A DNA stretch of 64,000 bases from Pseudomonas sp. Tri1 (lineage in GTDB: Bacteria > Pseudomonadota > Gammaproteobacteria > Pseudomonadales > Pseudomonadaceae), in assembly GCF_017968885.1 (NCBI RefSeq), contig NZ_CP072913.1, positions 3,270,001-3,334,000 of the forward strand, in the 5' to 3' direction. The translations under genes and the position numbers were made by a program. Shown here one piece after another: positions 1-64,000 of this stretch. Below the pieces are notes generated by a model. It was not told the DNA's origin. It made no database searches and worked only from the letters and a program-made list of their open reading frames with translations. The first letter of the stretch is position 1; each line of letters starts with the position of its first letter.

Positions 1-9
1 TTTATGGCA

Positions 10-42
10 CCAGTCGAAAGGGGCCCCAGGCCCCTCAACTGG
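10..42 (+). terminator. Hairpin, likely terminator of the gene left of the window
   Basis: Two nested inverted repeats are visible: CCAGT (10-14) with ACTGG (38-42), and AGGGGCC (19-25) with GGCCCCT (29-35), closing on a three-base loop. The sequence ATTTTG follows. This fits an intrinsic terminator for a rightward gene that ends before the window, although the T tract is short. Confidence 0.5.
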
Positions 43-121
43 ATTTTGAAAAGGCACTGCTTGCCTGATGCATCTACTAAGTGTGCAGCGGATAACCAGC
101 TCATCCGAACCGGAGAAAACA

Positions 122-1108
122 ATGACATTCAAGGCTCTGCTCGCTACCAAAACCGGCGATGCAATCGCGACTCACCTGGTTGACTTCAAGGACGAGGACC
201 TGATGCCGGGCGACGTGACCGTTGTGATCGAATACTCGACCGTGAACTACAAGGACGCCTTGGCCCTGAGCGGCCGCTCGCCGGTCATTCGCCAGTTCCC
301 ATTGATCCCGGGCATTGATTTCGCCGGGATCGTCGAGACCTCCAGCCATCCCGGTTTCGCAGCCGGCGACCGGGTGCTGGTCAACGGTTGGGGGCTGAGC
401 CAGACTCACCACGGTGGCTTCGCGCAGAAAGCGCGGGTGAGTGGCGACTGGCTGGTGAAGGTCCCGGAGGCATTTTCAACTCAACAAGCCATGGCCATCG
501 GCACGGCAGGCTACACGGCAATGCTCAGCGTGCTGGCGTTGGAGCATGGCGGCCTGTCCCCCGAGCGCGGCGATATCCTGGTCACTGGCGCCAGTGGCGG
601 TGCCGGCTCGGTGGCGATTGCGCTGTTGTCGGGCCTGGGGTATCGCGTGATCGCCTCGACCGGGCGTCAAGAGGAAGCCGACTACCTGCACGCGCTCGGC
701 GCGGAACAGGTCATCGACCGCCGGACCCTGTCCGAGGCAGGCGCCCCGATTGGCAAGGAGCGCTGGGCGGGCGTTATCGATTCTGTGGGTAGCCATACCC
801 TGGTCAATGCATTGGCACAGACCCAATACCGGGGCGTTGTCGCTGCTTTCGGGCTGGCCCAGGGGGCAGATCTGCCAGGGTCGGTGCTGCCGTTCATCCT
901 GCGTAACGTGACCCTGGCCGGTATCGACTCTGTCAATGCTCCCCAGAGTGCCCGCGTGCAAGCATGGTCACGACTGGCGCGTGACCTTGATGTGGATAAG
1001 CTTGCCCATACCACTCAAGTCGTGGGCTTGGCTGAAGTTCCGGCAATCGCCGGCCGGGTGCTGGAAGGGAAGGTTCGCGGGCGCACCGTGGTGGATGTGA
1101 ACGCATGA
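122..1108 (+). CDS. MDR-family NADPH oxidoreductase, AcuI/YhdH type
   Basis: A 328-residue medium-chain dehydrogenase/reductase of the zinc-free YhdH/AcuI type, a family whose characterised members reduce acrylyl-CoA to propionyl-CoA with NADPH. The cofactor motif TGASGGAGSVAIALL is near residue 155 and the N-terminal substrate half begins MTFKALLATK. I chose the ATG at 122 because GGAG lies just upstream at normal spacing and the family starts here; an in-frame ATG at 68 would add an unlikely leader. It is followed 22 bases later by another MDR gene on the same strand, so the two may be co-transcribed. The true substrate cannot be read from the sequence. Confidence 0.85.
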   Translation: MTFKALLATKTGDAIATHLVDFKDEDLMPGDVTVVIEYSTVNYKDALALSGRSPVIRQFPLIPGIDFAGIVETSSHPGFAAGDRVLVNGWGLSQTHHGGFAQKARVSGDWLVKVPEAFSTQQAMAIGTAGYTAMLSVLALEHGGLSPERGDILVTGASGGAGSVAIALLSGLGYRVIASTGRQEEADYLHALGAEQVIDRRTLSEAGAPIGKERWAGVIDSVGSHTLVNALAQTQYRGVVAAFGLAQGADLPGSVLPFILRNVTLAGIDSVNAPQSARVQAWSRLARDLDVDKLAHTTQVVGLAEVPAIAGRVLEGKVRGRTVVDVNA

Positions 1109-1130
1109 TTCTTTCAACGAGTCGATTCCC

Positions 1131-2129
1131 ATGAAGGCATTTTTCATCGAACGCTATAAGGACACTGGCCACATTGGCCAGTTGCCCGACCCTGAAGTCG
1201 GCGAGGACGAGGTACTGGTCCAGGTACATGCCGCCAGTATCAACCCGCTGGATTTCAAGATAAGGAGCGGCGAGTTCAAGCTGATCCTGCCGTATTCTTT
1301 CCCGCTGGTCCTGGGTAATGACTTGGCTGGCGTGGTCGTTCGCGTTGGTCCAAAGGTTTGCCGCTTCAAGCCTGGCGACGAGGTTTACGCGCGCCTCGGC
1401 GAGGATCGTATCGGGACCTTCGCCGAGCTGGCTTGCGTGAAGGAAGATGCGCTTGCGTTCAAACCCGGCAACCTCGATATGGCGCAGGCCGCCTCTCTGC
1501 CTTTGGTCAGTTTGACGGCGTGGCAGGTTTTGGTGGAGACCGCCAAACTGACAAAAGGCCAGAGGGTGTTGATTCACGCAGGTTCTGGCGGTGTGGGAGC
1601 GGTCGCCATTCAGCTCGCCAAGCACTTGGGCGCCTTCGTCGCCACGACAACCAGCACGAGCAATGTCGATTGGGTGAAAGCCTTGGGCGCTGATCTTGTC
1701 ATCGACTACAGCAAGCAAGACTTCGAATCCGTCCTGCAGGACTACGATGTGGTTCTCAACAGTCTCGGTTCCGACGTACTTGCCAAATCCCTCAAGGTCC
1801 TCAAACCCGGTGGCCACCTCATTTCCATCTCCGGCCCGCCGACTCCGCAGTTCGCTGAAGGGCAAGGATTGTCCTGGGGACTAAGGCAGGTCACGCGTTT
1901 ACTGAGCTACGGCATTCGCAGCAAAGCGCGAAAACGCGGTATCAACTACACGTTCGTTTTCATGCGGGCAAGCGGCCGGCAGTTGCATGAAATTACCGCG
2001 CTCGTCGAGTCCGGGGTCATTAAACCCGTGGTGGATCGATCGTTTGCGTTGGAGGCGACGGCGCAGGCCCTGGCCTATGTCGAGAAAGGACGGGCGAAGG
2101 GAAAAGTTGTGGTCAGCGTTATCGATTGA
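1131..2129 (+). CDS. NAD(P)-dependent alcohol dehydrogenase / quinone reductase-like MDR protein
   Basis: A 332-residue MDR protein with the GroES-like N-terminal half (MKAFFIERYKDTGHIGQL) and a Rossmann half whose glycine motif HAGSGGVGAVAIQLAK is near residue 145. It lacks the cysteine-rich loop of structural-zinc alcohol dehydrogenases and resembles the quinone-reductase/RTN4IP1-like branch. It starts 22 bases after the preceding AcuI-type gene, with only a weak ribosome binding site, which suggests a two-gene operon. Both are predicted cytosolic reductases; no regulator is adjacent. Reaction class is well supported, substrate is not. Confidence 0.85.
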   Translation: MKAFFIERYKDTGHIGQLPDPEVGEDEVLVQVHAASINPLDFKIRSGEFKLILPYSFPLVLGNDLAGVVVRVGPKVCRFKPGDEVYARLGEDRIGTFAELACVKEDALAFKPGNLDMAQAASLPLVSLTAWQVLVETAKLTKGQRVLIHAGSGGVGAVAIQLAKHLGAFVATTTSTSNVDWVKALGADLVIDYSKQDFESVLQDYDVVLNSLGSDVLAKSLKVLKPGGHLISISGPPTPQFAEGQGLSWGLRQVTRLLSYGIRSKARKRGINYTFVFMRASGRQLHEITALVESGVIKPVVDRSFALEATAQALAYVEKGRAKGKVVVSVID

Positions 2130-2139
2130 TTGCATCGGT

Positions 2140-2168
2140 GGTCCCCTCGGAACGTTGTCCGAGGGGCC
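2140..2168. terminator. Bidirectional hairpin between convergent genes
   Basis: An inverted repeat GGTCCCCTCGGA (2140-2151) pairs with TCCGAGGGGCC (2158-2168) around a six-base loop. It lies in the 63-base gap between the rightward MDR gene and the leftward periplasmic protein gene, where a shared terminator is expected. Neither side has a long T tract. Confidence 0.5.
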
Positions 2169-2192
2169 ATTGCAAATACCCACGAACGTTGA

Positions 2193-3017
2193 TCACTTCA
2201 TGTCTCTGGCCTGTACCCACAGCACCGCGTCTTGCGACAAGGGCTTGCCCATGTGGGTCTTCGTTGTACCGATGTCGAGCGCCGCGATGCCCCACCAGCC
2301 GGACCGGGGCAGGCCAATGGTCACGATGCCTTGAGCGTCCGCGTAGGTGCTCAGGGCTTTGAATGACGCTTGAGGTGCCGTCACATAGTCTTGCTGGCCG
2401 AAGGCGTTTTTTTCGAGATCAACGGAATGGTTGACGTATTCGATTTCGATTTCGGCGAACGGAACAGGCTTGCCATCGGCCAGCACCACGGCGCGGAACA
2501 CGCCTCCCGTCCAGTTGGCATAAGGTTTGTTCAGTGGCTGGATCTCCACTGGCAACCCTTGTGGCTCTGACCAGTTTCCGGGGACTCCACCCACGTTCAC
2601 GATCAACTTGGTGAACTGTTGGATGTAGACATCTTCTTCAGTTTCCAGGTAAGGCTCGGGTTCGAGTACGAAGATATGGTCACCCAGTGAACGCACCAAC
2701 TCCCGCGGAATCGAGGCACGATAGGCCGTCGTCCGGTTGTCGCGACTCTGCCACTCGACGGGACGCAAGTATTTGCGCAGGTCGATTTTCTCCTCGCCGT
2801 GGGAGCTGCTGTGGTTGAAGGCGCGAGGTGTACCCATGGCCATGGTGGGGCCGCCGGAGAAGGGGTGGGTGAACACCAGCGCGAACTCGAGGTTTTCCGC
2901 TCGCTGTAGCGCCGTTTCTTCCACGTAGAGCATCTGGAAATGGGCGTGTGCAGCGCCGGCCAAGCCAGTGAATGTCGTAGCGGCAAGGGCTTGAAGCAGT
3001 TTTCGTTTGAACGTCAT
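2193..3017 (-). CDS. Periplasmic DUF4198-type protein of a metal-uptake operon
   Basis: A 274-residue exported protein: MTFKRKLLQ, a hydrophobic stretch and an AHA signal-peptidase site give a mature protein beginning with a histidine (HFQMLYVEE), a usual sign of DUF4198/NikK-like metal-associated periplasmic proteins. The long form would start at a GTG (3029) overlapping the upstream stop. I prefer the ATG at 3017 because AAGGTG lies nine bases before it and the signal peptide is then normal. It is the last gene of the leftward metal ABC transporter set. The likely role is periplasmic metal binding or delivery, inferred from family and context. Confidence 0.75.
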   Translation of the reverse strand: MTFKRKLLQALAATTFTGLAGAAHAHFQMLYVEETALQRAENLEFALVFTHPFSGGPTMAMGTPRAFNHSSSHGEEKIDLRKYLRPVEWQSRDNRTTAYRASIPRELVRSLGDHIFVLEPEPYLETEEDVYIQQFTKLIVNVGGVPGNWSEPQGLPVEIQPLNKPYANWTGGVFRAVVLADGKPVPFAEIEIEYVNHSVDLEKNAFGQQDYVTAPQASFKALSTYADAQGIVTIGLPRSGWWGIAALDIGTTKTHMGKPLSQDAVLWVQARDMK

Positions 3018-3025
3018 GGTCGCTT

Positions 3026-3349
3026 TCACCTTGAAATGTCGGAAGACTGAATCGTGAGTTCATGGCCGGCGCCACCGAGGAACACCACGGAGTAGTTTCC
3101 GGTGGGGGGCTGGAATGCGTAGGTGTTGTCCTTGCCGACTTCGCCTTCGAGCAACACCTTGTTGCTTGGGTCCTGAACATGGATTTTTCTGCCGGCGGCC
3201 GAGCTGCCATCGGTGAAGCCCACCTCGCACTTCACCTGGTTATCGCCCTCGATGTAGCAATCGAAGACCGGGCCATGGGCGAAGCTCGCCTGGCAGAACG
3301 CCAGAGCGCCCGCCATCGTTATGCGCAGTGCTGAACCTATGGGTTTCAT
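3026..3349 (-). CDS. Small periplasmic protein, NikL-like
   Basis: A 107-residue exported protein with signal peptide MKPIGSALRITMAGALAFCQ and a SFAHG cleavage region, so the mature chain starts with or near a histidine. The rest resembles a short beta-sandwich carboxypeptidase-regulatory-like domain (AGRKIHVQDP, GEVGKDNTYAFQPPTGNYSV). Its end overlaps the start region of the DUF4198 gene, so the two are translationally linked. The NikK/NikL pairing known from cobalt and nickel ECF systems is the closest analogy I can offer. The protein has two cysteines (YIEGDNQVKCEVGF is one) that could form a disulfide. Confidence 0.65.
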   Translation of the reverse strand: MKPIGSALRITMAGALAFCQASFAHGPVFDCYIEGDNQVKCEVGFTDGSSAAGRKIHVQDPSNKVLLEGEVGKDNTYAFQPPTGNYSVVFLGGAGHELTIQSSDISR

Positions 3350-3371
3350 AACGCCTCGTCGTCAAGATCGA

Positions 3372-4367
3372 TCATTGGGCAGGCGACTGGCCGTCGCCTC
3401 TCGTGTTGTCGTTGCCAGCTGCGGCGAAGGCCGCCAGCAAGGCTTCCAGGTTCGAGCCCAGAAGTGCTTCGTATCCGTTGGCCGTGTCGGCGAGTACTCC
3501 CGGGTTGCCCGTATCGAGTACCAACAACCGCGCGCCCCCGTCCTCGATGGCTTTGACGATCCTGGCGTCCGGTGCCCACTTGTGGACCACCACGCGAATG
3601 TCGCGCTCGCGCAGGTAGTGGGTCAGCGCGGCGTAGTCAGCGTCGCTCCAGTCGATGTCCTGTCGCACGAACCAGCCGTCGACAAATACGCTGAATTCGC
3701 CGAACAGGTAGATGAACTCATTGGCCAGCGACAGCACGCGCAGATCCGGCACCGCGTTCAGGCGGGCACCGTAGTCGGCCTTGAGCCGGCGCAAGCGGTC
3801 TTCAAGTGCGGCAAGGTTGCGCTGTATTCGCGGTGCATCGGCGGGGGCCAGGCGCGACAAGTCGGCGGCGATCAGTGCCGACATGCGCATGGCGTTGACG
3901 GGACTGAGCCAGGCGTACGGCGACGGGCTCTCATCGACATCGCTCGCCGCGGCCCAGGGAACGTCGCTCGACGGTATGCGGGTCACCGCCACGCTGGGTT
4001 TGGCCGTGTCCCATGAGTGCGAGGCATCGATCTCGATGATCCGCAGATTGTGGTGGCGCGCCGCCGCATACAGCGGGTCGGCGCGCCAGAGACTGCTGAG
4101 GGTGACCACGGCTTCGGCTTGCTGGAACACCTTGGCATCCAGGCGTGACAGCGCGTTGGCCTGGCTTTCCATGGGCACCGCAGCTTGCGCTGGAAGACGG
4201 ACGACCTCAAGGTTCGTGCCGTCGCTGAGTGCCGAGGTGAGCGCATACACGGCAGGCAGGGCGACAAGCACCTGCTGCCTTGCGTTATCGGCAAAGGCCG
4301 AAAACGGCAGGCCCAGCAACAGGGCCAGCATCGTCAGCCAGGATCTGTAGAACCCTTTCCTATTCAT
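3372..4367 (-). CDS. Metal ABC transporter substrate-binding protein with degenerate ligand set
   Basis: A 331-residue exported protein of the ZnuA/cluster A-I fold: signal peptide MNRKGFYRSWLTMLALLLGL ending at SAFA, then two lobes with the family's long linking helix. I start it at the ATG at 4367, which overlaps the permease stop codon as ATGA; the long open frame upstream is only read-through of the permease region. The usual metal histidines look lost: the DPHxYEP position reads VPMESQ and the DPHVWLDP position reads SPYAWLSP. It may bind a different ligand or partner with the second binding protein at 5961-6893. Confidence 0.8.
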   Translation of the reverse strand: MNRKGFYRSWLTMLALLLGLPFSAFADNARQQVLVALPAVYALTSALSDGTNLEVVRLPAQAAVPMESQANALSRLDAKVFQQAEAVVTLSSLWRADPLYAAARHHNLRIIEIDASHSWDTAKPSVAVTRIPSSDVPWAAASDVDESPSPYAWLSPVNAMRMSALIAADLSRLAPADAPRIQRNLAALEDRLRRLKADYGARLNAVPDLRVLSLANEFIYLFGEFSVFVDGWFVRQDIDWSDADYAALTHYLRERDIRVVVHKWAPDARIVKAIEDGGARLLVLDTGNPGVLADTANGYEALLGSNLEALLAAFAAAGNDNTRGDGQSPAQ

Positions 4368-5269
4368 ACGCTGGCCCCCCTGAACCGGGACGTGGTGGCG
4401 CGCATGACGGTGGTGGCGACAAATACCAGGGCGGCGACTATCACGATTGCCCCGCCCGTTGGTACGGGGATGTGGAATTGCATCGGCACCAGGATGCCAA
4501 CCACGCAGGAAAAGGTCGCAATCAGGATGGCGCGCGCGACCAACCCCGGGAGCGAACGGCTGATGTTGCGTGCCGCCGCCGCCGGTATGAGCAGAAGGGC
4601 TTCGACGAGTACGGCGCCGATGATTTTCAGGCAAGCGACCGTCACCAGGGTGACCAACACCACAAACAGGTACTCGACGCTTCGCACTCGCACACCGCGA
4701 GCATGGGCCAGGCTCGGATTGAGGCTGGCCAACAACATGCCGTTGTACAACGGCAGTCCGAGCAAGGCACACAGCGCCGTTACGCCAAGCAGCACGTTCA
4801 TATCGGTGTGGTCCACCGCCAGGATGGAGCCGAACAGCACGCTTTCCATCACGTGGGTGTTGATCTTTGCCGACACGAACAGCAACAGCGAGGCACCGAC
4901 CGCCAGCGAGATGGACAGGAACACACCGATCAGCGTGTCATTGGCCAACGTGGTGCGATGCTGCGTGTACTTGAGCGTCAGCGCGAACAGCAGGCAGAAG
5001 CCGAACATCGAGAAGTAGGGGGAGGTGTAGGATTCGCCGATCAGCACGCCAATGGCGACGCCGGTCATTGCCGCGTTGCCGACAGACTGACTGAAAAACG
5101 CCATGCGCTTGATCATTACCATCGTGCCCAACACGCCCAGCAACGGTCCGATGAGCACTGCGCAGAGCAGGGCATTGATCACGAACTCGTACTCGAACGG
5201 TTGCGGCAGGATGCCACTGGCGGCGAGCGCCTGCAGGTGGTTGCGAATGAAGTCGTACAGGGCGTTCAT
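4364..5269 (-). CDS. Metal ABC transporter permease (ZnuB/cluster A-I family)
   Basis: A 301-residue integral membrane protein with about eight hydrophobic segments and the family-typical FFSQSVGNAAMTGVAIGVL and ALVEALLLIPAAAARNI stretches. It forms the channel of a zinc/manganese-type importer. Its start overlaps the ATPase stop codon as ATGA, and its own stop overlaps the next binding-protein start in the same way, so the three genes are translationally coupled. Which metal is carried cannot be told from the permease alone. Confidence 0.9.
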   Translation of the reverse strand: MNALYDFIRNHLQALAASGILPQPFEYEFVINALLCAVLIGPLLGVLGTMVMIKRMAFFSQSVGNAAMTGVAIGVLIGESYTSPYFSMFGFCLLFALTLKYTQHRTTLANDTLIGVFLSISLAVGASLLLFVSAKINTHVMESVLFGSILAVDHTDMNVLLGVTALCALLGLPLYNGMLLASLNPSLAHARGVRVRSVEYLFVVLVTLVTVACLKIIGAVLVEALLLIPAAAARNISRSLPGLVARAILIATFSCVVGILVPMQFHIPVPTGGAIVIVAALVFVATTVMRATTSRFRGASV

Positions 5270-5946
5270 TGGGCCCCCTCCAGCGAGTATGCGACTTGGT
5301 CGGGAGCGCCATGAAACAGCACCCTGCGGTTGATAACCGTCACCGATTGGGCGATGCGCCTGACTTGTTCCAGGTCATGGTTGATCCACAGGATGGTGAC
5401 GCCACGGCCGTGCAACTCGGCCACCAGTGCCTCCACCAGCCGTACCCCCGACTCGTCGATGCCGGCAGTCGGTTCGTCGAGGATCAGCAACCAGGGCGCC
5501 GGACTGATCGCCTGGGCCAGCAATACTCGCTGGCGCTGGCCACCGGACAGGCTGCCAAAGGGTTTGGTGCCCATTCCAGCCATGCCGGTACGAGACAGGG
5601 CCTCGGCATTAGCCGACTTGGCGGATCGGTTGGCACCCAGGAAGGCCGGCCGGCGTTGACCGAGAAGGGCCATGAGATCGTTGACCGTCATCGGCACGTT
5701 GCGGTCGAAGTCCGGCAATTGCGGGACATAGCCCATGGGTGTCGTGACCTGGCCCTCGAAGCGGACCGTTCCCGAATGCGGCATCTGGCCCAGCAGGGCG
5801 CGCACCAGTGAGGTCTTGCCGCCACCGTTCGGGCCGATCAGGCAGTGCAGCGCCCCGGCTTCCACCCTAAAACTGACGTCTTCAAGCACTTGCGTGCCTC
5901 CCAGTCGCAGGGAGACGTTGTCGAACACTATGGCGGGACCGCGCAT
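5266..5946 (-). CDS. Metal ABC transporter ATP-binding protein
   Basis: A 226-residue ABC ATPase with Walker A GPNGGGKT, Q-loop region YVPQLPDF, signature LSGGQRQRV and Walker B LLILDEPTAG followed by the switch histidine in INHDLEQV. It energises the adjacent permease. Two starts are possible: ATG 5964 overlaps the upstream stop as ATGA, and ATG 5946 has AAGGAG nine to ten bases before it. I chose 5946 for the better ribosome binding site. It sits between the functional-looking metal-binding protein gene and the permease gene. Confidence 0.9.
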   Translation of the reverse strand: MRGPAIVFDNVSLRLGGTQVLEDVSFRVEAGALHCLIGPNGGGKTSLVRALLGQMPHSGTVRFEGQVTTPMGYVPQLPDFDRNVPMTVNDLMALLGQRRPAFLGANRSAKSANAEALSRTGMAGMGTKPFGSLSGGQRQRVLLAQAISPAPWLLILDEPTAGIDESGVRLVEALVAELHGRGVTILWINHDLEQVRRIAQSVTVINRRVLFHGAPDQVAYSLEGAQ

Positions 5947-5960
5947 TGCTTGTTTCTCCT

Positions 5961-6893
5961 TCATCGCTGCATGAACTCAACGGCTTCGGCCAGGGTCTCG
6001 AGGTTTTCGCGCATCGCCACCTCGAATTCGTCCGCGCTGTAGGTATCGCCGGTGATGTGAGACAGCGAGAAGACCTTCACGCCAGTGGCGGCCTCGATAG
6101 GCTTGGCGAGATCGAGGGAGAAGTTTTTCTCGGCGAACAACACCTTCACATTGGCCTTCTTGATTGCGTCGATGGTGTTGGCCAGCTGCCGCGCGGTCGG
6201 GGCGACGCCGTGACGGGGCTCGATCACGGCGCTCACGAACAGGCCGAACTCCTGCATCATGTAGTCGTAGCCGGCATGCGTGGTCGCGCAGCGGAAGGAA
6301 GACAGGTCCAGCGCGGCGAAGCGGGTCATGAAACCGGCCCGTAGCGCGCGGATGCGCGCGGCATAAGCCAGGGCGTTCTGTCGATACGCCGTAGCGTTGG
6401 GCGGGTCAAGCTCCCCCAGCCTGCGAGTGATCTCGAAGACCTGCTGTATCGCTGCCGTGGTGGAAACGAAGGTATGCGGATTGACCACCTTGGCACCGTC
6501 CTGGTCGCCGCCGATGGGAATGAGGGCCACCGAGGCATTGGCCTGGATGATCGGCAGCGTCGCCCCGCGACCGGCGGCCTTGATGATCTGGAAGGCCCAT
6601 TCATCGTGGCCGATGCCGTTGACGACCAGGGCATCGAGGGTCATCGCGCGGGTGATGTCGTCGGGCTGCGGTTGATAGTTATGAGGGTTCGCTTGCGCCG
6701 GAATGAGCGCAACGACCTCGGCCCGATCACCGACGATGTTCGCCACGAAGCTGTAATAGGGGTGCAGGGTGACGCCGATCCTGAGCTTCTTGGCCAAAGG
6801 GGCCGTCGGGCCGGCGAATACAAGGGTCGGTATCAGCACCAGCAGCGCAAGGCAGCTGCGCCACAGTGCGCGGTGTCTGGTAGAAACGGTCAT
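5961..6893 (-). CDS. Zinc/manganese-type ABC substrate-binding protein
   Basis: A 310-residue exported cluster A-I binding protein. The signal peptide runs to about residue 27 (LVLIPTLVFAG). Candidate metal ligands are present: His in LHPYYSF, His in ANPHNYQPQPDD, His in NPHTFVS, His in TTHAGYDYMMQEFGL and Glu in LFAEKNFS. ATG 6893 has AAGGAAAC upstream and overlaps the preceding stop as ATGA. The long acidic/histidine loop typical of ZnuA is absent, which would fit manganese, iron or another metal as well as zinc. It is the intact partner of the second, degenerate binding protein in the same operon. Confidence 0.85.
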   Translation of the reverse strand: MTVSTRHRALWRSCLALLVLIPTLVFAGPTAPLAKKLRIGVTLHPYYSFVANIVGDRAEVVALIPAQANPHNYQPQPDDITRAMTLDALVVNGIGHDEWAFQIIKAAGRGATLPIIQANASVALIPIGGDQDGAKVVNPHTFVSTTAAIQQVFEITRRLGELDPPNATAYRQNALAYAARIRALRAGFMTRFAALDLSSFRCATTHAGYDYMMQEFGLFVSAVIEPRHGVAPTARQLANTIDAIKKANVKVLFAEKNFSLDLAKPIEAATGVKVFSLSHITGDTYSADEFEVAMRENLETLAEAVEFMQR

Positions 6894-7624
6894 GGCTGGT
6901 TTCCTTTTACACGTTCGACTTCGCTGGCACCGTCGTAAGGAATGACCTGGCGCCAACCTTGGCCGACCAACGATTCGGGCTTGACGATGCCTGGGTAAGG
7001 TGCGTACGGGTCGCGGTGGATCCAGATCGTCGCCTGGTTGGCCCACATGACACCGGCATGGGCGTGCCCAATGACGAGCAGGTAGGCGCTCTGGCCGGGC
7101 GCGCGACCGGCGGAGCCGTAGTAGACCGTGGCGCCCTGGCCCAGGGTGGCTTTCGAGACGTCGCTGGGGGGCGTCGGGGTGCCGGCGTCGTCGTGATCAT
7201 CGACGGAACCGGCGTGAGGCAGGTGGGTGCCAGGCAAAATCAACTGCCAGTTCACCTCGCCATTGGTCTTCCAGAAGGCGTCTCGGTAGAACGGCGGCAG
7301 CAAGATCTTCTGGGCTTGCTCCAGGGTGATCCAACCGCCGGTGTCGTTATTGTTCCAGATGATTTCTTCACCGGCGGGCAGCAGGGCGCTGTGGATGGCC
7401 TGATCGACTGCACCGAGGCCATCGAAGGAACGCACCTGCCAGCTCAAGGGGGTTGGTGGGCCGGCGTGCTGTGGGCGCAGCAGCACATAACCTGTCACGC
7501 TGGCGATAATTGCCAGGGCTGCAAACAGCAGGGCCAGCGACTCCCAGCGGCTGGAAGCCGGGCGCACGACATGGACCGCGCCGTTTACGTCATCGCCGGG
7601 GCTGGTTCGCGACAGGTTGGCCAT
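6890..7624 (-). CDS. Membrane-anchored protein of unknown function in the metal-transport operon
   Basis: A 244-residue protein with a cytoplasmic N-terminal tail, one transmembrane segment (about residues 28-50, LALLFAALAIIASVTGYVLL) and a large, probably periplasmic, domain with motifs IIWNNNDTGGWITLEQA and LVIGHAHAGVMWANQATIW. A histidine/aspartate run (SVDDHDDAG) lies mid-domain and could bind metal. The ATG at 7624 shares its A with the stop of the upstream gene (TGATG), and its stop overlaps the binding-protein start (ATGA), so translation is coupled on both sides. I do not recognise a characterised family; co-occurrence with the transporter implies a role in metal handling. Confidence 0.7.
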   Translation of the reverse strand: MANLSRTSPGDDVNGAVHVVRPASSRWESLALLFAALAIIASVTGYVLLRPQHAGPPTPLSWQVRSFDGLGAVDQAIHSALLPAGEEIIWNNNDTGGWITLEQAQKILLPPFYRDAFWKTNGEVNWQLILPGTHLPHAGSVDDHDDAGTPTPPSDVSKATLGQGATVYYGSAGRAPGQSAYLLVIGHAHAGVMWANQATIWIHRDPYAPYPGIVKPESLVGQGWRQVIPYDGASEVERVKGNQP

Positions 7625-8112
7625 CAGACAAACCCGATCCAGCGGCCAAGGCATATCACGCCCATCCACAGCGCCAGCGAGCTGAATCCGGCGATACGTG
7701 CCTGGCTGGGAGGCGGCAGGGTGGTGTCCCACTCGTCGATCCGGCGATAGGCGCCCAGGTGGAATATCCCCATGTTGACGCCGGCCAGCAGCAACAGCCC
7801 CATCTTCCACCAGAAGACGCTGTTCTGCGCATAGGTGGTGGCGTTGGAGGCGAACATGAGCAGGCCGGTGATCACGCAGGCTGTGAAGGCAACCCAGGTG
7901 AATGGCAGCAGTTCCTGGATCAACCGTAGCGCGCTTCGACGGTGGGAGGCGATGCCGAGCAGGCGCAAGTCGACGACGGCGATGGTTCCGAACACGAGGG
8001 CGATGCCGATCACATGCACCGACTCCAGGTTTGGAAAAATGGAGCCCGACTCTCTGATATATGCTGCGATCGGGGTGGCCTCGAGGGCTTGCAGTATCGA
8101 TTGAATGTCCAT
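7624..8112 (-). CDS. Four-helix membrane protein, DUF6644-like (copy 1)
   Basis: A 162-residue integral membrane protein with about four transmembrane helices, containing FPNLESVHVIGIALVFGT and IDEWDTTLPPP. It is a paralogue of the next upstream gene (8152-8634): both share the pattern ATPxxxxIRxxxxxxPxxxSVHxIxIAxxFGxxxxxDLRLxGx and end with a GRWI motif. The conserved histidines inside helices would suit heme or quinone binding, as in small cytochrome b-like proteins, but no such function is shown. Its stop shares one base with the start of the next gene. Confidence 0.7.
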   Translation of the reverse strand: MDIQSILQALEATPIAAYIRESGSIFPNLESVHVIGIALVFGTIAVVDLRLLGIASHRRSALRLIQELLPFTWVAFTACVITGLLMFASNATTYAQNSVFWWKMGLLLLAGVNMGIFHLGAYRRIDEWDTTLPPPSQARIAGFSSLALWMGVICLGRWIGFV

Positions 8113-8151
8113 GGCGAATACCTGAGAAAACGTTCGTTGAAAACGCTGGGA

Positions 8152-8634
8152 TCAGTAAGCAATCCAGCGACCACAGAAGATCACGCCGCACCACAGGGCG
8201 ATCGACAGCCAGGCCAGCGCCTTGATGGGAGGCTTCTCGTCAGCGCCTTGTGCCTGAGCAGCGGGGCGCAGCAATGGACGTCGAATCGACCAGGCCATGG
8301 TGAACACGGCAACGACCAGGAACATCTTCAGCCAGAACGTCGTGTTGACCAGTACGCGGTCTGGCTCGCCGATGATCATCACCAACCCGGTGAGGAGCAG
8401 GACGATGAGTGCGGCGCGCATCCACGGGTAATAACGGCGAATGACGCCGCGCAAGGGTTCGTCCGTGGCGAACACACCGGCCAGCCGCAGGTCAGAGATC
8501 ACGGCGGCGCCGAAGATCACCGCGATGGCAATGATGTGAACGCTCTGGATGGTGGGCACGACCCAGGACAGGTCCCTGATGACGGTGCTCAACGGTGTCG
8601 CGTAGATCCAGGCGATGATGAGTTCTGGTGACAT
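8152..8634 (-). CDS. Four-helix membrane protein, DUF6644-like (copy 2)
   Basis: A 160-residue integral membrane protein paralogous to the neighbour at 7624-8112, with VVPTIQSVHIIAIAVIFGA, SDLRLAGVF and a C-terminal FCGRWIAY. The pair lies 39 bases apart and could form a heteromeric membrane unit. Conserved features are four hydrophobic helices, an in-helix histidine and the DLRL turn. The start ATG 8634 has GGAAG upstream. Function unknown; family name given from resemblance only. Confidence 0.7.
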   Translation of the reverse strand: MSPELIIAWIYATPLSTVIRDLSWVVPTIQSVHIIAIAVIFGAAVISDLRLAGVFATDEPLRGVIRRYYPWMRAALIVLLLTGLVMIIGEPDRVLVNTTFWLKMFLVVAVFTMAWSIRRPLLRPAAQAQGADEKPPIKALAWLSIALWCGVIFCGRWIAY

Positions 8635-8655
8635 TTGCTTTGCTTCCGCGTGGGG

Positions 8656-10164
8656 TTAGAAGTCTTGAGGTTTTGCGATCGGACGCAGGCCCTTTGCATC
8701 CTCCGGGAGGAGATAGCCCTGCTTGATCGAGAGCTTTTTGGCCTCTTCGAATGCTTGTTCGTAGTGGCTGAAACCGCCGTAACGCTGGCCAAGCGCTTCC
8801 TTGGAATAGGGCACCTTGGTGTCGTAGATCAGGCCGCAACCGGTCTCCTGGTCCGTGAGGTAGGTCGCGCTGGGCACCTGGATCCACGGCGGGCGTACGC
8901 CCCCTTGCAGGTTGCCGGTGGCGGGGTCGCGCGCGGCAGCCTTGCCTTCGCGCAGGACTCGCGGCGCCTTCGGCATGGCTTTGCCCTCGCGCACCCATTG
9001 GTCCATGCCATCGAGCAGCGCCGAGACGACCAGCTCCGCTGGTTCGTCGTACAGCGTCCGGCACCGTGGGTCGTCGCCCTTGCCGACGTCGGCAGCTAAC
9101 AGTTCGGTATGCTCCGTACCGAGGTCGGCCAGCCGCAGATGCGGTATGCCGGTCACTTCGTAGTAGCGAAGCTGCGGGCTGTCGGTATCCGGCGGCAGGT
9201 CGATGCCTTCGATCACGTCGTGCATCAGTTCGGACTGGCTGTAGACGGTCACGAATGGCACGCCGTCGGGCATCTGTCGTGGTAGCCGGATGACGTCGCC
9301 ACCGACCTCGCCATAGGCCATGCGGCCTGTCATGTAGGCATCGATCAGTGGCCTTGCGTCAGGCATGCGCCATTGCTGGTGGCGACCCTGGTCGAGGTAG
9401 TCCATCCAGACTTGCGCGGTCACGGCCCAGCTATTGACGTAGACTCGTTTCACGTCGAGGCCTGCCAACGGGCCTTGCGCCGTATTGGTCTTGAGCAGCA
9501 ACGCCAGTTGCGCCGCGATGCCCTGGGACTGTGGAACGAACGGATCGGGACCTGCACCGCGCGTGAAACGCTCCGGATCGTAATAGGTGCCCAACGGCGC
9601 ATAGCGTGCGTAGTCGAAGCGGCGCATGAACTCGAAGTTCACGATCCGTCCGTATTGGGCGACCTGCTCGGCCTCGGCGGCCGGGGTGTCCGAGATGAAC
9701 TTGGGGTCGACGGCCGGCTTGTTCATGTTCAGCGTGTAGCCGACGTACGCGTAGCCACGCCGTAGCAAGTAATCACGGGTCAGGATCCATCCCGCGGCAC
9801 GCTCGCCAAACCAGCTGAACGGCTCGATAACCACCGTGCCGTTGAAGTGCGCGGGGTCTGCCGGCTTGCGCACCAGAATGCGCGTGGTATAGGGCGCCTC
9901 GAAGAGGGTTTTGCCCGCAGCGGTGATGGCCGGGGCGACGCCTTGCAGGTAAAACTCCTCTTCGACGTAGTCGTACATGTCGAGGTCGCTGTGTTCGGTG
10001 CCCGGTCGTTTCGCCGACGACAGCGGTGGCACGCTGGAGGGCGGCACGGCAATGATCGTGGGCATGCGGGGCACCTCGGCGAAGGTGTTCGAGGTCAGCA
10101 TCAGCGACAGCAGGACGCCTTGCAGCGTTGGCCGCAGGATACTGATGGTCATCGGTCGTTCCAT
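8656..10164 (-). CDS. Exported alpha/beta hydrolase-domain protein
   Basis: A 502-residue protein with an N-terminal signal peptide (cleavage near TSNTFAEVP) and the large alpha/beta hydrolase domain found in secreted Abhydrolase_10-type proteins. The usual nucleophile elbow GxSxG is not clear; the equivalent strand-turn-helix reads VYVNSWAVTAQVW, with serine as the candidate nucleophile. Later motifs include VTVYSQSEL and a TGIPHLRLADL segment that could carry the catalytic histidine. GGAGGTG lies just before ATG 10164, so the full length is used. The substrate is unknown; neighbours (DUF6152-like gene, porin) often accompany catabolism of hydrophobic natural compounds. Confidence 0.7.
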   Translation of the reverse strand: MERPMTISILRPTLQGVLLSLMLTSNTFAEVPRMPTIIAVPPSSVPPLSSAKRPGTEHSDLDMYDYVEEEFYLQGVAPAITAAGKTLFEAPYTTRILVRKPADPAHFNGTVVIEPFSWFGERAAGWILTRDYLLRRGYAYVGYTLNMNKPAVDPKFISDTPAAEAEQVAQYGRIVNFEFMRRFDYARYAPLGTYYDPERFTRGAGPDPFVPQSQGIAAQLALLLKTNTAQGPLAGLDVKRVYVNSWAVTAQVWMDYLDQGRHQQWRMPDARPLIDAYMTGRMAYGEVGGDVIRLPRQMPDGVPFVTVYSQSELMHDVIEGIDLPPDTDSPQLRYYEVTGIPHLRLADLGTEHTELLAADVGKGDDPRCRTLYDEPAELVVSALLDGMDQWVREGKAMPKAPRVLREGKAAARDPATGNLQGGVRPPWIQVPSATYLTDQETGCGLIYDTKVPYSKEALGQRYGGFSHYEQAFEEAKKLSIKQGYLLPEDAKGLRPIAKPQDF

Positions 10165-10196
10165 CCGGTCACCTCCAAGGGGTCATTGATAAGGCT

Positions 10197-10961
10197 TCAC
10201 TCACGGCTGAGGGACGCCTTGCCCTCGCTGTCGATCACGATCTGGTTGTTCTCGCAGACATACTCTTGAATGGCGTAGTCGGAGCGCTTGTAGTCGAACG
10301 TGAAGCGATACGGGGTGTTGAGCACCTGTGGATCTTCAATCAAAACTTGGTCCTCCAAATGGTCCGGTCCCCGCAGCCTGATGCGTTCGGTGATCTTCAT
10401 GTCCGCACCATGGGGAACGTCATAGAACGTCACGTCCGTGCGCACACGTTGTGTCTCCACGACGAGCGTGTCGCCTTCCCAGTGGCCTCGCGAATGGCCT
10501 TGGTACTTGGGGTCGAGCTTCTCTTTTGGTGGCATTGCCTGGTTCAAGAGAATCCGGCGTACCTGCTGGAGGTATTCGCCAAGGACGACCACTTGCTTGT
10601 CGTCGTGAATGATCTGGATCGGGAAGAGCGCCGCCATCAACGTGGGCATGCCCTCGGGCAGGCACTTGGAACTCGTCGTGGCCAGTGGCGTCCCGGCTTC
10701 GTTCGCGGCGGCCTGTTTTTTCTTCAGCTCCGCGTATTGGCTGGCATAGGGTTCCTTCAGGTCCATCGGTCCGCCCGGGTGCACCGGCTCGTCCGGGTTT
10801 TCACCGAACCAGTCGTCCGGGGTTCTTTCCCAGGTGCCGCTGATGTCCGGGCGCTTGTCGTGCTGGGTCTTCGACGCTGCCGCGTTGCACATCCCGGCGA
10901 CGGTCACGAGGACGACGCCGAGGAAGATCGTTGCTGCGCTCAAGGTTCGTGTCGGTTTCAT
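10197..10961 (-). CDS. Exported protein of unknown function
   Basis: A 254-residue protein with a signal peptide (MKPTRTLSAATIFLGVVLVT, cleavage near NAAAS). The mature part opens with RPDISGTWERTPDDWFGENP, a lipocalin-like sandwich opening seen in secreted proteins that accompany DUF6152 genes, and contains HWEGDTLVVETQRVR and DHLEDQVLIEDPQVL. No catalytic motif is evident. GGAG lies ten bases before ATG 10961. It lies between the hydrolase gene and the broken DUF6152-like gene in the same leftward set. Confidence 0.65.
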   Translation of the reverse strand: MKPTRTLSAATIFLGVVLVTVAGMCNAAASKTQHDKRPDISGTWERTPDDWFGENPDEPVHPGGPMDLKEPYASQYAELKKKQAAANEAGTPLATTSSKCLPEGMPTLMAALFPIQIIHDDKQVVVLGEYLQQVRRILLNQAMPPKEKLDPKYQGHSRGHWEGDTLVVETQRVRTDVTFYDVPHGADMKITERIRLRGPDHLEDQVLIEDPQVLNTPYRFTFDYKRSDYAIQEYVCENNQIVIDSEGKASLSRE

Positions 10962-11035
10962 TGAAACGTCTCCACGCTGCTGGCCTGTTTGGTTCGATTG
11001 AGTTCGGTGGTCATGAAGCGGAGGAGGGACTTCGC

Positions 11036-11418
11036 CTAACCGCCGCCCGAGAGCACGACGTCACCGATCTTGATCTCCACGAGCAGTCCTCCCGGGTCAC
11101 CGTTTTTCAGCGGCCTGAAGGACACCTCGGCGCTTTCGCCAGCCTTGATCGAATCAGCGTTCCAGCCTGCGCGCTGCAGCGCATTGACACTGCCTGTCTC
11201 GATCTTGAAGCGCTGGGGGGCGGGCCGGGCGTATCGAGGTAAATCGTGATGTGCGGATTGGTCCAGGCAAAACGCTCGACCACACCCTGGACCGTGACCA
11301 TCTTGGTCTGGTCGAAAAGCGCGAATGAGTGGTGAGCGGTGGCCAGGGACGGTAGGGCACTGCAAGCGACGATGGTCAGCAGGCAAAGCCCCTGACGAAA
11401 CAGCGGGGATGGGGTCAT
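11036..11418 (-). pseudogene. DUF6152-like exported protein, frameshifted
   Basis: The N-terminal part starts at ATG 11418 with a signal peptide ending in ATAHHSFALFDQTKMV and the family motif FAWTNPHITIYLDTPG. The C-terminal part (PQRFKIETGSVNALQRAGW, DPGGLLVEIKIGD) is in another frame and ends at 11036. The switch falls in a run of six G on the + strand (11215-11220). One additional base there would restore a single protein of about 127 residues. So this is either a real one-base deletion or a sequencing error in a homopolymer. It is the first gene of the leftward set, downstream of the divergent promoter region. Confidence 0.75.
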
Positions 11419-11655
11419 GACGGATGCCTCGTTCTTATGCGTTCTTATGGCCCCAGCATAGGGGGGACACCTGCGCAGGCCGTAGCCCAAAACGGCAACC
11501 ATTCAAATCCCAGGACAGGTTTTTCAGTGGGCAGCGATGGGACCAGGGGAATAGGGGCGCCGCCCTGTGCACATGCTGATTTGGGCTACCGCATGGGCAG
11601 CCCGAGTCGGAACACTCATGACTCGCCTCATAAATATAAAAACAGGAGAGACGTC
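11419..11655. promoter_or_regulatory. Divergent control region between the leftward operon and the porin gene
   Basis: The 237-base gap contains a 10-bp inverted pair, GTAGCCCAAA at 11482-11491 and TTTGGGCTAC at 11580-11589, 98 bases apart. One copy is near each divergent gene, as expected for a regulator acting on both. Nearer the leftward gene is a direct repeat GTTCTTAT (about 11430 and 11440). The porin has AGGAGAG just before its ATG. No regulator gene is adjacent, so the protein that would bind is unknown. Confidence 0.4.
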
Positions 11656-12993
11656 ATGCGCACCCCTCACTACGCTCCATTAATTTCGCTGGTTGCACTC
11701 TGTACATTGGGGCCGCAGGCACAGGCCTACGAGCTCTACAACGAAGACGACGGTGCTACCGTCCTGAATGCCGACCTCTGGGCGGGGTTTGGTTGGTTCG
11801 GCAGTGAAAAGAATTACCTCGCCAACCCGCAGGAGGAACCCGGCAGGATGCGATGGCAGGAGGGCTTCGCCAAGTACGGTGTAAACGGCACGACGGACAA
11901 GATCGGTCCCGGCTCGATCTACGGCGGGTTCAGCCTGATCAGCACAGGCTCATGGGGCGATGGGGACGCAGGAGCGATCACCGCCGGGAATGAAAGAAGA
12001 ACGGCGGTAGAAGATGCCTATCTGGGCTGGAAGTCAGGCGATCTGATTCCCGCCCTGGGTACGGACGGCGTTGATTTCTCCTTTGGCCGGCAGCTCGTGA
12101 CGGTGGACGGTTTCCTGATCACCGACGACGGGTTCGCGCCCGGCAAGGCCTTCAGCCCCATCCCTGGTGTGGCGGACGGTCGGTTCAATCGCGGCGGCGC
12201 CTTTTACCTCGGGCCGCGGTTGGCCTTCGGCAATACGGCCGTGCTGAAGCTGGGCGGTACGCAGGGGCTTCATGGCAGCCTGATGTGGTTGAAGTCGGAC
12301 AATCCCGGACAGTCGGAGACCGAAGTGGCGGCCGCCACCATCGACTACACGACGGCCATCGGCTCGATCGGTTCGACCTATGTGCACGGGCTGGATATCA
12401 ATGAGCGCTATGCTTTCGCCGACCGGAGTGAGCGCAAGGGCATGGATATCTACAGCATTCGCGGCCAGGGCAATGCCGGCATCGACAATGCCGATTTCGC
12501 GTTCGAGGTGGCGCGCCAGGAAAAACGTTCGGGGTCGCAGCGGGCAATGTTCTTCGACGCGGGCTACACCTTTGCCGACGTCAAATGGCAACCGGCGGTG
12601 AGTTATCGCTATTCGCGCTATTCCGAAGGCTGGGACTTCCTGTTCCAGGGCGGTTTCCGCAAGCGTTACCAGGGTGAAGTCGCCGCGAACTACGCCGGTT
12701 CAGTGACCTCGAACATGCAAATCAACGATGTGCTGTTCTCGGTGCAGCCGACCGACAAGCTGACACTCAACGCGATGTACTTCCACTACCACCAACTCGC
12801 CGACCGGGATGCTCAAGACTTCAGTGCTCGTGAAGTCGACCTGTACCTGGACTGGATGGTGACGGACAACGTCACGCTGTCGCCGCTGGTGGGTTTCTAC
12901 AAGCCAAAGAAGTGGCTCGAGGACGGTGGTTTGCAGAGTGGGAGCGCATCAACCAACACTTACTTGCAGTTCATCGTGTGGGTGACGTTCTGA
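11656..12993 (+). CDS. Outer-membrane beta-barrel porin (alginate-export-like)
   Basis: A 445-residue exported barrel protein: signal peptide ending GPQAQA, then alternating amphipathic strands and a C-terminal phenylalanine (YLQFIVWVTF), the outer-membrane insertion signature. The N-terminal segment YELYNEDDGATVLNADLWAG and general layout resemble alginate-export-domain porins often found next to aromatic or terpenoid catabolic genes. I start at ATG 11656, which has AGGAGAG at good spacing; the longer open frame has no signal peptide. It is divergent from the hydrolase/metal operon and probably admits that operon's substrate. Confidence 0.8.
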   Translation: MRTPHYAPLISLVALCTLGPQAQAYELYNEDDGATVLNADLWAGFGWFGSEKNYLANPQEEPGRMRWQEGFAKYGVNGTTDKIGPGSIYGGFSLISTGSWGDGDAGAITAGNERRTAVEDAYLGWKSGDLIPALGTDGVDFSFGRQLVTVDGFLITDDGFAPGKAFSPIPGVADGRFNRGGAFYLGPRLAFGNTAVLKLGGTQGLHGSLMWLKSDNPGQSETEVAAATIDYTTAIGSIGSTYVHGLDINERYAFADRSERKGMDIYSIRGQGNAGIDNADFAFEVARQEKRSGSQRAMFFDAGYTFADVKWQPAVSYRYSRYSEGWDFLFQGGFRKRYQGEVAANYAGSVTSNMQINDVLFSVQPTDKLTLNAMYFHYHQLADRDAQDFSAREVDLYLDWMVTDNVTLSPLVGFYKPKKWLEDGGLQSGSASTNTYLQFIVWVTF

Positions 12994-13040
12994 TCTGAGT
13001 CGCCGCTGGCGGCATCTGTTGCAGGGAGTTTGATGCGCAG

Positions 13041-13062
13041 GCGCCACCGGCGGTGGCGCTTT
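13041..13062 (+). terminator. Terminator after the porin gene
   Basis: GCGCCACC (13041-13048) pairs with GGTGGCGC (13052-13059) around a three-base loop, followed by TTTCC. It lies 48 bases after the porin stop and before the convergent cytochrome gene. Confidence 0.55.
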
Positions 13063-13092
13063 CCGGCGGGAGAGGTGATTAAGACGGGACGG

Positions 13093-13656
13093 TCACAGCA
13101 TGCGGCGCAGGACGTCGTTGCGAGGGTCCGGGTCGAAGAAGCGATGCTTCAGAGCGCCGGCGACATGCAGCACGATCAGGCCGAGCAGGGTATAGGCGAG
13201 CACTTTGTGCAGCCACTGGAAGACGACGAACCAGTCGTCATTTTTCGGTAGTAGCTCCGGCAGGTTCACCCCAAAAAAGAATACCCCGTCGCTCATCGTG
13301 TAGGTGCTCGACATCGAGTAACCCATCAACGGCACGATGACGATAAGTACGTACATGGCACGCTGCACAAGCTGTGACAAAAACCGCTCATGTCCGGCCA
13401 GTGTTTCCAGGGGCTGTGGAAGCTTGGGGGTGCGCCAGCGCAGGGTGATCTGGACCAGGACCACCAACAGCATCAACACCCCAAATGATTTGTGCCAGGG
13501 GTAATAGAGCTCGTATTTGCTTGCCACTTCATCATTCATCCCGGTCATATGCCAGCCAGCCCAGAGGAGGCCGGCGATGAGCACGGCGCGCACCCAGTGC
13601 AACATACGCAGGGACGTAGGATACCGATCAATTGTTGTTTGATTTACCGGATTCAT
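13093..13656 (-). CDS. Cytochrome b561-type membrane protein
   Basis: A 187-residue four-helix cytochrome b of the bacterial b561 family, expected to bind two b hemes in the inner membrane and pass electrons to or from quinone. Candidate heme histidines lie in RMLHWVRAV, YYPWHKSFGVLM, FQWLHKVLAYT and LIVLHVAGALKH. ATG 13656 has GGAGAG upstream; upstream in-frame ATGs lack this. It is 107 bases downstream of the aldehyde dehydrogenase and could take electrons during amine oxidation, though it may equally be independent. Confidence 0.85.
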   Translation of the reverse strand: MNPVNQTTIDRYPTSLRMLHWVRAVLIAGLLWAGWHMTGMNDEVASKYELYYPWHKSFGVLMLLVVLVQITLRWRTPKLPQPLETLAGHERFLSQLVQRAMYVLIVIVPLMGYSMSSTYTMSDGVFFFGVNLPELLPKNDDWFVVFQWLHKVLAYTLLGLIVLHVAGALKHRFFDPDPRNDVLRRML

Positions 13657-13763
13657 CGCAGTCTCTCCATCGATCATCAAGGCATCGGAATGCACATTTG
13701 AACGGCCACCCTCTACGACACAGGGGCTTGGAGGGTGGTCCGGTCAGTGCGCTTTTTTTGTTC

Positions 13764-15218
13764 TCAGTTAGGCAGCAACACGGTGATGACCTTTTCTTCG
13801 GTATAGGCCAACGCGCCGCTGAACCCGCCTTCACGGCCAATGCCGCTGGACTTGACGCCGCCCCAGGGCAGGTTGGCGTCCAGCGGGCTCCAGCAGTTGA
13901 TGCCCACGGCACCGGCCTTTACCGCCGCGGCAACGCGGTGCGCTCGCACCAGGTCGCTGGTCCAGACCGTGGCCGCCAGGCCGTAGGTGGAATCGTTGGC
14001 CATTGCGATCGCCTCATCTTCGCTGTCGAACGTGATCACCGTGCCAACGGGACCGAAGATCTCGTCTCGGGCGATCGCCATGTCATTGCGGGCGTTGGCG
14101 AAGATGGTCGGCTGCACAAACCAGCCCTGCTCGGGGTTCGATACGCCGCCGGCCAGCAGGGAGGCGCCTTGTTCGATGCCCAGCTGGATGTAACGGTTCA
14201 CGCGCTCGAACTGTGCTTTCTTGGCCACTGGCCCCATCTGCACGTCGGGCTGTCGAGGATCGCCCACCTTGACCGCTCGGGCGGCATCGGCAAGCGCTGC
14301 GGCGAAGCGATCGGCGATGCTGCGCTGCACCAGGATACGCGAGCCGGCGGCACAGACCTGGCCCTGGTTGACGAACAAGCCGAGCGCGCAGCCGCGCAAC
14401 GCGTCGTCGAAGGACGCGTCGTCAAAGACAATCTGTGGGCTCTTGCCGCCCAGCTCCAGTGCCACACGCTTGAACAGCACGCCGGCGGTGCGCTGGATCT
14501 CGCGTCCGGCCTCGGGGCTGCCGGTGAAACTGATCTTGGCCACGTGCGGGTGTTCGCACAAGGCGCGACCCACCTGTGCACCGTAGCCGGTAACCACGTT
14601 GATCACACCATCAGGGAAACCCGCTTCCTGGGCCAGCGCAGCCAGGTGCAGGGCCGACTGCGGGGTTTCTTCCGAAGGCTTGATGACCACGGTGCAGCCT
14701 GCCGCCAGCAAAGCGGCGAGCTTCCAGACCGTGATCATCAGCGGCGAATTCCAGGGCACGATGGCACCGACCACGCCCACCGGCTCGCGCACCGTGTACG
14801 AGAGGGTCTTGCTGCCGAAATAGCCACCGGTGGGAATGGTGCGCCCCTCCAGCTGGTTGGCCCAGCCGGCGGCGGCGCGCAGGTTGGCGATTGCGTTGGG
14901 CAGGTCCATCCGGCGCGGCTCGACCGGGGAGCGACCGATGGCGTTGGCGTCCAGATCGGCCAGCAACTCGGTGTCGCGTTCCACCAGGTCAGCCAGCTTC
15001 GACAGCAGTCGACCGCGCTGGGCGCCGTCGAGCTGGCTCCAGGGGCCACCTTCGAGTTGGCTGCGCGCTGCCTCCACGGCGCGGTCCACATCCGCGCTCG
15101 TGCCGCGTGCGGAGCTACCGTACACCTGCTCTGTCACGGGGTTGATGAGGGTCATGCGCCCACCGTCGGAGGCTTCGAAGGACGCTCCTTGGATGAAGTG
15201 ATTCAGGTGCTGAGTCAT
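13764..15218 (-). CDS. NAD(P)-dependent aldehyde dehydrogenase
   Basis: A 484-residue ALDH with the cofactor-binding TVREPVGVVGAIVPWNSPL, the general-base glutamate in ALELGGKSPQIV and the nucleophilic cysteine in NQGQVCAAGSR. ATG 15218 opens a normal-length protein (MTQHLNHFIQGASFEA). It lies 43 bases after the aminotransferase gene, so the two likely act in sequence: transamination gives an aldehyde, which this enzyme oxidises to the acid. This is the GABA/beta-alanine/diamine style of pathway. The substrate is not determined by sequence. Confidence 0.9.
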   Translation of the reverse strand: MTQHLNHFIQGASFEASDGGRMTLINPVTEQVYGSSARGTSADVDRAVEAARSQLEGGPWSQLDGAQRGRLLSKLADLVERDTELLADLDANAIGRSPVEPRRMDLPNAIANLRAAAGWANQLEGRTIPTGGYFGSKTLSYTVREPVGVVGAIVPWNSPLMITVWKLAALLAAGCTVVIKPSEETPQSALHLAALAQEAGFPDGVINVVTGYGAQVGRALCEHPHVAKISFTGSPEAGREIQRTAGVLFKRVALELGGKSPQIVFDDASFDDALRGCALGLFVNQGQVCAAGSRILVQRSIADRFAAALADAARAVKVGDPRQPDVQMGPVAKKAQFERVNRYIQLGIEQGASLLAGGVSNPEQGWFVQPTIFANARNDMAIARDEIFGPVGTVITFDSEDEAIAMANDSTYGLAATVWTSDLVRAHRVAAAVKAGAVGINCWSPLDANLPWGGVKSSGIGREGGFSGALAYTEEKVITVLLPN

Positions 15219-15261
15219 GTTAGGGGCCCTGCGTAATGTGAGTGATCGGGGGTTGCACGCC

Positions 15262-16635
15262 TCATGCTTCGAGGGAGGCCAGGGCGTCGCCAAAGATGTC
15301 CAGCGCCTTGAAAAACAGCGAACGTGTGATCGTCAGCGAGGGCATGACGCGCATCACGTTGCTGTAGCGACCGCAGGGAATCATCAGCACGCCGTGGTTC
15401 AGCAGGTAACCCATGAGTTGACCGATCTTGGCGCCCTCCAGCGGTGCTTTGGTGACCGGGTCTTCAACCAGCTCGATACCGATCATCAGGCCGCGACCGC
15501 GAACCTCGCCGACGAAGGGGCTCTTGAAGCCACGGATACGTTCCTGTGCTTCCAGGCCCAGCGTGTGAGCGCGATTGAGCAGATCGAGCTCCGGGTCCTG
15601 CAGGATGCTGATGTTGGTCAGCGCCACTGCCGCAGACAACGAGTTGGCGGCGAAGGTATTGGGCATCGATCCGTCAGGAATCGCGGCCGCCAGGTCCGAA
15701 CGCATGATCAGGCCCGCCATCGGCAGGTCGCTGCCAATGCCTTTGCCGAAGGTAAGCATGTCGGGCTTCACGCCCGAGTGCTCGACCGCCCACATTTTGC
15801 CGGTACGCCCCGCGCCGGACTGCACTTCATCGACGATCAACAACGCGCCGCTGAGGTCGCAGGCCTTGCGCAACAGCTGCAGGAACTCTGGCGAGGGAGG
15901 CACGTAGCCGCCTTCGCCTTGTACCGGCTCCACGATCACGGCGGCCACGTCATCGGCGGCGGTGTAAGGGGTATTCAGCAGGTAATCCACGTAGTCGCCG
16001 GCGATCTGTTCGGCGCTTTTGTGCGTGGTGTCGAAGGGGAAACGGTAGGCGTAAGGGTAGGGGGCGTGAATGACGCCACCCATCTGGGCGCCGTAGCCCT
16101 TGCGGTAGGCCGTGCCGGTCGTCAGCGCACCGGAGGCGTTCCACACGCCGTGGTAGCCGCCGTGGAAGGCGATGATCTGGTGCCGTCCGGTGACGCGCTT
16201 GGCGAACTTGATCGCGGCCTCCAGCGCATCGCTACCGCTTTGCGTGAAGAACGTAATGCAATCGCCGCGCAAGCCGTCGGGCGCGATCTCGGAGAGTTTG
16301 GCGGCCAGCTCAGTGCGCCGGGTGCTGTTGACTTCCAGGGCGTGCATCAGCACTTCGGACTGTTCGCGGATGGCCTGCACCACTTTCGGGTGGCAGCGAC
16401 CGACGCTGCTGACGCCTACGCCTGCGGACAAATCGATATAGGTGTTGCCATCGGCGTCCTTGAAGGTTGCGCCGAACGCCCGGTCCATGGCCACGGGCAT
16501 GCGTCCGCCGCCGCGGGCCATCGACTCGGTACGTGCTGACAGCGCCAGGGCCTCTGTGGTCTTGGGGCCGGGAATGGTGGAAATGATCCGCGGTGCATCC
16601 GCGAAGTGGAGGGATTCAAGCTTGGTTTCACTCAT
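15262..16635 (-). CDS. Class III (omega) aminotransferase
   Basis: A 457-residue PLP-dependent aminotransferase of the GABA/omega-amino-acid group. The PLP lysine is in LTFGKGIGSDLP, the PLP-nitrogen aspartate in LLIVDEVQSGAGRTG, and the phosphate-binding turn in FFTQSGSDALEAAI. It is the first gene of a leftward unit with aldehyde dehydrogenase, divergent from an AraC regulator. With the IclR regulator and APC permease beyond, this makes a complete uptake-and-degradation module for an amine or omega-amino acid, still unidentified. Confidence 0.9.
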   Translation of the reverse strand: MSETKLESLHFADAPRIISTIPGPKTTEALALSARTESMARGGGRMPVAMDRAFGATFKDADGNTYIDLSAGVGVSSVGRCHPKVVQAIREQSEVLMHALEVNSTRRTELAAKLSEIAPDGLRGDCITFFTQSGSDALEAAIKFAKRVTGRHQIIAFHGGYHGVWNASGALTTGTAYRKGYGAQMGGVIHAPYPYAYRFPFDTTHKSAEQIAGDYVDYLLNTPYTAADDVAAVIVEPVQGEGGYVPPSPEFLQLLRKACDLSGALLIVDEVQSGAGRTGKMWAVEHSGVKPDMLTFGKGIGSDLPMAGLIMRSDLAAAIPDGSMPNTFAANSLSAAVALTNISILQDPELDLLNRAHTLGLEAQERIRGFKSPFVGEVRGRGLMIGIELVEDPVTKAPLEGAKIGQLMGYLLNHGVLMIPCGRYSNVMRVMPSLTITRSLFFKALDIFGDALASLEA

Positions 16636-16777
16636 GACGGTCTCTCAGGATGTCGGTTTCAGTGTCTCGATCATCCCCGTCGCTTCTGTCTGGCCGGTAG
16701 CCCGAATCGGCACATTGGGAGGCACGCCTCGAACGCTTGTTTCGAAGAGCGGCCCCTTGTATAAAGAAATTTGCATA

Positions 16778-16796
16778 ATTCTCTTAATATGAGAAT
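16778..16796. promoter_or_regulatory. Inverted repeat between aminotransferase and AraC genes
   Basis: ATTCTC (16778-16783) and GAGAAT (16791-16796) form an inverted repeat around an AT-rich seven-base centre. It lies in the divergent gap 16636-16850, close to a possible leftward -10 box (TATACA on the minus strand near 16760). A likely operator, but the binding protein is not known. Confidence 0.4.
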
Positions 16797-16850
16797 ATCG
16801 CCAAAGAAGGCAACCTAAAAAGAAGAATATTGGCCGAGGCTTTCGTCATC

Positions 16851-17813
16851 ATGAAAAAACAGAACATCAGCCACTTTCGTGATATCCATGTCCACGCCGC
16901 TACCGTCCAGGAGTGGAATCAGGACTACAGCCAGTTAACCGCTGGCTCGATCGAGAGTTCGCTCATACAGTTGACGACGGCGCGTTGCCACATATTCCGC
17001 GAGCAGATCAACCAACGCGTGGTGCAGCATGGCGTGGCGCCCCAGGGCAAGATGTGCTTTGCCGTGCCCATCACCGTCCCGGGTTCGATTCGGATGCAGG
17101 GGCGGGATGTGGACGACAGCAGCCTGTTCTTTCTTCACGGTGGCGAGGAGTTCATGTTCCACATGCCGATGGGCATGGAGCTGCTGGCCATTACCTTCGA
17201 ACGTGAACTGTTCGAGCAGGCGCTGGCACAAACGGCATCGGCCAAGGAAATCAGCCAGTTGCTGCGTCAGCCGGTGATCAGGGTCTCCCCGCAACGCTAT
17301 GCTGACGCTCGACGTCGAATGCTGGCGGTATTCTCCCAGGCGCTCTCGAACGAAGATCTCGACAATACGCAAGATCGGGAGCTGGAACAGGCCATGCTCG
17401 GCGAGTTGCTGCAACTGATGACCGACCCGGCCTGCGACAAGCAGCAGCGCATTCCAAGCTCCACACGCAGCTTCATTGTCGAGAAATGCCATCGCCTGGC
17501 GACCGCGGAATTGAACAACGTGCCCAGCGTGGACGAGTTGTGCCAGCGACTCCAGGTGAGTCGACGTACCGTGCAGAACAGCTTCCGCTCGGTTGCCGAG
17601 ACGACCCCCATCAATTACTTGCGCTCCGTGCGGCTCAACGGTGTACGCCGAACCTTGATGTCCACCCGGGCCGCGAACCTCTCGATCGGTGATGTCGCGG
17701 CCCAATGGGGCTTCTATCACCTCAGTCATTTTGCGGCGGAGTATCAGGAACTGTTCGCAGAATTGCCTTCCCATACCACCCGCGCGGCCATCGCCGATTG
17801 TGCGCGCGCCTGA
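16851..17813 (+). CDS. AraC-family transcriptional regulator
   Basis: A 320-residue regulator with an N-terminal sensing region (FRDIHVHAATVQEWNQDYSQ, resembling the EutR-type subgroup) and a C-terminal double helix-turn-helix: SVDELCQRLQVSRRTVQNSF followed by ANLSIGDVAAQWGFYHLSHF. The DNA-binding part occupies about residues 220-305. I start at ATG 16851; a TTG at 16830 would add seven residues. Divergent from the aminotransferase operon, it probably activates that operon in response to its amine substrate. Confidence 0.85.
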   Translation: MKKQNISHFRDIHVHAATVQEWNQDYSQLTAGSIESSLIQLTTARCHIFREQINQRVVQHGVAPQGKMCFAVPITVPGSIRMQGRDVDDSSLFFLHGGEEFMFHMPMGMELLAITFERELFEQALAQTASAKEISQLLRQPVIRVSPQRYADARRRMLAVFSQALSNEDLDNTQDRELEQAMLGELLQLMTDPACDKQQRIPSSTRSFIVEKCHRLATAELNNVPSVDELCQRLQVSRRTVQNSFRSVAETTPINYLRSVRLNGVRRTLMSTRAANLSIGDVAAQWGFYHLSHFAAEYQELFAELPSHTTRAAIADCARA

Positions 17814-17857
17814 GCATCTACCGAGCATGGTGTCGACTGCACAAGGATGTAGAAAAG

Positions 17858-18598
17858 ATGAATAGCCTTCGCCGCCTGCTCATGGTTTTCGACTTGTTTC
17901 GCCCTGAACAGCCGGTTATTGACGTGGAGATCATTTGCCAGGAGCTCGGCTTCACGCCCGCAACCGCCTATCGCTATCTGCGCGAGCTCGGCGATGCGGG
18001 CTTCTTGAAGCGATTGCCGCGCGGCTACGCACTCGGCCCGCGAATTGTCACGCTGGAGCATCAGATGACGAAGTACGATCCCTTGCTGGCGTGCAGCCGG
18101 GACCTGGTCGATAAATTGGTCGACGATACCGGCCTGGATGCGCTGGTCAGCGAATGGCATGGCGATTCAGTGGTCAACGTGCTGATCCAGCGGGGCTCCG
18201 ATGCCGGCCCGGTCGGTGGCGACAGGGGACGACCGATCGATCTGCTCCACAGCGCGACTTCACGGGTCGTATTGGCGTATCTGCTGCCACGCCAGATCCG
18301 CCGCATCTATGACGTTCACGCGAACCTGACCGAACCGCTGCAGCAGGGCTTGGCGTGGAAGCCGTTCAGCAAGAGCCTGCTCGCCATCCGCAAGCAGGGC
18401 TACTGTATCAGCGAAAGCGAGCTGCACCCGGGACGCAGTGGCGTCGCGGCGCCGATCTTCGACGAAAAGCAGCGCGTCCTTGGCAGCATGACCCTGGTTG
18501 GGCGCAGTGAGCGGTTCCGTGCGTTTCAACCAGGCTACCTGTGCAACCTGGTGACCGGCGCGGCGTCGGAACTGACGGCGCGAATCGCCTTGCAATGA
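17858..18598 (+). CDS. IclR-family transcriptional regulator
   Basis: A 246-residue regulator with the N-terminal winged helix (MNSLRRLLMVFDLFRPEQPV, then FTPATAYRYLRELGDAGFLK) and a C-terminal effector domain (SRVVLAYLLPRQI, ISESELHPGRSGVAAPIFD). AAGGA precedes ATG 17858. It follows the AraC gene by 44 bases on the same strand and precedes the APC permease, so the module carries two regulators, unusual for a small pathway. It may respond to the acid product while AraC senses the amine; this is inference. Confidence 0.85.
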   Translation: MNSLRRLLMVFDLFRPEQPVIDVEIICQELGFTPATAYRYLRELGDAGFLKRLPRGYALGPRIVTLEHQMTKYDPLLACSRDLVDKLVDDTGLDALVSEWHGDSVVNVLIQRGSDAGPVGGDRGRPIDLLHSATSRVVLAYLLPRQIRRIYDVHANLTEPLQQGLAWKPFSKSLLAIRKQGYCISESELHPGRSGVAAPIFDEKQRVLGSMTLVGRSERFRAFQPGYLCNLVTGAASELTARIALQ

Positions 18599-18605
18599 GG
18601 TGATA

Positions 18606-18638
18606 GCGGGGGCCGGATGACAGCCCTGCGGTTTTTTT
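18606..18638 (+). terminator. Intrinsic terminator after the IclR gene
   Basis: GCGGGGGC (18606-18613) can pair with GCCCTGC (18623-18629), allowing one G-U pair, and a run of seven T follows at 18632-18638. It lies just after the IclR stop and suggests that the permease is transcribed from its own promoter in the 18640-18800 gap. Confidence 0.6.
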
Positions 18639-18802
18639 CGAGGAGCGGACTCTGGTTACCGATTTGGGATAGTGGAGCGTTCAGGGAGAGGCATAGGATC
18701 GAATCCAGCGTGCAACAAGAACAACAACGCTATTCGGTGGCAGTGAGCGGTTGACTGCATCGTTCCTACAGCGACTGCCTCATACAACAAGGTCAAGAAA
18801 AC

Positions 18803-20248
18803 ATGAGTGTATCTCTCCCGGTCAACAGCTCTACGGGGCTCAAGCGTGGGGCCCTGGGTGTCGGCTTCATCATCTTCTTCGTGGTTTCGGCGGCGAGTCC
18901 CTTGAGTGTCATCGCTGGCGGTTTCCCCATAGGCATCATGCTGGGCAACGGCGCCGGCACGGCCTTGCTGATCCTGGCCCTGCTGGTGTTGCTGGCGTTC
19001 TCGGTGGGCTACACCACCATGTCCCGACATGTCACCAACGCCGGTGGTTTCTATGCATTCACGTCTCGCGGCCTGGGTGGTTTGGCCGGTGGGGCGGCGG
19101 GGGTGTTGGCGATGTTTGCCTACAACATCCTGCAAGTCGGGCTGTATGGCATGTTCGGTGGCGTAGTCAGCGGCACGATGGAGAGCGTGTTCGGCCTGGT
19201 ATTGCCCTGGTGGACGTATTCGCTGATGGCGATGGTCAGCATTGCGATCCTTGGCTATCGCAAGATCGACCTGTCCGCCCGGGTGTTGTCGGTCATCGTG
19301 ATCGCCGAATACCTGGCGATCCTGCTCCTGGATTTCGCCATTCTCCGGACGGGCGGCGACAGTGGCATCAATCTCGACGCGTTTGATCGCCGCCACGTGT
19401 TTAGCGGCACCCCGTCAATCGGCCTACTGTTCTGTTTCGCTGCGTTCATCGGCTTCGAGGCCACCACTATCTACGGCGAAGAGGCCAAGAACCCGCAACG
19501 CACGATCCCGATAGCCACTTACTGCTCGGTACTGTTGATAGGTGGTTTTTACGCGCTGTCGGTCTGGTCGATGGTGATCGGTGTAGGGGCGGACAAAATC
19601 GTCGCCACGCTCCAGGCCTTGCAGGACCCGACGACGTTTATCTATGGCATGTCCGATCACTTTGTCGGACCACACCTGACCCAGGTCATCCGCGTGCTGT
19701 TCATGGTCAGCATCTACGCCGGGCTGTTGGCGTTCCACAATGCCGCGGCCCGTTACTTCTATGCCATCGGCCGTGACGGTTTGCTGCCGAGCCGGTTGGG
19801 AACCACCCATCGTGTGCACCAGAGCCCGCACATGGGCTCGGCGTTGCAGAGCTTGATCTCCGCCGTGGTCGTGCTGATTTTCGCGGCGATGGACGCCGAT
19901 CCGATCCTGCAATTGTTCGCCTGGCTGTCCAACCTGGCGACGCTTTGCGTGATCTTGCTGATGGCGCTCACTTCCGCGGCGGTATGGGTCTTTGCCCAGC
20001 GCCACCCCGAGCTCAAGCTGGGGATCTGGCGTGGGCGGATTTTCCCCGGTTTCTCTTGCCTTGCGCTATTGGCGGTCCTGGTCATCGCAGTGGTGCATTT
20101 CGATGTGCTGACGGGCGCGAGCAAGGCCCTGTCATACGGACTCTGCGCGATCATTCCCGCAGCGCTGCTGGCGGGCGTGTTCCTGGCGGCGCGGCTGCGC
20201 CAGGTGTCGCCGGAGCGGTTCATGGCCCTGGGTAGCCACAAGCTTTAA
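18803..20248 (+). CDS. APC-family amino acid/amine permease
   Basis: A 481-residue inner-membrane transporter with about twelve hydrophobic segments. The conserved first helix of the APC fold reads VSAASPLSVIAGGFPIGI and the substrate-site helix 6 region reads FAAFIGFEATTIYGEEAKNP, both standard for amino-acid/polyamine/organocation carriers. AAGGTC lies upstream of ATG 18803. It completes the aminotransferase/aldehyde-dehydrogenase module by importing the amine or amino acid. Specificity cannot be read from sequence. Confidence 0.88.
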   Translation: MSVSLPVNSSTGLKRGALGVGFIIFFVVSAASPLSVIAGGFPIGIMLGNGAGTALLILALLVLLAFSVGYTTMSRHVTNAGGFYAFTSRGLGGLAGGAAGVLAMFAYNILQVGLYGMFGGVVSGTMESVFGLVLPWWTYSLMAMVSIAILGYRKIDLSARVLSVIVIAEYLAILLLDFAILRTGGDSGINLDAFDRRHVFSGTPSIGLLFCFAAFIGFEATTIYGEEAKNPQRTIPIATYCSVLLIGGFYALSVWSMVIGVGADKIVATLQALQDPTTFIYGMSDHFVGPHLTQVIRVLFMVSIYAGLLAFHNAAARYFYAIGRDGLLPSRLGTTHRVHQSPHMGSALQSLISAVVVLIFAAMDADPILQLFAWLSNLATLCVILLMALTSAAVWVFAQRHPELKLGIWRGRIFPGFSCLALLAVLVIAVVHFDVLTGASKALSYGLCAIIPAALLAGVFLAARLRQVSPERFMALGSHKL

Positions 20249-20295
20249 ACATTGTCAGAAAAGGATATTTCGTTCGCAGCGGAATATCCGTTTAA

Positions 20296-20934
20296 CTGAC
20301 CCCAACGCCGGATTCGAAATTTCATGGTCCCGTGTTCGCACCGGACGAGGTACAAATGGGCCTGAACATGGTCCAAGCCGCGCAGCGCGCTGGAGTGGAG
20401 ACGTTCGTGTTCTCGTCGGTGATTCACCCCATCCTCGACCTGCCCAACCATGCCGCCAAGGCGCCAGTGGAACGGGCGCTGGTGAGTTCGAGGATGAGGT
20501 ACACGATCTTGCACCCGACCATGCTGTTCCAGAACTACGCTCAGTCTTGGGGGAAAATTCTGGAAGGGGGAATTCTTGCTGAACCTTGGGCCCCCCAAAC
20601 TCGCTTCAGCCGCGTGGACTATCGCGACGTTGCCGAAGTGGCGGCCATTGCGTTGACTGAGGATCGACTGGCGTACGGTACCTTCGAACTGTGCGCGCCA
20701 GGCATCCAGTCTCGCTCCGAAGTGGCAGCGATACTGAGTGAGGTCCTTGGGCGAAATATCGGGGTTGGTACGATCGATCGCGCAATGCTCACTGACTCGC
20801 CGGGCGACATGATCAGCATGTTCGCGCACTATGATCATGCGGGACTGCTCGGCAGCGCACTGCCCCTGCGGACGATCCTCGGTCGTGAGCCGCGCACATT
20901 GCGGGCGTACTTTGAAGAACTGGCCCGCCAATAG
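20296..20934 (+). pseudogene. 5'-truncated NmrA-like NAD(P)-binding protein
   Basis: The open frame from 20296 to 20934 encodes the middle and C-terminal part of an NmrA/SDR-like protein (HGPVFAPDEVQMGLNMVQAA, VFSSVIHP, DYRDVAEVAAIALTEDRLAY). The N-terminal Rossmann unit with the GxTGxxG dinucleotide motif is missing, and a stop precedes the fragment. A GTG at 20332 could start a 200-residue protein but it could not bind cofactor normally. The break lies only about 50 bases after the permease gene and may mark where the catabolic module joined. Confidence 0.7.
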
Positions 20935-21147
20935 GACGTCCCCGCTGCCTGTCGGCTTGCAACTTCCTGAGCGAATTGAGCCGGTCGGCTAGAAAACCCC
21001 GGCCTCCTGCCATACACCCTCAAGGTCAGGTCAACGCCAGGGAGGCAAAGGACGGCTATGTTTCAATCAAAGTGTCACCTATGGGAATGCACTTTTTTTG
21101 TAACCCATGTGGTTGTCCCGTACACAATCGTCAGGTCCAGGCTCCGC

Positions 21148-21858
21148 TTAAGTGGGAGGGCTGAGCGAAGGAAGTTTTCTTGCGCCTGCTATAGAGTTTA
21201 ACCAGAACAGAATGGCTGCGAGAGAGGCGGTTACTATCAGCGTGAGCCACATGATGACCAACAGGGGGAACGTGACAGTATTGTTTAACTCACGAAAAAG
21301 GCCGAAGGCAAAAGCGGTGTACCAAGACACACCCGAAACTGCACCTGATGCGAGAAATAAGGCAGCTCTCCTGCGGGAGACTCCAAAGAGCAGCGGACGA
21401 CTCAAGTCGCGTAGGGCTGCTGGCAACACAAGCGCGTGGATGATTATTCCGTTGATGGTCAGGACGATCACCACAATCACCTTGGCCCAGAGTTTAGGAT
21501 TTTCCAACTTTTCCGGCGACTCCATCGCGTAAAGGGCCAGGAAACCAAGGCCTGAAAGCCATAGGAGGCATAATCCAGCAGTCACCGCGTCGCTGATGAA
21601 GTGAAAGGTGCGTCCGATCTCAACGGGGAGGCTACCCCTGCGCATCCAACGGAAAATCCAGAGGTCCAGCATCGTTGCCCCGCCGAGACCGAAGCACATA
21701 CCGAGCAGGTGTATACCTACAAGGAGTGTCAGAACGTTTAGCTGTGGGAATGGATCAGGCAAGGGAACGCTCAGCGCAAGTGTGTCCGCGAGTAAGTGAT
21801 CGCTACTGGAGAGCGCAAGTAGGCCGCCGAAAATCATGAAAGACGTTCGTATCTTCAT
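21148..21858 (-). CDS. Multi-pass membrane protein, unknown function
   Basis: A 236-residue protein with about six hydrophobic segments (LLVGIHLLGMCFGLGGATML, AVTAGLCLLWLSGLGFLAL, VIVVIVLTINGIIIHALVL). It opens with a hydrophobic segment that could be a signal anchor. Histidines in three helices suggest a possible heme or metal role as in DUF2214/CopD-like proteins, but I cannot assign a family. It lies 58 bases downstream of the aldo/keto reductase gene on the same strand and may be co-transcribed with it. GAGG precedes the ATG. Confidence 0.6.
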   Translation of the reverse strand: MKIRTSFMIFGGLLALSSSDHLLADTLALSVPLPDPFPQLNVLTLLVGIHLLGMCFGLGGATMLDLWIFRWMRRGSLPVEIGRTFHFISDAVTAGLCLLWLSGLGFLALYAMESPEKLENPKLWAKVIVVIVLTINGIIIHALVLPAALRDLSRPLLFGVSRRRAALFLASGAVSGVSWYTAFAFGLFRELNNTVTFPLLVIMWLTLIVTASLAAILFWLNSIAGARKLPSLSPPT

Positions 21859-21916
21859 TTGTTACGACCTCAGGCTAGTGTTCTTATTCAGCTGGTAGCA
21901 CGGGCGTGGACCCTAC

Positions 21917-23101
21917 TCAGGAAGGAACCGGTGCTTGCGCATCGATCAAGCTCTGGCTCTTGAGCTCCTCCCAAAAGGCTGACGGAATACCGACCTTCAT
22001 CGCTTGTACATTGGAAACTATCTGCCCCGGCGAACGCGCCCCCGGAATGATCGCGGACACTTGCGGATGTGCCGCGGCGAACTGCAGGGCGGCAGTATGA
22101 ATGTCGATGCCATGTCGGCCGGCAACCGCCATGATCCGCGCGCGCTTTTCTACCGCTCCGGCAGGTAGATCCAGGCTGAAGTTATATCGGCTGCGCCCTC
22201 CCAGAAATCCATCATTCAGGGGTGTTCCAACCACGACACTGGTGCCCTTGCTTCTCAATGCCGGAAAGGTGTTGCGCAACGCATCGCTGTGGTCGAGGAG
22301 GGAATACTGGCAGGCAAGCAACACGATGTCGGGCGTCGGGTCATTACTGGTCAGGGCCTGAACCACGGCGTTCGGTGTATTGACTCCCAAACCCCATGCC
22401 TTGATGAGCCCTTCATCACGCATCTTTTCAAGCTCAACCATCGCCCCTGTGCGCGCAATTTGATACGCCGCTTCCCATCCGCCCTCCAGCTCGGTGTTAT
22501 CTGGCGAGAGGTCATGGATAAAGACGATATCGATACGGGGTAACCCCAGACGCTGCAGGCTGTCTTCCACGGAGCGGCGCGTGCCTGCAGCGGTGTAGTC
22601 ATATCGATAGTTGAAGGGCGCTGGCGACTTCCAGATGGCATGGTCCGCACGCCGGCCACCAGCGGCCGTCAATACGCGGCCGACCTTGGTAGAGACCACA
22701 TAATCGTCTGGATTTTTGTCGTGCAGGAAGCGGCCTAGACGATATTCACTCAAGCCAAACCCGTAGAACGGCGATGTGTCGTAAAGCCTTACACCCGCCC
22801 CCCAAGCAGCCTGCAGAACCAAAGCCGCCTGCTCGTCGCTGATTGGCGCAAAGATATTGCCAATCTGCGTCCCGCCCATACCAAAGCGTTGAGGCGTCAT
22901 GTATCTCATGGCAAGCGAGGGCAAATTGAGGGGTAGGTCTGTGCGCACGAGCCGCCCCTGCGTAGGCATCACGCTTCCGCGTTCTGTCAGCGAAGAGGGC
23001 GCTGGAGCTGTAGCCAGCGAACTTGCGACAGTCGATGCTGGCAGCAAAGCGGCTGCAACAGCGCCAGCCGCCGAATAGGTAAGAAAATCTCGTCTGTCCA
23101 T
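21917..23101 (-). CDS. Aldo/keto reductase with N-terminal Tat-type signal
   Basis: A 394-residue protein. Residues 1-35 form a twin-arginine signal (MDRRDFLTYSAAG followed by a hydrophobic stretch). The remainder is an aldo/keto reductase TIM barrel: RYDTSPFYGFGLSEYRLG-type catalytic Asp/Tyr region (GVRLYDTSPFYGFGLSEYRL), the lysine in VVSTKVGRVL, and the histidine in DIVFIHDLSP. It resembles L-fucose/D-threo-aldose dehydrogenases. Periplasmic localisation of an NAD(P)-dependent enzyme would be unusual, since the cofactor is cytoplasmic. It is divergent from a broken AraC gene. Confidence 0.8.
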   Translation of the reverse strand: MDRRDFLTYSAAGAVAAALLPASTVASSLATAPAPSSLTERGSVMPTQGRLVRTDLPLNLPSLAMRYMTPQRFGMGGTQIGNIFAPISDEQAALVLQAAWGAGVRLYDTSPFYGFGLSEYRLGRFLHDKNPDDYVVSTKVGRVLTAAGGRRADHAIWKSPAPFNYRYDYTAAGTRRSVEDSLQRLGLPRIDIVFIHDLSPDNTELEGGWEAAYQIARTGAMVELEKMRDEGLIKAWGLGVNTPNAVVQALTSNDPTPDIVLLACQYSLLDHSDALRNTFPALRSKGTSVVVGTPLNDGFLGGRSRYNFSLDLPAGAVEKRARIMAVAGRHGIDIHTAALQFAAAHPQVSAIIPGARSPGQIVSNVQAMKVGIPSAFWEELKSQSLIDAQAPVPS

Positions 23102-23290
23102 CCAGCATTCCTTTCGCGACTGAGGGTTCTCGGGCTCATCGAAGCCGGTAATTGGTACTAAAAGTTAGAGCAACGAGGGTTAGCCGAGTGACCCTAATAC
23201 GCCATATCTTTTGCACAATCCTGCCGATGCACTTGTGCTGGTCACGCACTCTCAGCAAACTCGAGCATTCCGTATATAGGGGCACATGTG

Positions 23291-24271
23291 ATGACGAGCG
23301 GTTCCTCCTCGCAGTTCCGTTTCAGCCATGTGCGTTCCCTGGGCATGCACGAACCCGCTCAGCCCAACGAACGCCTTCGGGCACTCAGACGGCTTATCGA
23401 AAAAGTCACCCTGCAGATTGGGTTGAACGAGGCTTGCACAACGTCGATTCCAGGCTAGAGCTTTTATCGAGTAGCCGAGCTAGGTACGCCCACGTACTGC
23501 ATTTATGAACCTTGCGTGGCGATCATTCTGCAGGGTGCGAAGGAGATCGCGTTCGGCGAGCAAGCCTGTGAGTTTGAGCAAGGGGCGTTTTTCGTCACTT
23601 CGGTCGATATACCCACACTGGCTCGCGTTACCGCGGCTAACGAGCAAACCCCTTATTTATCAGTTGTGTTGAAGCTCGATTTTTCCATGCTCAATGAGGT
23701 GATCCTGACCCTGGAACCGCCAAAGCAGGAAATGGCTACTGCGGCGCGTGGCTTCGTATCCGGTGTGGCGACGAGTGAGATGCTCGATGCGTTCGTTCGA
23801 CTCGCCACGCTGATCGAACGGCCGCTTGAAGCAGGCTTGATGTCGGGCCTTATCAAGCGGGAGATATACGGTAGGCTGCTGCTCAGTGAAGCGGGGCATT
23901 TGTTGCGCAGCGTCACTCGCGAGGGTTACCGAGACAAGGGCATCGTGAGAGCCATTGAATGGCTGAAATATCACTACGATAAACCGTTGCAAGTGGCCGA
24001 CCTCGCCGAACGATCGGGCATGGCCAGCTCTACCCTGCATCACCGCTTTCGCAAGCTGACAGGTACCAGCCCCATTCAGTATCAAAAATCGCTACGGCTG
24101 CAAGCCGCGCGCAGCCTGATGTTGACCGAGAGGGTAGACGTGAACACCGCCGCGTTGCGGGTCGGCTATGAAAGCGTCGCTCAATTCAGTCGCGAATACG
24201 CCCGGCGTTTCGGAGCCCCACCGTCGCGAGACATCAAGCACGCACGGGAGAATGGTGGACGGCTCGACTAA
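23291..24271 (+). pseudogene. AraC-family regulator interrupted by an in-frame amber codon
   Basis: From ATG 23291 (AGGGG upstream) the frame encodes an AraC_N-type regulator, but a TAG at 23456-23458 stops translation after 55 residues. The same frame continues without shift (SFYRVAELGTPTYCIYEPCV, AIILQGAKEIAFGEQ) through the two helix-turn-helix units (LQVADLAERSGMASSTLHHR, VNTAALRVGYESVAQFSREY) to 24271. Without the stop it would be a normal protein of about 326 residues. An internal GTG at 23516 could give a shortened form lacking part of the sensor. Divergent from the aldo/keto reductase, its probable target. Confidence 0.8.
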
Positions 24272-24345
24272 TTAAGCGACCCAATCACCTCAATCCAGAC
24301 AGAGACCGGCGCAAGTCGCAATTGTTAGCTGTCTAGGTGTCGGAT

Positions 24346-25383
24346 TCAGCTCGGTGGCTCGAATCGTTCAGGCGTCGGCGCAAGCGTCAAAAGCGCACCT
24401 CCTTGCCGAGCCGAAGCGTAGGCGGCGTCCATGACCTGCATGATGGCCTCGGCGTCGCGTAATGAGGCAATGGGCTTGGCGCCGTTACGACATTCAGCAA
24501 GCACCTGCTTGACGAACAGTGGGTAATAGACGTCTGTGTCCAGTTGTAGTCGGCGGCTTCGAGTGCCGGCCGCCAGGTTATGTCGATCCCTTATTTCGAT
24601 GCGGTCGGGACCTGATTTGGCATACATGTGATCAGATGAAAGGGTGAAAGAGAACTCGCGCTGCTCGTCGGCGGTACTCGGAAAACTGTATCCCGTTTCC
24701 ACAACCCCGATCACGCCATCTTCAGTTTGCAGGGTCAACAACGAATAGTCTTCGACGGCACCCCGATGCGTGAGCGAATTCATGACCGCTGAGACTCGCG
24801 AGACTTCCTTACCGGTCAATAACCTGAAGAGATCGATGAAATGCGTCGCCACGTTGATCGTCGATCCGCCTCCAGAAAAAACGGGATCGATGGCCCAGCC
24901 CGAGCCTGCCGTTTCATAGCGAGCGGGCGGACCTACGATGAAACGGAAAGACATGTAGTTGAAGTCCGTGGCCAAGTGTCCCTCAGCGTCTTGCAGCGCG
25001 CTAAGCAGTTCACTCATGCGGAAGATCAGCGGCACAGCACAGTAGAGATTGGCTTGCTCGGCCAGCTCGCGCAGCCGTGTGACCTGCGCCATGTTGATGC
25101 CGCAGGGCTTTTCCAAGGCAAAGGGGATGTTTCGTGCGATTACGGCCTCCGCCAGCGACGGCATTTGCGAATGCCTGCCGAACACGAAAGCAAAATCGAC
25201 CTCCTCGCGCTCAAGCAACTCATAGGAAGAGCTATACAAAGGACATTTGAATCGCTCGGCAATGGCTGCGCCCTTCACGTGCTCTGAATCCGACACGGCC
25301 ACCACTTGGACCCCATGGGTCTCAAGGGCATTCAGGTACAGCGGGACATGCCAATGGCTGACTTCCAGTAACGCAACTTTCAT
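24346..25383 (-). CDS. Gfo/Idh/MocA-family oxidoreductase
   Basis: A 345-residue NAD(P)-dependent oxidoreductase-fold protein acting on a sugar, inositol or cyclitol-like substrate. The family lysine motif is present (PFALEKPCGIN, residues 88-97) and the substrate-site motif GGGSTINVATHFIDLFRLLT contains the usual Asp/His pair. The N-terminal glycine motif is unusual: VALLEVSHWHVPLYL replaces GxGxxG, so cofactor binding may be altered. It is six bases downstream of the shikimate-dehydrogenase-like gene and ends a three-gene leftward unit with an MHS transporter. Confidence 0.85.
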   Translation of the reverse strand: MKVALLEVSHWHVPLYLNALETHGVQVVAVSDSEHVKGAAIAERFKCPLYSSSYELLEREEVDFAFVFGRHSQMPSLAEAVIARNIPFALEKPCGINMAQVTRLRELAEQANLYCAVPLIFRMSELLSALQDAEGHLATDFNYMSFRFIVGPPARYETAGSGWAIDPVFSGGGSTINVATHFIDLFRLLTGKEVSRVSAVMNSLTHRGAVEDYSLLTLQTEDGVIGVVETGYSFPSTADEQREFSFTLSSDHMYAKSGPDRIEIRDRHNLAAGTRSRRLQLDTDVYYPLFVKQVLAECRNGAKPIASLRDAEAIMQVMDAAYASARQGGALLTLAPTPERFEPPS

Positions 25384-25389
25384 ATGTGC

Positions 25390-26220
25390 TCACTCCTGGC
25401 GCGGTGCTGTTACGTTATCGGGGTGGTAATCGAACCCAAGGAAGCGCAGTGCAAGCAGCGCCTGACCTTTGTGCATGGGGCCCCCGTCCTGGGTGCGACA
25501 ACCTCGTTTACGCGCAGCATCGCAAAGCGGTGTCGAGTCCGGCGAGTTGATGATATCGACGACGAGGGTGCCGGGCTGGAGCCGGTCGGGGTCCACAGGC
25601 ATAGGATCATTCTTGCTCATGCCAAGCGGCGAGGCATTGATGACGATTTCGTGGCCATGTGGGTCCGGTGGGCCGGACTGCGTCATGCAACCTGTTTCGG
25701 CAGCAACGGCTTTCGCCAGCTCCTCGGCTCGCTGTTCGTCGACATCGGAGATAGTGAGGGATCGGGCGCCCGCCGACGCGACGGCAAATGCGATCGCTCT
25801 GCCTGCGCCTCCAGCACCGACCAAAAGAACGCTTTTGTTCGCTGGATAATAGCCTTCCCATTGCATGCCAAGCACACAGCCGAGGCCATCGAATACGGCA
25901 CCGACCCAGCGTCCGTCTGTCTCGCAACGAATGACGTTGATTGCACCGACTTGACGAGCAGTCGGATGAAGTTCGTCGACAACCGTCAGCATCCTTTGCT
26001 TATGAGGCATGGTGACCAGGATGCCGGCGAGATTGTTCAGCGCTCTGGCACCCTTCACGAACGCGGACAGATCATCGGCCTTGACCTCCAATGGAATACA
26101 AACCGCGTCTGCCTGCTGTTCTATAAAGAGTCGGTTGAATAATTGCGGAGACTTGGCAGCCGCCAGCGGATGGCCGACCAATCCATAAAGCCGAGTTGTT
26201 CCTGTGATATGTAAGGCCAT
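25390..26220 (-). CDS. Shikimate/quinate dehydrogenase-like protein (AroE superfamily)
   Basis: A 276-residue protein with the AroE catalytic domain (LVGHPLAAAKSPQLFN, ILVTMPHKQRM with the catalytic lysine, VGAINVIR, FDGLGCV) and the NAD(P)-binding GAGGAGRAIAFAVA. It belongs to the catabolic/shikimate-dehydrogenase-like branch rather than the housekeeping AroE. I start at ATG 26220 (MALHITGTTRLYG), where family alignment begins; the upstream ATG at 26277 adds 19 residues of low similarity. Neighbouring MHS transporter and Gfo/Idh protein suggest use of a hydroxylated ring acid such as quinate, shikimate or an analogue. Confidence 0.8.
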   Translation of the reverse strand: MALHITGTTRLYGLVGHPLAAAKSPQLFNRLFIEQQADAVCIPLEVKADDLSAFVKGARALNNLAGILVTMPHKQRMLTVVDELHPTARQVGAINVIRCETDGRWVGAVFDGLGCVLGMQWEGYYPANKSVLLVGAGGAGRAIAFAVASAGARSLTISDVDEQRAEELAKAVAAETGCMTQSGPPDPHGHEIVINASPLGMSKNDPMPVDPDRLQPGTLVVDIINSPDSTPLCDAARKRGCRTQDGGPMHKGQALLALRFLGFDYHPDNVTAPRQE

Positions 26221-26395
26221 GGTTGCCTGATATTCGATGTTGACGGGAAGAGGCGTCCTGGCGGCTTCTTGGGTCATGCACAGCGTCGATGGCTATGCAT
26301 TGGCAAAGTGCCGACCGCAGGATGCTGCTCTGCCCGTCGGGCCTGTGTGGGTCGCGAAAACCTAATGGTCGCACCAGTGTGATCGTCGAAAGTCG

Positions 26396-27832
26396 TTATG
26401 AGTGCAGTTGGCTAGCCAGATCCTTCGGTGCATCTGTCTGAGCTGTGCCCTGCATCGCGTCGGCCCGCATACGCTCGTATTCTTCCTTGGCAATAGGCAC
26501 TGCGTTGCGCTTGCCGAGATCTTCAAGGCGAATCCGGTATGTTTCACGGGTAGTGAAGGCCGCGATCGCAGCGATAACACAGATACCTAATGTAAGAGAA
26601 CCGATTTTTAGGGGGATATTCTCGGAGCCGGGGGGCGCAACAGTGACGAAGATTGCCGGGAGAAACGCAGTCATCGCAGTGCCGATATTCTGTCCGATGG
26701 CCATGCCGGTCACACGCACACGTGTACGGAACAATTCGGGAAAGAGACTTGGGAATACGCCGTTGAAGCCCTGGTAGGCGACGCCCCACATGAGTACAGA
26801 GAGAATCAGCGACAGCCACAGGTTGTGGACGCTGATGGCGTACAGGTAGGCGTACGAGAGCAGTCCTGCGCAGAGAACGCCGATAATGACCGGTGGCCTG
26901 CGGCCGATCTTGTCTGAGAGGTTGCCAACGAAGGGAATCAGGATCACCGCGCACATGTTACCCAGCAGAGGAATCCACAAATAGACGCCTGCAGGGAAAC
27001 CGATTCCATAGGCCGGTTGAACCGCATAGGTCGCGCCGAATACCGAGGCGACGATGGCGATCACCGCGGCAAGTGCCATGCAGATCACGCGCAAGAGATC
27101 CCCCCAGCTCTGCCGGATGACTTCGACGACTGGCAGAACAGTAGCTTCTTCGCCTTGCTTTTTTTGCTCGGCAAATGCGGGTGTCTCATCGACTTGGCGG
27201 CGAATGATATAGCCCATGATGACTACGACCACGCTGAGCAGGAACGGAATCCGCCAGCCCCAGGACGCGAACTGATCCGCAGGCATAAAGTGAGCAAGAG
27301 GCAAGAAAACGGCTGCCGCGAGCAACTGCCCGGCCTGAACCCCTTGCAAGGTAAAGCTCGCGAAGTAACCACGGCGGCCGGACGGAGCGTGTTCGAGAAT
27401 CATGGAACTGGCGCAGGAGATCTCCCCAGCCACCGCGAACCCCTGAATCAGGCGCATCGTCACCAGCAGCAGCGGTGCCCAGATCCCGATCTGCTGGTAG
27501 GTTGGCAGAAGTCCGATGCACATCGTCGAGAAGCCCATCAGGAACATGCAGTAGACCAGAACCGTTTTACGGCCGTGGCGGTCACCCAAATGCCCCAGGA
27601 CAACAGCACCTATGGGGCGGGCAATGTAGCCCACACCAAAGCTGGCCAGAGAGGCAATGATGCCGACCGCAGGGTTGTCGGATGGAAAGAAGAGCTGTGG
27701 AAACAGCAAGGCCGCCGCAGTCGCATAGATAAAGAAGTCGTAATACTCCAGTGCCGAGCCGATCCAACCGCTGGCTGCGGCTTTCTTTGACTGGCCTTTG
27801 GAATGAGCGTCGATCGGTATGCTCTGATTCAT
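26396..27832 (-). CDS. MFS transporter, metabolite:H+ symporter (ShiA/KgtP-like) family
   Basis: A 478-residue twelve-helix carrier. The MHS signature at the first loops is present (SALEYYDFFIYATAAAL, GHLGDRHGRKTVLVYC), and the second-half repeat reads NLSDKIGRRPPVIIG. MHS carriers import organic acids, shikimate, ketoglutarate or betaines with protons. ATG 27832 has GGAG upstream; the longer open frame begins with an unsuitable leader. It leads the unit with the AroE-like and Gfo/Idh genes, so a shikimate-like substrate is plausible but not proven. Confidence 0.88.
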   Translation of the reverse strand: MNQSIPIDAHSKGQSKKAAASGWIGSALEYYDFFIYATAAALLFPQLFFPSDNPAVGIIASLASFGVGYIARPIGAVVLGHLGDRHGRKTVLVYCMFLMGFSTMCIGLLPTYQQIGIWAPLLLVTMRLIQGFAVAGEISCASSMILEHAPSGRRGYFASFTLQGVQAGQLLAAAVFLPLAHFMPADQFASWGWRIPFLLSVVVVIMGYIIRRQVDETPAFAEQKKQGEEATVLPVVEVIRQSWGDLLRVICMALAAVIAIVASVFGATYAVQPAYGIGFPAGVYLWIPLLGNMCAVILIPFVGNLSDKIGRRPPVIIGVLCAGLLSYAYLYAISVHNLWLSLILSVLMWGVAYQGFNGVFPSLFPELFRTRVRVTGMAIGQNIGTAMTAFLPAIFVTVAPPGSENIPLKIGSLTLGICVIAAIAAFTTRETYRIRLEDLGKRNAVPIAKEEYERMRADAMQGTAQTDAPKDLASQLHS

Positions 27833-27879
27833 GACGTGTCTCCGGTTTCTCAATTGTTGTTATTGTAACTGCGTTCCAT

Positions 27880-27905
27880 CAGTAATTCTGTTACCGAAAT
27901 TACTG
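27880..27905. promoter_or_regulatory. Inverted repeat upstream of the MHS transporter
   Basis: CAGTAATT (27880-27887) and AATTACTG (27898-27905) are perfect 8-bp arms around a ten-base centre. The site lies about 50-70 bases upstream of the transporter start, next to a candidate -10 box TACAAT on the minus strand. This is the position and form of a dimeric operator. The 283-base gap 27833-28115 holds otherwise only this site and the hairpin at 28052-28079. Confidence 0.5.
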
Positions 27906-28051
27906 CCCTGTCAAGGGGAGTCGTTCCTTGGTCGATCAAGGGGACGCAGGTCATTTGTGAAGTGTTGAGGACATCCTCGCCAAGCCAAGCGAGCACGCTA
28001 AAGCCCGCTCGTGCAATTGAGCGAATAGGGTGTAAGAGAAGCAGGGTGGCC

Positions 28052-28079
28052 TTGAGGCGCGCTAGCCCGCGCGCCTCAA
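28052..28079 (-). terminator. Strong hairpin after the ketoglutaric-semialdehyde dehydrogenase gene
   Basis: TTGAGGCGCG (28052-28061) pairs perfectly with CGCGCCTCAA (28070-28079). It lies 37 bases beyond the stop of the leftward dehydrogenase gene and is likely its terminator, although there is no T tract. Confidence 0.45.
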
Positions 28080-28115
28080 TCAATCCGTCTACATACCGCC
28101 TGCACGTTTGCCAAC

Positions 28116-29696
28116 CTACAAACTATCTCTCGAGAGAGAACCGTCGACGAGCCTCGAAATGTTCAACGGATTCGCGTTCTTTAGAGCATCGGGAAGCAAT
28201 GCATCGGGGTAGTTCTGGAAGCAGACGGGTCTGAGGAAGCGGTCGATGGCCAAGGTCCCGACCGAGGTGCCACGACTATCGGAAGTCGCTGGATAAGGAC
28301 CGCCGTGCACCATTGAATCGCAGACCTCGACACCGGTTGGGTAGCCATTGATAAGGATGCGGCCAACCTTCATCTCCAACGAAGCAGTCAACTCTACGAA
28401 TTGCGTAAGGTCTTCAGGCTCACCAATCAAGGTTGCGGTCAATTGTCCGTGAAGGGCATTGATGGCCGCGTTGAGCTGCGCCTGGTCAGTGACCTCGATG
28501 AAGATTGACGTGGGGCCGAAGATTTCTTCTTGAAGGACCTTGTCGCCTTTTAGCAGCAACTCTACGTCGGCTTTGAATAATTGTGGCTGGGCCTGGTGCC
28601 CCTGTTGGTTGCTGCCAGCCAGATGCGCGATGCCTGGGTGCGCGTGCAGGTTCTGCAACCCAGAAGCGTAGCTACGCAGGGTGCCTGCGTTGAGCATTGT
28701 CTGTGCCGGTTGGTCGCTTATCAATGCCGCCACTCTATCCTGAAAGGCACTGAATGCATCCGAGCGAATGCCAATCACCAGCCCGGGATTGGTGCAAAAC
28801 TGCCCACAACCTTGAACCACCGAGGCGGCAAGATCGTGAGCGATACTATCGGCCCGACGCGAGAGCGCTTGAGGCAGGATCACCACCGGGTTGATGCTCG
28901 ACATCTCAGCGAAGACTGGAATGGGCTCGGGGCGAGCAGCGGCCATGTCGCATAATGCTCGACCACCCTTGAGCGAGCCGGTAAAACCAACGCCCTTGAT
29001 GAGCGGGTGTTTTACCAAGGCTTCGCCTACGCCACTGCCATAGATCATGTTGAAGACACCGGCGGGCATGCCGCTGCGCTCAGCCGCCCGGATAATTGCG
29101 TTGGCGACCTGTTCCGCAGTCGCCATGTGGCCGCTGTGGGCTTTGAATATCACCGGACAGCCAGCCGCGAGCGCGGAGGCGGTATCGCCGCCAGCCGTGG
29201 AGAAAGCCAACGGGAAATTACTGGCACCAAATACAGCAACCGGACCGATTGCGGTGCGGTACTGGCGAAGGTCAGGCCGTGGCAACGGCTTGCGAAGTGG
29301 TAACGCTTGGTCGATGCGAGCGCCATAGAAGTCACCACGCCGCAGTACGTTTGCAAAGAGGCGCATTTGGCCACTGGTGCGTGCGCGTTCGCCTTGGATA
29401 CGAGCTGCAGGCAATGCTGTTTCACGGCAAACCAGGGCAATAAACCCATCGTCCAAAGCATCCAGCTCTTGGGCAATGGCATCGAGAAACTCAGCCCGTC
29501 TGCCTGCGCTCAGGCTGCGGTAGCTGGAAAAAGCATTGTAGGCGGCATGAGCCGCGTCCTCGATTTCTTGCGCAGTCGCCTGGTGGAAGGCATAGGGTAA
29601 GGTTTCCCCCGTGCTGGCATCGACACTCTTGACGATAATACTGCCGGCGGCACTGCGCCGACCGCCGATAAAATTCTGGCCGGTAATGAAGGACAT
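28116..29696 (-). CDS. Alpha-ketoglutaric semialdehyde (2,5-dioxovalerate) dehydrogenase
   Basis: A 526-residue ALDH of the NADP-type KGSADH group, which ends non-phosphorylative sugar-acid pathways by making 2-oxoglutarate. The family start MSFITGQNFIGG matches, and the active-site cysteine is in GCGQFCTNPGLVIG with the glutamate in FAEMSSINPVVI. CTGGAGAC precedes ATG 29696. It lies 59 bases downstream of a UxaA-family dehydratase, with an FAH-fold pentonate dehydratase nearby, so all late steps of a Weimberg-like route are present. High confidence on family; the starting sugar acid is not known. Confidence 0.9.
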   Translation of the reverse strand: MSFITGQNFIGGRRSAAGSIIVKSVDASTGETLPYAFHQATAQEIEDAAHAAYNAFSSYRSLSAGRRAEFLDAIAQELDALDDGFIALVCRETALPAARIQGERARTSGQMRLFANVLRRGDFYGARIDQALPLRKPLPRPDLRQYRTAIGPVAVFGASNFPLAFSTAGGDTASALAAGCPVIFKAHSGHMATAEQVANAIIRAAERSGMPAGVFNMIYGSGVGEALVKHPLIKGVGFTGSLKGGRALCDMAAARPEPIPVFAEMSSINPVVILPQALSRRADSIAHDLAASVVQGCGQFCTNPGLVIGIRSDAFSAFQDRVAALISDQPAQTMLNAGTLRSYASGLQNLHAHPGIAHLAGSNQQGHQAQPQLFKADVELLLKGDKVLQEEIFGPTSIFIEVTDQAQLNAAINALHGQLTATLIGEPEDLTQFVELTASLEMKVGRILINGYPTGVEVCDSMVHGGPYPATSDSRGTSVGTLAIDRFLRPVCFQNYPDALLPDALKNANPLNISRLVDGSLSRDSL

Positions 29697-29755
29697 GGTT
29701 GTCTCCAGGTTGAATGTGCAGAGATAGCTGGGCAAGGCGCTTCCAGGACTGAAAA

Positions 29756-31303
29756 TCAGGTGACGGCGCCGATCTGCCAAGGCACGAACTCATTTTGTCC
29801 GTATCCGTGTTGTTCGCTCATGCTGCGTTCGCCCGAGGCAATGCGCAGCATGGTTTCAAAGATCGCTGCACCGCACGCTTCGATGGTCAGCGTGTCTTCG
29901 GCTATTTCGCCGCAGTTGATGTCCATGTCTTCTCGTTGACGAGCCCATAAGGCGCTATTAGTCGCCAGCTTGATTGATGGGGCAGGGGCACAGCCATAGG
30001 CCGACCCGCGACCGGTGGTAAACGCAATCAGGTTGGCACCGCCAGCGACCTGGCCGGTTGCGGAGACCGGGTCATAGCCAGGGGTGTCCATGAAAACCAG
30101 CCCGTTGGCCGTGACGGCCTGGGCATATTCGTAGACATCCATCAGGTTGCTCGAACCGGCCTTTGCCACAGCCCCCAGGGACTTTTCCAGAATGGTGGTC
30201 AAGCCACCGGCCTTGTTGCCGGCAGAGGGGTTATTGTTCAACTCGGCCCCCATACGCTCGCAGTAGCGTTCCCACCAATGAATTCGAGCGATCAGTTTTT
30301 CGCCGACTTCACGGCTCACAGCCCGCCGTGTCAGCAAGTGTTCGGCACCGTATATTTCAGGGGTTTCGGAAAGAATCGCGGTACCGCCGCAGGCGACCAG
30401 GCGATCGACTGCATTGCCCAGCGCTGGGTTGGCAGTAATACCGGAGTAGCCATCCGAGCCACCACACTGCAGCCCAACGGTCAGATGGCGAGCGCTAACC
30501 GATTCACGTTGAATCTGATTGGCCTCGCCAAGCAATTGCTTCACGTGGTCGATGCCACTGGCGATGGCCTTGGATGTACCGCCACTGTCCTGGATGTTGA
30601 ATGTGCGCAGGGTATTACTACGGGTCAGTCCCTGCGTCGTGAGTAACGAGTCGATTTGGTTCGTCTCGCAGCCCAACCCGATCACCAGCACGGCGGCAAA
30701 GTTGGTGTGGGTCGCGTATCCGGCCAATGTCCGGCGCAACATGCTCAAACCGTCGCCCGCAGGGTCAACGGCGCAGCCGGCGGAATGCGTCAGAGCAACA
30801 ACACCGTCGACGTTTGGATACGCTTGCAGTGCGGCGGGATTGATGTCCCGACGAAAATGGTCTGCGATGGCCCGCGCGACTGTGGCAGAGCAATTCACTG
30901 ATGTAAGAATGCCGATGTAGTTGCGCGTCGCGACGCGTCCGTCCGGGCGCACGATACCCATGAACGACGGGGCTTCACTTGGCTTGACGTTGGGCTTGGC
31001 ATCGACGCTGAAAGCATAGTCGCGAGTGAATTCCCCCATGGCCAGGTTGTGCACATGGACATGCTCGCCTGCTTCTATATCGACAACCGCAAAACCAATG
31101 ATTTGCCCATAGCGCCTTACCGGTTGACCTGCCTCGATACGCCGGGAGGCCACTTTATGGCCCGCCACAATCGCTTGCCGGACAGTCATGCCTTCCTGCT
31201 CTAGGATTTCGCCAGCGAGTAGCGGTCGGCGTGCGATCAGCACATCGTCCAGCGGGTTCAAACGCAGCACAGCTGCTGCGCCGGTTTTCATGATCAGTTC
31301 CAT
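29756..31303 (-). CDS. UxaA-family sugar-acid dehydratase (altronate/galactarate type)
   Basis: A 515-residue dehydratase joining the small N-terminal SAF-like domain (IARRPLLAGEILEQEGMTVR) to the large UxaA/GarD domain (FMGIVRPDGRVATRNYIGIL, LTHSAGCAVDP, GLQCGGSDGYSGITANPALG, with candidate iron-ligand cysteines). Known relatives dehydrate altronate or galactarate to 2-keto-3-deoxy acids. GAGG lies just before ATG 31303. It is followed by KGSADH and preceded by a LysR gene. Because the adjacent FAH enzyme resembles 2-keto-3-deoxy-pentonate dehydratases, the substrate may be a pentonate rather than a hexarate; this is inference. Confidence 0.85.
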   Translation of the reverse strand: MELIMKTGAAAVLRLNPLDDVLIARRPLLAGEILEQEGMTVRQAIVAGHKVASRRIEAGQPVRRYGQIIGFAVVDIEAGEHVHVHNLAMGEFTRDYAFSVDAKPNVKPSEAPSFMGIVRPDGRVATRNYIGILTSVNCSATVARAIADHFRRDINPAALQAYPNVDGVVALTHSAGCAVDPAGDGLSMLRRTLAGYATHTNFAAVLVIGLGCETNQIDSLLTTQGLTRSNTLRTFNIQDSGGTSKAIASGIDHVKQLLGEANQIQRESVSARHLTVGLQCGGSDGYSGITANPALGNAVDRLVACGGTAILSETPEIYGAEHLLTRRAVSREVGEKLIARIHWWERYCERMGAELNNNPSAGNKAGGLTTILEKSLGAVAKAGSSNLMDVYEYAQAVTANGLVFMDTPGYDPVSATGQVAGGANLIAFTTGRGSAYGCAPAPSIKLATNSALWARQREDMDINCGEIAEDTLTIEACGAAIFETMLRIASGERSMSEQHGYGQNEFVPWQIGAVT

Positions 31304-31426
31304 CGCATCCTCACGGGCTGCTGGGTGGTGCGCGGTCACTCATGGCGCCGCACTTTTGTGCCGGCACTATAGGATTCATAGAAATGGCTGCCTAATGAGA
31401 GCTTTCGATTGCTCGATAACTTTGCC

Positions 31427-32413
31427 TCATCGACCTTTGCTTGGATCGCTGCAGTGCCTCTTCTCTGAAGCCGTTTGCCGCAGTCTGGCGAACTCTAATA
31501 AGGTCGCAACAAACATCCGCGTTGGCTCTGACAGGGGCTCATCCTTGCGAGTGATAACCCCGTAGTCCTGAGATTCGACTTTGAAGGGCGTATTGAGAAT
31601 TTGAAGCTGCCCATTTTGCAGTTGCGACTGGACCATGGACTCGGGGAGCATGGCGAGCATTGGCCCAGACTGCAGCAACTGCAGGAAGGTTTGCATCGAT
31701 ATTGTCTCCACCGTGTTGGTTGGCGGGGCAATCCTGAACATCGCGAAAGCGCGCTCCATGCGTTGTCGGATCGGCGTATTAAAGGGATACATGACCCATG
31801 GCCATTCGCTGAGTGCTTCGATGGGGACCTCTTCAAGTTGGCACAGAGGATGTGTGCTGTTCGCGACGAGACAAAAGGGTTCAGGTCCCAGCGAGGTAAA
31901 TTCGAAAGGCTGATAAGCCTCATCCGTGAAGCGTGCGATGATCAAATCGAGTTTTTTTTGTTCGAGCATTTCCAGCAAGTGGTTGCTGGTTTGTTCGATC
32001 ACCTCGATAGAAAGCAGGGGGCGCTCCCGTTTGATGCTGGCAATCGCTTCAGGCAGTACCACTGATGTCGCGGCGAAAATGGTGCCGACTTTTAAATGAC
32101 CATGCCCGCCTTTTCGCAGTTTGTTGACCTGGTCGACGAACGACTCCGTGTCTTCCAAGGTAATACGTGCATAACGGGCTACGAACTCTCCTAGTTCAGT
32201 AAGCACCAGGCTGCGGGTTTGACGTTCAAACAGTGGGAAACCCAGGAGAACTTCCAGGTCGCGAAGCAATTTACTGATGGCCGGTTGCGTAACATTCATG
32301 TGTTCTGCGGTGGTGTGCATATTGCGGGTCTTGGCCAGGCTATTGACCAGTACCAAATGTTTGATCTTCAGCCAGCGGGAGACACTGGCAAAATTAATTT
32401 GATCGTTTTCCAT
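31427..32413 (-). CDS. LysR-family regulator of the sugar-acid genes
   Basis: A 328-residue LysR regulator with a winged helix at residues 20-80 (TRNMHTTAEHMNVTQPAISK, LFERQTRSLVLTELG) and a periplasmic-binding-like effector domain. It resembles the GbpR/CbbR-like sugar regulators in that the N terminus carries an extra SRWLKIKHLVLVNSLAKT helix. I start at ATG 32413 with AAGG upstream. It is divergent from the FAH gene at 32534 and upstream of the dehydratase/KGSADH genes, so it probably controls both directions. Confidence 0.88.
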   Translation of the reverse strand: MENDQINFASVSRWLKIKHLVLVNSLAKTRNMHTTAEHMNVTQPAISKLLRDLEVLLGFPLFERQTRSLVLTELGEFVARYARITLEDTESFVDQVNKLRKGGHGHLKVGTIFAATSVVLPEAIASIKRERPLLSIEVIEQTSNHLLEMLEQKKLDLIIARFTDEAYQPFEFTSLGPEPFCLVANSTHPLCQLEEVPIEALSEWPWVMYPFNTPIRQRMERAFAMFRIAPPTNTVETISMQTFLQLLQSGPMLAMLPESMVQSQLQNGQLQILNTPFKVESQDYGVITRKDEPLSEPTRMFVATLLEFARLRQTASEKRHCSDPSKGR

Positions 32414-32533
32414 CGGATAAGGCCTTGTCTGTCGATAACGAAACAGCATTGATTAGTGAGTTTCTTTCATTGGGATTTACGGGAGCGGTCCATTAGTTTT
32501 ACGGCTCTGATGGCCGACTGATCTGGAAGCTCT

Positions 32534-33712
32534 ATGGCGAACTTGAAACTGACGCGCGAAAACACCCTGCCAGTGGATGGCTTGGCCGGAACACTGATCG
32601 GCCGTGCCTGGATCCCGGGTGCGGTTGCAGGCCCCTCGCCAGTGGTGCTGCGCGATGACGGTGTGTTTGATCTTTCTGAAGTCTTTTCGACAATGAGCGA
32701 ACTGTTGGAACACACCTCGCCGTTGTTGGCGGTTCGTCAGGCGTCTGGCAGGTACGTCGGGACTGTCGAGGAATTGCTTGGAAACACTGGCAACCATGTT
32801 GATCCCGGCAAGGCATCGCTGTTGCCCCCAGCAGATTTGCAAGTCATCAAGGCAGCCGGGGTGACGTTCGCTTCCAGCATGATTGAGCGGGTAATCGAGG
32901 AGCAGGCCCGAGGCGATGCTGCAAAAGCGGAAAGTGTTCGCCGCTTGGTGCAAGAAGCCATCGGCGATAACTTGCGGGCAATCAAGCCGGGCTCGCCAGC
33001 AGCGATGCGCCTTAAGGCTGTGCTGATCAAGCAAGGCATGTGGTCGCAATACCTGGAGGTCGGTATCGGCCCGGACGCGGAGATTTTCACGAAGGCACCG
33101 GTTCTGGCCGCCGTGGGCAGTGGCAGCGAAATCGGCATCCATCACAAGTCTGAATGGAACAACCCAGAGCCGGAAATTGTGCTGGCGGCGAACAGCCGAG
33201 GCCAAGTGCATGGCGTCACCTTGGGCAATGACGTCAATTTGCGTGATTTCGAAGGCCGCAGCGCACTGCTGCTGAGCAAGGCCAAGGACAACAATGCGTC
33301 CTGTGCGATCGGCCCATTTATTCGTCTGTTCGATGAAACGTTTACCCTCGACGACGTGCGCAACTGCGTCGTGGATTTGCAGGTTCAGGGCGACGACGGC
33401 TTCATCCTCGAAGGCAGCAGTTCCATGGCGTTGATCAGCCGTGATCCGTTGGATCTCGTGGCCCAGACGGTCGGCGGCGATCACCAGTACCCTGATGGCT
33501 TCATGCTTTTTCTCGGAACACTGTTTGCGCCTACCCAGGATCGTGAGGCACCGGGAAGTGGCTTCACGCATAAGCAGGGTGATGAGGTCAGCATTGGGAG
33601 CCCGTTGCTGGGCACGTTGCGCAACACAGTCACCTACAGCCATGAGGCTGCGCCCTGGACTTTCGGCTTGCGAGCGATGATGCACAATCTTGCTGCCCGC
33701 GGGCTGCTGTAG
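32534..33712 (+). CDS. FAH-family protein, 2-keto-3-deoxy-pentonate dehydratase-like (XylX type)
   Basis: A 392-residue fumarylacetoacetate-hydrolase-fold protein of the long XylX-like class, whose members dehydrate 2-keto-3-deoxy-pentonates to ketoglutaric semialdehyde. Metal-site residues are visible in SEWNNPEPEIVLAANSRG and GNDVNLRDFEGR. GGAAG lies close to ATG 32534. Divergent from the LysR gene, and its product would feed the KGSADH encoded at 28116-29696. The exact stereochemistry of the substrate cannot be stated. Confidence 0.82.
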   Translation: MANLKLTRENTLPVDGLAGTLIGRAWIPGAVAGPSPVVLRDDGVFDLSEVFSTMSELLEHTSPLLAVRQASGRYVGTVEELLGNTGNHVDPGKASLLPPADLQVIKAAGVTFASSMIERVIEEQARGDAAKAESVRRLVQEAIGDNLRAIKPGSPAAMRLKAVLIKQGMWSQYLEVGIGPDAEIFTKAPVLAAVGSGSEIGIHHKSEWNNPEPEIVLAANSRGQVHGVTLGNDVNLRDFEGRSALLLSKAKDNNASCAIGPFIRLFDETFTLDDVRNCVVDLQVQGDDGFILEGSSSMALISRDPLDLVAQTVGGDHQYPDGFMLFLGTLFAPTQDREAPGSGFTHKQGDEVSIGSPLLGTLRNTVTYSHEAAPWTFGLRAMMHNLAARGLL

Positions 33713-33931
33713 GTAAGGCCGGTGGGTGAGCTGCATTGGGTGTTCTCCCGCAACGATTGAACAAACACGGGTGCACGTCTATTGATAAAGAGCCGAATCC
33801 GAAGGGTCCGTTTTTTATATCCGACAGGCGTCTCCCACTTTCTGGAGACCCGGTTGCATGGCTAGCCCTGTCTCGATAAGGCCAACCAGGTACAAGCAGG
33901 TTTGACTTATCGGGTGACGCCTGCATACTAT

Positions 33932-33946
33932 TGGAACGTCGTTCCA
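33932..33946. promoter_or_regulatory. Palindromic operator upstream of the IclR gene
   Basis: TGGAAC (33932-33937), spacer GTC, GTTCCA (33941-33946): a perfect 15-bp palindrome 55 bases before the IclR start. Its form matches known IclR-family operators (GGAAC..GTTCC types). The 289-base gap 33713-34001 contains no gene. Likely autoregulation of the iclR-hydratase-FAH-DUF4286 operon. Confidence 0.65.
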
Positions 33947-34001
33947 GTACGAACAATGTTGCTCACATTCACCTCATTGTCAAAGATAAGTCGAGAAAAA
34001 T

Positions 34002-34808
34002 ATGAGAGTCGTCAAAGGTGCTGTTGACCGTTGCCTGGAAGCTATTGAGCTGCTGGCGCGTGAAGCTCGCTGGATGCGGATGTCCGATATCGCAGCCGAG
34101 CTGAGCTTGGAAAAGGGACCTGCTCATCGAGTGCTTGCTCAGTTAGTCGAGCAAGGGTGGGCAGAACAGGATGAAGCCACCTCGCAATACCGATTGACTC
34201 TCAAGCTGGCACTGCTGGGGCAGCGCTATTTACATGGGATTGGCTTACCTGAGTTGGTCCAGCCGATCCTTGAGCAAGTGGCTGTTCAGTGCCAAGAGTT
34301 GGTGCGCCTGACGGTGGTCAACGAGGGCACCTTGTCCTGGCTGTCTTCGGCCCAAGGCGCCGCGCCAGGGCTTATGTATTCGCCGGCCATGGATAAGCCG
34401 ATCAATCTCTACGCCACCGCCAATGGCAAAGCCTGGCTGGCCTCAATGCCGGATGAACTGGCCATTGAGCATGCGCTGCGTAGCGGACTGGGAAAAGCTG
34501 ACGCCGGGATGGGGCAGGGGCCGAAAGCGATCAACAGCATCGAAGGCCTGTTGGCCGAGCTGGCGCTGACCCGCAAGCGCGGGTATGGCTTGGTCATTGA
34601 GGAAGCCGAGGCGGGTGTCTGGGCGATTGCCGTACCGGTCAAGCTGGTTCCGTCTGGCACTGTGGTCGGGACGATGAGTATCGCCGGCCCGGTCTTGCGC
34701 ATGCAGCCTGAACGTTATGACCAATTGCATGCCCTGCTGGAAGATGCCGCCAACAAGTTGGGGACGGTTTGGCCGCGCCAGAACAGCGTGCATACGGAGA
34801 CCGTATGA
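34002..34808 (+). CDS. IclR-family transcriptional regulator
   Basis: A 268-residue regulator. The N-terminal winged helix (AVDRCLEAIELLAREARWMR, ELSLEKGPAHRVLAQLVEQG) is followed by the ligand-binding domain (INLYATANGKAWLASMPDEL, YGLVIEEAEAGVWAIAVPV). Its stop overlaps the next start as ATGA, so it leads an operon with a hydratase, an FAH-type hydrolase and a DUF4286 protein. The palindrome at 33932-33946 is probably its own operator. Confidence 0.9.
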   Translation: MRVVKGAVDRCLEAIELLAREARWMRMSDIAAELSLEKGPAHRVLAQLVEQGWAEQDEATSQYRLTLKLALLGQRYLHGIGLPELVQPILEQVAVQCQELVRLTVVNEGTLSWLSSAQGAAPGLMYSPAMDKPINLYATANGKAWLASMPDELAIEHALRSGLGKADAGMGQGPKAINSIEGLLAELALTRKRGYGLVIEEAEAGVWAIAVPVKLVPSGTVVGTMSIAGPVLRMQPERYDQLHALLEDAANKLGTVWPRQNSVHTETV

Positions 34809-35605
34809 GCCAGCTCGCACCTGCATGGACCGAGGCGGGGTCAGGGTTGGAAGTCGCCGCTGCCGCTCTGGTCCGTGCACGGCTGGAGGGGGTTCGGCTG
34901 GCAGCCTTGCCAGGCCCGAACCTGCCAAGCAGCCTCGCACAAGGTTTTGCCATTCAGCAGCATGTGGGGCCGTTGGCTGGAAAAACCGTGGGGGGGTGGA
35001 AGTGTGCATTACCCCCGGCTGGCAAGTGGATCGTGGCCCCGATCTACAGCGACAGCATCGTAAAAGGCGAACGTTACCGAATGGCCGCTGACGCCGATAA
35101 GGCGCGCATCGAGCCTGAATTGGCCTGCGTCCTGGCCCATGATTTGCCGGCACGTGCGGAGCCTTATACCGCTGAGCAGATCGCTGCAGCGATCTGCGCC
35201 GTGCACGTGGCATTGGAAGTGATCGACTGCCGTTACACCGATCCACACACACTGCCGTTCGAGCACCTGCTCGCGGACGGTCTATTCAATCACGGCCTGG
35301 TACTCGGGGCGCCAATCACGCTGTCGAATCCTGCCAGCATGCCCTCTGAACTGGATATCACCCTGAGCGATGCAACGGCAGAGCTTGTGAATATCAAGGG
35401 CCGCCATCCGGACGGAGATCCGTTGTTGCCGATCGTATGGCTGGCCAATTTTCTGTCTACACAAGGGATAGGGCTGCAAGCTGGGCAGGTGATTATCACC
35501 GGGTCCTATGCAGGTGTTCTCGATGTGCCCGTCAATCAGCCACTGCATGTTGAGTTCGGCGAAGCCGGCTCATTGTCTGTCCATTTCTCAACGCTGGAGG
35601 AGTAA
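34805..35605 (+). CDS. 2-keto-4-pentenoate hydratase-like protein (MhpD family)
   Basis: A 266-residue protein of the MhpD/HpcG branch of the FAH superfamily. Conserved parts are KVGGWKC-type motif (KTVGGWKCALP), the metal-ligand stretch IEPELACVLAHDLP, CAVHVALEVIDCRY and IITGSYAGVLDVP. Relatives hydrate 2-keto-4-enoic acids or decarboxylate related diacids. ATG 34805 overlaps the IclR stop; the upstream in-frame start at 34769 lies inside the IclR gene and is unlikely. Three bases separate it from the next FAH gene. Confidence 0.82.
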   Translation: MSQLAPAWTEAGSGLEVAAAALVRARLEGVRLAALPGPNLPSSLAQGFAIQQHVGPLAGKTVGGWKCALPPAGKWIVAPIYSDSIVKGERYRMAADADKARIEPELACVLAHDLPARAEPYTAEQIAAAICAVHVALEVIDCRYTDPHTLPFEHLLADGLFNHGLVLGAPITLSNPASMPSELDITLSDATAELVNIKGRHPDGDPLLPIVWLANFLSTQGIGLQAGQVIITGSYAGVLDVPVNQPLHVEFGEAGSLSVHFSTLEE

Positions 35606-35608
35606 CAA

Positions 35609-36502
35609 ATGCGCTTAGTTCGTTTTGGTTTACCGGGGCAGGAACAGCCCGGAATCTTGGATTCGCAAGGAGTCGTTCGAGACCTCTCGGGCATTGTCGA
35701 TGACATCGATGCATCGGCCCTGAGCCCCACAGTGCTTGAAAAACTGCGGGCTGTTGACGTTGAAAAGCTGCCAGTGGTGGCGCCTGGCACACGTCTTGGT
35801 CCATGCGTAGGCAACGTACCGAACCTGATTTGCATCGGCCTGAACTACTCCGATCACGCGGCCGAAACGGATACACCTATCCCGAGCCAGCCGGTGGTCT
35901 TCAACAAACACACCGCGTCCATCAGCGGCCCCAATGACCCGGTGATTTTACCAACGGGTGCCCAGAAGCTTGATTGGGAAGTCGAATTGGCCATCGTCAT
36001 CGGTACGCCTGCCTGGCAGATCGATGAGTCGCAGGCATTGAATCACATTGCCGGTTATTGCCTGGCCAATGATGTTTCCGAGCGGGCTTATCAGCTTGAG
36101 TACGAAGGTCAGTGGACCAAGGGGAAAAGCGGTTTTTCGTTTGCACCACTGGGACCTTGGCTGGTCACTCGCGACGAAATTGCTGATCCGCAGGCACTTG
36201 ACCTCTGGCTCGACGTGAACGGCAAACGTCTCCAGACCGGCAATACCCGTACGATGATTTTCAGCGTTGCCCATATTGTCGCGTACCTCAGTCGCTTCAT
36301 GCCGCTAATGCCGGGTGACGTCATCATTACCGGTACGCCACCCGGTGTAGGGCTCGGGCAGAAACCACCGGTATTTCTCAAGGCGGGTGACACCATGCGT
36401 GTCGGTGGCCAAGGGCTGGGTGAGCAATTTCAGACCGTGGTTCCTTACGTGGCTGAAATGGGCGCTGCATGGGGCGCCGGTCGCCATCCCAATGTTGACT
36501 GA
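35609..36502 (+). CDS. FAH-family hydrolase, 2,4-diketo-3-deoxy-fuconate hydrolase-like
   Basis: A 297-residue FAH-fold enzyme with a short N-terminal domain and the catalytic C-terminal domain: ICIGLNYSDHAAETDTPIPS, the acidic metal ligands in DWEVELAIVIG, NDVSERAYQLEYEGQWTKGK and GDVIITGTPPGVGLGQKP. This is the subgroup that cleaves 2,4-diketo-3-deoxy sugar acids to pyruvate plus a hydroxy acid, though acylpyruvases look similar. It is tightly coupled to the hydratase gene before it and sits 22 bases before the DUF4286 gene. Confidence 0.82.
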   Translation: MRLVRFGLPGQEQPGILDSQGVVRDLSGIVDDIDASALSPTVLEKLRAVDVEKLPVVAPGTRLGPCVGNVPNLICIGLNYSDHAAETDTPIPSQPVVFNKHTASISGPNDPVILPTGAQKLDWEVELAIVIGTPAWQIDESQALNHIAGYCLANDVSERAYQLEYEGQWTKGKSGFSFAPLGPWLVTRDEIADPQALDLWLDVNGKRLQTGNTRTMIFSVAHIVAYLSRFMPLMPGDVIITGTPPGVGLGQKPPVFLKAGDTMRVGGQGLGEQFQTVVPYVAEMGAAWGAGRHPNVD

Positions 36503-36523
36503 CTATCGCTAGAGGAAAACGCT

Positions 36524-37219
36524 ATGAGCTTTGCAGGAACAGGTGTAGTCGCGATCTGGCATGATCTTTTGCCCGAAGCGCGGGATGAGTTCTATGAGTG
36601 GCATAACCGTGAGCATATGCCTGAGCGAGCCGGAATTCCGGGCTTTTTGCGGGGGCGCCGATACCTCGCTCTGGATGCAGGGCCGACCTATTTCAACCTC
36701 TATGAGGCCGACACTGTGCAGGTGTTGGGCGGGCAGGATTATTTGTCGCGTCTCAACAGTCCGACGGCATGGACCCAACAGTCGGTGCAGTCCTATCGCA
36801 ACGTCGCGCGATCCATTTGCGAGGTCACTTACACCAGCGGTGTGGGGCAGGGCGCGTATTTGTTAACGGTCCGTTTCGATGTCGTCGAAGGGCGGCATAA
36901 ATCGGTGTCAGACGCATTGCGTCAACGCGTGCTTCCTCCCCTCGCGGATAAACAGGGTATTACGGGCGTGCATTTGTGTGTGGCTGATGAGGCCGTGAGC
37001 AAGGTTGAAACCGCAGAGAAAAAGGCCCGCGCCGAAGGGACCCAAATACCAGCCTGGATCGTCATGATCGAAGGTTGTGCGCCCGACTACGTTCGTGTCG
37101 CCGGCGAGTCTTTTGTGGCGGAGCTGCAACGGCTGTTGGAAGGGCAATCGATGGGACCGGAAACCACGCTTTATCAATTGGAATACACACGTTGCAAAAC
37201 GCCGGGGAGTGCGGGTTGA
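36524..37219 (+). CDS. DUF4286-like dimeric alpha/beta-barrel protein
   Basis: A 231-residue cytosolic protein made of two similar ferredoxin-like halves. The first has VVAIWHDLLPEARDEFYEWH and HMPERAGIPGFLRGRRYLAL, the EthD/DUF4286-type pattern; the second begins near residue 110 (AYLLTVRFDVVEGRH). Members accompany catabolic operons and may stabilise or isomerise intermediates, but no reaction is established. GAGG precedes ATG 36524. It is the last gene before the OprD porin, in an operon with two FAH-fold enzymes. Confidence 0.7.
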   Translation: MSFAGTGVVAIWHDLLPEARDEFYEWHNREHMPERAGIPGFLRGRRYLALDAGPTYFNLYEADTVQVLGGQDYLSRLNSPTAWTQQSVQSYRNVARSICEVTYTSGVGQGAYLLTVRFDVVEGRHKSVSDALRQRVLPPLADKQGITGVHLCVADEAVSKVETAEKKARAEGTQIPAWIVMIEGCAPDYVRVAGESFVAELQRLLEGQSMGPETTLYQLEYTRCKTPGSAG

Positions 37220-37502
37220 TCGCCGAGCGTTCGAGTACGTTTTAACTTTCAGTCGTTGTTCTTACGCTATTCCCCACGAGCGTGCCATTACCGGCATTGA
37301 GTCAGGCTCGCGCCTGCGCACGCTCGGGTTTTGCATAAGACGATATTAAGCAATTGTAAGTTTCTCAATAGAGGGCTGTTGCAAGACATATAAGTGATCC
37401 TGCAGTCGCTCGGTAGTTAGCTCTTCAAACTGCCTGTGCGTAGATTTAATTACGAACTAAAAGCTGCCACAAAACAATAATAATTCATTGTGAGAAAATA
37501 TC

Positions 37503-38783
37503 ATGCGCTACCCTGTTATTTCCCGCAGCGTGCCTGCACATCAATCTCTGATCAGTCTGACTCTTGCGGTCTGCGCGGGTTCGTCAGCGGCTGTTCAAGC
37601 CGATCAGAATAGCGGCTTTGTTGATGGCGCCAAGGCCACCCTCAATTTGCGCAACGCTTACATCAATCGTAACTTCACCAACCCGAACGCCGCCCAAGGC
37701 AAAGCCGAGGAATGGACCCAGAGCTTCATCCTCGACGCCAAGTCCGGTTTCACCCAGGGCACGGTCGGTTTCGGCGTGGATGTGCTGGGCACATACTCGC
37801 TCAAGCTCGACGGTGGTCGCGGCACGGCGGGTACACAATTGCTGCCAGTGCACGATGACGGTCGCCCGGCCGACGATTTCGGTCGCCTGGGCGTGGCCCT
37901 CAAGGCCAAGGTGTCGAAAACCGAGCTGAAGGTCGGTGAGTGGATGCCGGTGCTGCCGATCCTGCGCTCCGACGACGGTCGTTCCCTGCCACAAACCTTC
38001 CGTGGCGGCCAGGTCACCTCCACCGAGATCAGCGGCCTGACCCTGTACGGTGGTCAGTTCCGCGCCAACAGCCCGCGCAACGACGCGAGCATGGAAGACA
38101 TGTCGATGAACGGCCGCGGCGCGTTCACCTCCGACCGTTTCAACTTCGGCGGCGGCGAATACGCCTTCAACGAAAAGCGCACCCAGGTCGGCGTCTGGTA
38201 TTCGGAACTGTCCGACATCTACCAGCAACAATACTTCAACCTGACCCACAGCCAGCCCATCGGCGACTGGACCCTGGGCGCCAACCTCGGCTACTTCATC
38301 GGCAAGGAAGACGGCAGCGCCCTGGCCGGCGACCTGGACAACAAGACCGCGTTCGCCCTGCTCTCGGCCAAATACGGTGGCAACACCTTCTACGTCGGCC
38401 TGCAGAAAGTCAGCGGCGACGATGCCTGGATGCGCGTCAACGGCACCAGCGGCGGCACCCTGGCCAACGACAGCTACAACTCCAGCTACGACAACGCCAA
38501 GGAAAAATCCTGGCAAGTGCGCCATGACTTCAACTTCGCCGCCGTCGGCGTGCCGGGCTTGACCCTGATGAACCGCTATATCAGCGGCGACAATGTGCAC
38601 ACCGCCACTGTCGATGACGGCAAGGAATGGGGCCGTGAAACCGAACTGGCCTACACCGTGCAAAGCGGCGCGCTGAAAAATCTCAGCGTTAGATGGCGAA
38701 ACTCGAGTATTCGCAGGGACTTCAGCACCAACGAATTTGATGAAAATCGGATCTTTATTAATTACCCTATATCGTTATTGTGA
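37503..38783 (+). CDS. OprD-family outer-membrane porin
   Basis: A 426-residue porin with a signal peptide (cleaved near AVQAD), the family start SGFVDGAKATLNLRNAYINR, arginine-ladder region EWMPVLPILRSDDGRSLPQT and the terminal DENRIFINYPISLL. OprD proteins admit single acids or basic amino acids across the outer membrane; this one probably serves the sugar-acid pathway upstream. Base composition is uneven: about 37680-38685 uses GC-rich preferred codons, but the last 100 bases use AGA, CGA, ATA and TTA. This suggests a mosaic gene. It is 283 bases after DUF4286, a gap where I see nothing definite. Confidence 0.9.
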   Translation: MRYPVISRSVPAHQSLISLTLAVCAGSSAAVQADQNSGFVDGAKATLNLRNAYINRNFTNPNAAQGKAEEWTQSFILDAKSGFTQGTVGFGVDVLGTYSLKLDGGRGTAGTQLLPVHDDGRPADDFGRLGVALKAKVSKTELKVGEWMPVLPILRSDDGRSLPQTFRGGQVTSTEISGLTLYGGQFRANSPRNDASMEDMSMNGRGAFTSDRFNFGGGEYAFNEKRTQVGVWYSELSDIYQQQYFNLTHSQPIGDWTLGANLGYFIGKEDGSALAGDLDNKTAFALLSAKYGGNTFYVGLQKVSGDDAWMRVNGTSGGTLANDSYNSSYDNAKEKSWQVRHDFNFAAVGVPGLTLMNRYISGDNVHTATVDDGKEWGRETELAYTVQSGALKNLSVRWRNSSIRRDFSTNEFDENRIFINYPISLL

Positions 38784-38889
38784 CGAATATTCCGCTCGCC
38801 TAATACCTGGCAGTGTGGCTTCTGCGATCGCTTGAACAGCAACTAACTTCATCAGGCGGTTGCAGGTAAGCCTAGGGTCAAACAGGCAC

Positions 38890-39279
38890 TTAATGTGGCA
38901 TTTGCAGGTTTACCTCAGCAGTCTCGTCAAACTTCAAGCGGGCCGCTTCAACCTCGGGCAATTTGTCGAGTGTCCATTTATGCAATTCGCGAAATGGCTG
39001 CTGCAGTGTTCGACCCAGTTGGGTGATCTCATACTGCACTGCCACGGGCGAGAACGAAATGACCTTGCGCGAGACGAGGCCATTTCGTTCCAGCCGCCGC
39101 AAGCACTGTGTCAGTGCCTTCTGAGTGACGCCCTCCAGGCGACGCTTGATGGCATTAAAGCGGTGCGGGCCATCATCCAGCACCGCCAGTACCATCATTG
39201 ACCACTTATCTGCGATCTGGTCGAACAGCGCCCGGCTTGGGCACTCCGACGAAAAACATTGCGGCTTTAATTCCAGCAT
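38890..39279 (-). CDS. HxlR-family transcriptional regulator
   Basis: A 129-residue one-domain winged-helix regulator. The N-terminal cysteine typical of the family is present (FSSECPSRALFDQIADKWSM), followed by FNAIKRRLEGVTQKALTQCL and the wing VISFSPVAVQYEIT. HxlR proteins often sense aldehydes, quinones or redox state through that cysteine. It is divergent from an Old Yellow Enzyme gene, its likely target. Confidence 0.88.
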   Translation of the reverse strand: MLELKPQCFSSECPSRALFDQIADKWSMMVLAVLDDGPHRFNAIKRRLEGVTQKALTQCLRRLERNGLVSRKVISFSPVAVQYEITQLGRTLQQPFRELHKWTLDKLPEVEAARLKFDETAEVNLQMPH

Positions 39280-39300
39280 CGAAGTTTCCTCATGTATACC

Positions 39301-39320
39301 TAGGCGACTCTAAGTGCCTA
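39301..39320. promoter_or_regulatory. Candidate HxlR operator
   Basis: TAGGC (39301-39305) and GCCTA (39316-39320) form an inverted repeat with a ten-base centre in the 102-base gap between the divergent HxlR and Old Yellow Enzyme genes. The rest of the gap is AT-rich with a possible rightward -10 (TATACT near 39345). Short arms, so moderate support. Confidence 0.4.
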
Positions 39321-39381
39321 ATTGACATCTGGTTTACAAAATATACTTATATGGCTTCCTAAAGCAAACGGAGTCCATCCA

Positions 39382-40500
39382 ATGTCAAACCCTGATACCA
39401 GCATTTTATTCCGCCCTTTTTCCATCCGCTCGCTTGAACTGAAAAACCGGATTGTCATGTCGCCGATGACCAGACAATTTTCGCCAGAGGGCATCCCCGG
39501 TGAAGGGAGTGCTGCCTACTACCGGCGGCGGGCCGAGGGGCGGGTCGGGTTGATCTTGTCAGAAGGGACCGTCGTTGATCGTCCCGCTTCACGTAACGGT
39601 TCCGGCATTCCTTTTTTCCACGGTGAAGCAGCGCTGGCTGGATGGAAGAACGTGATTGATTCTGTTCACAACGCGGGTGGCCGCATGGGGCCGCAACTCT
39701 GGCACACCGGTGCCGTGCGTGACGTCAGCGGCTGGGAGCCTGATGCGCCGGTTGAAAGCCCATCTGGCCTCGACTCGCCAAATGTCCCGCGCGGTGTGGC
39801 AATGAGCGAAGAGGATATTGCAGACGCAATTGCTGCGTTCGCCAAGGCCGCGGCGGATGCCAAACGACTGGGTTTCGACACCGTCGAGATCCATGGGGCT
39901 CATGGTTATTTGATCGATCAGTTCTTCTGGGCCGGCACCAATCAGCGTACCGATCGTTATGGCGGGCCGACGATCAAAGAGCGCTCGCGCTTTGCCGCTG
40001 AGATCGTGTCTGCCGTTCGTCATGCGGTCGGCCCCGAATTCCCTATCATCATGCGCGTCAGTCAATGGAAGCAGCAGGACTTCGGGGTGCGTCTCGCCGA
40101 GACCCCAGCACTGATGGAAGACTGGTTGCTGCCATTGGTTGAAGCGGGTGTTGATGTTCTGCATTGCTCGCAGCGACGCTTCTGGGACCCTGAGTTTCCC
40201 GAAATTGATGGTGAGAACGGGCTGAACTGCGCGGGCTGGGCGAAGAAAGTCACTGGAGCCACAACCATTAGCGTCGGCTCGGTCGGGCTGGATAACGATG
40301 TCACTAACGCCTTCGCCGGCCAGGGCTCAGCCCCTGCAAGCTTGGACCGCCTGGTCGAGCGCATGGAGCGCGAAGAGTTTGATCTGATCGCCGTAGGGCG
40401 TGTTCTGCTGAGTGACAAGGATTGGGTAGCGAAGGTGGAAAATGGCGATTACGCGGAGCTGAAGGGCTTCAATCCTGCGTCTTTAGCCGAATTGGTCTGA
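39382..40500 (+). CDS. NADH:flavin oxidoreductase, Old Yellow Enzyme family
   Basis: A 372-residue FMN-dependent ene-reductase-type protein. It has LKNRIVMSPMTRQFSPEGIP at the start of the barrel, the substrate histidine region VEIHGAHGYLIDQFF, NQRTDRYGG and the phosphate-binding end IAVGRVLLSDKDW. CGGAG lies upstream of ATG 39382. Pairing with an HxlR sensor suggests induction by electrophiles such as quinones or enals, which such enzymes reduce. Confidence 0.9.
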   Translation: MSNPDTSILFRPFSIRSLELKNRIVMSPMTRQFSPEGIPGEGSAAYYRRRAEGRVGLILSEGTVVDRPASRNGSGIPFFHGEAALAGWKNVIDSVHNAGGRMGPQLWHTGAVRDVSGWEPDAPVESPSGLDSPNVPRGVAMSEEDIADAIAAFAKAAADAKRLGFDTVEIHGAHGYLIDQFFWAGTNQRTDRYGGPTIKERSRFAAEIVSAVRHAVGPEFPIIMRVSQWKQQDFGVRLAETPALMEDWLLPLVEAGVDVLHCSQRRFWDPEFPEIDGENGLNCAGWAKKVTGATTISVGSVGLDNDVTNAFAGQGSAPASLDRLVERMEREEFDLIAVGRVLLSDKDWVAKVENGDYAELKGFNPASLAELV

Positions 40501-40837
40501 TCTTAAAGCGGAGTGGAGAGTGTGATGCCACACAGGTTTTAGTCTGAAGAAATCAGAGCTCTAGCCTAGGATTTTGCGAGGTCGAGAGCGTAATCCGTTG
40601 TTGAGTGCGCCATGACTGTTTCAATGACTGAAGCTGTCAAGGCCACTCAACACCTGTGTAAATAGGACCGCGTTGCGGTGCAGTCGTATTGAACGTTTTT
40701 CGAAACTCGGTGGAGTTCTGTTACAGGCTTTCCGGATCCCCGAAGAACATTTTGACTGGCTCTAGGCCGGTGGATTCAGCTCAAGAAAGGCGAGTTATAC
40801 CCCCATTTTTACCCCATTCGCACCGAGTAGCTTGAAC
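40501..40837. other. Gap holding direct repeat copy A
   Basis: This 337-base stretch has no convincing gene. Its right part (about 40718-40825) is one copy of a diverged direct repeat described separately. The left part contains only short open frames with no ribosome binding site. Confidence 0.6.
40718..40825 (-). repeat. Direct repeat copy A with a mexT-like 3' end
   Basis: The minus strand reads KMFFGDPESL followed by a stop (40722-40754), matching the last residues of mexT at 59181 (MFFGDPESL). Beyond this the sequence is not mexT but matches copy B at 50999-51106 over about 105 bases, including CTAGAGCC and a TTATACCCCCAT / ACCCC arm. No other part of a LysR gene is present. Copies A and B flank the aldoxime-nitrile block in the same orientation, so they may be attachment-site remnants. 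Confidence 0.6.
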
Positions 40838-42127
40838 TCAGTACTTCTCCATCATGTCGGCCGCCTGTTGGGTCGCCTGGCTGGTACGGGTGGCCAGCTT
40901 GCGGACCTCGTCGGCGACTACAGCGAAGCCCCTTCCGGCCTCACCGGCTCTGGCCGCCTCTATGGCCGCGTTCAGTGCCAGGAGATTGGTCTGTTTGGCG
41001 ATGCTTTGGATGGTGGCGACTATCTGCGTCAGCTGGGCGAGGTTTTCCTGCATCGCTTGATGCTGACGTTCCTGAGTCTGGCGCAATTGGCTTTCCTCGC
41101 GGAAGGAGTGCACGTCTGTGATCGCCCCCACTGTACGTAAGGGAGTGCCGTCGGTGCTTCGCTGGGTCTGACCTTTGCCTCTGAACCAACGATACTCGTC
41201 GTTGCGGTGCCTGAGGCGGTAGGTTACATCGAAGGGTGTTTGGCCGGAGCGATCGGCGACATGTTCGACAAAAGCCTGCACGGCACGCTGGCTGTCTTCG
41301 GGATGCAGGCGAGACAACCAGCTTTCGAATACATTGGGAAACTGTTCGATGGTTTCGTAGCCGAGCAGGCGACGCATCTGTGACGAGAACCAGATGACGT
41401 TGTGCGGGTTGGCTGGATCGCCTGCGATGATATTGATGTCCCAGAGTGCGTCCTGAATGCATTCGCGGGAAATATCGAAGCGGGCTGAAAGCATCGCGAA
41501 TTCTTCGTCTCGCAGGCGCTGCTTGTGGATGTCACGCAAAATACCGACGCTGACCTGTGGCGTGCCCCGTTTGTCACGGAGCGTTTCGCCAAAGATTTGC
41601 ACCCAGCGGTATTCTCCCGAGTGGCTCGCGAGGCGCACCTCCACCTGGTAGGGAGCATGCCCGTTGCGATCGGCAAGGTGATGAGCCAGGGCATCCAGGT
41701 TGGCCTGGCGGTCATCAGGGTGAAGGCAATCGTTCCAGGGGCCTAGATAGACGGGGAGGTCCGCTTGGGTGGGCAGGTCGCCGAACCATTGCAGTACTGC
41801 GTCGCGGGAGGGCTGCAGGCTGCCATTGAGCTGCAATTTCCAGAGCAAATCACCCGACCCGCATGCCACCAATTGCCAAAGTTGTTCTTGATCTTGCAGC
41901 TGCGTTTCGTATTCACCAAGCTGAAGCTTGAGGCGTTGCTGTTCAGCATTAAGGTCGACCACGCTGGCTCGGAGCGCCGTGCGATCGGCGAGCAGGCGTT
42001 CTATGCCATCCAGTACCCGCCGCAATAACGAGTCTTTCGCCGCTATGGATACCCCCTCGCCGTCGGGTTGTTCCAGCCTGTCGCCGAGCAGCTTCAGTTC
42101 CTTGCGGGTGCTATTTCTGAAAAACAT
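40838..42127 (-). CDS. Soluble PAS-PAS methyl-accepting chemotaxis protein
   Basis: A 429-residue cytoplasmic chemoreceptor without membrane segments. A coiled-coil start (about 1-65) is followed by two PAS domains (about 68-185, with [18 protein letters not shown], and about 190-310, with [18 protein letters not shown]) and a short MCP signalling tip ([40 protein letters not shown]) ending at MEKY. The signalling helix bundle stops just after the tip, as in Aer/BdlA-like short receptors. ATG 42127 precedes the family start [11 protein letters not shown]. It lies 115 bases after the cobalt-permease gene on the same strand and may be part of the nitrile operon. Confidence 0.85.
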
Positions 42128-42242
42128 CAAATACCTCTGGTTTTGCTCTCGAGGTTTCGGGGCGGTTCTTGTTCTTGATGCCCCGAGCATTACGGTCTTC
42201 GAATGCCCGGGGACAGTCTGACTTGGACTGGCGTACGCCGAC

Positions 42243-42920
42243 TCAGGCGGCCTGGTACAGCCGGCGCTCGACCAGCGTGCTACCACGCAATCGATGGGTA
42301 GCCTTGGCACCGGCCAGCACGGCCAGGTCCAACAGCGGTTCGAGGGTGACGACGGTCATGTAGGCACTACCGAAGGTCAGAATTGACATTGCGTTTTCTG
42401 CTGTGAAGCCTTGCCCGTAGAAGGCCCAGAAGGCAACCCAGGCGACAATGCCCGCCTGGAAGGCCGTCGACAGCCCCAGAGCTTGTCTATAGCTCAGCTC
42501 CACATACGGCGTGTTTGGCGCGATGATGCGTTTCGCCAGGGCAGCGACTGCGAACAGCGGTACCAGAAGGGTGGTGACGTTCATGCCGTATTGCGGCAGG
42601 TCGAATGGAGCGAAGAACAGACCCTGGATCAGCAGTCCCAGGGCGAGCCCCGCCGCTGCGGGTGCGGCGCCAAGCAGCAGAAACAGCGTTGACCCCAGGA
42701 TAAGATGCACCTCGGAAACACCGACTGGATAGTGCGGTAGTAGCTCGAAGAAGCTGAATACCAGGGCCGTGGCAGTGACAGTGCGAGCGAGAAGCGAGAA
42801 GACACCACGCTCACCGATGGCTTGCGCAGCGAGTTTGAGTGTATAGGCGCCGACACCTGCGGCAGTGACATAGCTCAGCCAGATTTTTCCAGCTTCCACC
42901 AGATTAGGTTCGATATGCAT
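42243..42920 (-). CDS. CbiM-like cobalt permease of the nitrile hydratase operon
   Basis: A 225-residue membrane protein with about six to seven helices and the CbiM-type N terminus [19 protein letters not shown], where the first Met and His are the Co/Ni ligands in this family. Further motifs are [20 protein letters not shown] and [20 protein letters not shown]. No CbiNQO partners are present, so it may act alone or with a genomic ECF module. Its place right after the nitrile hydratase genes, whose enzyme is the cobalt type, supports cobalt supply. Confidence 0.8.
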
Positions 42921-42978
42921 GATGATTGCCCCTTGGCCGCTTCGCGACCTCAAAAGTAAAAATAGGACGAATCCGGCT

Positions 42979-43419
42979 TCAGCTTGTGGCACGGCTGATC
43001 GCTACCGGCTCGTGCCGTGGCAGGTGTTCGTGCCCGTGTCCATGGGCCGGTGGGCAACTCGCGTTGAGCAGCGTTACCGGTTGTCCATGGGGGGTATTCA
43101 AGTAAGCTCGCTGCCATTCCTCGGTGCGCTGGGTGATGTCTTCCATACCTGCTAAACCGAGTGTGGTGACCATTCTTTCCATGGCCGCGATCCATTGCCG
43201 GTAGTAAGTGTCGTTGACGCTTTCTCCGGGTTGCGCCGGGCTCGCCTTGATCTCGTCGCTGAATACCTGCACCCAGTCCTTCCAGGGAAATAGACCGGTT
43301 TGGTGCAGGTGCAGCAGCAGGGAAAAAGCCTGGGCCTGCCAAGGTTTGTCGAACACCGGGCCTTCATCGTCGAGAGACAGACCGGCTACTGGGGGGATGA
43401 GAGGCATGCTCGTGCTCAT
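42979..43419 (-). CDS. Nitrile hydratase accessory protein
   Basis: A 146-residue protein related to the N-terminal half of the nitrile hydratase beta subunit (PLIPPVAGLSLDDEGPVFDK, QAFSLLLHLHQTGLFPWKDW, YYRQWIAAMERMV), the group that includes the cobalt-type activator/self-subunit-swapping chaperones. It ends in a histidine-rich tail (AHGHGHEHLPRHEP) suited to cobalt binding. ATG 43419 overlaps the beta-subunit stop as ATGA and has GGAGG upstream, so translation is coupled. Role inferred: cobalt insertion and cysteine oxidation in the alpha subunit. Confidence 0.85.
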   Translation of the reverse strand: MSTSMPLIPPVAGLSLDDEGPVFDKPWQAQAFSLLLHLHQTGLFPWKDWVQVFSDEIKASPAQPGESVNDTYYRQWIAAMERMVTTLGLAGMEDITQRTEEWQRAYLNTPHGQPVTLLNASCPPAHGHGHEHLPRHEPVAISRATS

Positions 43420-44069
43420 ACGGCCTCCAGATAGTTGTCCCACAGGTCAATGCAAACACTGTCCGGTCGCGCCACTCCCCACAATTCTGTGGCACTGAAG
43501 CGAACGGCATAGACCTGTTGGGGTTGTTCGCCCAGACCGTGGGCCATTGTGTCTGGGGTGGCAAACGCGCCGTGTGCAATCTCGATTGTCCCGACCTTGC
43601 CGCGCGCGTAGCGCGGCAGTCGGGTGTGGGTGGTTGGATTGAGGTTCTTCGTCCGCACCCGGTCACCGACCCGGAAGCGGCCGCAGATATGTTCCTTTGC
43701 CCTGGATGAGGCGCCTCCAAGGATCACAGCCTCGACGATGTCCGGTGTGAGCACCGTAGGGGGTTGTGCCGGTGAGGTCGGTTTGACCGTGCCTTGCAGT
43801 TCGGCAGCGCTGATCACGCCTTTTTCCAGCAGCAGGGTCTCGAAGGCGTGAAGCCAGTGTTCGTAGTAACTCGACTGCAAGTATTCAGCCGGTTCCATGC
43901 GTTCAATGGCGTGTCGGAATTCGTCGACATTGAAGTGTCCGCCGACGAAGAGCGAGGCAAACAGCGGGAAGACCCTGCGCTCCCAGTCGTGATGGAAGAT
44001 GGGTTCATTTTCTTCGGTGAGCACTGGGCCGAAACCGTGCATACCGCCTAAGTCGTGTACACCGTTCAT
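43416..44069 (-). CDS. nthB: Nitrile hydratase beta subunit
   Basis: A 217-residue beta subunit beginning MNGVHDLGGMHGFGPV, the invariant NHase beta start. An N-terminal helical part (FPLFASLFVGGHFNVDEFRH) is followed by the SH3-like C-terminal barrel (FRVGDRVRTKNLNPTTHTRL, LWGVARPDSVCIDLWDNYLE). With alpha it hydrates nitriles to amides. It starts 20 bases after the alpha subunit and overlaps the accessory gene. Gene order alpha-beta-accessory is as in Pseudomonas chlororaphis-type clusters. Confidence 0.95.
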   Translation of the reverse strand: MNGVHDLGGMHGFGPVLTEENEPIFHHDWERRVFPLFASLFVGGHFNVDEFRHAIERMEPAEYLQSSYYEHWLHAFETLLLEKGVISAAELQGTVKPTSPAQPPTVLTPDIVEAVILGGASSRAKEHICGRFRVGDRVRTKNLNPTTHTRLPRYARGKVGTIEIAHGAFATPDTMAHGLGEQPQQVYAVRFSATELWGVARPDSVCIDLWDNYLEAV

Positions 44070-44088
44070 GGTTTTCTCCTTCTCGGGG

Positions 44089-44721
44089 TCAGGCTTCGTC
44101 GCCCGGCGTCTTGGGCAGGCCAGTGCCGATCATGGCGTCACGCGTCACGAGCTCGACCAGCCGTTCCTCACTCCAACCGTCAGTACCAGCCGGACGTTCC
44201 GGCAGAACCAGGTAGCGCAACTCAGCACTGCTGTCCCAGACGCGAACTTCCTTGTCATTGGGAATGCTCAAACCGAATTCGGCCAGCACGCTGCGCGGGT
44301 CGATGACTATCCGTGACCGATAGGGCGCGGATTTGTACCAGGCTGGGGGCAGGCCCAGGGTCGGCCAGGGGTAGCAGGAGCACAGCGTGCAGACCGTCAC
44401 GTTGTGCACGGTCGCGGTGTTCTCCACCACCACCATGTCTTCGCCCTGCACGCCGGAAAACCCCAGTTCGGCAATGGCCGCAGTGGCATCTTCCAGCAGC
44501 CGATGTTTGTAATCGGGATCGGACCAGGCCTTGGAGACCACCTGAGCGCCGTTGCGCGGGCCGACCTTGTGCTGGTAAGTGTCCACCAGAGCATCCATGG
44601 CGGTTGGGTCGACCAAGCCCTTTTCTATTAACAGGGATTCGAGCGCCTTGACACGCAAGGCGATGGCCTCGGGTGGCTCGGTGTGGTCGTGATGGTGATG
44701 ATGTTCGTGCGTATGGCTCAT
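44089..44721 (-). CDS. nthA: Nitrile hydratase alpha subunit, cobalt type
   Basis: A 210-residue alpha subunit. The metal-binding claw is C111-T112-L113-C114-S115-C116 ([11 protein letters not shown]); threonine at the second position marks the cobalt rather than the iron enzyme (VCSLCSC). The N terminus is very histidine-rich ([17 protein letters not shown]), possibly a metal store. GAGGAG lies before ATG 44721. It follows the amidase gene by 76 bases, and a CbiM-like transporter follows downstream, consistent with cobalt dependence. Converts the nitrile made by OxdA to the amide. Confidence 0.95.
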
Positions 44722-44797
44722 GTATTGGCTCCTCTGAAGTTGATACTCACTTTCAGTGCTGCTTGCCGGTGTTTGTTCGCCAATGCGATGCGTAGGT

Positions 44798-46312
44798 TTA
44801 CAATGTCCGCCAGTCGACAGAGGCCTCGAATGCTGCCGCGGCTTGATAGAGGGTGCCTTCCGCATAATGTCTTCCGACAAGCATCAGCCCCACGGGCAGT
44901 CCGTCCACCAGGCCACAAGGGATCGACATGGCTGGGTGCCCCGTAATGTCTTGAGCGGCCGTATTGCCAAGCATCTCCAACGCACGAGTGACGTTCTCGG
45001 TGATTGAAGAACCCGGTTCCGGCAGCGGCTGAGCGGTGATTGGCACAGTCGGCATGACTAGCAGGTCATAGGTGTTCAACGCCTTGTCATAGGCGTCTCG
45101 GGCAAAGCGCGCGATGTTCTGGGCCTTGGCGTAGTAACGGCCGTTGTAGCGCTCCAGACCGAACTGGCCCACGAACATGCAAAGCTTGAGTGACGGGGAC
45201 AATGCGTTGGCCTGATCGCGCCAACCGACCTGTTTGTCCAGCAGGCCCACGTCGTAAAGCCCCTTCCAGTTAAAGCCCGCTCCATTACCGTGCATCATTT
45301 GCATGGTCAGGCCTTCACAGCCGATAGGGCTCCATAACGATCCCGCCAGGTTGTGTTCGGGAACCGATACCTCCTCGACCAGCGCGCCCAAAACCTCGAG
45401 CTGGGCGATAGCGCTGCGCACCTTTTCTGCGATACGTGGATCTTGGTTAGCGAGCTGGAAGCCTTCCTGGAGAACCCCGATCCTGAGTCCGATCACGCCT
45501 CGTTCCAAATAATCGCAATAAGCATCGACCTTGGGGGCGCTCTGACGAGGGTCGAGCCCGTCCGCTCCGGCCATCACTTCCAGCATGAGAGCGTTATCGC
45601 GTACGTTGCTCGTCATGGGGCCGACATGGTCGAAAGTGGCTTCGATCGCCATGACGCCGGTATAGGGCACCAGACCGAAGGTGGGCTTCATTCCATAAAT
45701 GCCGCACCAGGCTGCTGGAATGCGGATGGAGCCGCCTTGGTCTCCACCGATAGCCAGGTCGACCTCGCCCGACGCCACAAGCGCCGCGCTGCCGGAAGAC
45801 GAACCGCCGGTTGTGAAACCATGGCGAAAAGGGTTGTGCACAGGCGCTGGGTCTGAGGTATGACTACCACCGGAGAGGCAGTAATGTTCACAAGTGGCTT
45901 TGCCGAGAATCGTTGCTCCAGCGTCGAGCAAACGCGTCACCACGGTGGCATCGAACGACGGTACGAAACCCTCCAGTGGTGCGGCACCGTTCATCATGGG
46001 GACACCGGCCAGAGAGATATTGTCTTTGAGCGCGACCGTCTTGCCAGCAAGCTTGCCCGAACTGGCGCCTGTCACCTCAGTTCTGTAGTACCAGGCGTTT
46101 AGTGGATTATCCGTGCTTGAAGGGCGATAACCAGAACTGCGCTCGTAGCGCACTGGAGGGATGAAGTCTGGCAACTCATCGACGAGATCATAGGCATCAA
46201 AACTGGGTTGCATAAGTGCCAGGTATTCGCTGGCTTGCTCGGGTGTCAGTTGTATGTGCAGGCGGCTGGCGAGATCCTGCACTTGTTCGAGAGTCGGGCG
46301 GATGATGGCCAT
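44798..46312 (-). CDS. Amidase of the aldoxime-nitrile pathway
   Basis: A 504-residue amidase-signature enzyme. The Ser-cisSer-Lys triad is visible as K96 (VALKDN), S171 ([11 protein letters not shown]) and S195 ([11 protein letters not shown]), the same numbering as in the Rhodococcus nitrile-pathway amidases as I recall them. It hydrolyses the amide from nitrile hydratase to acid and ammonia. ATG 46312 has AGGA upstream; a longer frame starting at 46369 or beyond lacks family similarity. It is first in the leftward amidase-nthA-nthB-accessory-CbiM unit, with paired activator motifs at 46453-46491 upstream. Confidence 0.93.
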
Positions 46313-46452
46313 GGGGTGTCCTGTTTCCTGTGCCAACCCGTAGGGTGGCAGTGTCTGTTCAAACGTCATCTCGGGATGCCCGGGCACGGTGTGCTCTATT
46401 GGCGAAGTCGCGGCCGGGGCTGGTATCAAGCTATCTCTGCAAATTGAGCGGT

Positions 46453-46491
46453 GCTTGGTTGAGGAGGACATTCGCTTGGTTGAGCGGGACA
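46453..46491. promoter_or_regulatory. Tandem activator sites of the amidase/nitrile hydratase operon
   Basis: Two near-identical 18-bp units lie 21 bases apart on the + strand: GCTTGGTTGAGGAGGACA (46453-46470) and GCTTGGTTGAGCGGGACA (46474-46491). The same motif recurs upstream of the truncated hemoglobin and of oxdA. On the minus strand a -10-like GATAGC (46430-46435) lies 17 bases past the proximal unit, so that unit would overlap the -35 region, as for AraC-type class II activation. The gap 46313-46616 holds no gene. Confidence 0.75.
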
Positions 46492-46511
46492 CGGGTGCCC
46501 GTGTTTTTTTT
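46489..46511 (+). terminator. Hairpin with T tract on the + strand
   Basis: ACACGG (46489-46494) pairs with CCGTGT (46499-46504) around a GTGC loop, followed by seven to eight T. It points rightward although both flanking genes run left, so it might limit antisense transcription. Seen from the minus strand it is an A-tract just upstream of the activator sites. Confidence 0.4.
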
Positions 46512-46616
46512 AGCCACGCCACCGTAACCGTCGGCTGCCGGAGCGAGCCTCGGCAGCATGGAGGGCACCCCATGGATGCGCCCCCATTGGTGTGGCTCAG
46601 GTTTTTGACGAGCGTG

Positions 46617-47141
46617 TCAGTTTTCGGATTCAGGCGTGGTCTGTTTCTTAGATGACTTCCCGGGTTTCGGCCAGAAAACCCCAACGCTCTTCATTCCCTT
46701 GGCTGGGTCCATTTCCGGGTGCGCGAGTACGACGTCGCGATAGGAGGGGCTCCCAATCACCGCCGGTTTGAACTTGATGAGGAAGTCATTGACCTCCTTG
46801 CGCAGATCCGGTGCCAGACCGTAATCGTCGTAGCACGCTTCGAGACAATCGAGCACGGCTTGCCAGTGCACCTCGGTCAGGCCCATCCCGCGGTGCGCGG
46901 TGACCATGTCTCTGCCCCTGTATTTGGCGCTTCCACCCCAGTGCTCGGAAAGGAAATCGACAAAATTGATGTGTTCCTTTTGGAACGTCGATTCCGACAT
47001 ATGGGCCCAGATATGTCCGATGGCGGGATGCCCCATTGTTTTTCTCAGAACGGCACCTGCGAACTGATAGATAGCGTCATAGCCACCCAGACGGGTATAG
47101 AGGGAGGGTTGTTTTTCCATGGAGGGTTGCAGGTCGGTCAT
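46617..47141 (-). CDS. Truncated hemoglobin (group I-like) with C-terminal extension
   Basis: A 174-residue globin. The trHb core has the glycine motif [18 protein letters not shown], a distal-side helix [14 protein letters not shown] and the probable proximal histidine H83 ([15 protein letters not shown]). About 45 extra residues follow the 2-over-2 globin core, ending in a basic tail ([16 protein letters not shown]). It lies between the amidase and the outer-membrane transporter, with its own copy of the tandem activator motif at 47261-47278. A role with the heme enzyme OxdA (oxygen or NO removal, redox support) is possible but unproven. Confidence 0.85.
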
Positions 47142-47260
47142 TGCTTGGTTTCTCCGTTTCGAGTGAGGGTCATCTCATTAGCCAACTGTCGCGTTGGCAC
47201 GGTTGGTACGGGATGCGAAGTCTTGCGACGGATCCAAGTTGAATTCGTCGTTGGGCACAC

Positions 47261-47298
47261 GCTTGGTTGATAAGGACAACGGTTGGTAGAGGCGGGCG
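47261..47298. promoter_or_regulatory. Activator sites upstream of the truncated hemoglobin gene
   Basis: GCTTGGTTGATAAGGACA at 47261-47278 fits the 18-bp motif seen at the amidase and oxdA promoters. A weaker unit, GGTTGGTAGAGGCGGGCG, begins at 47281, about one period further from the hemoglobin start. The sites lie 120-157 bases upstream of the hemoglobin ATG. No clear -10 box is found at the expected distance. Confidence 0.6.
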
Positions 47299-47301
47299 GG
47301 T

Positions 47302-48168
47302 CTAGAAAACCCTTACGTAGCGCAGGTTCATGCGAAAGTCCTCTTTGGAGCCGTTCTCCACCGAAAGGTCGCGTCCCAGTTGCACTTGGATTTGGTCCTT
47401 GGCGGTGAAAAACTTTCTGGCCGTGAAGCGGACGTTGGTGGTTTCCATCCTGTCGTCCTGGTTGACACCATCGATCTGGTTTTCCCCGCCCCAACTGTGG
47501 CCGAAGCCGATAGCCAGTGCAGTTGTCTCGTCGGGCATGTAGCGCCCCATCAACTGAGCGCCGTAGGAAACGTCCTGCTCTCGACGGGCAGAGCTGGCGC
47601 CGAAGTCGTCGTTGTCTGCGTACCAGATGGCATCACCTACGAGGTCGATGGCCCACTTGTCCGTGAAGTGCTTGACGTAAGCGGCCTGGAGATCAACCTT
47701 CCAACGGTTCTCGCCAAGGTTGAGCGCGTCGTCTTTGTCATAGTCGCCAGTAGGCACGTACAAGTAAGCGGTCGCACCGAGGGTGTCATTGGCGTCGTTG
47801 AGACGGTACTTGAGCGGCGCTGTAAGAATGAGGTCGCCGATGCCGCTGGCGTCGCCTAAACCAGAAGCATCACCACCGCCTGAGACATGACCGAAGGGCA
47901 ATAGGAATTGTGGCTCGATGGTCAGCCGCTCGCTCAACTGGTAGACGTGCAGCAGACGCAGAATGCCGACATCGGAAGTCAGGTTGAAATCGGAACTGGT
48001 CTTGTGCCCCTGGGAGTAGGCATTGTCCGTGGTGGCGTGCTGGTAGTAGACCACACCGATGGTCGCTCCAACGGGGAGCGGCTCGTAATCGCCAGGATCC
48101 ACCTCGAGCGCGTGGGAGGAAAGGCTGGGGAGGAGGGCTGCAAGCGACAGGTAGCGGAACTGTTTCAT
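47302..48168 (-). CDS. Outer-membrane transporter of the MetA/phenol-degradation family
   Basis: A 288-residue exported beta-barrel protein: signal peptide ending near SSHALEVDPGDY, repeated amphipathic strands, and a terminal phenylalanine (MNLRYVRVF). The segment DASGIGDLILTAPLKYRL and TAYLYVPTGDYDKDDALNLG are typical of the transporter family found in hydrocarbon and aromatic pathways. AAGGAT precedes the ATG. It is downstream of oxdA across a terminator, so its expression may depend on read-through. Probable role: uptake of hydrophobic aldoxime or nitrile. Confidence 0.82.
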   Translation of the reverse strand: MKQFRYLSLAALLPSLSSHALEVDPGDYEPLPVGATIGVVYYQHATTDNAYSQGHKTSSDFNLTSDVGILRLLHVYQLSERLTIEPQFLLPFGHVSGGGDASGLGDASGIGDLILTAPLKYRLNDANDTLGATAYLYVPTGDYDKDDALNLGENRWKVDLQAAYVKHFTDKWAIDLVGDAIWYADNDDFGASSARREQDVSYGAQLMGRYMPDETTALAIGFGHSWGGENQIDGVNQDDRMETTNVRFTARKFFTAKDQIQVQLGRDLSVENGSKEDFRMNLRYVRVF

Positions 48169-48191
48169 GATCGAAGATCCTTTTTTCGGGC

Positions 48192-48233
48192 AAAAAGAGC
48201 CCCGCTAACGCCAATCAGGCGTCGCGCAGGGCT
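48192..48233 (-). terminator. Intrinsic terminator after oxdA
   Basis: On the minus strand AGCCC..ACGCC pairs with GGCGT..GGGCT (48198-48233) around a short loop, followed by CTTTTTG (48192-48196 as A run on +). It lies 22 bases beyond the oxdA stop and just before the transporter gene, where it would set a lower transporter level or act as a processing site. Confidence 0.75.
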
Positions 48234-48255
48234 AAAAGTGGAGTCAGCGATGGAG

Positions 48256-49311
48256 TCAGGTGGGCGACACTTGCGCGTCGCGCATCATCCCTGTCTGCGG
48301 ATGGCAGTTGATGTACTCGAACAGTTGCTGGCTACCGTCCGCTACCGAGACCTCGTGATACAGCCGCAGCTTCGAAAGTCCCCCGATCACGCGAAAGAAC
48401 GTAGTGAAAATGCGCAAGTGAGTGGGATGGGATTCTGCCCAGCGTTCCAGTTTGTCGAGCGATCGCCAGTGACCGATGTCATAGGCGATGTCGAGCAGAT
48501 TGCCATCCAGGTCGACATTGCGTACGAAGCGATTGCTGTAGCAGCCCAACGCCTGACCCTCGTCACGCAGGAAGTTCATGCCGTCTTGTAGAGGGGGTAG
48601 CATTTCGGTGAAGTACAGCGCGCGCTCTTCCTCGCCGGCGTCGACCCAGTCTTGTCCAGAACGGATCAGCGTCAGGTTGTCGTGACCGCGTATCACGACC
48701 TTGCCGCCCTTGGCCGGGTCCCCGGAAATCACTTGTAGTTCGCCGGTCGGTTGCATCCAATCGGTCTGTGAGATGGCAAAGCGGTCGCGTGCCGAGCCCC
48801 AGTAGCCGTGCTCTTCGACCTCGCCACTAATGCCGTCCATGACCGCACCGACACCTGGCAAATCTTCCTTGAATGCATACAGCGTCTCGAACTGATCGGC
48901 GCGCGGTGCGATGACCTCGCGGAAATACCCCAGCCCCTCGTTCAGGCGTGCCTCGTCAGCCCACCAATCGGCTACAGGCGCTGAAAGTAACCATCGGTGA
49001 TAGGCGGCGGGATCACGCCAGTAGCCCACGGCGATGAAGTTTCCATAACCCTGATTGTCGAGGTGGTAGGTCAGGTCGTGATTGCCGGGTCCATCGGCGA
49101 GGGCAAAGCTGGCGTCAATGTAGCGCATGGCCTGCAGGGCGGCGGCGCGTTGTTCGTCGCGAAATTGCACTCCGAGGTAGGCCATCACAACTTGCTTCAC
49201 GTTTTCGTCAGCTCGCCCAACAAACATCGGGAAGGGCGGCTTGTAATCGTCGTGAACACGACGGGACAAAGTCCGGGGACATTTGAGATGTTTATCGATT
49301 GCAGATTCCAT
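48256..49311 (-). CDS. oxdA: Aliphatic/aryl aldoxime dehydratase
   Basis: A 351-residue heme enzyme that dehydrates aldoximes to nitriles. Key residues match the P. chlororaphis enzyme with an offset of one: proximal heme ligand H298 (SHPTHLRIF), catalytic distal H319 (LRLYHEVSV), S218 (LIRSGQD) and R177 (SARDRFAI). The start MESAIDKHLKCPRTLSRR and length (352 in the known enzyme) agree. AAGGAG precedes ATG 49311 and overlaps the stop of an upstream broken small gene. It supplies nitrile to the cobalt nitrile hydratase. Expected regulation by the AraC activator encoded at 49884. Confidence 0.95.
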   Translation of the reverse strand: MESAIDKHLKCPRTLSRRVHDDYKPPFPMFVGRADENVKQVVMAYLGVQFRDEQRAAALQAMRYIDASFALADGPGNHDLTYHLDNQGYGNFIAVGYWRDPAAYHRWLLSAPVADWWADEARLNEGLGYFREVIAPRADQFETLYAFKEDLPGVGAVMDGISGEVEEHGYWGSARDRFAISQTDWMQPTGELQVISGDPAKGGKVVIRGHDNLTLIRSGQDWVDAGEEERALYFTEMLPPLQDGMNFLRDEGQALGCYSNRFVRNVDLDGNLLDIAYDIGHWRSLDKLERWAESHPTHLRIFTTFFRVIGGLSKLRLYHEVSVADGSQQLFEYINCHPQTGMMRDAQVSPT

Positions 49312-49321
49312 GGGGGCTCCT

Positions 49322-49521
49322 TTATTTCCGTCTCAAACGGACGGTTTTCTGTTCTACATCCCAGTGGATGTTGGTGTTTTGCGGTGGGTACCACTCCATC
49401 GGCGTTGCAGCACCAAGGTCCCGAGCTGTAGTAGGTAAGTGGCAAACTCTTCGGGTGCCATGTCCCATCTCTGTAGAAACCAGGATGAATCGGACAGTCG
49501 CTGTTGTTCTCGTGGATGCAT
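49322..49521 (-). pseudogene. Small 66-codon gene before oxdA, frameshifted
   Basis: ATG 49521 has GAGGTG at ideal spacing and opens MHPREQQRLSDSSWFLQRWD MAPEEFATYLLQLG (in two parts here), after which the frame runs into an unlikely tail and stops at 49354. In the neighbouring frame the sequence AATPMEWYPPQNTNIHWDVE runs to a TAA at 49322 that overlaps the oxdA ribosome binding site. Adding one base in the CCC at 49420-49422 joins both into a 66-residue protein. It is the first coding unit after the oxdA promoter. Function unknown; tryptophan-rich and soluble. Confidence 0.6.
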
Positions 49522-49568
49522 GAGACACCTCATCATTCGTGCTTGTAGGGACACGGCGTGGAGTGAAA

Positions 49569-49630
49569 ATTATCCAGGGGAGATGAAACGTGCTTGGCTC
49601 GAATGGACAACCGTTTGGTTAAAAAGGACA
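49569..49630. promoter_or_regulatory. oxdA-operon promoter with tandem activator sites
   Basis: GCTTGGCTCGAATGGACA (49592-49609) and GTTTGGTTAAAAAGGACA (49613-49630) repeat with a 21-bp period. On the minus strand a -10 box GATAAT (49569-49574) lies 17 bases beyond the proximal unit, so transcription would start near 49562 and the small gene before oxdA would be translated first. Sites are in the 362-base gap between that gene and the divergent AraC gene. Confidence 0.75.
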
Positions 49631-49821
49631 GGTAAAAAAGGCTGGCATATCAGCGCGCAGCAATGGTGCGGGGCTTGTGAAACAAGGGGGCGAGGCGCCC
49701 CGAGAAGTGGCATGGGGAGTGTTGGAAGGATCTACCCATTTAACGCCAGCCGAGTTCGCAGGCGGCTATCTTCCAAGGTGTCTGACAGCGGGAATGAGGC
49801 TATGGGGATGGCCTGCTAATT

Positions 49822-49855
49822 GCTTGGCTCGCAAAAAACGTTACCAAGCTTTTTT
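49822..49855. promoter_or_regulatory. Half-site and hairpin just upstream of the AraC gene
   Basis: GCTTGGCTCG (49822-49831) is identical to the first ten bases of one activator unit. It faces CCAAGC (49844-49849), which is followed by TTTTTT (49850-49855). This is both a possible autoregulatory half-site and a weak rightward attenuator before ATG 49884. Confidence 0.4.
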
Positions 49856-49883
49856 GTTGAACCGCCGCCGCGAGGTGAATGCA

Positions 49884-50819
49884 ATGAGCCAGACATGTCA
49901 GTATTCAACTCTTGCCGTTACGGCACCCCTGCGGTTCGATTACTGGAAGGAGGTGGTTTGTCACCACTGCCTGGATGCAGACAGCAAACTGTTGGCGCAG
50001 AGCGATTTTGACGGGGCGCTGGAGGTGCATAGCATGGGCGTATTGGACATCTGCACGTTGTCCGCACCCTTGCACTATTGGGAGCGGTCCGCCCAGCACC
50101 TACGCAGTGATCCTAATGACGATTTGTGGTTGGGCTTTACCAGGAGCGGTTATGGCGAACTGGAGCAGGCTGACCGACGGACGAAGCTGACGGCGGACGA
50201 TCTGTTTCTTTATGACGCATCCCAGCCGTTTAGATTCAGCTTCGGTGGTACGGACAATCACCTGGTCCGCATTCCGCGACAACTGCTCAGCCAGCGGTTG
50301 CCCGGCATAGCAGATTGCACCGCTGTGGTTCTGGATGATCGTCGTCCAGGGGTGATTCCGTTACGCGAGATGTTACGCCAAGCCGCAGGTATGCCTTCAG
50401 GCTTCCATAACACGGGAATATCCAGTCGTTACTCCAGCACGTTGCTCGACCTTCTGGTGGTCAGTCTGGAACTCCAGGATTTAAAGCAGACTCATGACGA
50501 GTTGGACCTGTATGGCCGGATCATGAATTACATCCACCAGTATTTGACCGAGGCGGACCTGTCGCTTGAGCGCATTGCTCAAGCTCACCATGTCTCCACG
50601 CGCACTGTGACGCGCGCTTTCGCCCGTTATCAGAAATCGCCGGTCGCGGAAATCTGGAAGGCGCGATTGCTCGCGAGCCGCGACGCGATTGAGCGCGGTC
50701 AAGTTCGCAGTATTTCTCAGGCGGCGCTGGATTTCGGCTTCTCCGACTTCTCTCATTTCAGCCACGCTTTTCGCAAGGCATTTGGCATTGCTCCCCACAC
50801 TCTCCTGCGGCGAGAGTGA
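49884..50819 (+). CDS. AraC-family activator of the aldoxime-nitrile genes
   Basis: A 311-residue regulator of the AraC-binding-domain-like type (FDYWKEVVCHHCLDADSKLL at residues 17-36, a pattern shared with NhpR/OxdR/NitR-like activators) with a C-terminal double helix-turn-helix (DLSLERIAQAHHVSTRTVTR and SISQAALDFGFSDFSHFSHA). ATG 49884 has GAGGTG upstream; a longer frame to 49677 lacks similarity. It is divergent from oxdA. The tandem 18-bp motifs at three promoters in this block are its likely binding sites. Inducer presumed to be an aldoxime, nitrile or amide. Confidence 0.88.
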   Translation: MSQTCQYSTLAVTAPLRFDYWKEVVCHHCLDADSKLLAQSDFDGALEVHSMGVLDICTLSAPLHYWERSAQHLRSDPNDDLWLGFTRSGYGELEQADRRTKLTADDLFLYDASQPFRFSFGGTDNHLVRIPRQLLSQRLPGIADCTAVVLDDRRPGVIPLREMLRQAAGMPSGFHNTGISSRYSSTLLDLLVVSLELQDLKQTHDELDLYGRIMNYIHQYLTEADLSLERIAQAHHVSTRTVTRAFARYQKSPVAEIWKARLLASRDAIERGQVRSISQAALDFGFSDFSHFSHAFRKAFGIAPHTLLRRE

Positions 50820-51217
50820 AATGGGGGGCTTTATCGCTTCTGAAGCGAAAGGTATTTGAAGGTGATCAGTTGTGAGGGGGGCAGCGGTTGCCTTTGCCGC
50901 TAATGCCATCGCATGCACTGCATGGCAAGCCAACTGAAACAGTTCAACACCGCCCGTGAGTCACTTTGGGAAGGACTTTTAATACAGTGGAGATCCGTTA
51001 AAGGCTTTCCGGATCGCCAAAAAACATTTTTACTTGGCTCTAGAACGGTAGTTTAAGGGCAAAAAAAGTGCGTTATGCCCCCATTGTCGCCCCCAATCTC
51101 CGCCAATATGCGAGCGATCGCGAATGGCGATTTTTGACAGAAAACCAAGATGGAACTGGGTGGCCTTCAGTGTACTTCCAGACTGCTAGTGGATGGAGGT
51201 TAGGGGGCTCCCGATAG
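50820..51217. other. Gap holding direct repeat copy B
   Basis: This 398-base stretch has no convincing gene. It contains repeat copy B (50999-51106) and a palindromic stretch around 50834-50848. The long minus-strand open frame overlapping the AraC end (to 50933) is a shadow of the AraC gene. Confidence 0.6.
50999..51106 (-). repeat. Direct repeat copy B with a mexT-like 3' end
   Basis: The minus strand reads VKMFFGDPESL then TAA (about 51000-51036), preceded by a TAG within a few codons, so only the tail of a LysR-type gene is represented. About 105 bases align with copy A at 40718-40825 at roughly 70-75 percent identity by eye, with one single-base gap, including the C-tract arm (TTATGCCCCCAT). 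Same orientation as copy A and as intact mexT. Confidence 0.6.
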
Positions 51218-51952
51218 TCAGGCTGTTAGTTCCCGATTCATGGCAACAATTTCCTCGTGTGTGAAATTGCCACCGGGAATCATGAACTTGGCCATCAGGG
51301 CATCCCGGTTTTGAGGCGCCCTCAACTTGTCTGCCGCGCACAAGGCCGACTTCAACTCTGGCAACTTCAGTTCGGTGCAATAGGCAGGTGTGCCTGGTTG
51401 CTGGCGCCATGAGTCTTCAAGGCTTCCAGCGGCAAGCGCGGTAAAGCCGGTATCCTCTACAAGATCCTGCACGATTGCCTCAGCATTGATGTCACCACCA
51501 GCTACAGGTAGGGCTATGCGTGAGGACGAGTCGGCTGGTTGGCCGTGCTCGGCAAGAGTCGCTGCGAGGACGGCATTCCATGCCTTAACGACCGGGCGTC
51601 CAATTTGCTCGCTTACCCAAACGCTTTCTGGCTTACCGTCATCTACTTCTTTAATTGCCCCGTCTCGCCCCGGATAGTAATTGGAGGTGTCAATGACGAC
51701 GACCTTCTCGGGAACATTACTCAACGTTTGCCGGAGATCCGGGTATTTTGCAAAGGGGATCGAGAGGATAACGGCATCCACGTTGGACACAGCATCTTCT
51801 TTAGTCACCGCGCTTACACCGATTTCGTTGGCAAGGTTTTGAAGGGTATGAGGACTCTTCGAGTTTGCCAGTTTGACTTCATGGCCGCACGCAGCGAGCT
51901 TGCGGGCAAGAGTCGCCCCAATGTTGCCTGCGCCGATAATTCCGATTTTCAT
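51218..51952 (-). CDS. NAD(P)-binding F420-reductase-like oxidoreductase
   Basis: A 244-residue protein with an N-terminal Rossmann motif MKIGIIGAGNIGATLARKLA, then LANSKSPHTLQNL as the phosphate-binding loop (suggesting NADP) and VVVIDTSNYYPGRDG. It belongs to the F420-dependent NADP reductase-like/NAD-binding-domain-2 group, which in Pseudomonas acts without F420; the reaction is unknown. ATG 51952 has AGGA upstream. It lies near a remnant of a 2-hydroxyacid dehydrogenase gene and the SDR/TetR pair. Confidence 0.78.
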   Translation of the reverse strand: MKIGIIGAGNIGATLARKLAACGHEVKLANSKSPHTLQNLANEIGVSAVTKEDAVSNVDAVILSIPFAKYPDLRQTLSNVPEKVVVIDTSNYYPGRDGAIKEVDDGKPESVWVSEQIGRPVVKAWNAVLAATLAEHGQPADSSSRIALPVAGGDINAEAIVQDLVEDTGFTALAAGSLEDSWRQQPGTPAYCTELKLPELKSALCAADKLRAPQNRDALMAKFMIPGGNFTHEEIVAMNRELTA

Positions 51953-52002
51953 TTCAATAACATCCTCACCTACGAACAATAATCAAGCTATTGCTTGTCT
52001 TC

Positions 52003-52110
52003 TCAACAAGCGGTGCCTATCAATCCTTGAGCGCTGTGAATGAGAGCTTCAAACTGATTTTCCGTGGCACCGACCTCGAGATCCATCATGGCGACTTCGT
52101 ACTTATCTGG
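52003..52110 (-). pseudogene. Remnant of a 2-hydroxyacid dehydrogenase gene
   Basis: A 35-codon fragment on the minus strand reads PDKYEVAMMDLEVGATENQF then EALIHSAQGLIG, bounded by stops. It aligns with the N-terminal part of the dehydrogenase at 53820-54563 (KDKYNVIIMSPELGDMDAQF, EAAISSVHGLIG). No start, cofactor domain or C-terminus remains. It marks a deleted paralogue in the 260-base gap before the F420-reductase-like gene. Confidence 0.6.
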
Positions 52111-52161
52111 TTAAAACTTCAAGCACGCTGAGCGAGAGGCGACTGAGCGTCCAGGCAAGCA

Positions 52162-52189
52162 GATGCCATCTGGTTACAGCGATGGCATC
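52162..52189 (-). terminator. Hairpin after the SDR gene
   Basis: GATGCCATC (52162-52170) and GATGGCATC (52181-52189) are perfect arms around a ten-base loop, 24 bases beyond the leftward SDR stop. No T tract follows, so termination efficiency is uncertain. Confidence 0.45.
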
Positions 52190-52212
52190 AGATGCTACTC
52201 ACACGGTTGACA

Positions 52213-52971
52213 TCATTCTGCCGGCTGTTTGTATCCCGCAAGCATTTTCAATATCTCATGATGTGAACCGCTCGCTTCAGCAAACCGTAATGGCTTGGCG
52301 CGCTCGACGACAAGTTCGCGTGGGGTCGGAGAGATCTCGAGCAGTTCGAAGGTTTCATCCAGAAACTCGTCCAAGGGCATGGCGTGTTCGTCGTTTTCCT
52401 GTCCAAGCAAAGTGGTACGTACACCCGGCGGCGCAAGCTCGATAACCTCGACCGGCGAGTCCTCTAGCTGCACTCGAAGACTTTGAGTGAACGAATGAAC
52501 TGCCGCTTTGGTTGCGCTGTATGTCGGTGTCGCAGGTAGCGGGACGAATGCCAACGCCGAACTGACATTCACAATCGTTGCACTCGGCTGCTTGATCAGC
52601 TGGGGGGTGAATGCATATACCATGCGAATCGTGCCAAGTAAGTTCGTTGTCACGATATCTTCGGCGGTGCTCAGGTATTCCGGGTCAGTCAGATCCTCCC
52701 AATGCATGATGCCAGCATTGTTTATGAGGACGTTCAGATTTGGGTGGCTGACCGCAAGCGCTTCGCTGCTGCGCTGGATGGATTGTGGATCGGAGACGTC
52801 CAGCAATACTGATTCAATACCTGGATGCTCCGACGCGATCTTGTCGAGCAGAGCCTTGCGACGTCCCGCGATGATGACTTTGTTGCCCGCCTTGTGAAGC
52901 CTAAGCGCCAGACCGAGGCCAATGCCTGAGGTGCCGCCAGTAACCAGAATCGTGTTGCCAGTGCTGTTCAT
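52213..52971 (-). CDS. Short-chain dehydrogenase/reductase (DltE-like)
   Basis: A 252-residue classical SDR. The cofactor motif is TGGTSGIGLGLALRLHKAG, NNAG is present (VLINNAGIMHWED), and the catalytic Ser-Tyr-Lys set is in NVSSALAFVPLPATPTYSATKAAV. It is divergent from a TetR gene with two palindromes between them, so it is almost certainly that regulator's target. ATG 52971 is used; the longer frame runs into the TetR gene. Substrate unknown, probably a small carbonyl compound or toxin-like inducer. Confidence 0.88.
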   Translation of the reverse strand: MNSTGNTILVTGGTSGIGLGLALRLHKAGNKVIIAGRRKALLDKIASEHPGIESVLLDVSDPQSIQRSSEALAVSHPNLNVLINNAGIMHWEDLTDPEYLSTAEDIVTTNLLGTIRMVYAFTPQLIKQPSATIVNVSSALAFVPLPATPTYSATKAAVHSFTQSLRVQLEDSPVEVIELAPPGVRTTLLGQENDEHAMPLDEFLDETFELLEISPTPRELVVERAKPLRFAEASGSHHEILKMLAGYKQPAE

Positions 52972-52997
52972 AGTAAACTCCAGAAACGATGCTTGAG

Positions 52998-53040
52998 CGG
53001 ACAAGTGTCCACTTGCAGAAAAGTACCGGACAATTGTCCG
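52998..53040. promoter_or_regulatory. Two TetR operators between SDR and TetR genes
   Basis: A perfect palindrome CGGACAATTGTCCG (53027-53040) and a close copy CGGACAAGTGTCCA (52998-53011) lie 29 bases apart centre to centre in the 100-base divergent gap. Two dimer sites of this form strongly suggest repression of both genes by the adjacent TetR protein. Confidence 0.8.
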
Positions 53041-53071
53041 TTTGGCAACGCAATGAAGGAAAACTTTGCTC

Positions 53072-53662
53072 ATGACTGACGAGTTGGTGATGCGTTCTGA
53101 CGCCAAGAAAAACCGTGAACGGATACTGGAGGTCGCGGTGGTGGAGCTGACTAGCGATCCTGCGGTTCCGTTGAGCACGATTGCGAAGAAGGCTGGGGTG
53201 GGACAGGGCACGTTCTATCGCCACTTCGCCACCAGAGAGAAGCTGGTATTCGAGGTTTATCAATTCGAGATGCAGCAGGTGGCATCGTTGGCGGAACAGC
53301 TCCTCGCGACAAAACCACCTAAGGAGGCCCTCCGAGAATGGATGGACTGCCTCGCTGAATATGCAATGACAAAGGCAGGACTCGCTACTGCGATACAACA
53401 AGCTGCGTCTATTTACGAGTTCCCAGGGAAGTCGGGATACGCTCCAGTCCAGGCAGCTGCAGAGTCGCTTTTGAGGGCAAATGAAAAGGCCGGAACGATT
53501 CGTAGCGGGATTACTAACGACGACTTTTTTCTAGCCATCGCTGGAATATGGCAAATGGATCCCCAGAGCGAATGGCGCTCGCGTCTCGACAGACTGATGA
53601 ACTTGGTGATGGATGGTCTATGCGCAGGCAGCCCCGAAAGCCTGAAAAAGAATAACGTCTAG
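53072..53662 (+). CDS. TetR-family transcriptional repressor
   Basis: A 196-residue regulator with the N-terminal TetR helix-turn-helix (RERILEVAVVELTSDPAVPL, IAKKAGVGQGTFYRHFATRE) and an all-helical effector domain. ATG 53072 has AAGGA upstream. It is divergent from the SDR gene, with two palindromes in between, and probably represses both until a ligand binds. Confidence 0.9.
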   Translation: MTDELVMRSDAKKNRERILEVAVVELTSDPAVPLSTIAKKAGVGQGTFYRHFATREKLVFEVYQFEMQQVASLAEQLLATKPPKEALREWMDCLAEYAMTKAGLATAIQQAASIYEFPGKSGYAPVQAAAESLLRANEKAGTIRSGITNDDFFLAIAGIWQMDPQSEWRSRLDRLMNLVMDGLCAGSPESLKKNNV

Positions 53663-53819
53663 CATCCAAAAATCAGGACACGCGTCGGCGACAACAGGAA
53701 ACGGAGCGCATCGACCAAAAGCCGGTTTTGTTTAGAGTCGGATTGAGCTTGAGTAGGTGCCCCAACCTATAAGCCGCGCTCCATCCAGTACGGCGGCCAT
53801 ACTGCCAGCGTCCTTGTCG

Positions 53820-54563
53820 TCACTCCGTCCACCTGTGTCCTAGCCCGTGGACATTCACGAGGTCTCTCGGTCGCCGTCCTTCGAGACCCATAAGCAAATT
53901 TTCCAGAGCACGCTGTGCCATTGCATTGCGCGTATCGGTTGTCGCAGAGCCGATATGAGGTACGGTGACCACGTTCTTTAATTTGAAAAGCCTTGAACTC
54001 GCTAGCGGCTCTTTCACATAAACATCTAAACCAGCTGCTCGTATCGTCTTTTCTTCAAGCGCTTGAATGAGTGCGTCCTGATCAACCACAGGGCCACGAG
54101 AAACGTTGATCAAGATACTTTCCGCGCCCATCAACGCTAGCTCTTTGCGTCCGATGATGTTTCTCGTTCCGTCCGTCAATGGCACGACCGGACAGACAAA
54201 ATCAGCCTCGATTAAAAGCTTTTCTTGCGAGACGAACCTCGCCCCGAGCTCTTGTTCCAGATGTGGTTTACGACTATTGCCGCTGTACAAAATGCTCATG
54301 CGGCCATTGAGATAGCTGAGGTCATAGTTGTCGTAGCCAACCGATATGCTCGAAATGATCTCAAGGTTTTCAGCCGAAGCCAGCTCAGCTTCACCCAGAC
54401 GACGATTACCGCCGATCAGTCCGTGCACGCTGGAAATGGCGGCTTCAAACTGGGCATCCATGTCACCAAGCTCGGGACTCATGATGATGACGTTGTACTT
54501 ATCTTTATAGGGTTCAAGCAGGCCGGGTGAGACGCGGCTGAAGGCAAGGATTGTCTTTTTCAT
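53820..54563 (-). pseudogene. D-2-hydroxyacid dehydrogenase (GhrB-like) with an internal in-frame deletion
   Basis: A 247-codon open frame, about 70 residues shorter than the roughly 320-residue family. N-terminal residues 1-88 (MKKTILAFSRVSPGLLEPYK to YDLSYLNGR) join directly to a segment (MSILYSGNSRKP) that normally follows the GxGxxG cofactor motif. The lost part includes that motif and the start of the NAD(P)-binding domain, so the protein is unlikely to be active, although the catalytic His region (VVTVPHIGSAT) and Arg region (LINVSRGPVVDQ) remain. The junction is at about 54300. It is downstream of the tartrate genes. Confidence 0.75.
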
Positions 54564-54589
54564 GACGCTATATTTCACCTGCTTCAAAC

Positions 54590-55438
54590 TCAATTCGAAT
54601 CGTGCTCTGACTTCAAATAGGTCTTTGCCCGCTCTCGGTAATTGTCCGAGAGCGTGTATTTAGAAAGCAGCTCAGGGAGGGAAAGCTCGCTCCCCTCCGT
54701 GCCGCTTTGTTCGCGCAGCGCCTCGTAGGTTGCTTTGATTGCGGACAGATAGGGGGCATGCCCATTGACCACGATCCGCACATTGACTGCACTCAGTTTC
54801 TCAACATCGCTCAGAGCAGGATTTCCATAATTGATCAGCATGATCGGCACGGAAAGATGTGAGGTGAGTGCTTCCAAGTGTTGGAAATCCTGTACTCCGA
54901 CAAGGCAAATCGCATCGGCCCCAGCTTTTTGATAGGCCGTGGTGCGTGCAATGGAATCTTCCAAAGTGGTAACGGCCACATTCGTACGCGCGATGATGCT
55001 GAGGGCATCATCTGAACGGGCAAACCTCGCAGCGTAAATCTTGCTTGCGGCTTCTTCCATTTCGATAAGTACGTGTGACTGCTCGTCGTATTTGGCCGGT
55101 AGGTGGGTATCTTCCAGCGTTAGGGCGGCAACACCGGCCTTCTGCAGCTCGGAGGCCGTTCGCATTACATTAAGCGCGTTACCAAACCCATGATCAGCGT
55201 CCCCAATGATTGGGATTTGGCTGGCCCGCCCGACTCCGGAAACCTGCTCGACATATTCATCAAGCGTGAGCAGAGAAATGTCCGGAGCTCCGAGCACTTG
55301 AAGCGAGGCGACGGAACTACCTTGGATTGCAACCTCAAAACCAAGGTTGGATGCCATACGAACCGAGATGGGATCGAATACGGAAGCAGCAAATTTACAA
55401 ACTGCTCCATGAAGTAAATCACCAAACGCCTTGCGCAA
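54590..55438 (-). CDS. Isocitrate lyase/PEP mutase-family protein, oxaloacetate decarboxylase-like
   Basis: A 282-residue TIM-barrel protein resembling bacterial oxaloacetate decarboxylases of the PEP-mutase superfamily (ASVFDPISVRMASNLGFEVA, PIIGDADHGFGNALNVMRTA, GVAALTLEDTHLPAK). The frame opens at a TTG because an in-frame TAA (55439-55441) cuts the N terminus. The original start seems to be ATG 55462 (GGAG upstream), giving MIERSHH, then the stop, then LRKAF where relatives have HHELR. A one-base change (GAA to TAA) explains it; the TTG directly after the stop might allow restart. It would decarboxylate oxaloacetate from tartrate. Confidence 0.7.
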   Translation of the reverse strand: MRKAFGDLLHGAVCKFAASVFDPISVRMASNLGFEVAIQGSSVASLQVLGAPDISLLTLDEYVEQVSGVGRASQIPIIGDADHGFGNALNVMRTASELQKAGVAALTLEDTHLPAKYDEQSHVLIEMEEAASKIYAARFARSDDALSIIARTNVAVTTLEDSIARTTAYQKAGADAICLVGVQDFQHLEALTSHLSVPIMLINYGNPALSDVEKLSAVNVRIVVNGHAPYLSAIKATYEALREQSGTEGSELSLPELLSKYTLSDNYRERAKTYLKSEHDSN

Positions 55439-55582
55439 TTAATGATGAGATCGCTCAATCATTTTTGGCTCCATCAAATTCTTTCAAGTAATTCGTTGGG
55501 CTCGTTCCGAGTTGAACGAGACCTGGAAAGCACTACCGGTCATAACCGTTTCTGACGTGGAATGACCGGATCGCTTTGCGGA

Positions 55583-56890
55583 TTATTTCTGCGCCAGCAA
55601 TGCCTTCCTTGCTGCCTTTTCATGTTTCATGGCGGCAATTTCACGCTCACAGGCCTCGACATCGAACGAGTTGTCCCACTTGGCAATGGCAATGGTGCCG
55701 ATGCCGTTACCAATCAGGTTGGTCACGGCCCGCGCTTCGTTCAGGAACCGGTCAATGCCCAAGAGCAAAACGAGCCCTACCAGAGGAATGGAGTGGATAG
55801 TTGTGAGCGTTGCAGCCAACGTCACAAACCCCGCACCTGCCACGCCAGCCGAGCCTTTGGACGTTAGCAGGAATACGCCCAGCAGAATCATCTGATCCAC
55901 AAACGTCAGTGGCGTATTGGTCGCCTGGGCGATGAAGATGGCGGCCATGGTGAGATAGATGCAGGTGCCGTCCGCATTGAAGGTGTACCCCGTTGGCAAC
56001 ACCATGCCCACTACTGACTTTTTGCAGCCAAGCTTTTCAAGCTTCACCATCATTCGTGGCAGCACGGCTTCGGTTGAACAGGTGCCAAGCGTGATGAGAA
56101 TTTCATCTTTGAAGTAACGAAGGAATTGCATGAGCGGCATGCCCGACCATCTGGCCACCGTACCCAGCACCACCACGATGAAAATCAAGGTTGTGATGTA
56201 GAGCGCGATCAGCAACTGACCGAGTGACAGCAAGGTGCCAATCCCGTACTTGCCGATAGTGAACGCCATACCGGCACCCGCACCAATCGGCGCCAAGCGC
56301 ATGACCATTGCAACGATCTTGAACAGGCCTTGCAGGAACAGATCAATGGTGTTGATCAGCGGCTTGCTGGTTTCGCCCATCTGAACCAGGGCAACACCCA
56401 TCAAAACCGAAAGCAGAATGACCTGCAGCATGACGCCATTGGAGAATGCGCCGAGGAACGTGTGGGGGATGATATTGAGGAAGAAATCAATGGTGCCGCC
56501 CTGTTCACTGGCAGCCTGGCTGTACTTGCTGATAGCACTTCCATCAAGCGCGCTGACGTTAATGTTCATACCGACGCCAGGCTTGACGATGTTGACCACG
56601 ATAAGGCCGACAACCAGGGCGATGGTAGATAGAATCTCAAAGTAGATCAGCGCTTTTACGCCAATCCGCCCGACTTCTTTGATACTGCCCATCTTCGCGA
56701 TACCTACAACGACCGTACCGAAAATAATGGGTGCCAACAGCATTTTGATCAGTTTGATGAAACCATCGGCAAAGGGTTGGAGCTTGGCTCCGATATCGGG
56801 TACGAAGTAACCGATAGCTGCACCGATCACGATGCCGATCAGCACTTGCACATACAGCTGGCTATACCAGCGGGATTTGGAGATTTCCAC
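55583..56890 (-). CDS. dctA: C4-dicarboxylate:cation symporter
   Basis: A 435-residue DAACS carrier, the right length for DctA. Family signatures are LITLGTCSTEAVLPRMM (hairpin HP1), VLPTGYTFNADGTCIYL (helix 7 motif) and LLTSKGSAGVAGAGFV (HP2). It brings C4 dicarboxylates, here probably tartrate or its products, into the cell. It lies between the tartrate dehydratase and decarboxylase-like genes on the same strand. The genome may have another housekeeping DctA. Confidence 0.9.
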   Translation of the reverse strand: MEISKSRWYSQLYVQVLIGIVIGAAIGYFVPDIGAKLQPFADGFIKLIKMLLAPIIFGTVVVGIAKMGSIKEVGRIGVKALIYFEILSTIALVVGLIVVNIVKPGVGMNINVSALDGSAISKYSQAASEQGGTIDFFLNIIPHTFLGAFSNGVMLQVILLSVLMGVALVQMGETSKPLINTIDLFLQGLFKIVAMVMRLAPIGAGAGMAFTIGKYGIGTLLSLGQLLIALYITTLIFIVVVLGTVARWSGMPLMQFLRYFKDEILITLGTCSTEAVLPRMMVKLEKLGCKKSVVGMVLPTGYTFNADGTCIYLTMAAIFIAQATNTPLTFVDQMILLGVFLLTSKGSAGVAGAGFVTLAATLTTIHSIPLVGLVLLLGIDRFLNEARAVTNLIGNGIGTIAIAKWDNSFDVEACEREIAAMKHEKAARKALLAQK

Positions 56891-56930
56891 GGAAGCACCT
56901 CATTTTATTTTTGTGATGGGCATGTGGCTT

Positions 56931-56981
56931 GGCGTCAGTGGGTGACGCCTGAGTCTGCGGCCTCTTTCAAAGGGGCCGCAG
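56931..56981 (-). terminator. Paired hairpins between tartrate dehydratase and dctA
   Basis: GGCGTCA (56931-56937) pairs with TGACGCC (56943-56949), and CTGCGGCC (56955-56962) pairs with GGCCGCAG (56974-56981). Both follow the tartrate dehydratase stop and precede dctA. No T tract; they may stabilise or attenuate the mRNA. Confidence 0.4.
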
Positions 56982-56992
56982 ATCGAGGTTGA

Positions 56993-58162
56993 TCAGCCTT
57001 CGCCCAACTCACGCATTACTGCGTACAAGGCGGACTTGGCTTCGAAGCCAACACCTGGAATATCTGGCAGACCGACATAACCATTTTCCACCTTGATTCC
57101 GTCAGCGAAGCCGCCGAAAGGCTGGAACACGTCGGGGTAAGATTCATTGCCGCCCAGGTGCAGACCGGCTGCGATGTTCAGGGACATCTGGTGACCGCCG
57201 TGTGGAACTACGCGACGGGACGACCAACCCATTTCTTCCATCACTTTCAGGGTGCGCATGTACTCCACGAGCCCGTAGGACAGCGCACAGTCGAACTGCA
57301 GGAAGTCGCGATCCGGGCGCATGCCGCCGTGACGCAGTAGGTTACGGGCGTCTTGGTGGGAGAACAGGTTTTCACCGGTCGCCATGGGCAGTTCATAGTG
57401 ATTGGCAAGCTCAGCCTGGAGTGCGTAATCGAGCGGGTCGCCGATCTCCTCATACCAGAAGAGGTTGTACTTCTTGATGGCTTCCGCGTAAGCAATACCG
57501 GTCTGAAGATCGAAACGACCGTTGGCATCGACCGCCAGTCGACGACCGTCCCCCACCACTTCGAGTACCGCTTCGATGCGACGGATATCTTCGTCCAGCG
57601 GTACTGCACCAATCTTCATCTTGACGACGTCGTAGCCACGATCCAGATAGCTCTGCATTTCTGCTTTGAGCTTGGTCTGGTCTTTGCCAGGGTAGTAGTA
57701 GCCACCTGCTGCATAGACCCAGACCTTGTCATCGGCCACGCCGTTACGGTAACGATCAGCCAGCAGGCGATAGAGAGGTTTGCCTTCAATCTTGGCGACG
57801 GCATCCCATACAGCCATGTCGATGGTGCCAACCGCGACCGAGCGCTCGCCGTGGCCGCCTGGCTTTTCGTTGGTCATCAGGGCTTTCCAGATGGCGAACG
57901 GATCCAGGTTGTTGTTTTCATGGTCGACGAGCGTGTCTGGATCCGCTTCGGTGATACGCGCCAGGAAACGATCACGCATCAGGGCGCCTTGGCCATAGCG
58001 ACCATTGGAGTTGAAACCGTAGCCGATGACAGGTTTGCCATCGCGAATCACATCCGTGATGACAGCGACGACTGAGCAGGTCATTTTGGAAAAGTCGATA
58101 TAGGCGTTGGCAATTGGGGAGGCAATAGAAACAGTTTTTTCACGGATGTCTACGATACGCAT
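56993..58162 (-). CDS. D-tartrate dehydratase-like enolase-superfamily protein
   Basis: A 389-residue member of the mandelate racemase/muconate lactonising group, matching the length of D-tartrate dehydratase. Catalytic features: KMKIG (K181, K183), magnesium ligands D212 (VDANGRFD), E238 (FWYEEIGDP) and E264 (ATGENLFSHQD), and the acid histidine H321 (VPHGGHQMSL). These equal the known enzyme's residues with an offset of one, as I recall them. It would give oxaloacetate. GAGGA lies before ATG 58162. First gene of the leftward set with dctA and the decarboxylase-like gene; divergent from a LysR gene. Confidence 0.85.
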   Translation of the reverse strand: MRIVDIREKTVSIASPIANAYIDFSKMTCSVVAVITDVIRDGKPVIGYGFNSNGRYGQGALMRDRFLARITEADPDTLVDHENNNLDPFAIWKALMTNEKPGGHGERSVAVGTIDMAVWDAVAKIEGKPLYRLLADRYRNGVADDKVWVYAAGGYYYPGKDQTKLKAEMQSYLDRGYDVVKMKIGAVPLDEDIRRIEAVLEVVGDGRRLAVDANGRFDLQTGIAYAEAIKKYNLFWYEEIGDPLDYALQAELANHYELPMATGENLFSHQDARNLLRHGGMRPDRDFLQFDCALSYGLVEYMRTLKVMEEMGWSSRRVVPHGGHQMSLNIAAGLHLGGNESYPDVFQPFGGFADGIKVENGYVGLPDIPGVGFEAKSALYAVMRELGEG

Positions 58163-58262
58163 GACGGGTTCCTCTTGTTGTTTGTGGCCCCACGTTATGC
58201 TTTGCGATGTCACCCGCCCAATGCTATTAATGCCGCACCCTATGCACAGGAGGCATGGCCCC

Positions 58263-59156
58263 TTGGAACTCGTTTGGCTCGAAGATCTTTCAGCGCTTGC
58301 GGAGTACGGCAGTTTTGTCCGTGCCGCTGAGGCACGCCATGTTACTCAGCCAGCCTTCAGTCGAAGAGTACGTTCTCTGGAGAATTGGATGGGCGTCGAG
58401 TTATTTGTGCGCACACCACAAGGAGCAATCCTTACCGAGGCAGGAAGGCAAATTTTGCCCAGTGCTCAGGAAGCTGCCCGGCACTTGTACAGGATGCGTA
58501 GTGAGGCTCAAGAGGTAGCAGGAATAGCCGCCAAATCGCTGCAATTCGCGGCAACTCATTCCCTGTCGTTTACATTTTTTCCCAAGTGGCTTCGAAGCTC
58601 AGAAAACGGTGCTCCCATTGAGGCCGTGAAGCTACACTCTGACAGCATGGCGGTCTGTGAGCAGATGCTGATACATGGTCAGGTTCAGTTTCTGCTCTGC
58701 CACCGGCATCCCGACGTTCCGCCTTTACTGGCGCCTGATCAATTCATCAGCAAGAAGGTGGGGGAGGACGTCCTCGTACCGCTTGCGAGTGCTTCCACTA
58801 ACTTCGGCACCTCGCCTGCAGCGTTGCCATACCTCGCCTACACCCATGAGTCTGGACTGGGGCGAATCGTCGCCCACAGACTGCGTGGCAAGGAAGACTA
58901 CCTTCACCTCAAGCCACTCTTCAGCAGCCACCTTGCAGCGGTACTCATGTCCATGGCTCTGGAAAGCAAAGGAGTGGCGTGGTTGCCTAAGAGCCTTACC
59001 GAGCAAGAAATCCTAGATGGGCGCTTAGTCAGAGCGCTCGACGAAAGCTGGGATATACCTCTGGAAATTCATCTGACCCGCCCAAAAGCAATCCTCAGTC
59101 AGTCTGCCGAAGATTTCTGGGAGCGGGCGGGTAGTGACACGCAGCCTTCCACATGA
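58263..59156 (+). CDS. LysR-family regulator of the tartrate genes
   Basis: A 297-residue LysR protein. The winged helix (LEDLSALAEYGSFVRAAEAR, VTQPAFSRRVRSLENWMGVE) is at residues 4-60. I start at a TTG (58263) because AGGAGG lies nine bases upstream (58248-58253) and the family start is L/M-E-L-x-W-L-E-D; the longer frames from ATG 58230 or earlier would put the ribosome binding site inside the gene. Divergent from the D-tartrate dehydratase gene and probably its activator. Convergent with mexT, 24 bases away. Confidence 0.88.
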   Translation: MELVWLEDLSALAEYGSFVRAAEARHVTQPAFSRRVRSLENWMGVELFVRTPQGAILTEAGRQILPSAQEAARHLYRMRSEAQEVAGIAAKSLQFAATHSLSFTFFPKWLRSSENGAPIEAVKLHSDSMAVCEQMLIHGQVQFLLCHRHPDVPPLLAPDQFISKKVGEDVLVPLASASTNFGTSPAALPYLAYTHESGLGRIVAHRLRGKEDYLHLKPLFSSHLAAVLMSMALESKGVAWLPKSLTEQEILDGRLVRALDESWDIPLEIHLTRPKAILSQSAEDFWERAGSDTQPST

Positions 59157-59180
59157 CGCGTTGCGCTGCTCCGGTTTGAT

Positions 59181-60095
59181 TCAGAGACTCTCAGGATCCC
59201 CAAAAAACATCTGAATCCGCGAACGCAACCAGCGCTCGCCCGGATCGTTATCCTGGGACCCGCGCCAAGCCATGTGCAGCTCGAAGCTGCGCACCGGGAG
59301 CGGTGGGTCTTCGGCGCGTACGCCACCGGCGGCGGTCAGGGCGTCGGCGGTGTAGTCGGGCACGATGGCGATGATGTCAGTGCCCGCCAGCAGCGTGCTC
59401 AGGCCATTGAACTGCGGTACGGCCAAGACCACATGGCGCTTGCGGTCGAGCTTCTCCAGTTCTTCGTCGATAAAACCGCTCAAGTCACCAGCGAAGGACA
59501 CCAGGGCGTGGGGGCGGGCGCAGAATTCGTCCAGGGTCAGCCGTCCTGGGGCCGTGTCGGCCCGCAGCACTTTGGGCATGCTGCGCCGCAAGACTTTGCG
59601 CTTGGCGTTGGCTGGCAGATCCTCGGTGTAGCTGACACCGATGGAGATTTCACCGGACGCCAGCAAGCCCGGCATCAGGATGTAGTTGACCCGGCGCACC
59701 ACCAGGACAATGCCCGGGGCTTCGGCCCGCAGGCGCTTGAGCAGCATCGGCAGCAAGGCGAACTCGGCATCGTCCGACAGGCCGATGCGGAACACCGAGG
59801 TGCTGGTGGCTGGGTCGAATTCCGCCGCACGGCTGACCGCCGTGGAAATCGAGTCCAGGGCCGGGGAGAGCAGGGCGAAGATCTCGACCGCCCGGGCCGA
59901 AGGCTCCATGCTGCGGCCGGTGCGCACGAACAACGGGTCATCGAACAGGCTGCGCAGGCGCGACAGCGCGGCGCTGATGGCCGGTTGGCCTAGGAACAAT
60001 TTCTCGGCCGCGCGAGTCACACTGCGTTCATGCATCAATGTTTCGAACACGATCAACAGGTTCAGATCGACACGCCGCAGGTCATTACGATTCAT
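59181..60095 (-). CDS. mexT: LysR-family regulator MexT
   Basis: A 304-residue LysR protein whose sequence closely follows the known MexT: MNRNDLRRVDLNLLIVFETL, ERSVTRAAEKLFLGQPAISA, PATSTSVFRIGLSDDAEF and the tail RWLRSRIQMFFGDPESL. MexT activates mexEF-oprN-type efflux genes and mexS in response to electrophilic or redox stress. It is divergent from mexS, the conserved arrangement. The efflux genes are not in the window. Copies of its last codons appear in repeats A and B. ATG 60095 gives the usual length. Confidence 0.92.
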   Translation of the reverse strand: MNRNDLRRVDLNLLIVFETLMHERSVTRAAEKLFLGQPAISAALSRLRSLFDDPLFVRTGRSMEPSARAVEIFALLSPALDSISTAVSRAAEFDPATSTSVFRIGLSDDAEFALLPMLLKRLRAEAPGIVLVVRRVNYILMPGLLASGEISIGVSYTEDLPANAKRKVLRRSMPKVLRADTAPGRLTLDEFCARPHALVSFAGDLSGFIDEELEKLDRKRHVVLAVPQFNGLSTLLAGTDIIAIVPDYTADALTAAGGVRAEDPPLPVRSFELHMAWRGSQDNDPGERWLRSRIQMFFGDPESL

Positions 60096-60132
60096 CTGGG
60101 GTCCTGGCAGATTCGGCAAGCTTGACGTGAGC

Positions 60133-60153
60133 GGCCATATGGGAACAATGGCC
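60133..60153. promoter_or_regulatory. Inverted repeat in the mexT-mexS control region
   Basis: GGCCAT (60133-60138) and ATGGCC (60148-60153) form an inverted repeat 38 bases upstream of mexT. Closer to mexS, GTCGAC at 60254-60259 resembles the core of a MexT/nod-box-like site (GTCGAT), but the flanking half-sites match poorly. Confidence 0.4.
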
Positions 60154-60339
60154 GGCATGAATCTTACGGGGAAAGGCTGGTACTCTGCACCGGCTAATTG
60201 CTTTTTCCTACAGAACGGATCCGATTTCTTGCTGCGGAATCAATGACAGGCATGTCGACTATTAATAGCCACTGATGGTCTTGGGTACAAAGCCCGGATA
60301 GAGTTCATGGCATTAGAGGTTACTTTGACGAGGTTTGCG

Positions 60340-61365
60340 ATGTCCCGCACGATCCGTTTTCACAAGTTTGGCGGTGCCGAGGTGCTCAAATGCGAAGAGC
60401 ATGCGGCGGCTCTTCCTGCCCCAGGAGAAGTGCAGGTCCGTGTCGAAGCGATCGGCATCAGTTGGTACGACACCCTGTGGCGCCAGAACCTGGCGTCGTC
60501 CCAGGCTCGCCTGCCTTCGGGCCTGGGCCATGAAATGGCCGGCGTGGTCACGGCGGTCGGCGACGGTGTCGATGATCTGGCCGTGGGCGACAAGGTCGCC
60601 AGCTTTCCTGCCGAGAGCCCGAACGATTACCCGGTGTACGGCGAGGTCATCGTGCTGCCGCGCACCGCGCTGACCCGTTATCCCGATGTACTCAGCCCGA
60701 TCCAAGCCGCGGTGCACTACACACCACTACTGATCGCTTACTTTGCCTACATGGACCTGGCACGGGTCAAGCCCGGGCAATTTGCCCTGGTGACCGATGC
60801 CAGCCATTGCGCCGGCCCATCCTTCGTGCAACTGGGCAAGGCCCTGGGTGTGCGGGTGATCGCCGCCACCAAGACGGCTGACGAACGTGAGTATCTGCTG
60901 TCGCTGGGCGCTGAGAAAGTCATCGTCACCGAAGAGCAGGACTTGCTGATGCAAATCAACAAGCTCACCGACAACCGTGGTGTCGACGTGGTGTTCGACG
61001 GCCTTGGCGGGCCGCAAATGTCGCTGCTTGGTGATGTGTTGGCGCCGCGAGGCAGCCTGGTCTTGTATGGCCTGCAAGGCGGCAACCAGACACCGTTTCC
61101 GGCCTGTGCGGCGTTCCAGAAGAACATTCAGTTCTTTGTGCACTGCATTGGCAACTTCACCGGCAAGCCGGAACTGGGCATCGTCCAGGACCAGGTGGCT
61201 TTGCAGCGGGCGCTGCGTGATATCAATCAACTGACCGCCGACCGCGTGCTGCTGCCCCTCAAGACTCGAGTGTTTCCATTCGCCGAGTTTGTCGAGGCTC
61301 ACCGCTACATGGGCGAATGCCCTTGCCGTGAACGCGTTGCCCTCCAGGTAGTCGATCCCGCTTGA
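60340..61365 (+). CDS. mexS: MexS-like MDR oxidoreductase
   Basis: A 341-residue zinc-free MDR protein beginning MSRTIRFHKFGGAEVLKCEE, the MexS start. It has the GroES half (GLGHEMAGVVTAVGDGVDDL) and a Rossmann half (FALVTDASHCAGPSFVQLGK in place of the usual glycine motif). MexS is thought to remove a toxic electrophile that activates MexT. GAGG lies seven bases before ATG 60340; the longer frame adds twelve doubtful residues. Divergent from mexT. Confidence 0.9.
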   Translation: MSRTIRFHKFGGAEVLKCEEHAAALPAPGEVQVRVEAIGISWYDTLWRQNLASSQARLPSGLGHEMAGVVTAVGDGVDDLAVGDKVASFPAESPNDYPVYGEVIVLPRTALTRYPDVLSPIQAAVHYTPLLIAYFAYMDLARVKPGQFALVTDASHCAGPSFVQLGKALGVRVIAATKTADEREYLLSLGAEKVIVTEEQDLLMQINKLTDNRGVDVVFDGLGGPQMSLLGDVLAPRGSLVLYGLQGGNQTPFPACAAFQKNIQFFVHCIGNFTGKPELGIVQDQVALQRALRDINQLTADRVLLPLKTRVFPFAEFVEAHRYMGECPCRERVALQVVDPA

Positions 61366-61374
61366 TCCTGTCTT

Positions 61375-61403
61375 GCGCAAGAGCCATCTTCCGGCTCTTG
61401 CGC
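61375..61403 (+). terminator. Hairpin after mexS
   Basis: GCGCAAGAGCC (61375-61385) and GGCTCTTGCGC (61393-61403) are perfect 11-bp arms around a seven-base loop, nine bases beyond the mexS stop. No T tract follows, but the stem is strong. Confidence 0.6.
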
Positions 61404-62052
61404 TACCCTCGGCCTGAACCGGCCTCCTTTCTTTGCCATGACGCCACCCGCCTGACGATGATGCGCCCGTGCCTGCCTGACGAGCGCGGAAGTGGGCAGT
61501 CCCTGGTCGCTGCAAAACAGAACCCAATCTGTTTGCCCGCCGACATCTGAACTGGTTTTTGTCCCTGATCTGTATCTTCTAATCATTGTTTAAGTCCTGA
61601 TAATTGAACGCTGATTTCCATCTCAAGGAAGAAATCGTGGCGCGGTATAACTTTTTCGAAGGTTTCGAGCCTTCACTGCCTGTTCAAGGCATTTCTAGCG
61701 TTACTTGGTATAAGGCTATCTGTCGACTTTGGGGAAAGCAGGGCGCGGCAGGAAGCAAACTAAAGTTCGGCTTGTTCTTTATTTCTCGTACTCATTGTCT
61801 GTGGGACGTTGTCGGAAATCTCCTAGGACATGCCGTTAATCTGTCAGGGACCAATGGTTTAGCGGCTTCCAGGGCGATTCTGAAATGGAGCGGGCCGGCC
61901 CCTAACGTGTGTATCAAATAATTACGACAAGCAAAGCTTGAGCGTATTGCTAATACTCTCTGCAGTACTAGAACACTTCACTTGATCTACACGTCGCACG
62001 CTCACGTTGGTGCGAGTGCGACGCCGATATTCGAATTTCCAGGTAAATGGCT
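61404..62052. other. Long gap without a confident gene
   Basis: This stretch holds no gene I can support. An open frame at 61604-61921 (105 codons) has no clear ribosome binding site and unconvincing composition. At 61993-62022 an imperfect inverted repeat, GTCGCAC / GTGCGAC, lies just upstream of the next gene and could be regulatory. The region is more AT-rich than its neighbours. Confidence 0.5.
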
Positions 62053-63528
62053 ATGAGTGCAATTCATGAGCAAGCAATGACTCACGTATATCAGCAGATA
62101 TTGCAACGACTGTTGGGTTTTTATTCCCGTGCAGAACGTACCGCGTTGCAGCTTTTGATCCAGCGTTTAATTGTCGCCGCCGGAGGCATTGAGCGGATTG
62201 GCGATTATCGTGTGCTGACGGTCCAGAACGGCAGTCGGGACAGTTTCTACGTGTTGACGGCCTTGCGAGCCGCGCAACTGAGCATCGCGGGCAGGCATCC
62301 GGTGACCTTTGACTTGCGCGTCGCCACGCCGCGCTTGAGTGAGACTTCCCAGTCGACCCTGGAAAACATCCACCGCTGCTACAGCGCACTATTTGTCTAC
62401 GACGATCCCCGGGTCGAGCTGCTGATGGCGGATAACCGCGAAGTGATGCCGTTCAAGCACAATCAGCCACTGTCGACAGCCGGGCATGAAGCCAGCCGCA
62501 CCGACATGCTGATGCTGGGGCATCTGCGCTCGGCCGACAGCCCCCTGGAGGTGGGCGACGACGGCTACCTGACGATGGCGGAGTTCTATCAGCACATGGC
62601 GCGCTGGGAGTCGGGGGTGGATTCACTGGTCAGCAGCGATACGCCGCGCCAACAAAAACAATTCATGTCGGGCCTTCGCCGGGCGACCCGCAAGATCGGC
62701 CTGGCCACCGACAACAGCGGCGGCTTCGACAGCCTCTTTGCGCAACTCGATACCCTGGGCGGCGATCTCTACCAGCAATTCTATGGCCAGGATCGCCTCG
62801 ATGCGTGGAAGCCCGAAGGTCATTTCGAAGCTTGCCGGCGGGTGGGTCATATCGGTATCGACGACCTGATAGTCGCTCGCTCGGAAGAAACCAACTGGCC
62901 GCTGTTCAACGAGTTCCTGCGGGTACAGACCGATAGCCTTGTCACCTCGGCGCCCGAAAACGAGTACGTCAGTCCACTCCTGTCGGCACATTTGCATGGC
63001 CTGCAGGCCTGTTACCTGCAAGGGCGCAGCTACGAAACGGGCTACGGTGATTATGTGCAGCGGGCGATCATGATCATGCATCGCAAGCAACTGCCAGAAC
63101 ATGCCTGCCTGCACACTCGGGAGCTGTTTGGCACGCCTTCGAGCATCCCCGAGCGCCGTGCTCGGGCCGCCATCGAAGCGCAAAAAAACCTGGGCCTCAA
63201 CGAAACGCAACTGGTGTGCATGCTCTTCGCCCCCTTCGTGGAGCAAGGGGCAGGGCTGGAGCATTTCCTGCGTTGCTGCCACCCCGGCATGCTGGTGGCG
63301 CTGCCAGACCTGCACAAGGCCATGCAGGGCGCGACCATTGCCGACCAGGTGACGCAGTGGATGATCGACGTCAGCGGCTTGCCCATCGATCTGCTCGGCA
63401 AGCTGTACCGGGCCAGAATTGCGCCACCGGAGCAGGACGTCGCCTCGGCGACCGACTCACAGGCCGTTGATACAGCAGAAGTCGGGCAGGGCACCGATGG
63501 GCTGTGCGAACGCTCGGCCAGGCACTGA
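62053..63528 (+). CDS. Unrecognised 491-residue cytosolic protein
   Basis: No signal peptide or membrane segment. The protein is largely helical, beginning MSAIHEQAMTHVYQQILQRL, with LGFYSRAERTALQLLIQRLI, VTFDLRVATPRLSETSQSTL and EQGAGLEHFLRCCHPGMLVA. The last 30 residues are low-complexity. I do not recognise a family. The start at ATG 62053 is preferred because AGG lies nine bases upstream; ATG 62047 is six bases earlier in the same frame. It precedes a MocR/GntR-type regulator on the same strand by 96 bases. Confidence 0.65.
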   Translation: MSAIHEQAMTHVYQQILQRLLGFYSRAERTALQLLIQRLIVAAGGIERIGDYRVLTVQNGSRDSFYVLTALRAAQLSIAGRHPVTFDLRVATPRLSETSQSTLENIHRCYSALFVYDDPRVELLMADNREVMPFKHNQPLSTAGHEASRTDMLMLGHLRSADSPLEVGDDGYLTMAEFYQHMARWESGVDSLVSSDTPRQQKQFMSGLRRATRKIGLATDNSGGFDSLFAQLDTLGGDLYQQFYGQDRLDAWKPEGHFEACRRVGHIGIDDLIVARSEETNWPLFNEFLRVQTDSLVTSAPENEYVSPLLSAHLHGLQACYLQGRSYETGYGDYVQRAIMIMHRKQLPEHACLHTRELFGTPSSIPERRARAAIEAQKNLGLNETQLVCMLFAPFVEQGAGLEHFLRCCHPGMLVALPDLHKAMQGATIADQVTQWMIDVSGLPIDLLGKLYRARIAPPEQDVASATDSQAVDTAEVGQGTDGLCERSARH

Positions 63529-63624
63529 GGAGCGAGGTTTGACGGATTCATCCACCCCCTGTCCGGCTTTTGTTCCGGGTGTTCCGGCAAGGTCGGTTAC
63601 TGCCGGTTCATTGGGGCTGATCCT

Positions 63625-64000
63625 GTGAAAGGCTGCCGGGAAACAGACTTCGCCTACCAGGCGGTTTATCGATACCTGACGACCCTGATCAACGAATTGG
63701 GTGCCGATTCGCGGGTACGCCTGCCGTCGCTGCGACAATTGGCCGAGCGCCTGGACGTGTCGATTTCCACCATCCAGTACGCCTATTCGTTGCTGGAGAA
63801 GGAAGGGCGGGTCTATTCGATCGCCAAGTCCGGCTATTACGCGCTGCCGGTGCCTTGTACCGCCACTCTGGACGGTGGTGACGATTTGCTCGAGACCTTG
63901 TATGTCAATGCGCGGCGACCGGGCATGTTGGTGCTCAGCGCGGATGAGCCGGCGTCGATGCAGCCACTCGATAGCCCATTGTTGCTGCTTGAGCGCGAAC
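63625..64000 (+). CDS. MocR/GntR-type regulator, N-terminal part
   Basis: A rightward frame opening at GTG 63625 and running off the window. It encodes the GntR winged helix (DFAYQAVYRYLTTLINELG, VRLPSLRQLAERLDVSISTI, QYAYSLLEKEGRVYSIAKSG) followed by a linker. The rest, presumably an aminotransferase-like domain as in MocR proteins, is outside the window. An upstream start in the same frame cannot be excluded. Confidence 0.75.
   Translation, partial: MKGCRETDFAYQAVYRYLTTLINELGADSRVRLPSLRQLAERLDVSISTIQYAYSLLEKEGRVYSIAKSGYYALPVPCTATLDGGDDLLETLYVNARRPGMLVLSADEPASMQPLDSPLLLLERE

Follow-up and report, generated by a model that had tools for sequence, protein, structure and literature searches.

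The window analysed here, a 64-kb stretch of DNA, carries a cluster of genes for aldoxime and nitrile use on its minus strand and, divergent from them, a gene for an AraC-type protein, which raises the question of what switches the cluster on and what, in turn, switches on its regulator. Industry makes use of both nitrile hydratase and aldoxime dehydratase, and plants use aldoximes and nitriles in defence, either directly or as precursors of defence compounds. The genes concerned are:

48256..49311, minus strand: oxdA, aliphatic aldoxime dehydratase (NF050090, 649 bits against a cut-off of 600)
47302..48168, minus strand: MetA-pathway-like protein (PF13557), presumably of the outer membrane, by family
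46617..47141, minus strand: truncated-hemoglobin-like protein (PF01152), the globin of the text
44798..46312, minus strand: amidase (PF01425)
44089..44721, minus strand: nitrile hydratase alpha (TIGR01323), with the cobalt-type motif VCTLCSC
43416..44069, minus strand: nitrile hydratase beta (TIGR03888)
42979..43419, minus strand: nitrile hydratase accessory protein (TIGR03889)
42243..42920, minus strand: CbiM-like cobalt uptake protein (PF01891)
49884..50819, plus strand: nhpR, AraC/XylS-family activator of 311 aa (PF14525 and PF12833; orthologs)

The AraC-type protein belongs to the AraC/XylS family, as its C-terminal double helix-turn-helix (HTH) domain is matched by PF12833 (55.8 bits over residues 231-310) as well as by PF00165; the N-terminal part matches PF14525 (64.8 bits over residues 21-191), and the protein is better conserved in its DNA-binding domain than elsewhere. 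Its gene is 936 bp long (49884-50819) and diverges from the oxdA/amidase/nitrile hydratase cluster, an arrangement that is conserved. Sakashita et al. reportedly described in 2008, upstream of oxdA in P. chlororaphis B23, a XylS/AraC-family gene of 936 bp, the product of which, NhpR, is said to regulate oxdA, amiA and nhpABC positively, and we take the 311-residue protein of the window to fit this NhpR. The regulator appears to be already known, hence nothing new, and the regulon is therefore not first defined here. The preliminary description of this DNA had presented a regulon defined from sequence alone; its link between operator and regulator is supported by the comparisons below. No entry named NhpR occurs among the 120 of 199 entries listed, in which names are shortened, and no description of an NhpR operator was found among the titles and abstract starts of the open-licence papers searched. 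The closest curated equivalog by score, FeaR (NCBIfam NF007243), was dropped as a close model because its 120.9 bits lie far under the cut-off of 199 and it is a different regulator; a search of the literature on FeaR as a model yielded nothing useful.

As the target genes on the minus strand read it, the operator unit of the nitrile cluster is the 18-mer TGTCY-N7-CCAARC. The five copies of the 18-mer pattern given in the preliminary description are all exact, matching the plus strand at 46453, 46474, 47261, 49592 and 49613, and a scan of both strands of the window produced no further match. When R is loosened to N, the pattern fits exactly at six places in the 6.7-Mb genome, five of them the window units and the sixth one that violates the R of the original pattern. 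When two mismatches are allowed the single 18-mer is unspecific (521 matches genome-wide versus 451 with the pattern read backwards), and specificity resides in the tandem pair; a genome scan by single units was dropped for its many chance matches, and the pair was used instead. With at most three mismatches, this genome has just two tandem pairs, one before the amidase gene and one before oxdA, and their 21-bp period is as previously described. The promoter elements are:

49613..49630, minus strand: oxdA promoter, distal operator unit (putative NhpR site), exact pattern match; pair kept in orthologs
49592..49609, minus strand: oxdA promoter, proximal operator unit (putative NhpR site); pair score 52.5
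49569..49574, minus strand: oxdA -10-like hexamer GATAAT, 17 nt past the proximal unit
46474..46491, minus strand: amidase promoter, distal operator unit (putative NhpR site), exact pattern match; conserved
46453..46470, minus strand: amidase promoter, proximal operator unit (putative NhpR site); pair score 53.2
46430..46435, minus strand: amidase -10-like hexamer GATAGC, 17 nt past the proximal unit
47282..47299, minus strand: globin promoter, degraded distal operator unit; pair score 4.5
47261..47278, minus strand: globin promoter, intact proximal operator unit, exact pattern match
47238..47243, minus strand: weak globin -10-like hexamer TTCAAC, at the same offset as in the other two promoters

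Before the globin gene, where one good and one weak unit had been described, the proximal unit is intact and the distal one badly degraded, so that the pair scores 4.5 versus 52.5 at oxdA and 53.2 at the amidase gene. Clearer globin-gene pairs are present in three other loci (L087, 34.8; L116, 40.4; L118, 33.0), and the globin promoter is plausibly a third operator site by descent, but a weak one in this genome.

The GATAGC and GATAAT boxes lie where the preliminary description had placed them, 17 bases past the proximal units. Across 86 operator sites, a hexamer with at least four matches to TATAAT is found at this offset in 35, and no other offset between 8 and 31 has one in more than 7; the hexamer that follows the 17-nt spacer is clearly conserved and the spacer itself at most weakly. 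The final six bases of the proximal oxdA unit (49592..49609) fall on the -35 position. The layout shares with XylS-like class II promoters its two direct repeats of 21-bp period, a proximal repeat over the -35 region and a fixed distance to the -10 element, with a sharp peak at offset 17. Class II activation of the AraC type, as had been proposed, fits because the -10-like hexamer stands at a fixed spacing from the unit.

To relate the pair to the AraC gene, we compared 398 genomes of the same genus, 35 with an NhpR ortholog of at least 63% identity and 363 others. With up to three mismatches, the pair is present in 34 of the 35 and nearly absent without the AraC protein (2 of the 363). The preliminary description had named absence of the motif where the AraC protein is kept as fatal to its proposal; instead, each of 47 loci from nine genera, in which the AraC protein is 53-100% identical, bears at least one pair scoring above 10. 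These loci span 21 NhpR clusters at 85% identity, and since they are mutually related and the two genome sets overlap, the counts are not of independent events. A pair matrix trained on 52 distinct Pseudomonas pairs places its best match in the cluster in all ten loci from other genera, at scores of 15.2-53.1, whereas 60 shuffled loci score no higher than 1.2; the ten loci were absent from the training but had earlier been scanned by mismatch counting. Some loci count against this link. Pairs are present at oxdA and lacking at the amidase gene in L105 (P. chlororaphis) and L106 (P. morbosilactucae), the oxdA pair of L119 (Pantoea) scores just 5.3, and G257/L071 (NhpR 63% identical) has only a weak oxdA pair with five mismatches, the same contig scoring 24.4 as L113. 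Taken together, the comparison strongly suggests that the AraC-type activator encoded next door binds at the operator pair.

Two isolated pairs with three mismatches were set aside as probable chance matches, one in G348 (C2:2260678, score 17.0), the neighbours of which look unrelated by eye, and one in G137 (score 6.8), in a stretch without related genes. The score of the G348 pair exceeds all 60 shuffles. Weak pair-like matches near the AraC gene in L072 (1.5) and L126 (2.8) lie only slightly over the best shuffle score of 1.2.

Operator pairs also occur away from the regulator gene. In G279 and G282, a second, distant locus without its own NhpR has pairs before its globin gene and before a separate MetA-like gene; the Co-type nitrile hydratase gene of this locus is likewise preceded by one in G279. 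The genomes with such unlinked loci keep NhpR elsewhere, and the pairs fit what would be expected of a trans-acting regulon.

Upstream of nhpR itself, two elements on the opposite strand were located:

49809..49824, plus strand: sigma54-type -24/-12 element TGGCCTGCTAATTGCT, strict TGG-N8-TTGC
49665..49669, plus strand: conserved GGTGC, a tentative candidate for an NtrC-type enhancer half-site

The strict TGG-N8-TTGC pattern, which contains the GG-N10-GC core of sigma54 promoters and was formulated after the elements had been inspected, is found upstream of nhpR in 47/47 loci, as compared to 54 of 5800 shuffled stretches. The preliminary description had left this element unmentioned. GGTGC is present in 38 of the 47 loci, and in 25 of 29 representatives, whereas two control 5-mers reach 4 of 29 apiece. 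The best NtrC-like 17-mer of the window lies elsewhere (49696-49712, 8/12), and NtrC palindromes before nhpR are kept only in part. The idea of two NtrC sites a fixed distance apart was given up, as many spacings beat the shuffles and none was outstanding, and an inverted GCTTGG...CCAAGC before nhpR was dropped because the alignment of close relatives does not conserve it. It seems, from the sequences compared, that nhpR is switched on by a promoter type that differs from that of its targets.

We consider it very probable that the repeats are NhpR operators that drive sigma70 promoters and that nhpR itself is read from a sigma54-type promoter. A different assignment, in which sigma54 reads oxdA and the amidase gene and the repeats are accessory sites, would agree with the 2008 work on P. 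chlororaphis B23, which reportedly proposed sigma54-type promoters for oxdA, nhpA and nhpR. The same intergenic region does hold the conserved sigma54-type element, and weak matches with three mismatches are scattered on the oxd strand of 8 of 27 loci, P. chlororaphis L105 included. However, the conserved element faces nhpR and not oxdA, and the window has no sigma54 match on the oxd strand or upstream of the amidase, globin, MetA and hydratase genes. In a scan from each operator to 110 nt downstream, which covers leaders of up to that length, the strict element occurs in 0/86 stretches, and the best scores equal those of shuffles (7.33 versus 7.41). AraC-type activators, moreover, lack a sigma54-remodelling domain, and the profiles show only PF14525 and HTH domains in this one, all of which makes sigma54 control of the catabolic promoters improbable.

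Could a protein other than NhpR bind the repeats, their co-occurrence being mere shared inheritance of the cluster? Operator and NhpR nearly always move within one cluster, and G336, which lacks a close NhpR, still shows a recognisable pair before the oxdA of its oxd cluster, an AraC protein of 26% identity sitting at the opposite cluster end. Yet the distal unit of the G336 pair is partly decayed, the distant AraC loci (L072, L124-L126) reach pair scores of at most 2.8, and the unlinked pair-bearing loci belong to genomes with NhpR elsewhere. Three loci without oxdA (L109, L115 and L121) still have a pair before the gene divergent to NhpR, and we judge another binding protein to be very unlikely. 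That the likeness of the promoters reflects recent duplication or chance, devoid of regulatory meaning, is scarcely credible: single units are indeed common by chance at two mismatches, but the 398 genomes hold 76 pair matches versus 4 for the backward control pattern, the boxes are conserved and the spacer after the unit at most weakly so, and pairs persist where NhpR identity falls to 53-57%.

With NhpR as the preferred binding protein, we regard the operator and its spacing as shown by comparison of genomes, and likewise the sigma54-type element and the tie between operator and NhpR; for binding, activation, the inducer and the NtrC step we infer the following course. Two NhpR subunits would bind the 21-bp tandem repeats head to tail, with the proximal unit, TGTCY-N7-CCAAGC, overlaying the -35 region, and would recruit sigma70 RNA polymerase to the -10 element 17 nt downstream, so that the oxdA unit and the amidase-nitrile hydratase unit are induced together and the globin gene weakly. 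Because the conserved sigma54-type element stands before nhpR and none beside the operators, a cascade is suggested that leads from sigma54, perhaps with NtrC, through NhpR to the sigma70 promoters. nhpR would be transcribed from the sigma54-type promoter, perhaps controlled by an enhancer protein like NtrC, and production of the pathway would require that such a signal, likely nitrogen shortage, coincide with an inducer. The chances seem to us even that this amounts to a two-tier switch, in which nitrogen starvation licenses NhpR through NtrC and sigma54, and NhpR in turn activates the sigma70 promoters together with an inducer, an amide or a nitrile. If true, the switch would be conserved from Pseudomonas to Brenneria, Pantoea, Xanthomonas, Acinetobacter and Pseudorhodoferax, one operator would serve both iron- and cobalt-type nitrile hydratases and retain control over genes moved out of the cluster, and the reported sigma54 assignment of the catabolic promoters would need revision. 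A defined operator could provide an inducible promoter for building and allow regulon members to be found in other genomes, also outside the cluster, and the question of which signal induces aldoxime and nitrile use splits into a sigma54 step and an NhpR step.

The known system nearest to the window is the NhpR cluster of P. chlororaphis B23, which reportedly has a regulator gene of the same length and place; its reported sigma54 assignment of the catabolic promoters disagrees with the present comparison. The window further differs in its hydratase with the cobalt-type motif and CbiM, its globin gene and the extra promoter before it. The B23 nitrile hydratase is of the iron type (PMC8955678). 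The same paper describes NitR, an AraC-family regulator beside nitrilase and oxd genes in Bacillus and Bradyrhizobium (PMC8955678), which resembles NhpR in being encoded within an aldoxime-nitrile cluster and differs in that these are nitrilase clusters. MekR/PmekA has CACC-N5-CTTCAA-N6 twice, a 21-bp direct repeat (PMC4514859), the boxes of which are by our comparison spaced as are GTCC and CAA of the NhpR unit; regulator, inducer and pathway are different. The architecture of the operator pair is that of XylS/Pm of the TOL plasmid, which has two direct repeats, TGCA-N6-GGNTA-N6, with a 21-bp period (PMC5481539, PMC4514859), an activator site that overlaps the polymerase site, by the title of a paper cited in PMC5481539, and a xylS gene partly read from the sigma54 promoter Ps1 (PMC5481539, PMC4514859). 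The box sequences are unlike those of NhpR, the candidate upstream signal in the window is NtrC-like, and the window gives no sign of XylR or of a second, constitutive nhpR promoter. What the two systems have in common is an AraC/XylS activator, 21-bp direct repeats and, here as predictions, overlap with the polymerase site and a sigma54 promoter for the regulator gene.

The operator unit reads TGTCY-N7-CCAARC in the direction of the genes, and all five exact copies of the 18-bp motif listed in the preliminary description were found in the window, which otherwise lacks matches. As had been described, two head-to-tail units with a 21-bp period (hereafter a pair) stand at the amidase and oxdA (aldoxime dehydratase) promoters, and the globin promoter carries one good and one weak unit, its proximal (promoter-side) unit being intact and its distal unit degraded. 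The elements are:

46453-46491, operator pair upstream of the amidase gene, head to tail, 21-bp period
47261-47299, operator upstream of the globin gene, proximal unit intact, distal unit degraded
49592-49630, operator pair upstream of oxdA, head to tail, 21-bp period
49884-50819, nhpR, divergent from oxdA, 311 residues, AraC-like sensor domain and AraC-type HTH domain
44089-44721, nitrile hydratase alpha subunit, motif VCTLCSC
49354-49536, minus strand, small ORF of ~55-60 codons between the oxdA promoter and oxdA
40838-42310, minus strand, PAS-containing methyl-accepting chemotaxis protein adjoining the nitrile hydratase end of the cluster

Specificity resides in the pair and not in the single unit. 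At two mismatches the single unit has no specificity, with 521 matches in the genome (both strands) versus 451 for a backward control, whereas the pair at up to three mismatches occurs twice in the whole genome, both times inside this cluster.

After nhpR, the opposite strand carries oxdA (an NCBIfam equivalog match above the cut-off), a MetA-like gene (PF13557), the globin and amidase genes, and then nitrile hydratase alpha, beta, an accessory gene and a gene for a CbiM-like protein of a cobalt uptake family. The VCTLCSC motif of the alpha subunit is presumably that of a cobalt-type enzyme. Among 50 loci, 16 contain VCTLCSC, 33 contain VCSLCSC, which we take to mark the iron type, and one contains neither; the hydratase type varies by locus, and the enzyme appears to have been swapped within a conserved regulon. 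Of 25 loci tested, 18 contain an ORF akin to the small one, with a core resembling RDLAPEE, and third positions are the most variable in 9 of 10 compared pairs, so the small ORF probably encodes a real small protein; an NCBIfam search with it gave no match, and the named members of its 12 database relatives are called hypothetical protein or transcriptional regulator. Relatives of the chemotaxis protein are present in 24 of the 50 fetched loci (window counted), and a dedicated chemoreceptor may therefore be part of the cluster. In a P. brassicae record (L065 / L099), matches to oxd, globin and nitrile hydratase beta all fall into two pieces, reflecting either decay or assembly errors.

The preliminary description had proposed a search of related genomes with the motif, and its outcome favors a regulon that travels with the AraC-type protein. 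NhpR matches at E <= 1e-45 occur in 36 of 398 same-genus genomes; one (G051; 37% identity, two internal stop codons) was left out, giving 35 orthologs (identity 63-100%), that of the window among them. Neighborhoods of 12.6-19.9 kb around the 35 other matches (34 orthologs and G051) were inspected, and all 34 orthologs adjoin oxd, amidase and nitrile hydratase genes. A scan of the 398 genomes for pairs with up to three mismatches, made without regard to the protein, gave 76 matches by our count versus 4 for the backward control, and found the pair in 36 genomes: 34 of the 35 ortholog carriers versus 2 of the 363 others. The carrier that was missed (G257) has a weaker pair with five mismatches. 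Of the two exceptions, the G137 pair lies in a stretch without related genes, and G336 has oxd, amidase and nitrile hydratase genes in a cluster whose oxdA pair is partly decayed. None of the G336 AraC proteins matched at E <= 1e-12 exceeds 29% identity to NhpR, and a different AraC-family protein (26% identity) lies at the opposite end of its cluster, such that a regulator replacement is possible.

A second scan used one genome per species and yielded 49 loci, from which three at 25-26% identity were set aside; the 46 kept (NhpR identity 53-96%) come from Pseudomonas, Brenneria, Halotalea, Pectobacterium, Xanthomonas, Vreelandella, Acinetobacter, Pantoea and Pseudorhodoferax, and, with the window included, single-linkage clustering of NhpR at 85% identity gives 21 groups. 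Pairs were seen in these loci by the mismatch scan, and a score matrix was trained on 52 distinct Pseudomonas pairs. In each of the ten other-genus loci, which lay outside the training set, a search of both strands along the full locus ranked a pair upstream of a cluster gene first (15.2 to 53.1, versus a maximum of 1.2 over 60 shuffled loci); six of the ten also hold another pair that scores above 10. With the window counted, one pair or more above 10 is present in every one of the 47 loci, a count not independent of the 398-genome count because the sets share species. Such a pair lies on the oxd side in 43 of the 44 oxd-bearing loci (the exception, L119, scores 5.3), and in the three without oxd (L109, L115, L121) a pair precedes the cluster gene divergent to nhpR. 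An amidase-side pair is found in 39 of 47 loci, a count that takes in L109 and L121, in which nhpR and the amidase gene diverge. No second pair is seen in L105, L106, L111, L113 and L117, where the gap preceding the amidase gene is short (51-122 bp), but gap length does not account for this, since L085, L086, L119 and L120 have similar gaps and do carry one.

The proposal that the proximal unit overlaps -35, with a -10-like box 17 bases on, was borne out across 86 sites. Conservation is at most weak through +16 past the proximal unit (<=0.37 bits) and returns at +17 to +25 (consensus GCCTAAYTT); at least four matches to TATAAT occur at offset 17 in 35 of 86 sites and at any other offset from 8 to 31 in at most 7. 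This peak places the unit's last six bases on the -35 position, a layout that resembles class II activation by XylS-type proteins. NhpR probably binds the pair, as the two are co-conserved; its mean column identity is 0.87 in the DNA-binding domain versus 0.78 in the remainder (15 aligned proteins). By comparative criteria, the operator is real, well conserved and standard in architecture, and its likely owner, NhpR, is clear.

Two genomes, G279 and G282, combine an NhpR cluster of iron-type hydratase motif, lacking the MetA-like gene, with a separate second locus without NhpR, which holds globin, cobalt-type nitrile hydratase, accessory and CbiM genes 80-92% identical to the window's. By-eye reading of one such stretch (L073) revealed remnants of the oxd promoter region, MetA and the amidase end. 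Both genomes keep pairs upstream of the globin gene and the relic oxd region; a further one, upstream of the hydratase gene, is confined to G279. Some 3 kb past CbiM at the second locus lies an unlinked MetA-like gene (L128 3738-4715; 43% identity to the window's), preceded by a pair that scores 30.4 and is followed at the standard offset by the hexamer CCCTAT; the main cluster of these two genomes is the one missing the gene. Because the oxd-relic pair matches that of the window exactly, recent transfer, not selection, may account for part of this retention.

For the P. chlororaphis B23 cluster, Sakashita et al. (2008) are reported to describe NhpR as a XylS/AraC-type positive regulator whose gene is 936 bp long, and to place putative sigma54-type sites at the mapped starts of nhpR, oxdA, nhpA and nhpS; sigma54 elements were searched for on this account. 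TGG-N8-TTGC, a strict pattern fixed only after the elements were seen, points toward nhpR in 47 of 47 loci, starting 56-110 bp upstream of the matched NhpR start, versus 54 occurrences in 5800 shuffled stretches. From the operator to 110 nt downstream it occurs in 0 of 86 stretches, with scores equal to those of shuffles. On the oxd strand of whole oxd-nhpR intergenic regions, three-mismatch matches occur in 8 of 27 loci at scattered positions; in the window, neither that region nor the sequence upstream of the amidase, globin, MetA and hydratase genes contains one. The catabolic operators therefore appear to have no conserved sigma54 promoter beside them, and, if the B23 assignment is as reported, the genome comparison would agree with it for nhpR and disagree for oxdA. 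Farther upstream of nhpR, GGTGC, presumably half of the NtrC consensus, recurs in 25 of the 29 loci taken as representatives, compared with 9 for GCACC and 4 for each of two control 5-mers, and the top-scoring NtrC-like site reaches 8.59 out of 12 versus 7.31 in shuffles; both favor, without proving, an NtrC-type enhancer protein acting at nhpR.

Among the best 120 of 199 NhpR relatives, no (shortened) database name is NhpR, and no description of its operator was found in the open-licence papers searched. Added interest comes from the conserved sigma54-type element upstream of the regulator gene, an operator common to both hydratase types, and the out-of-cluster genes that seemingly keep it. 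The operator is a new example of a familiar architecture. XylS of the TOL plasmid binds direct repeats with a published consensus of 21-bp period (PMC5481539, PMC4514859), and xylS is transcribed in part from the sigma54 promoter Ps1 (PMC5481539). The XylS system has the two tiers proposed for nhpR, with a sigma54 step at the regulator gene and 21-bp direct repeats for the regulator.
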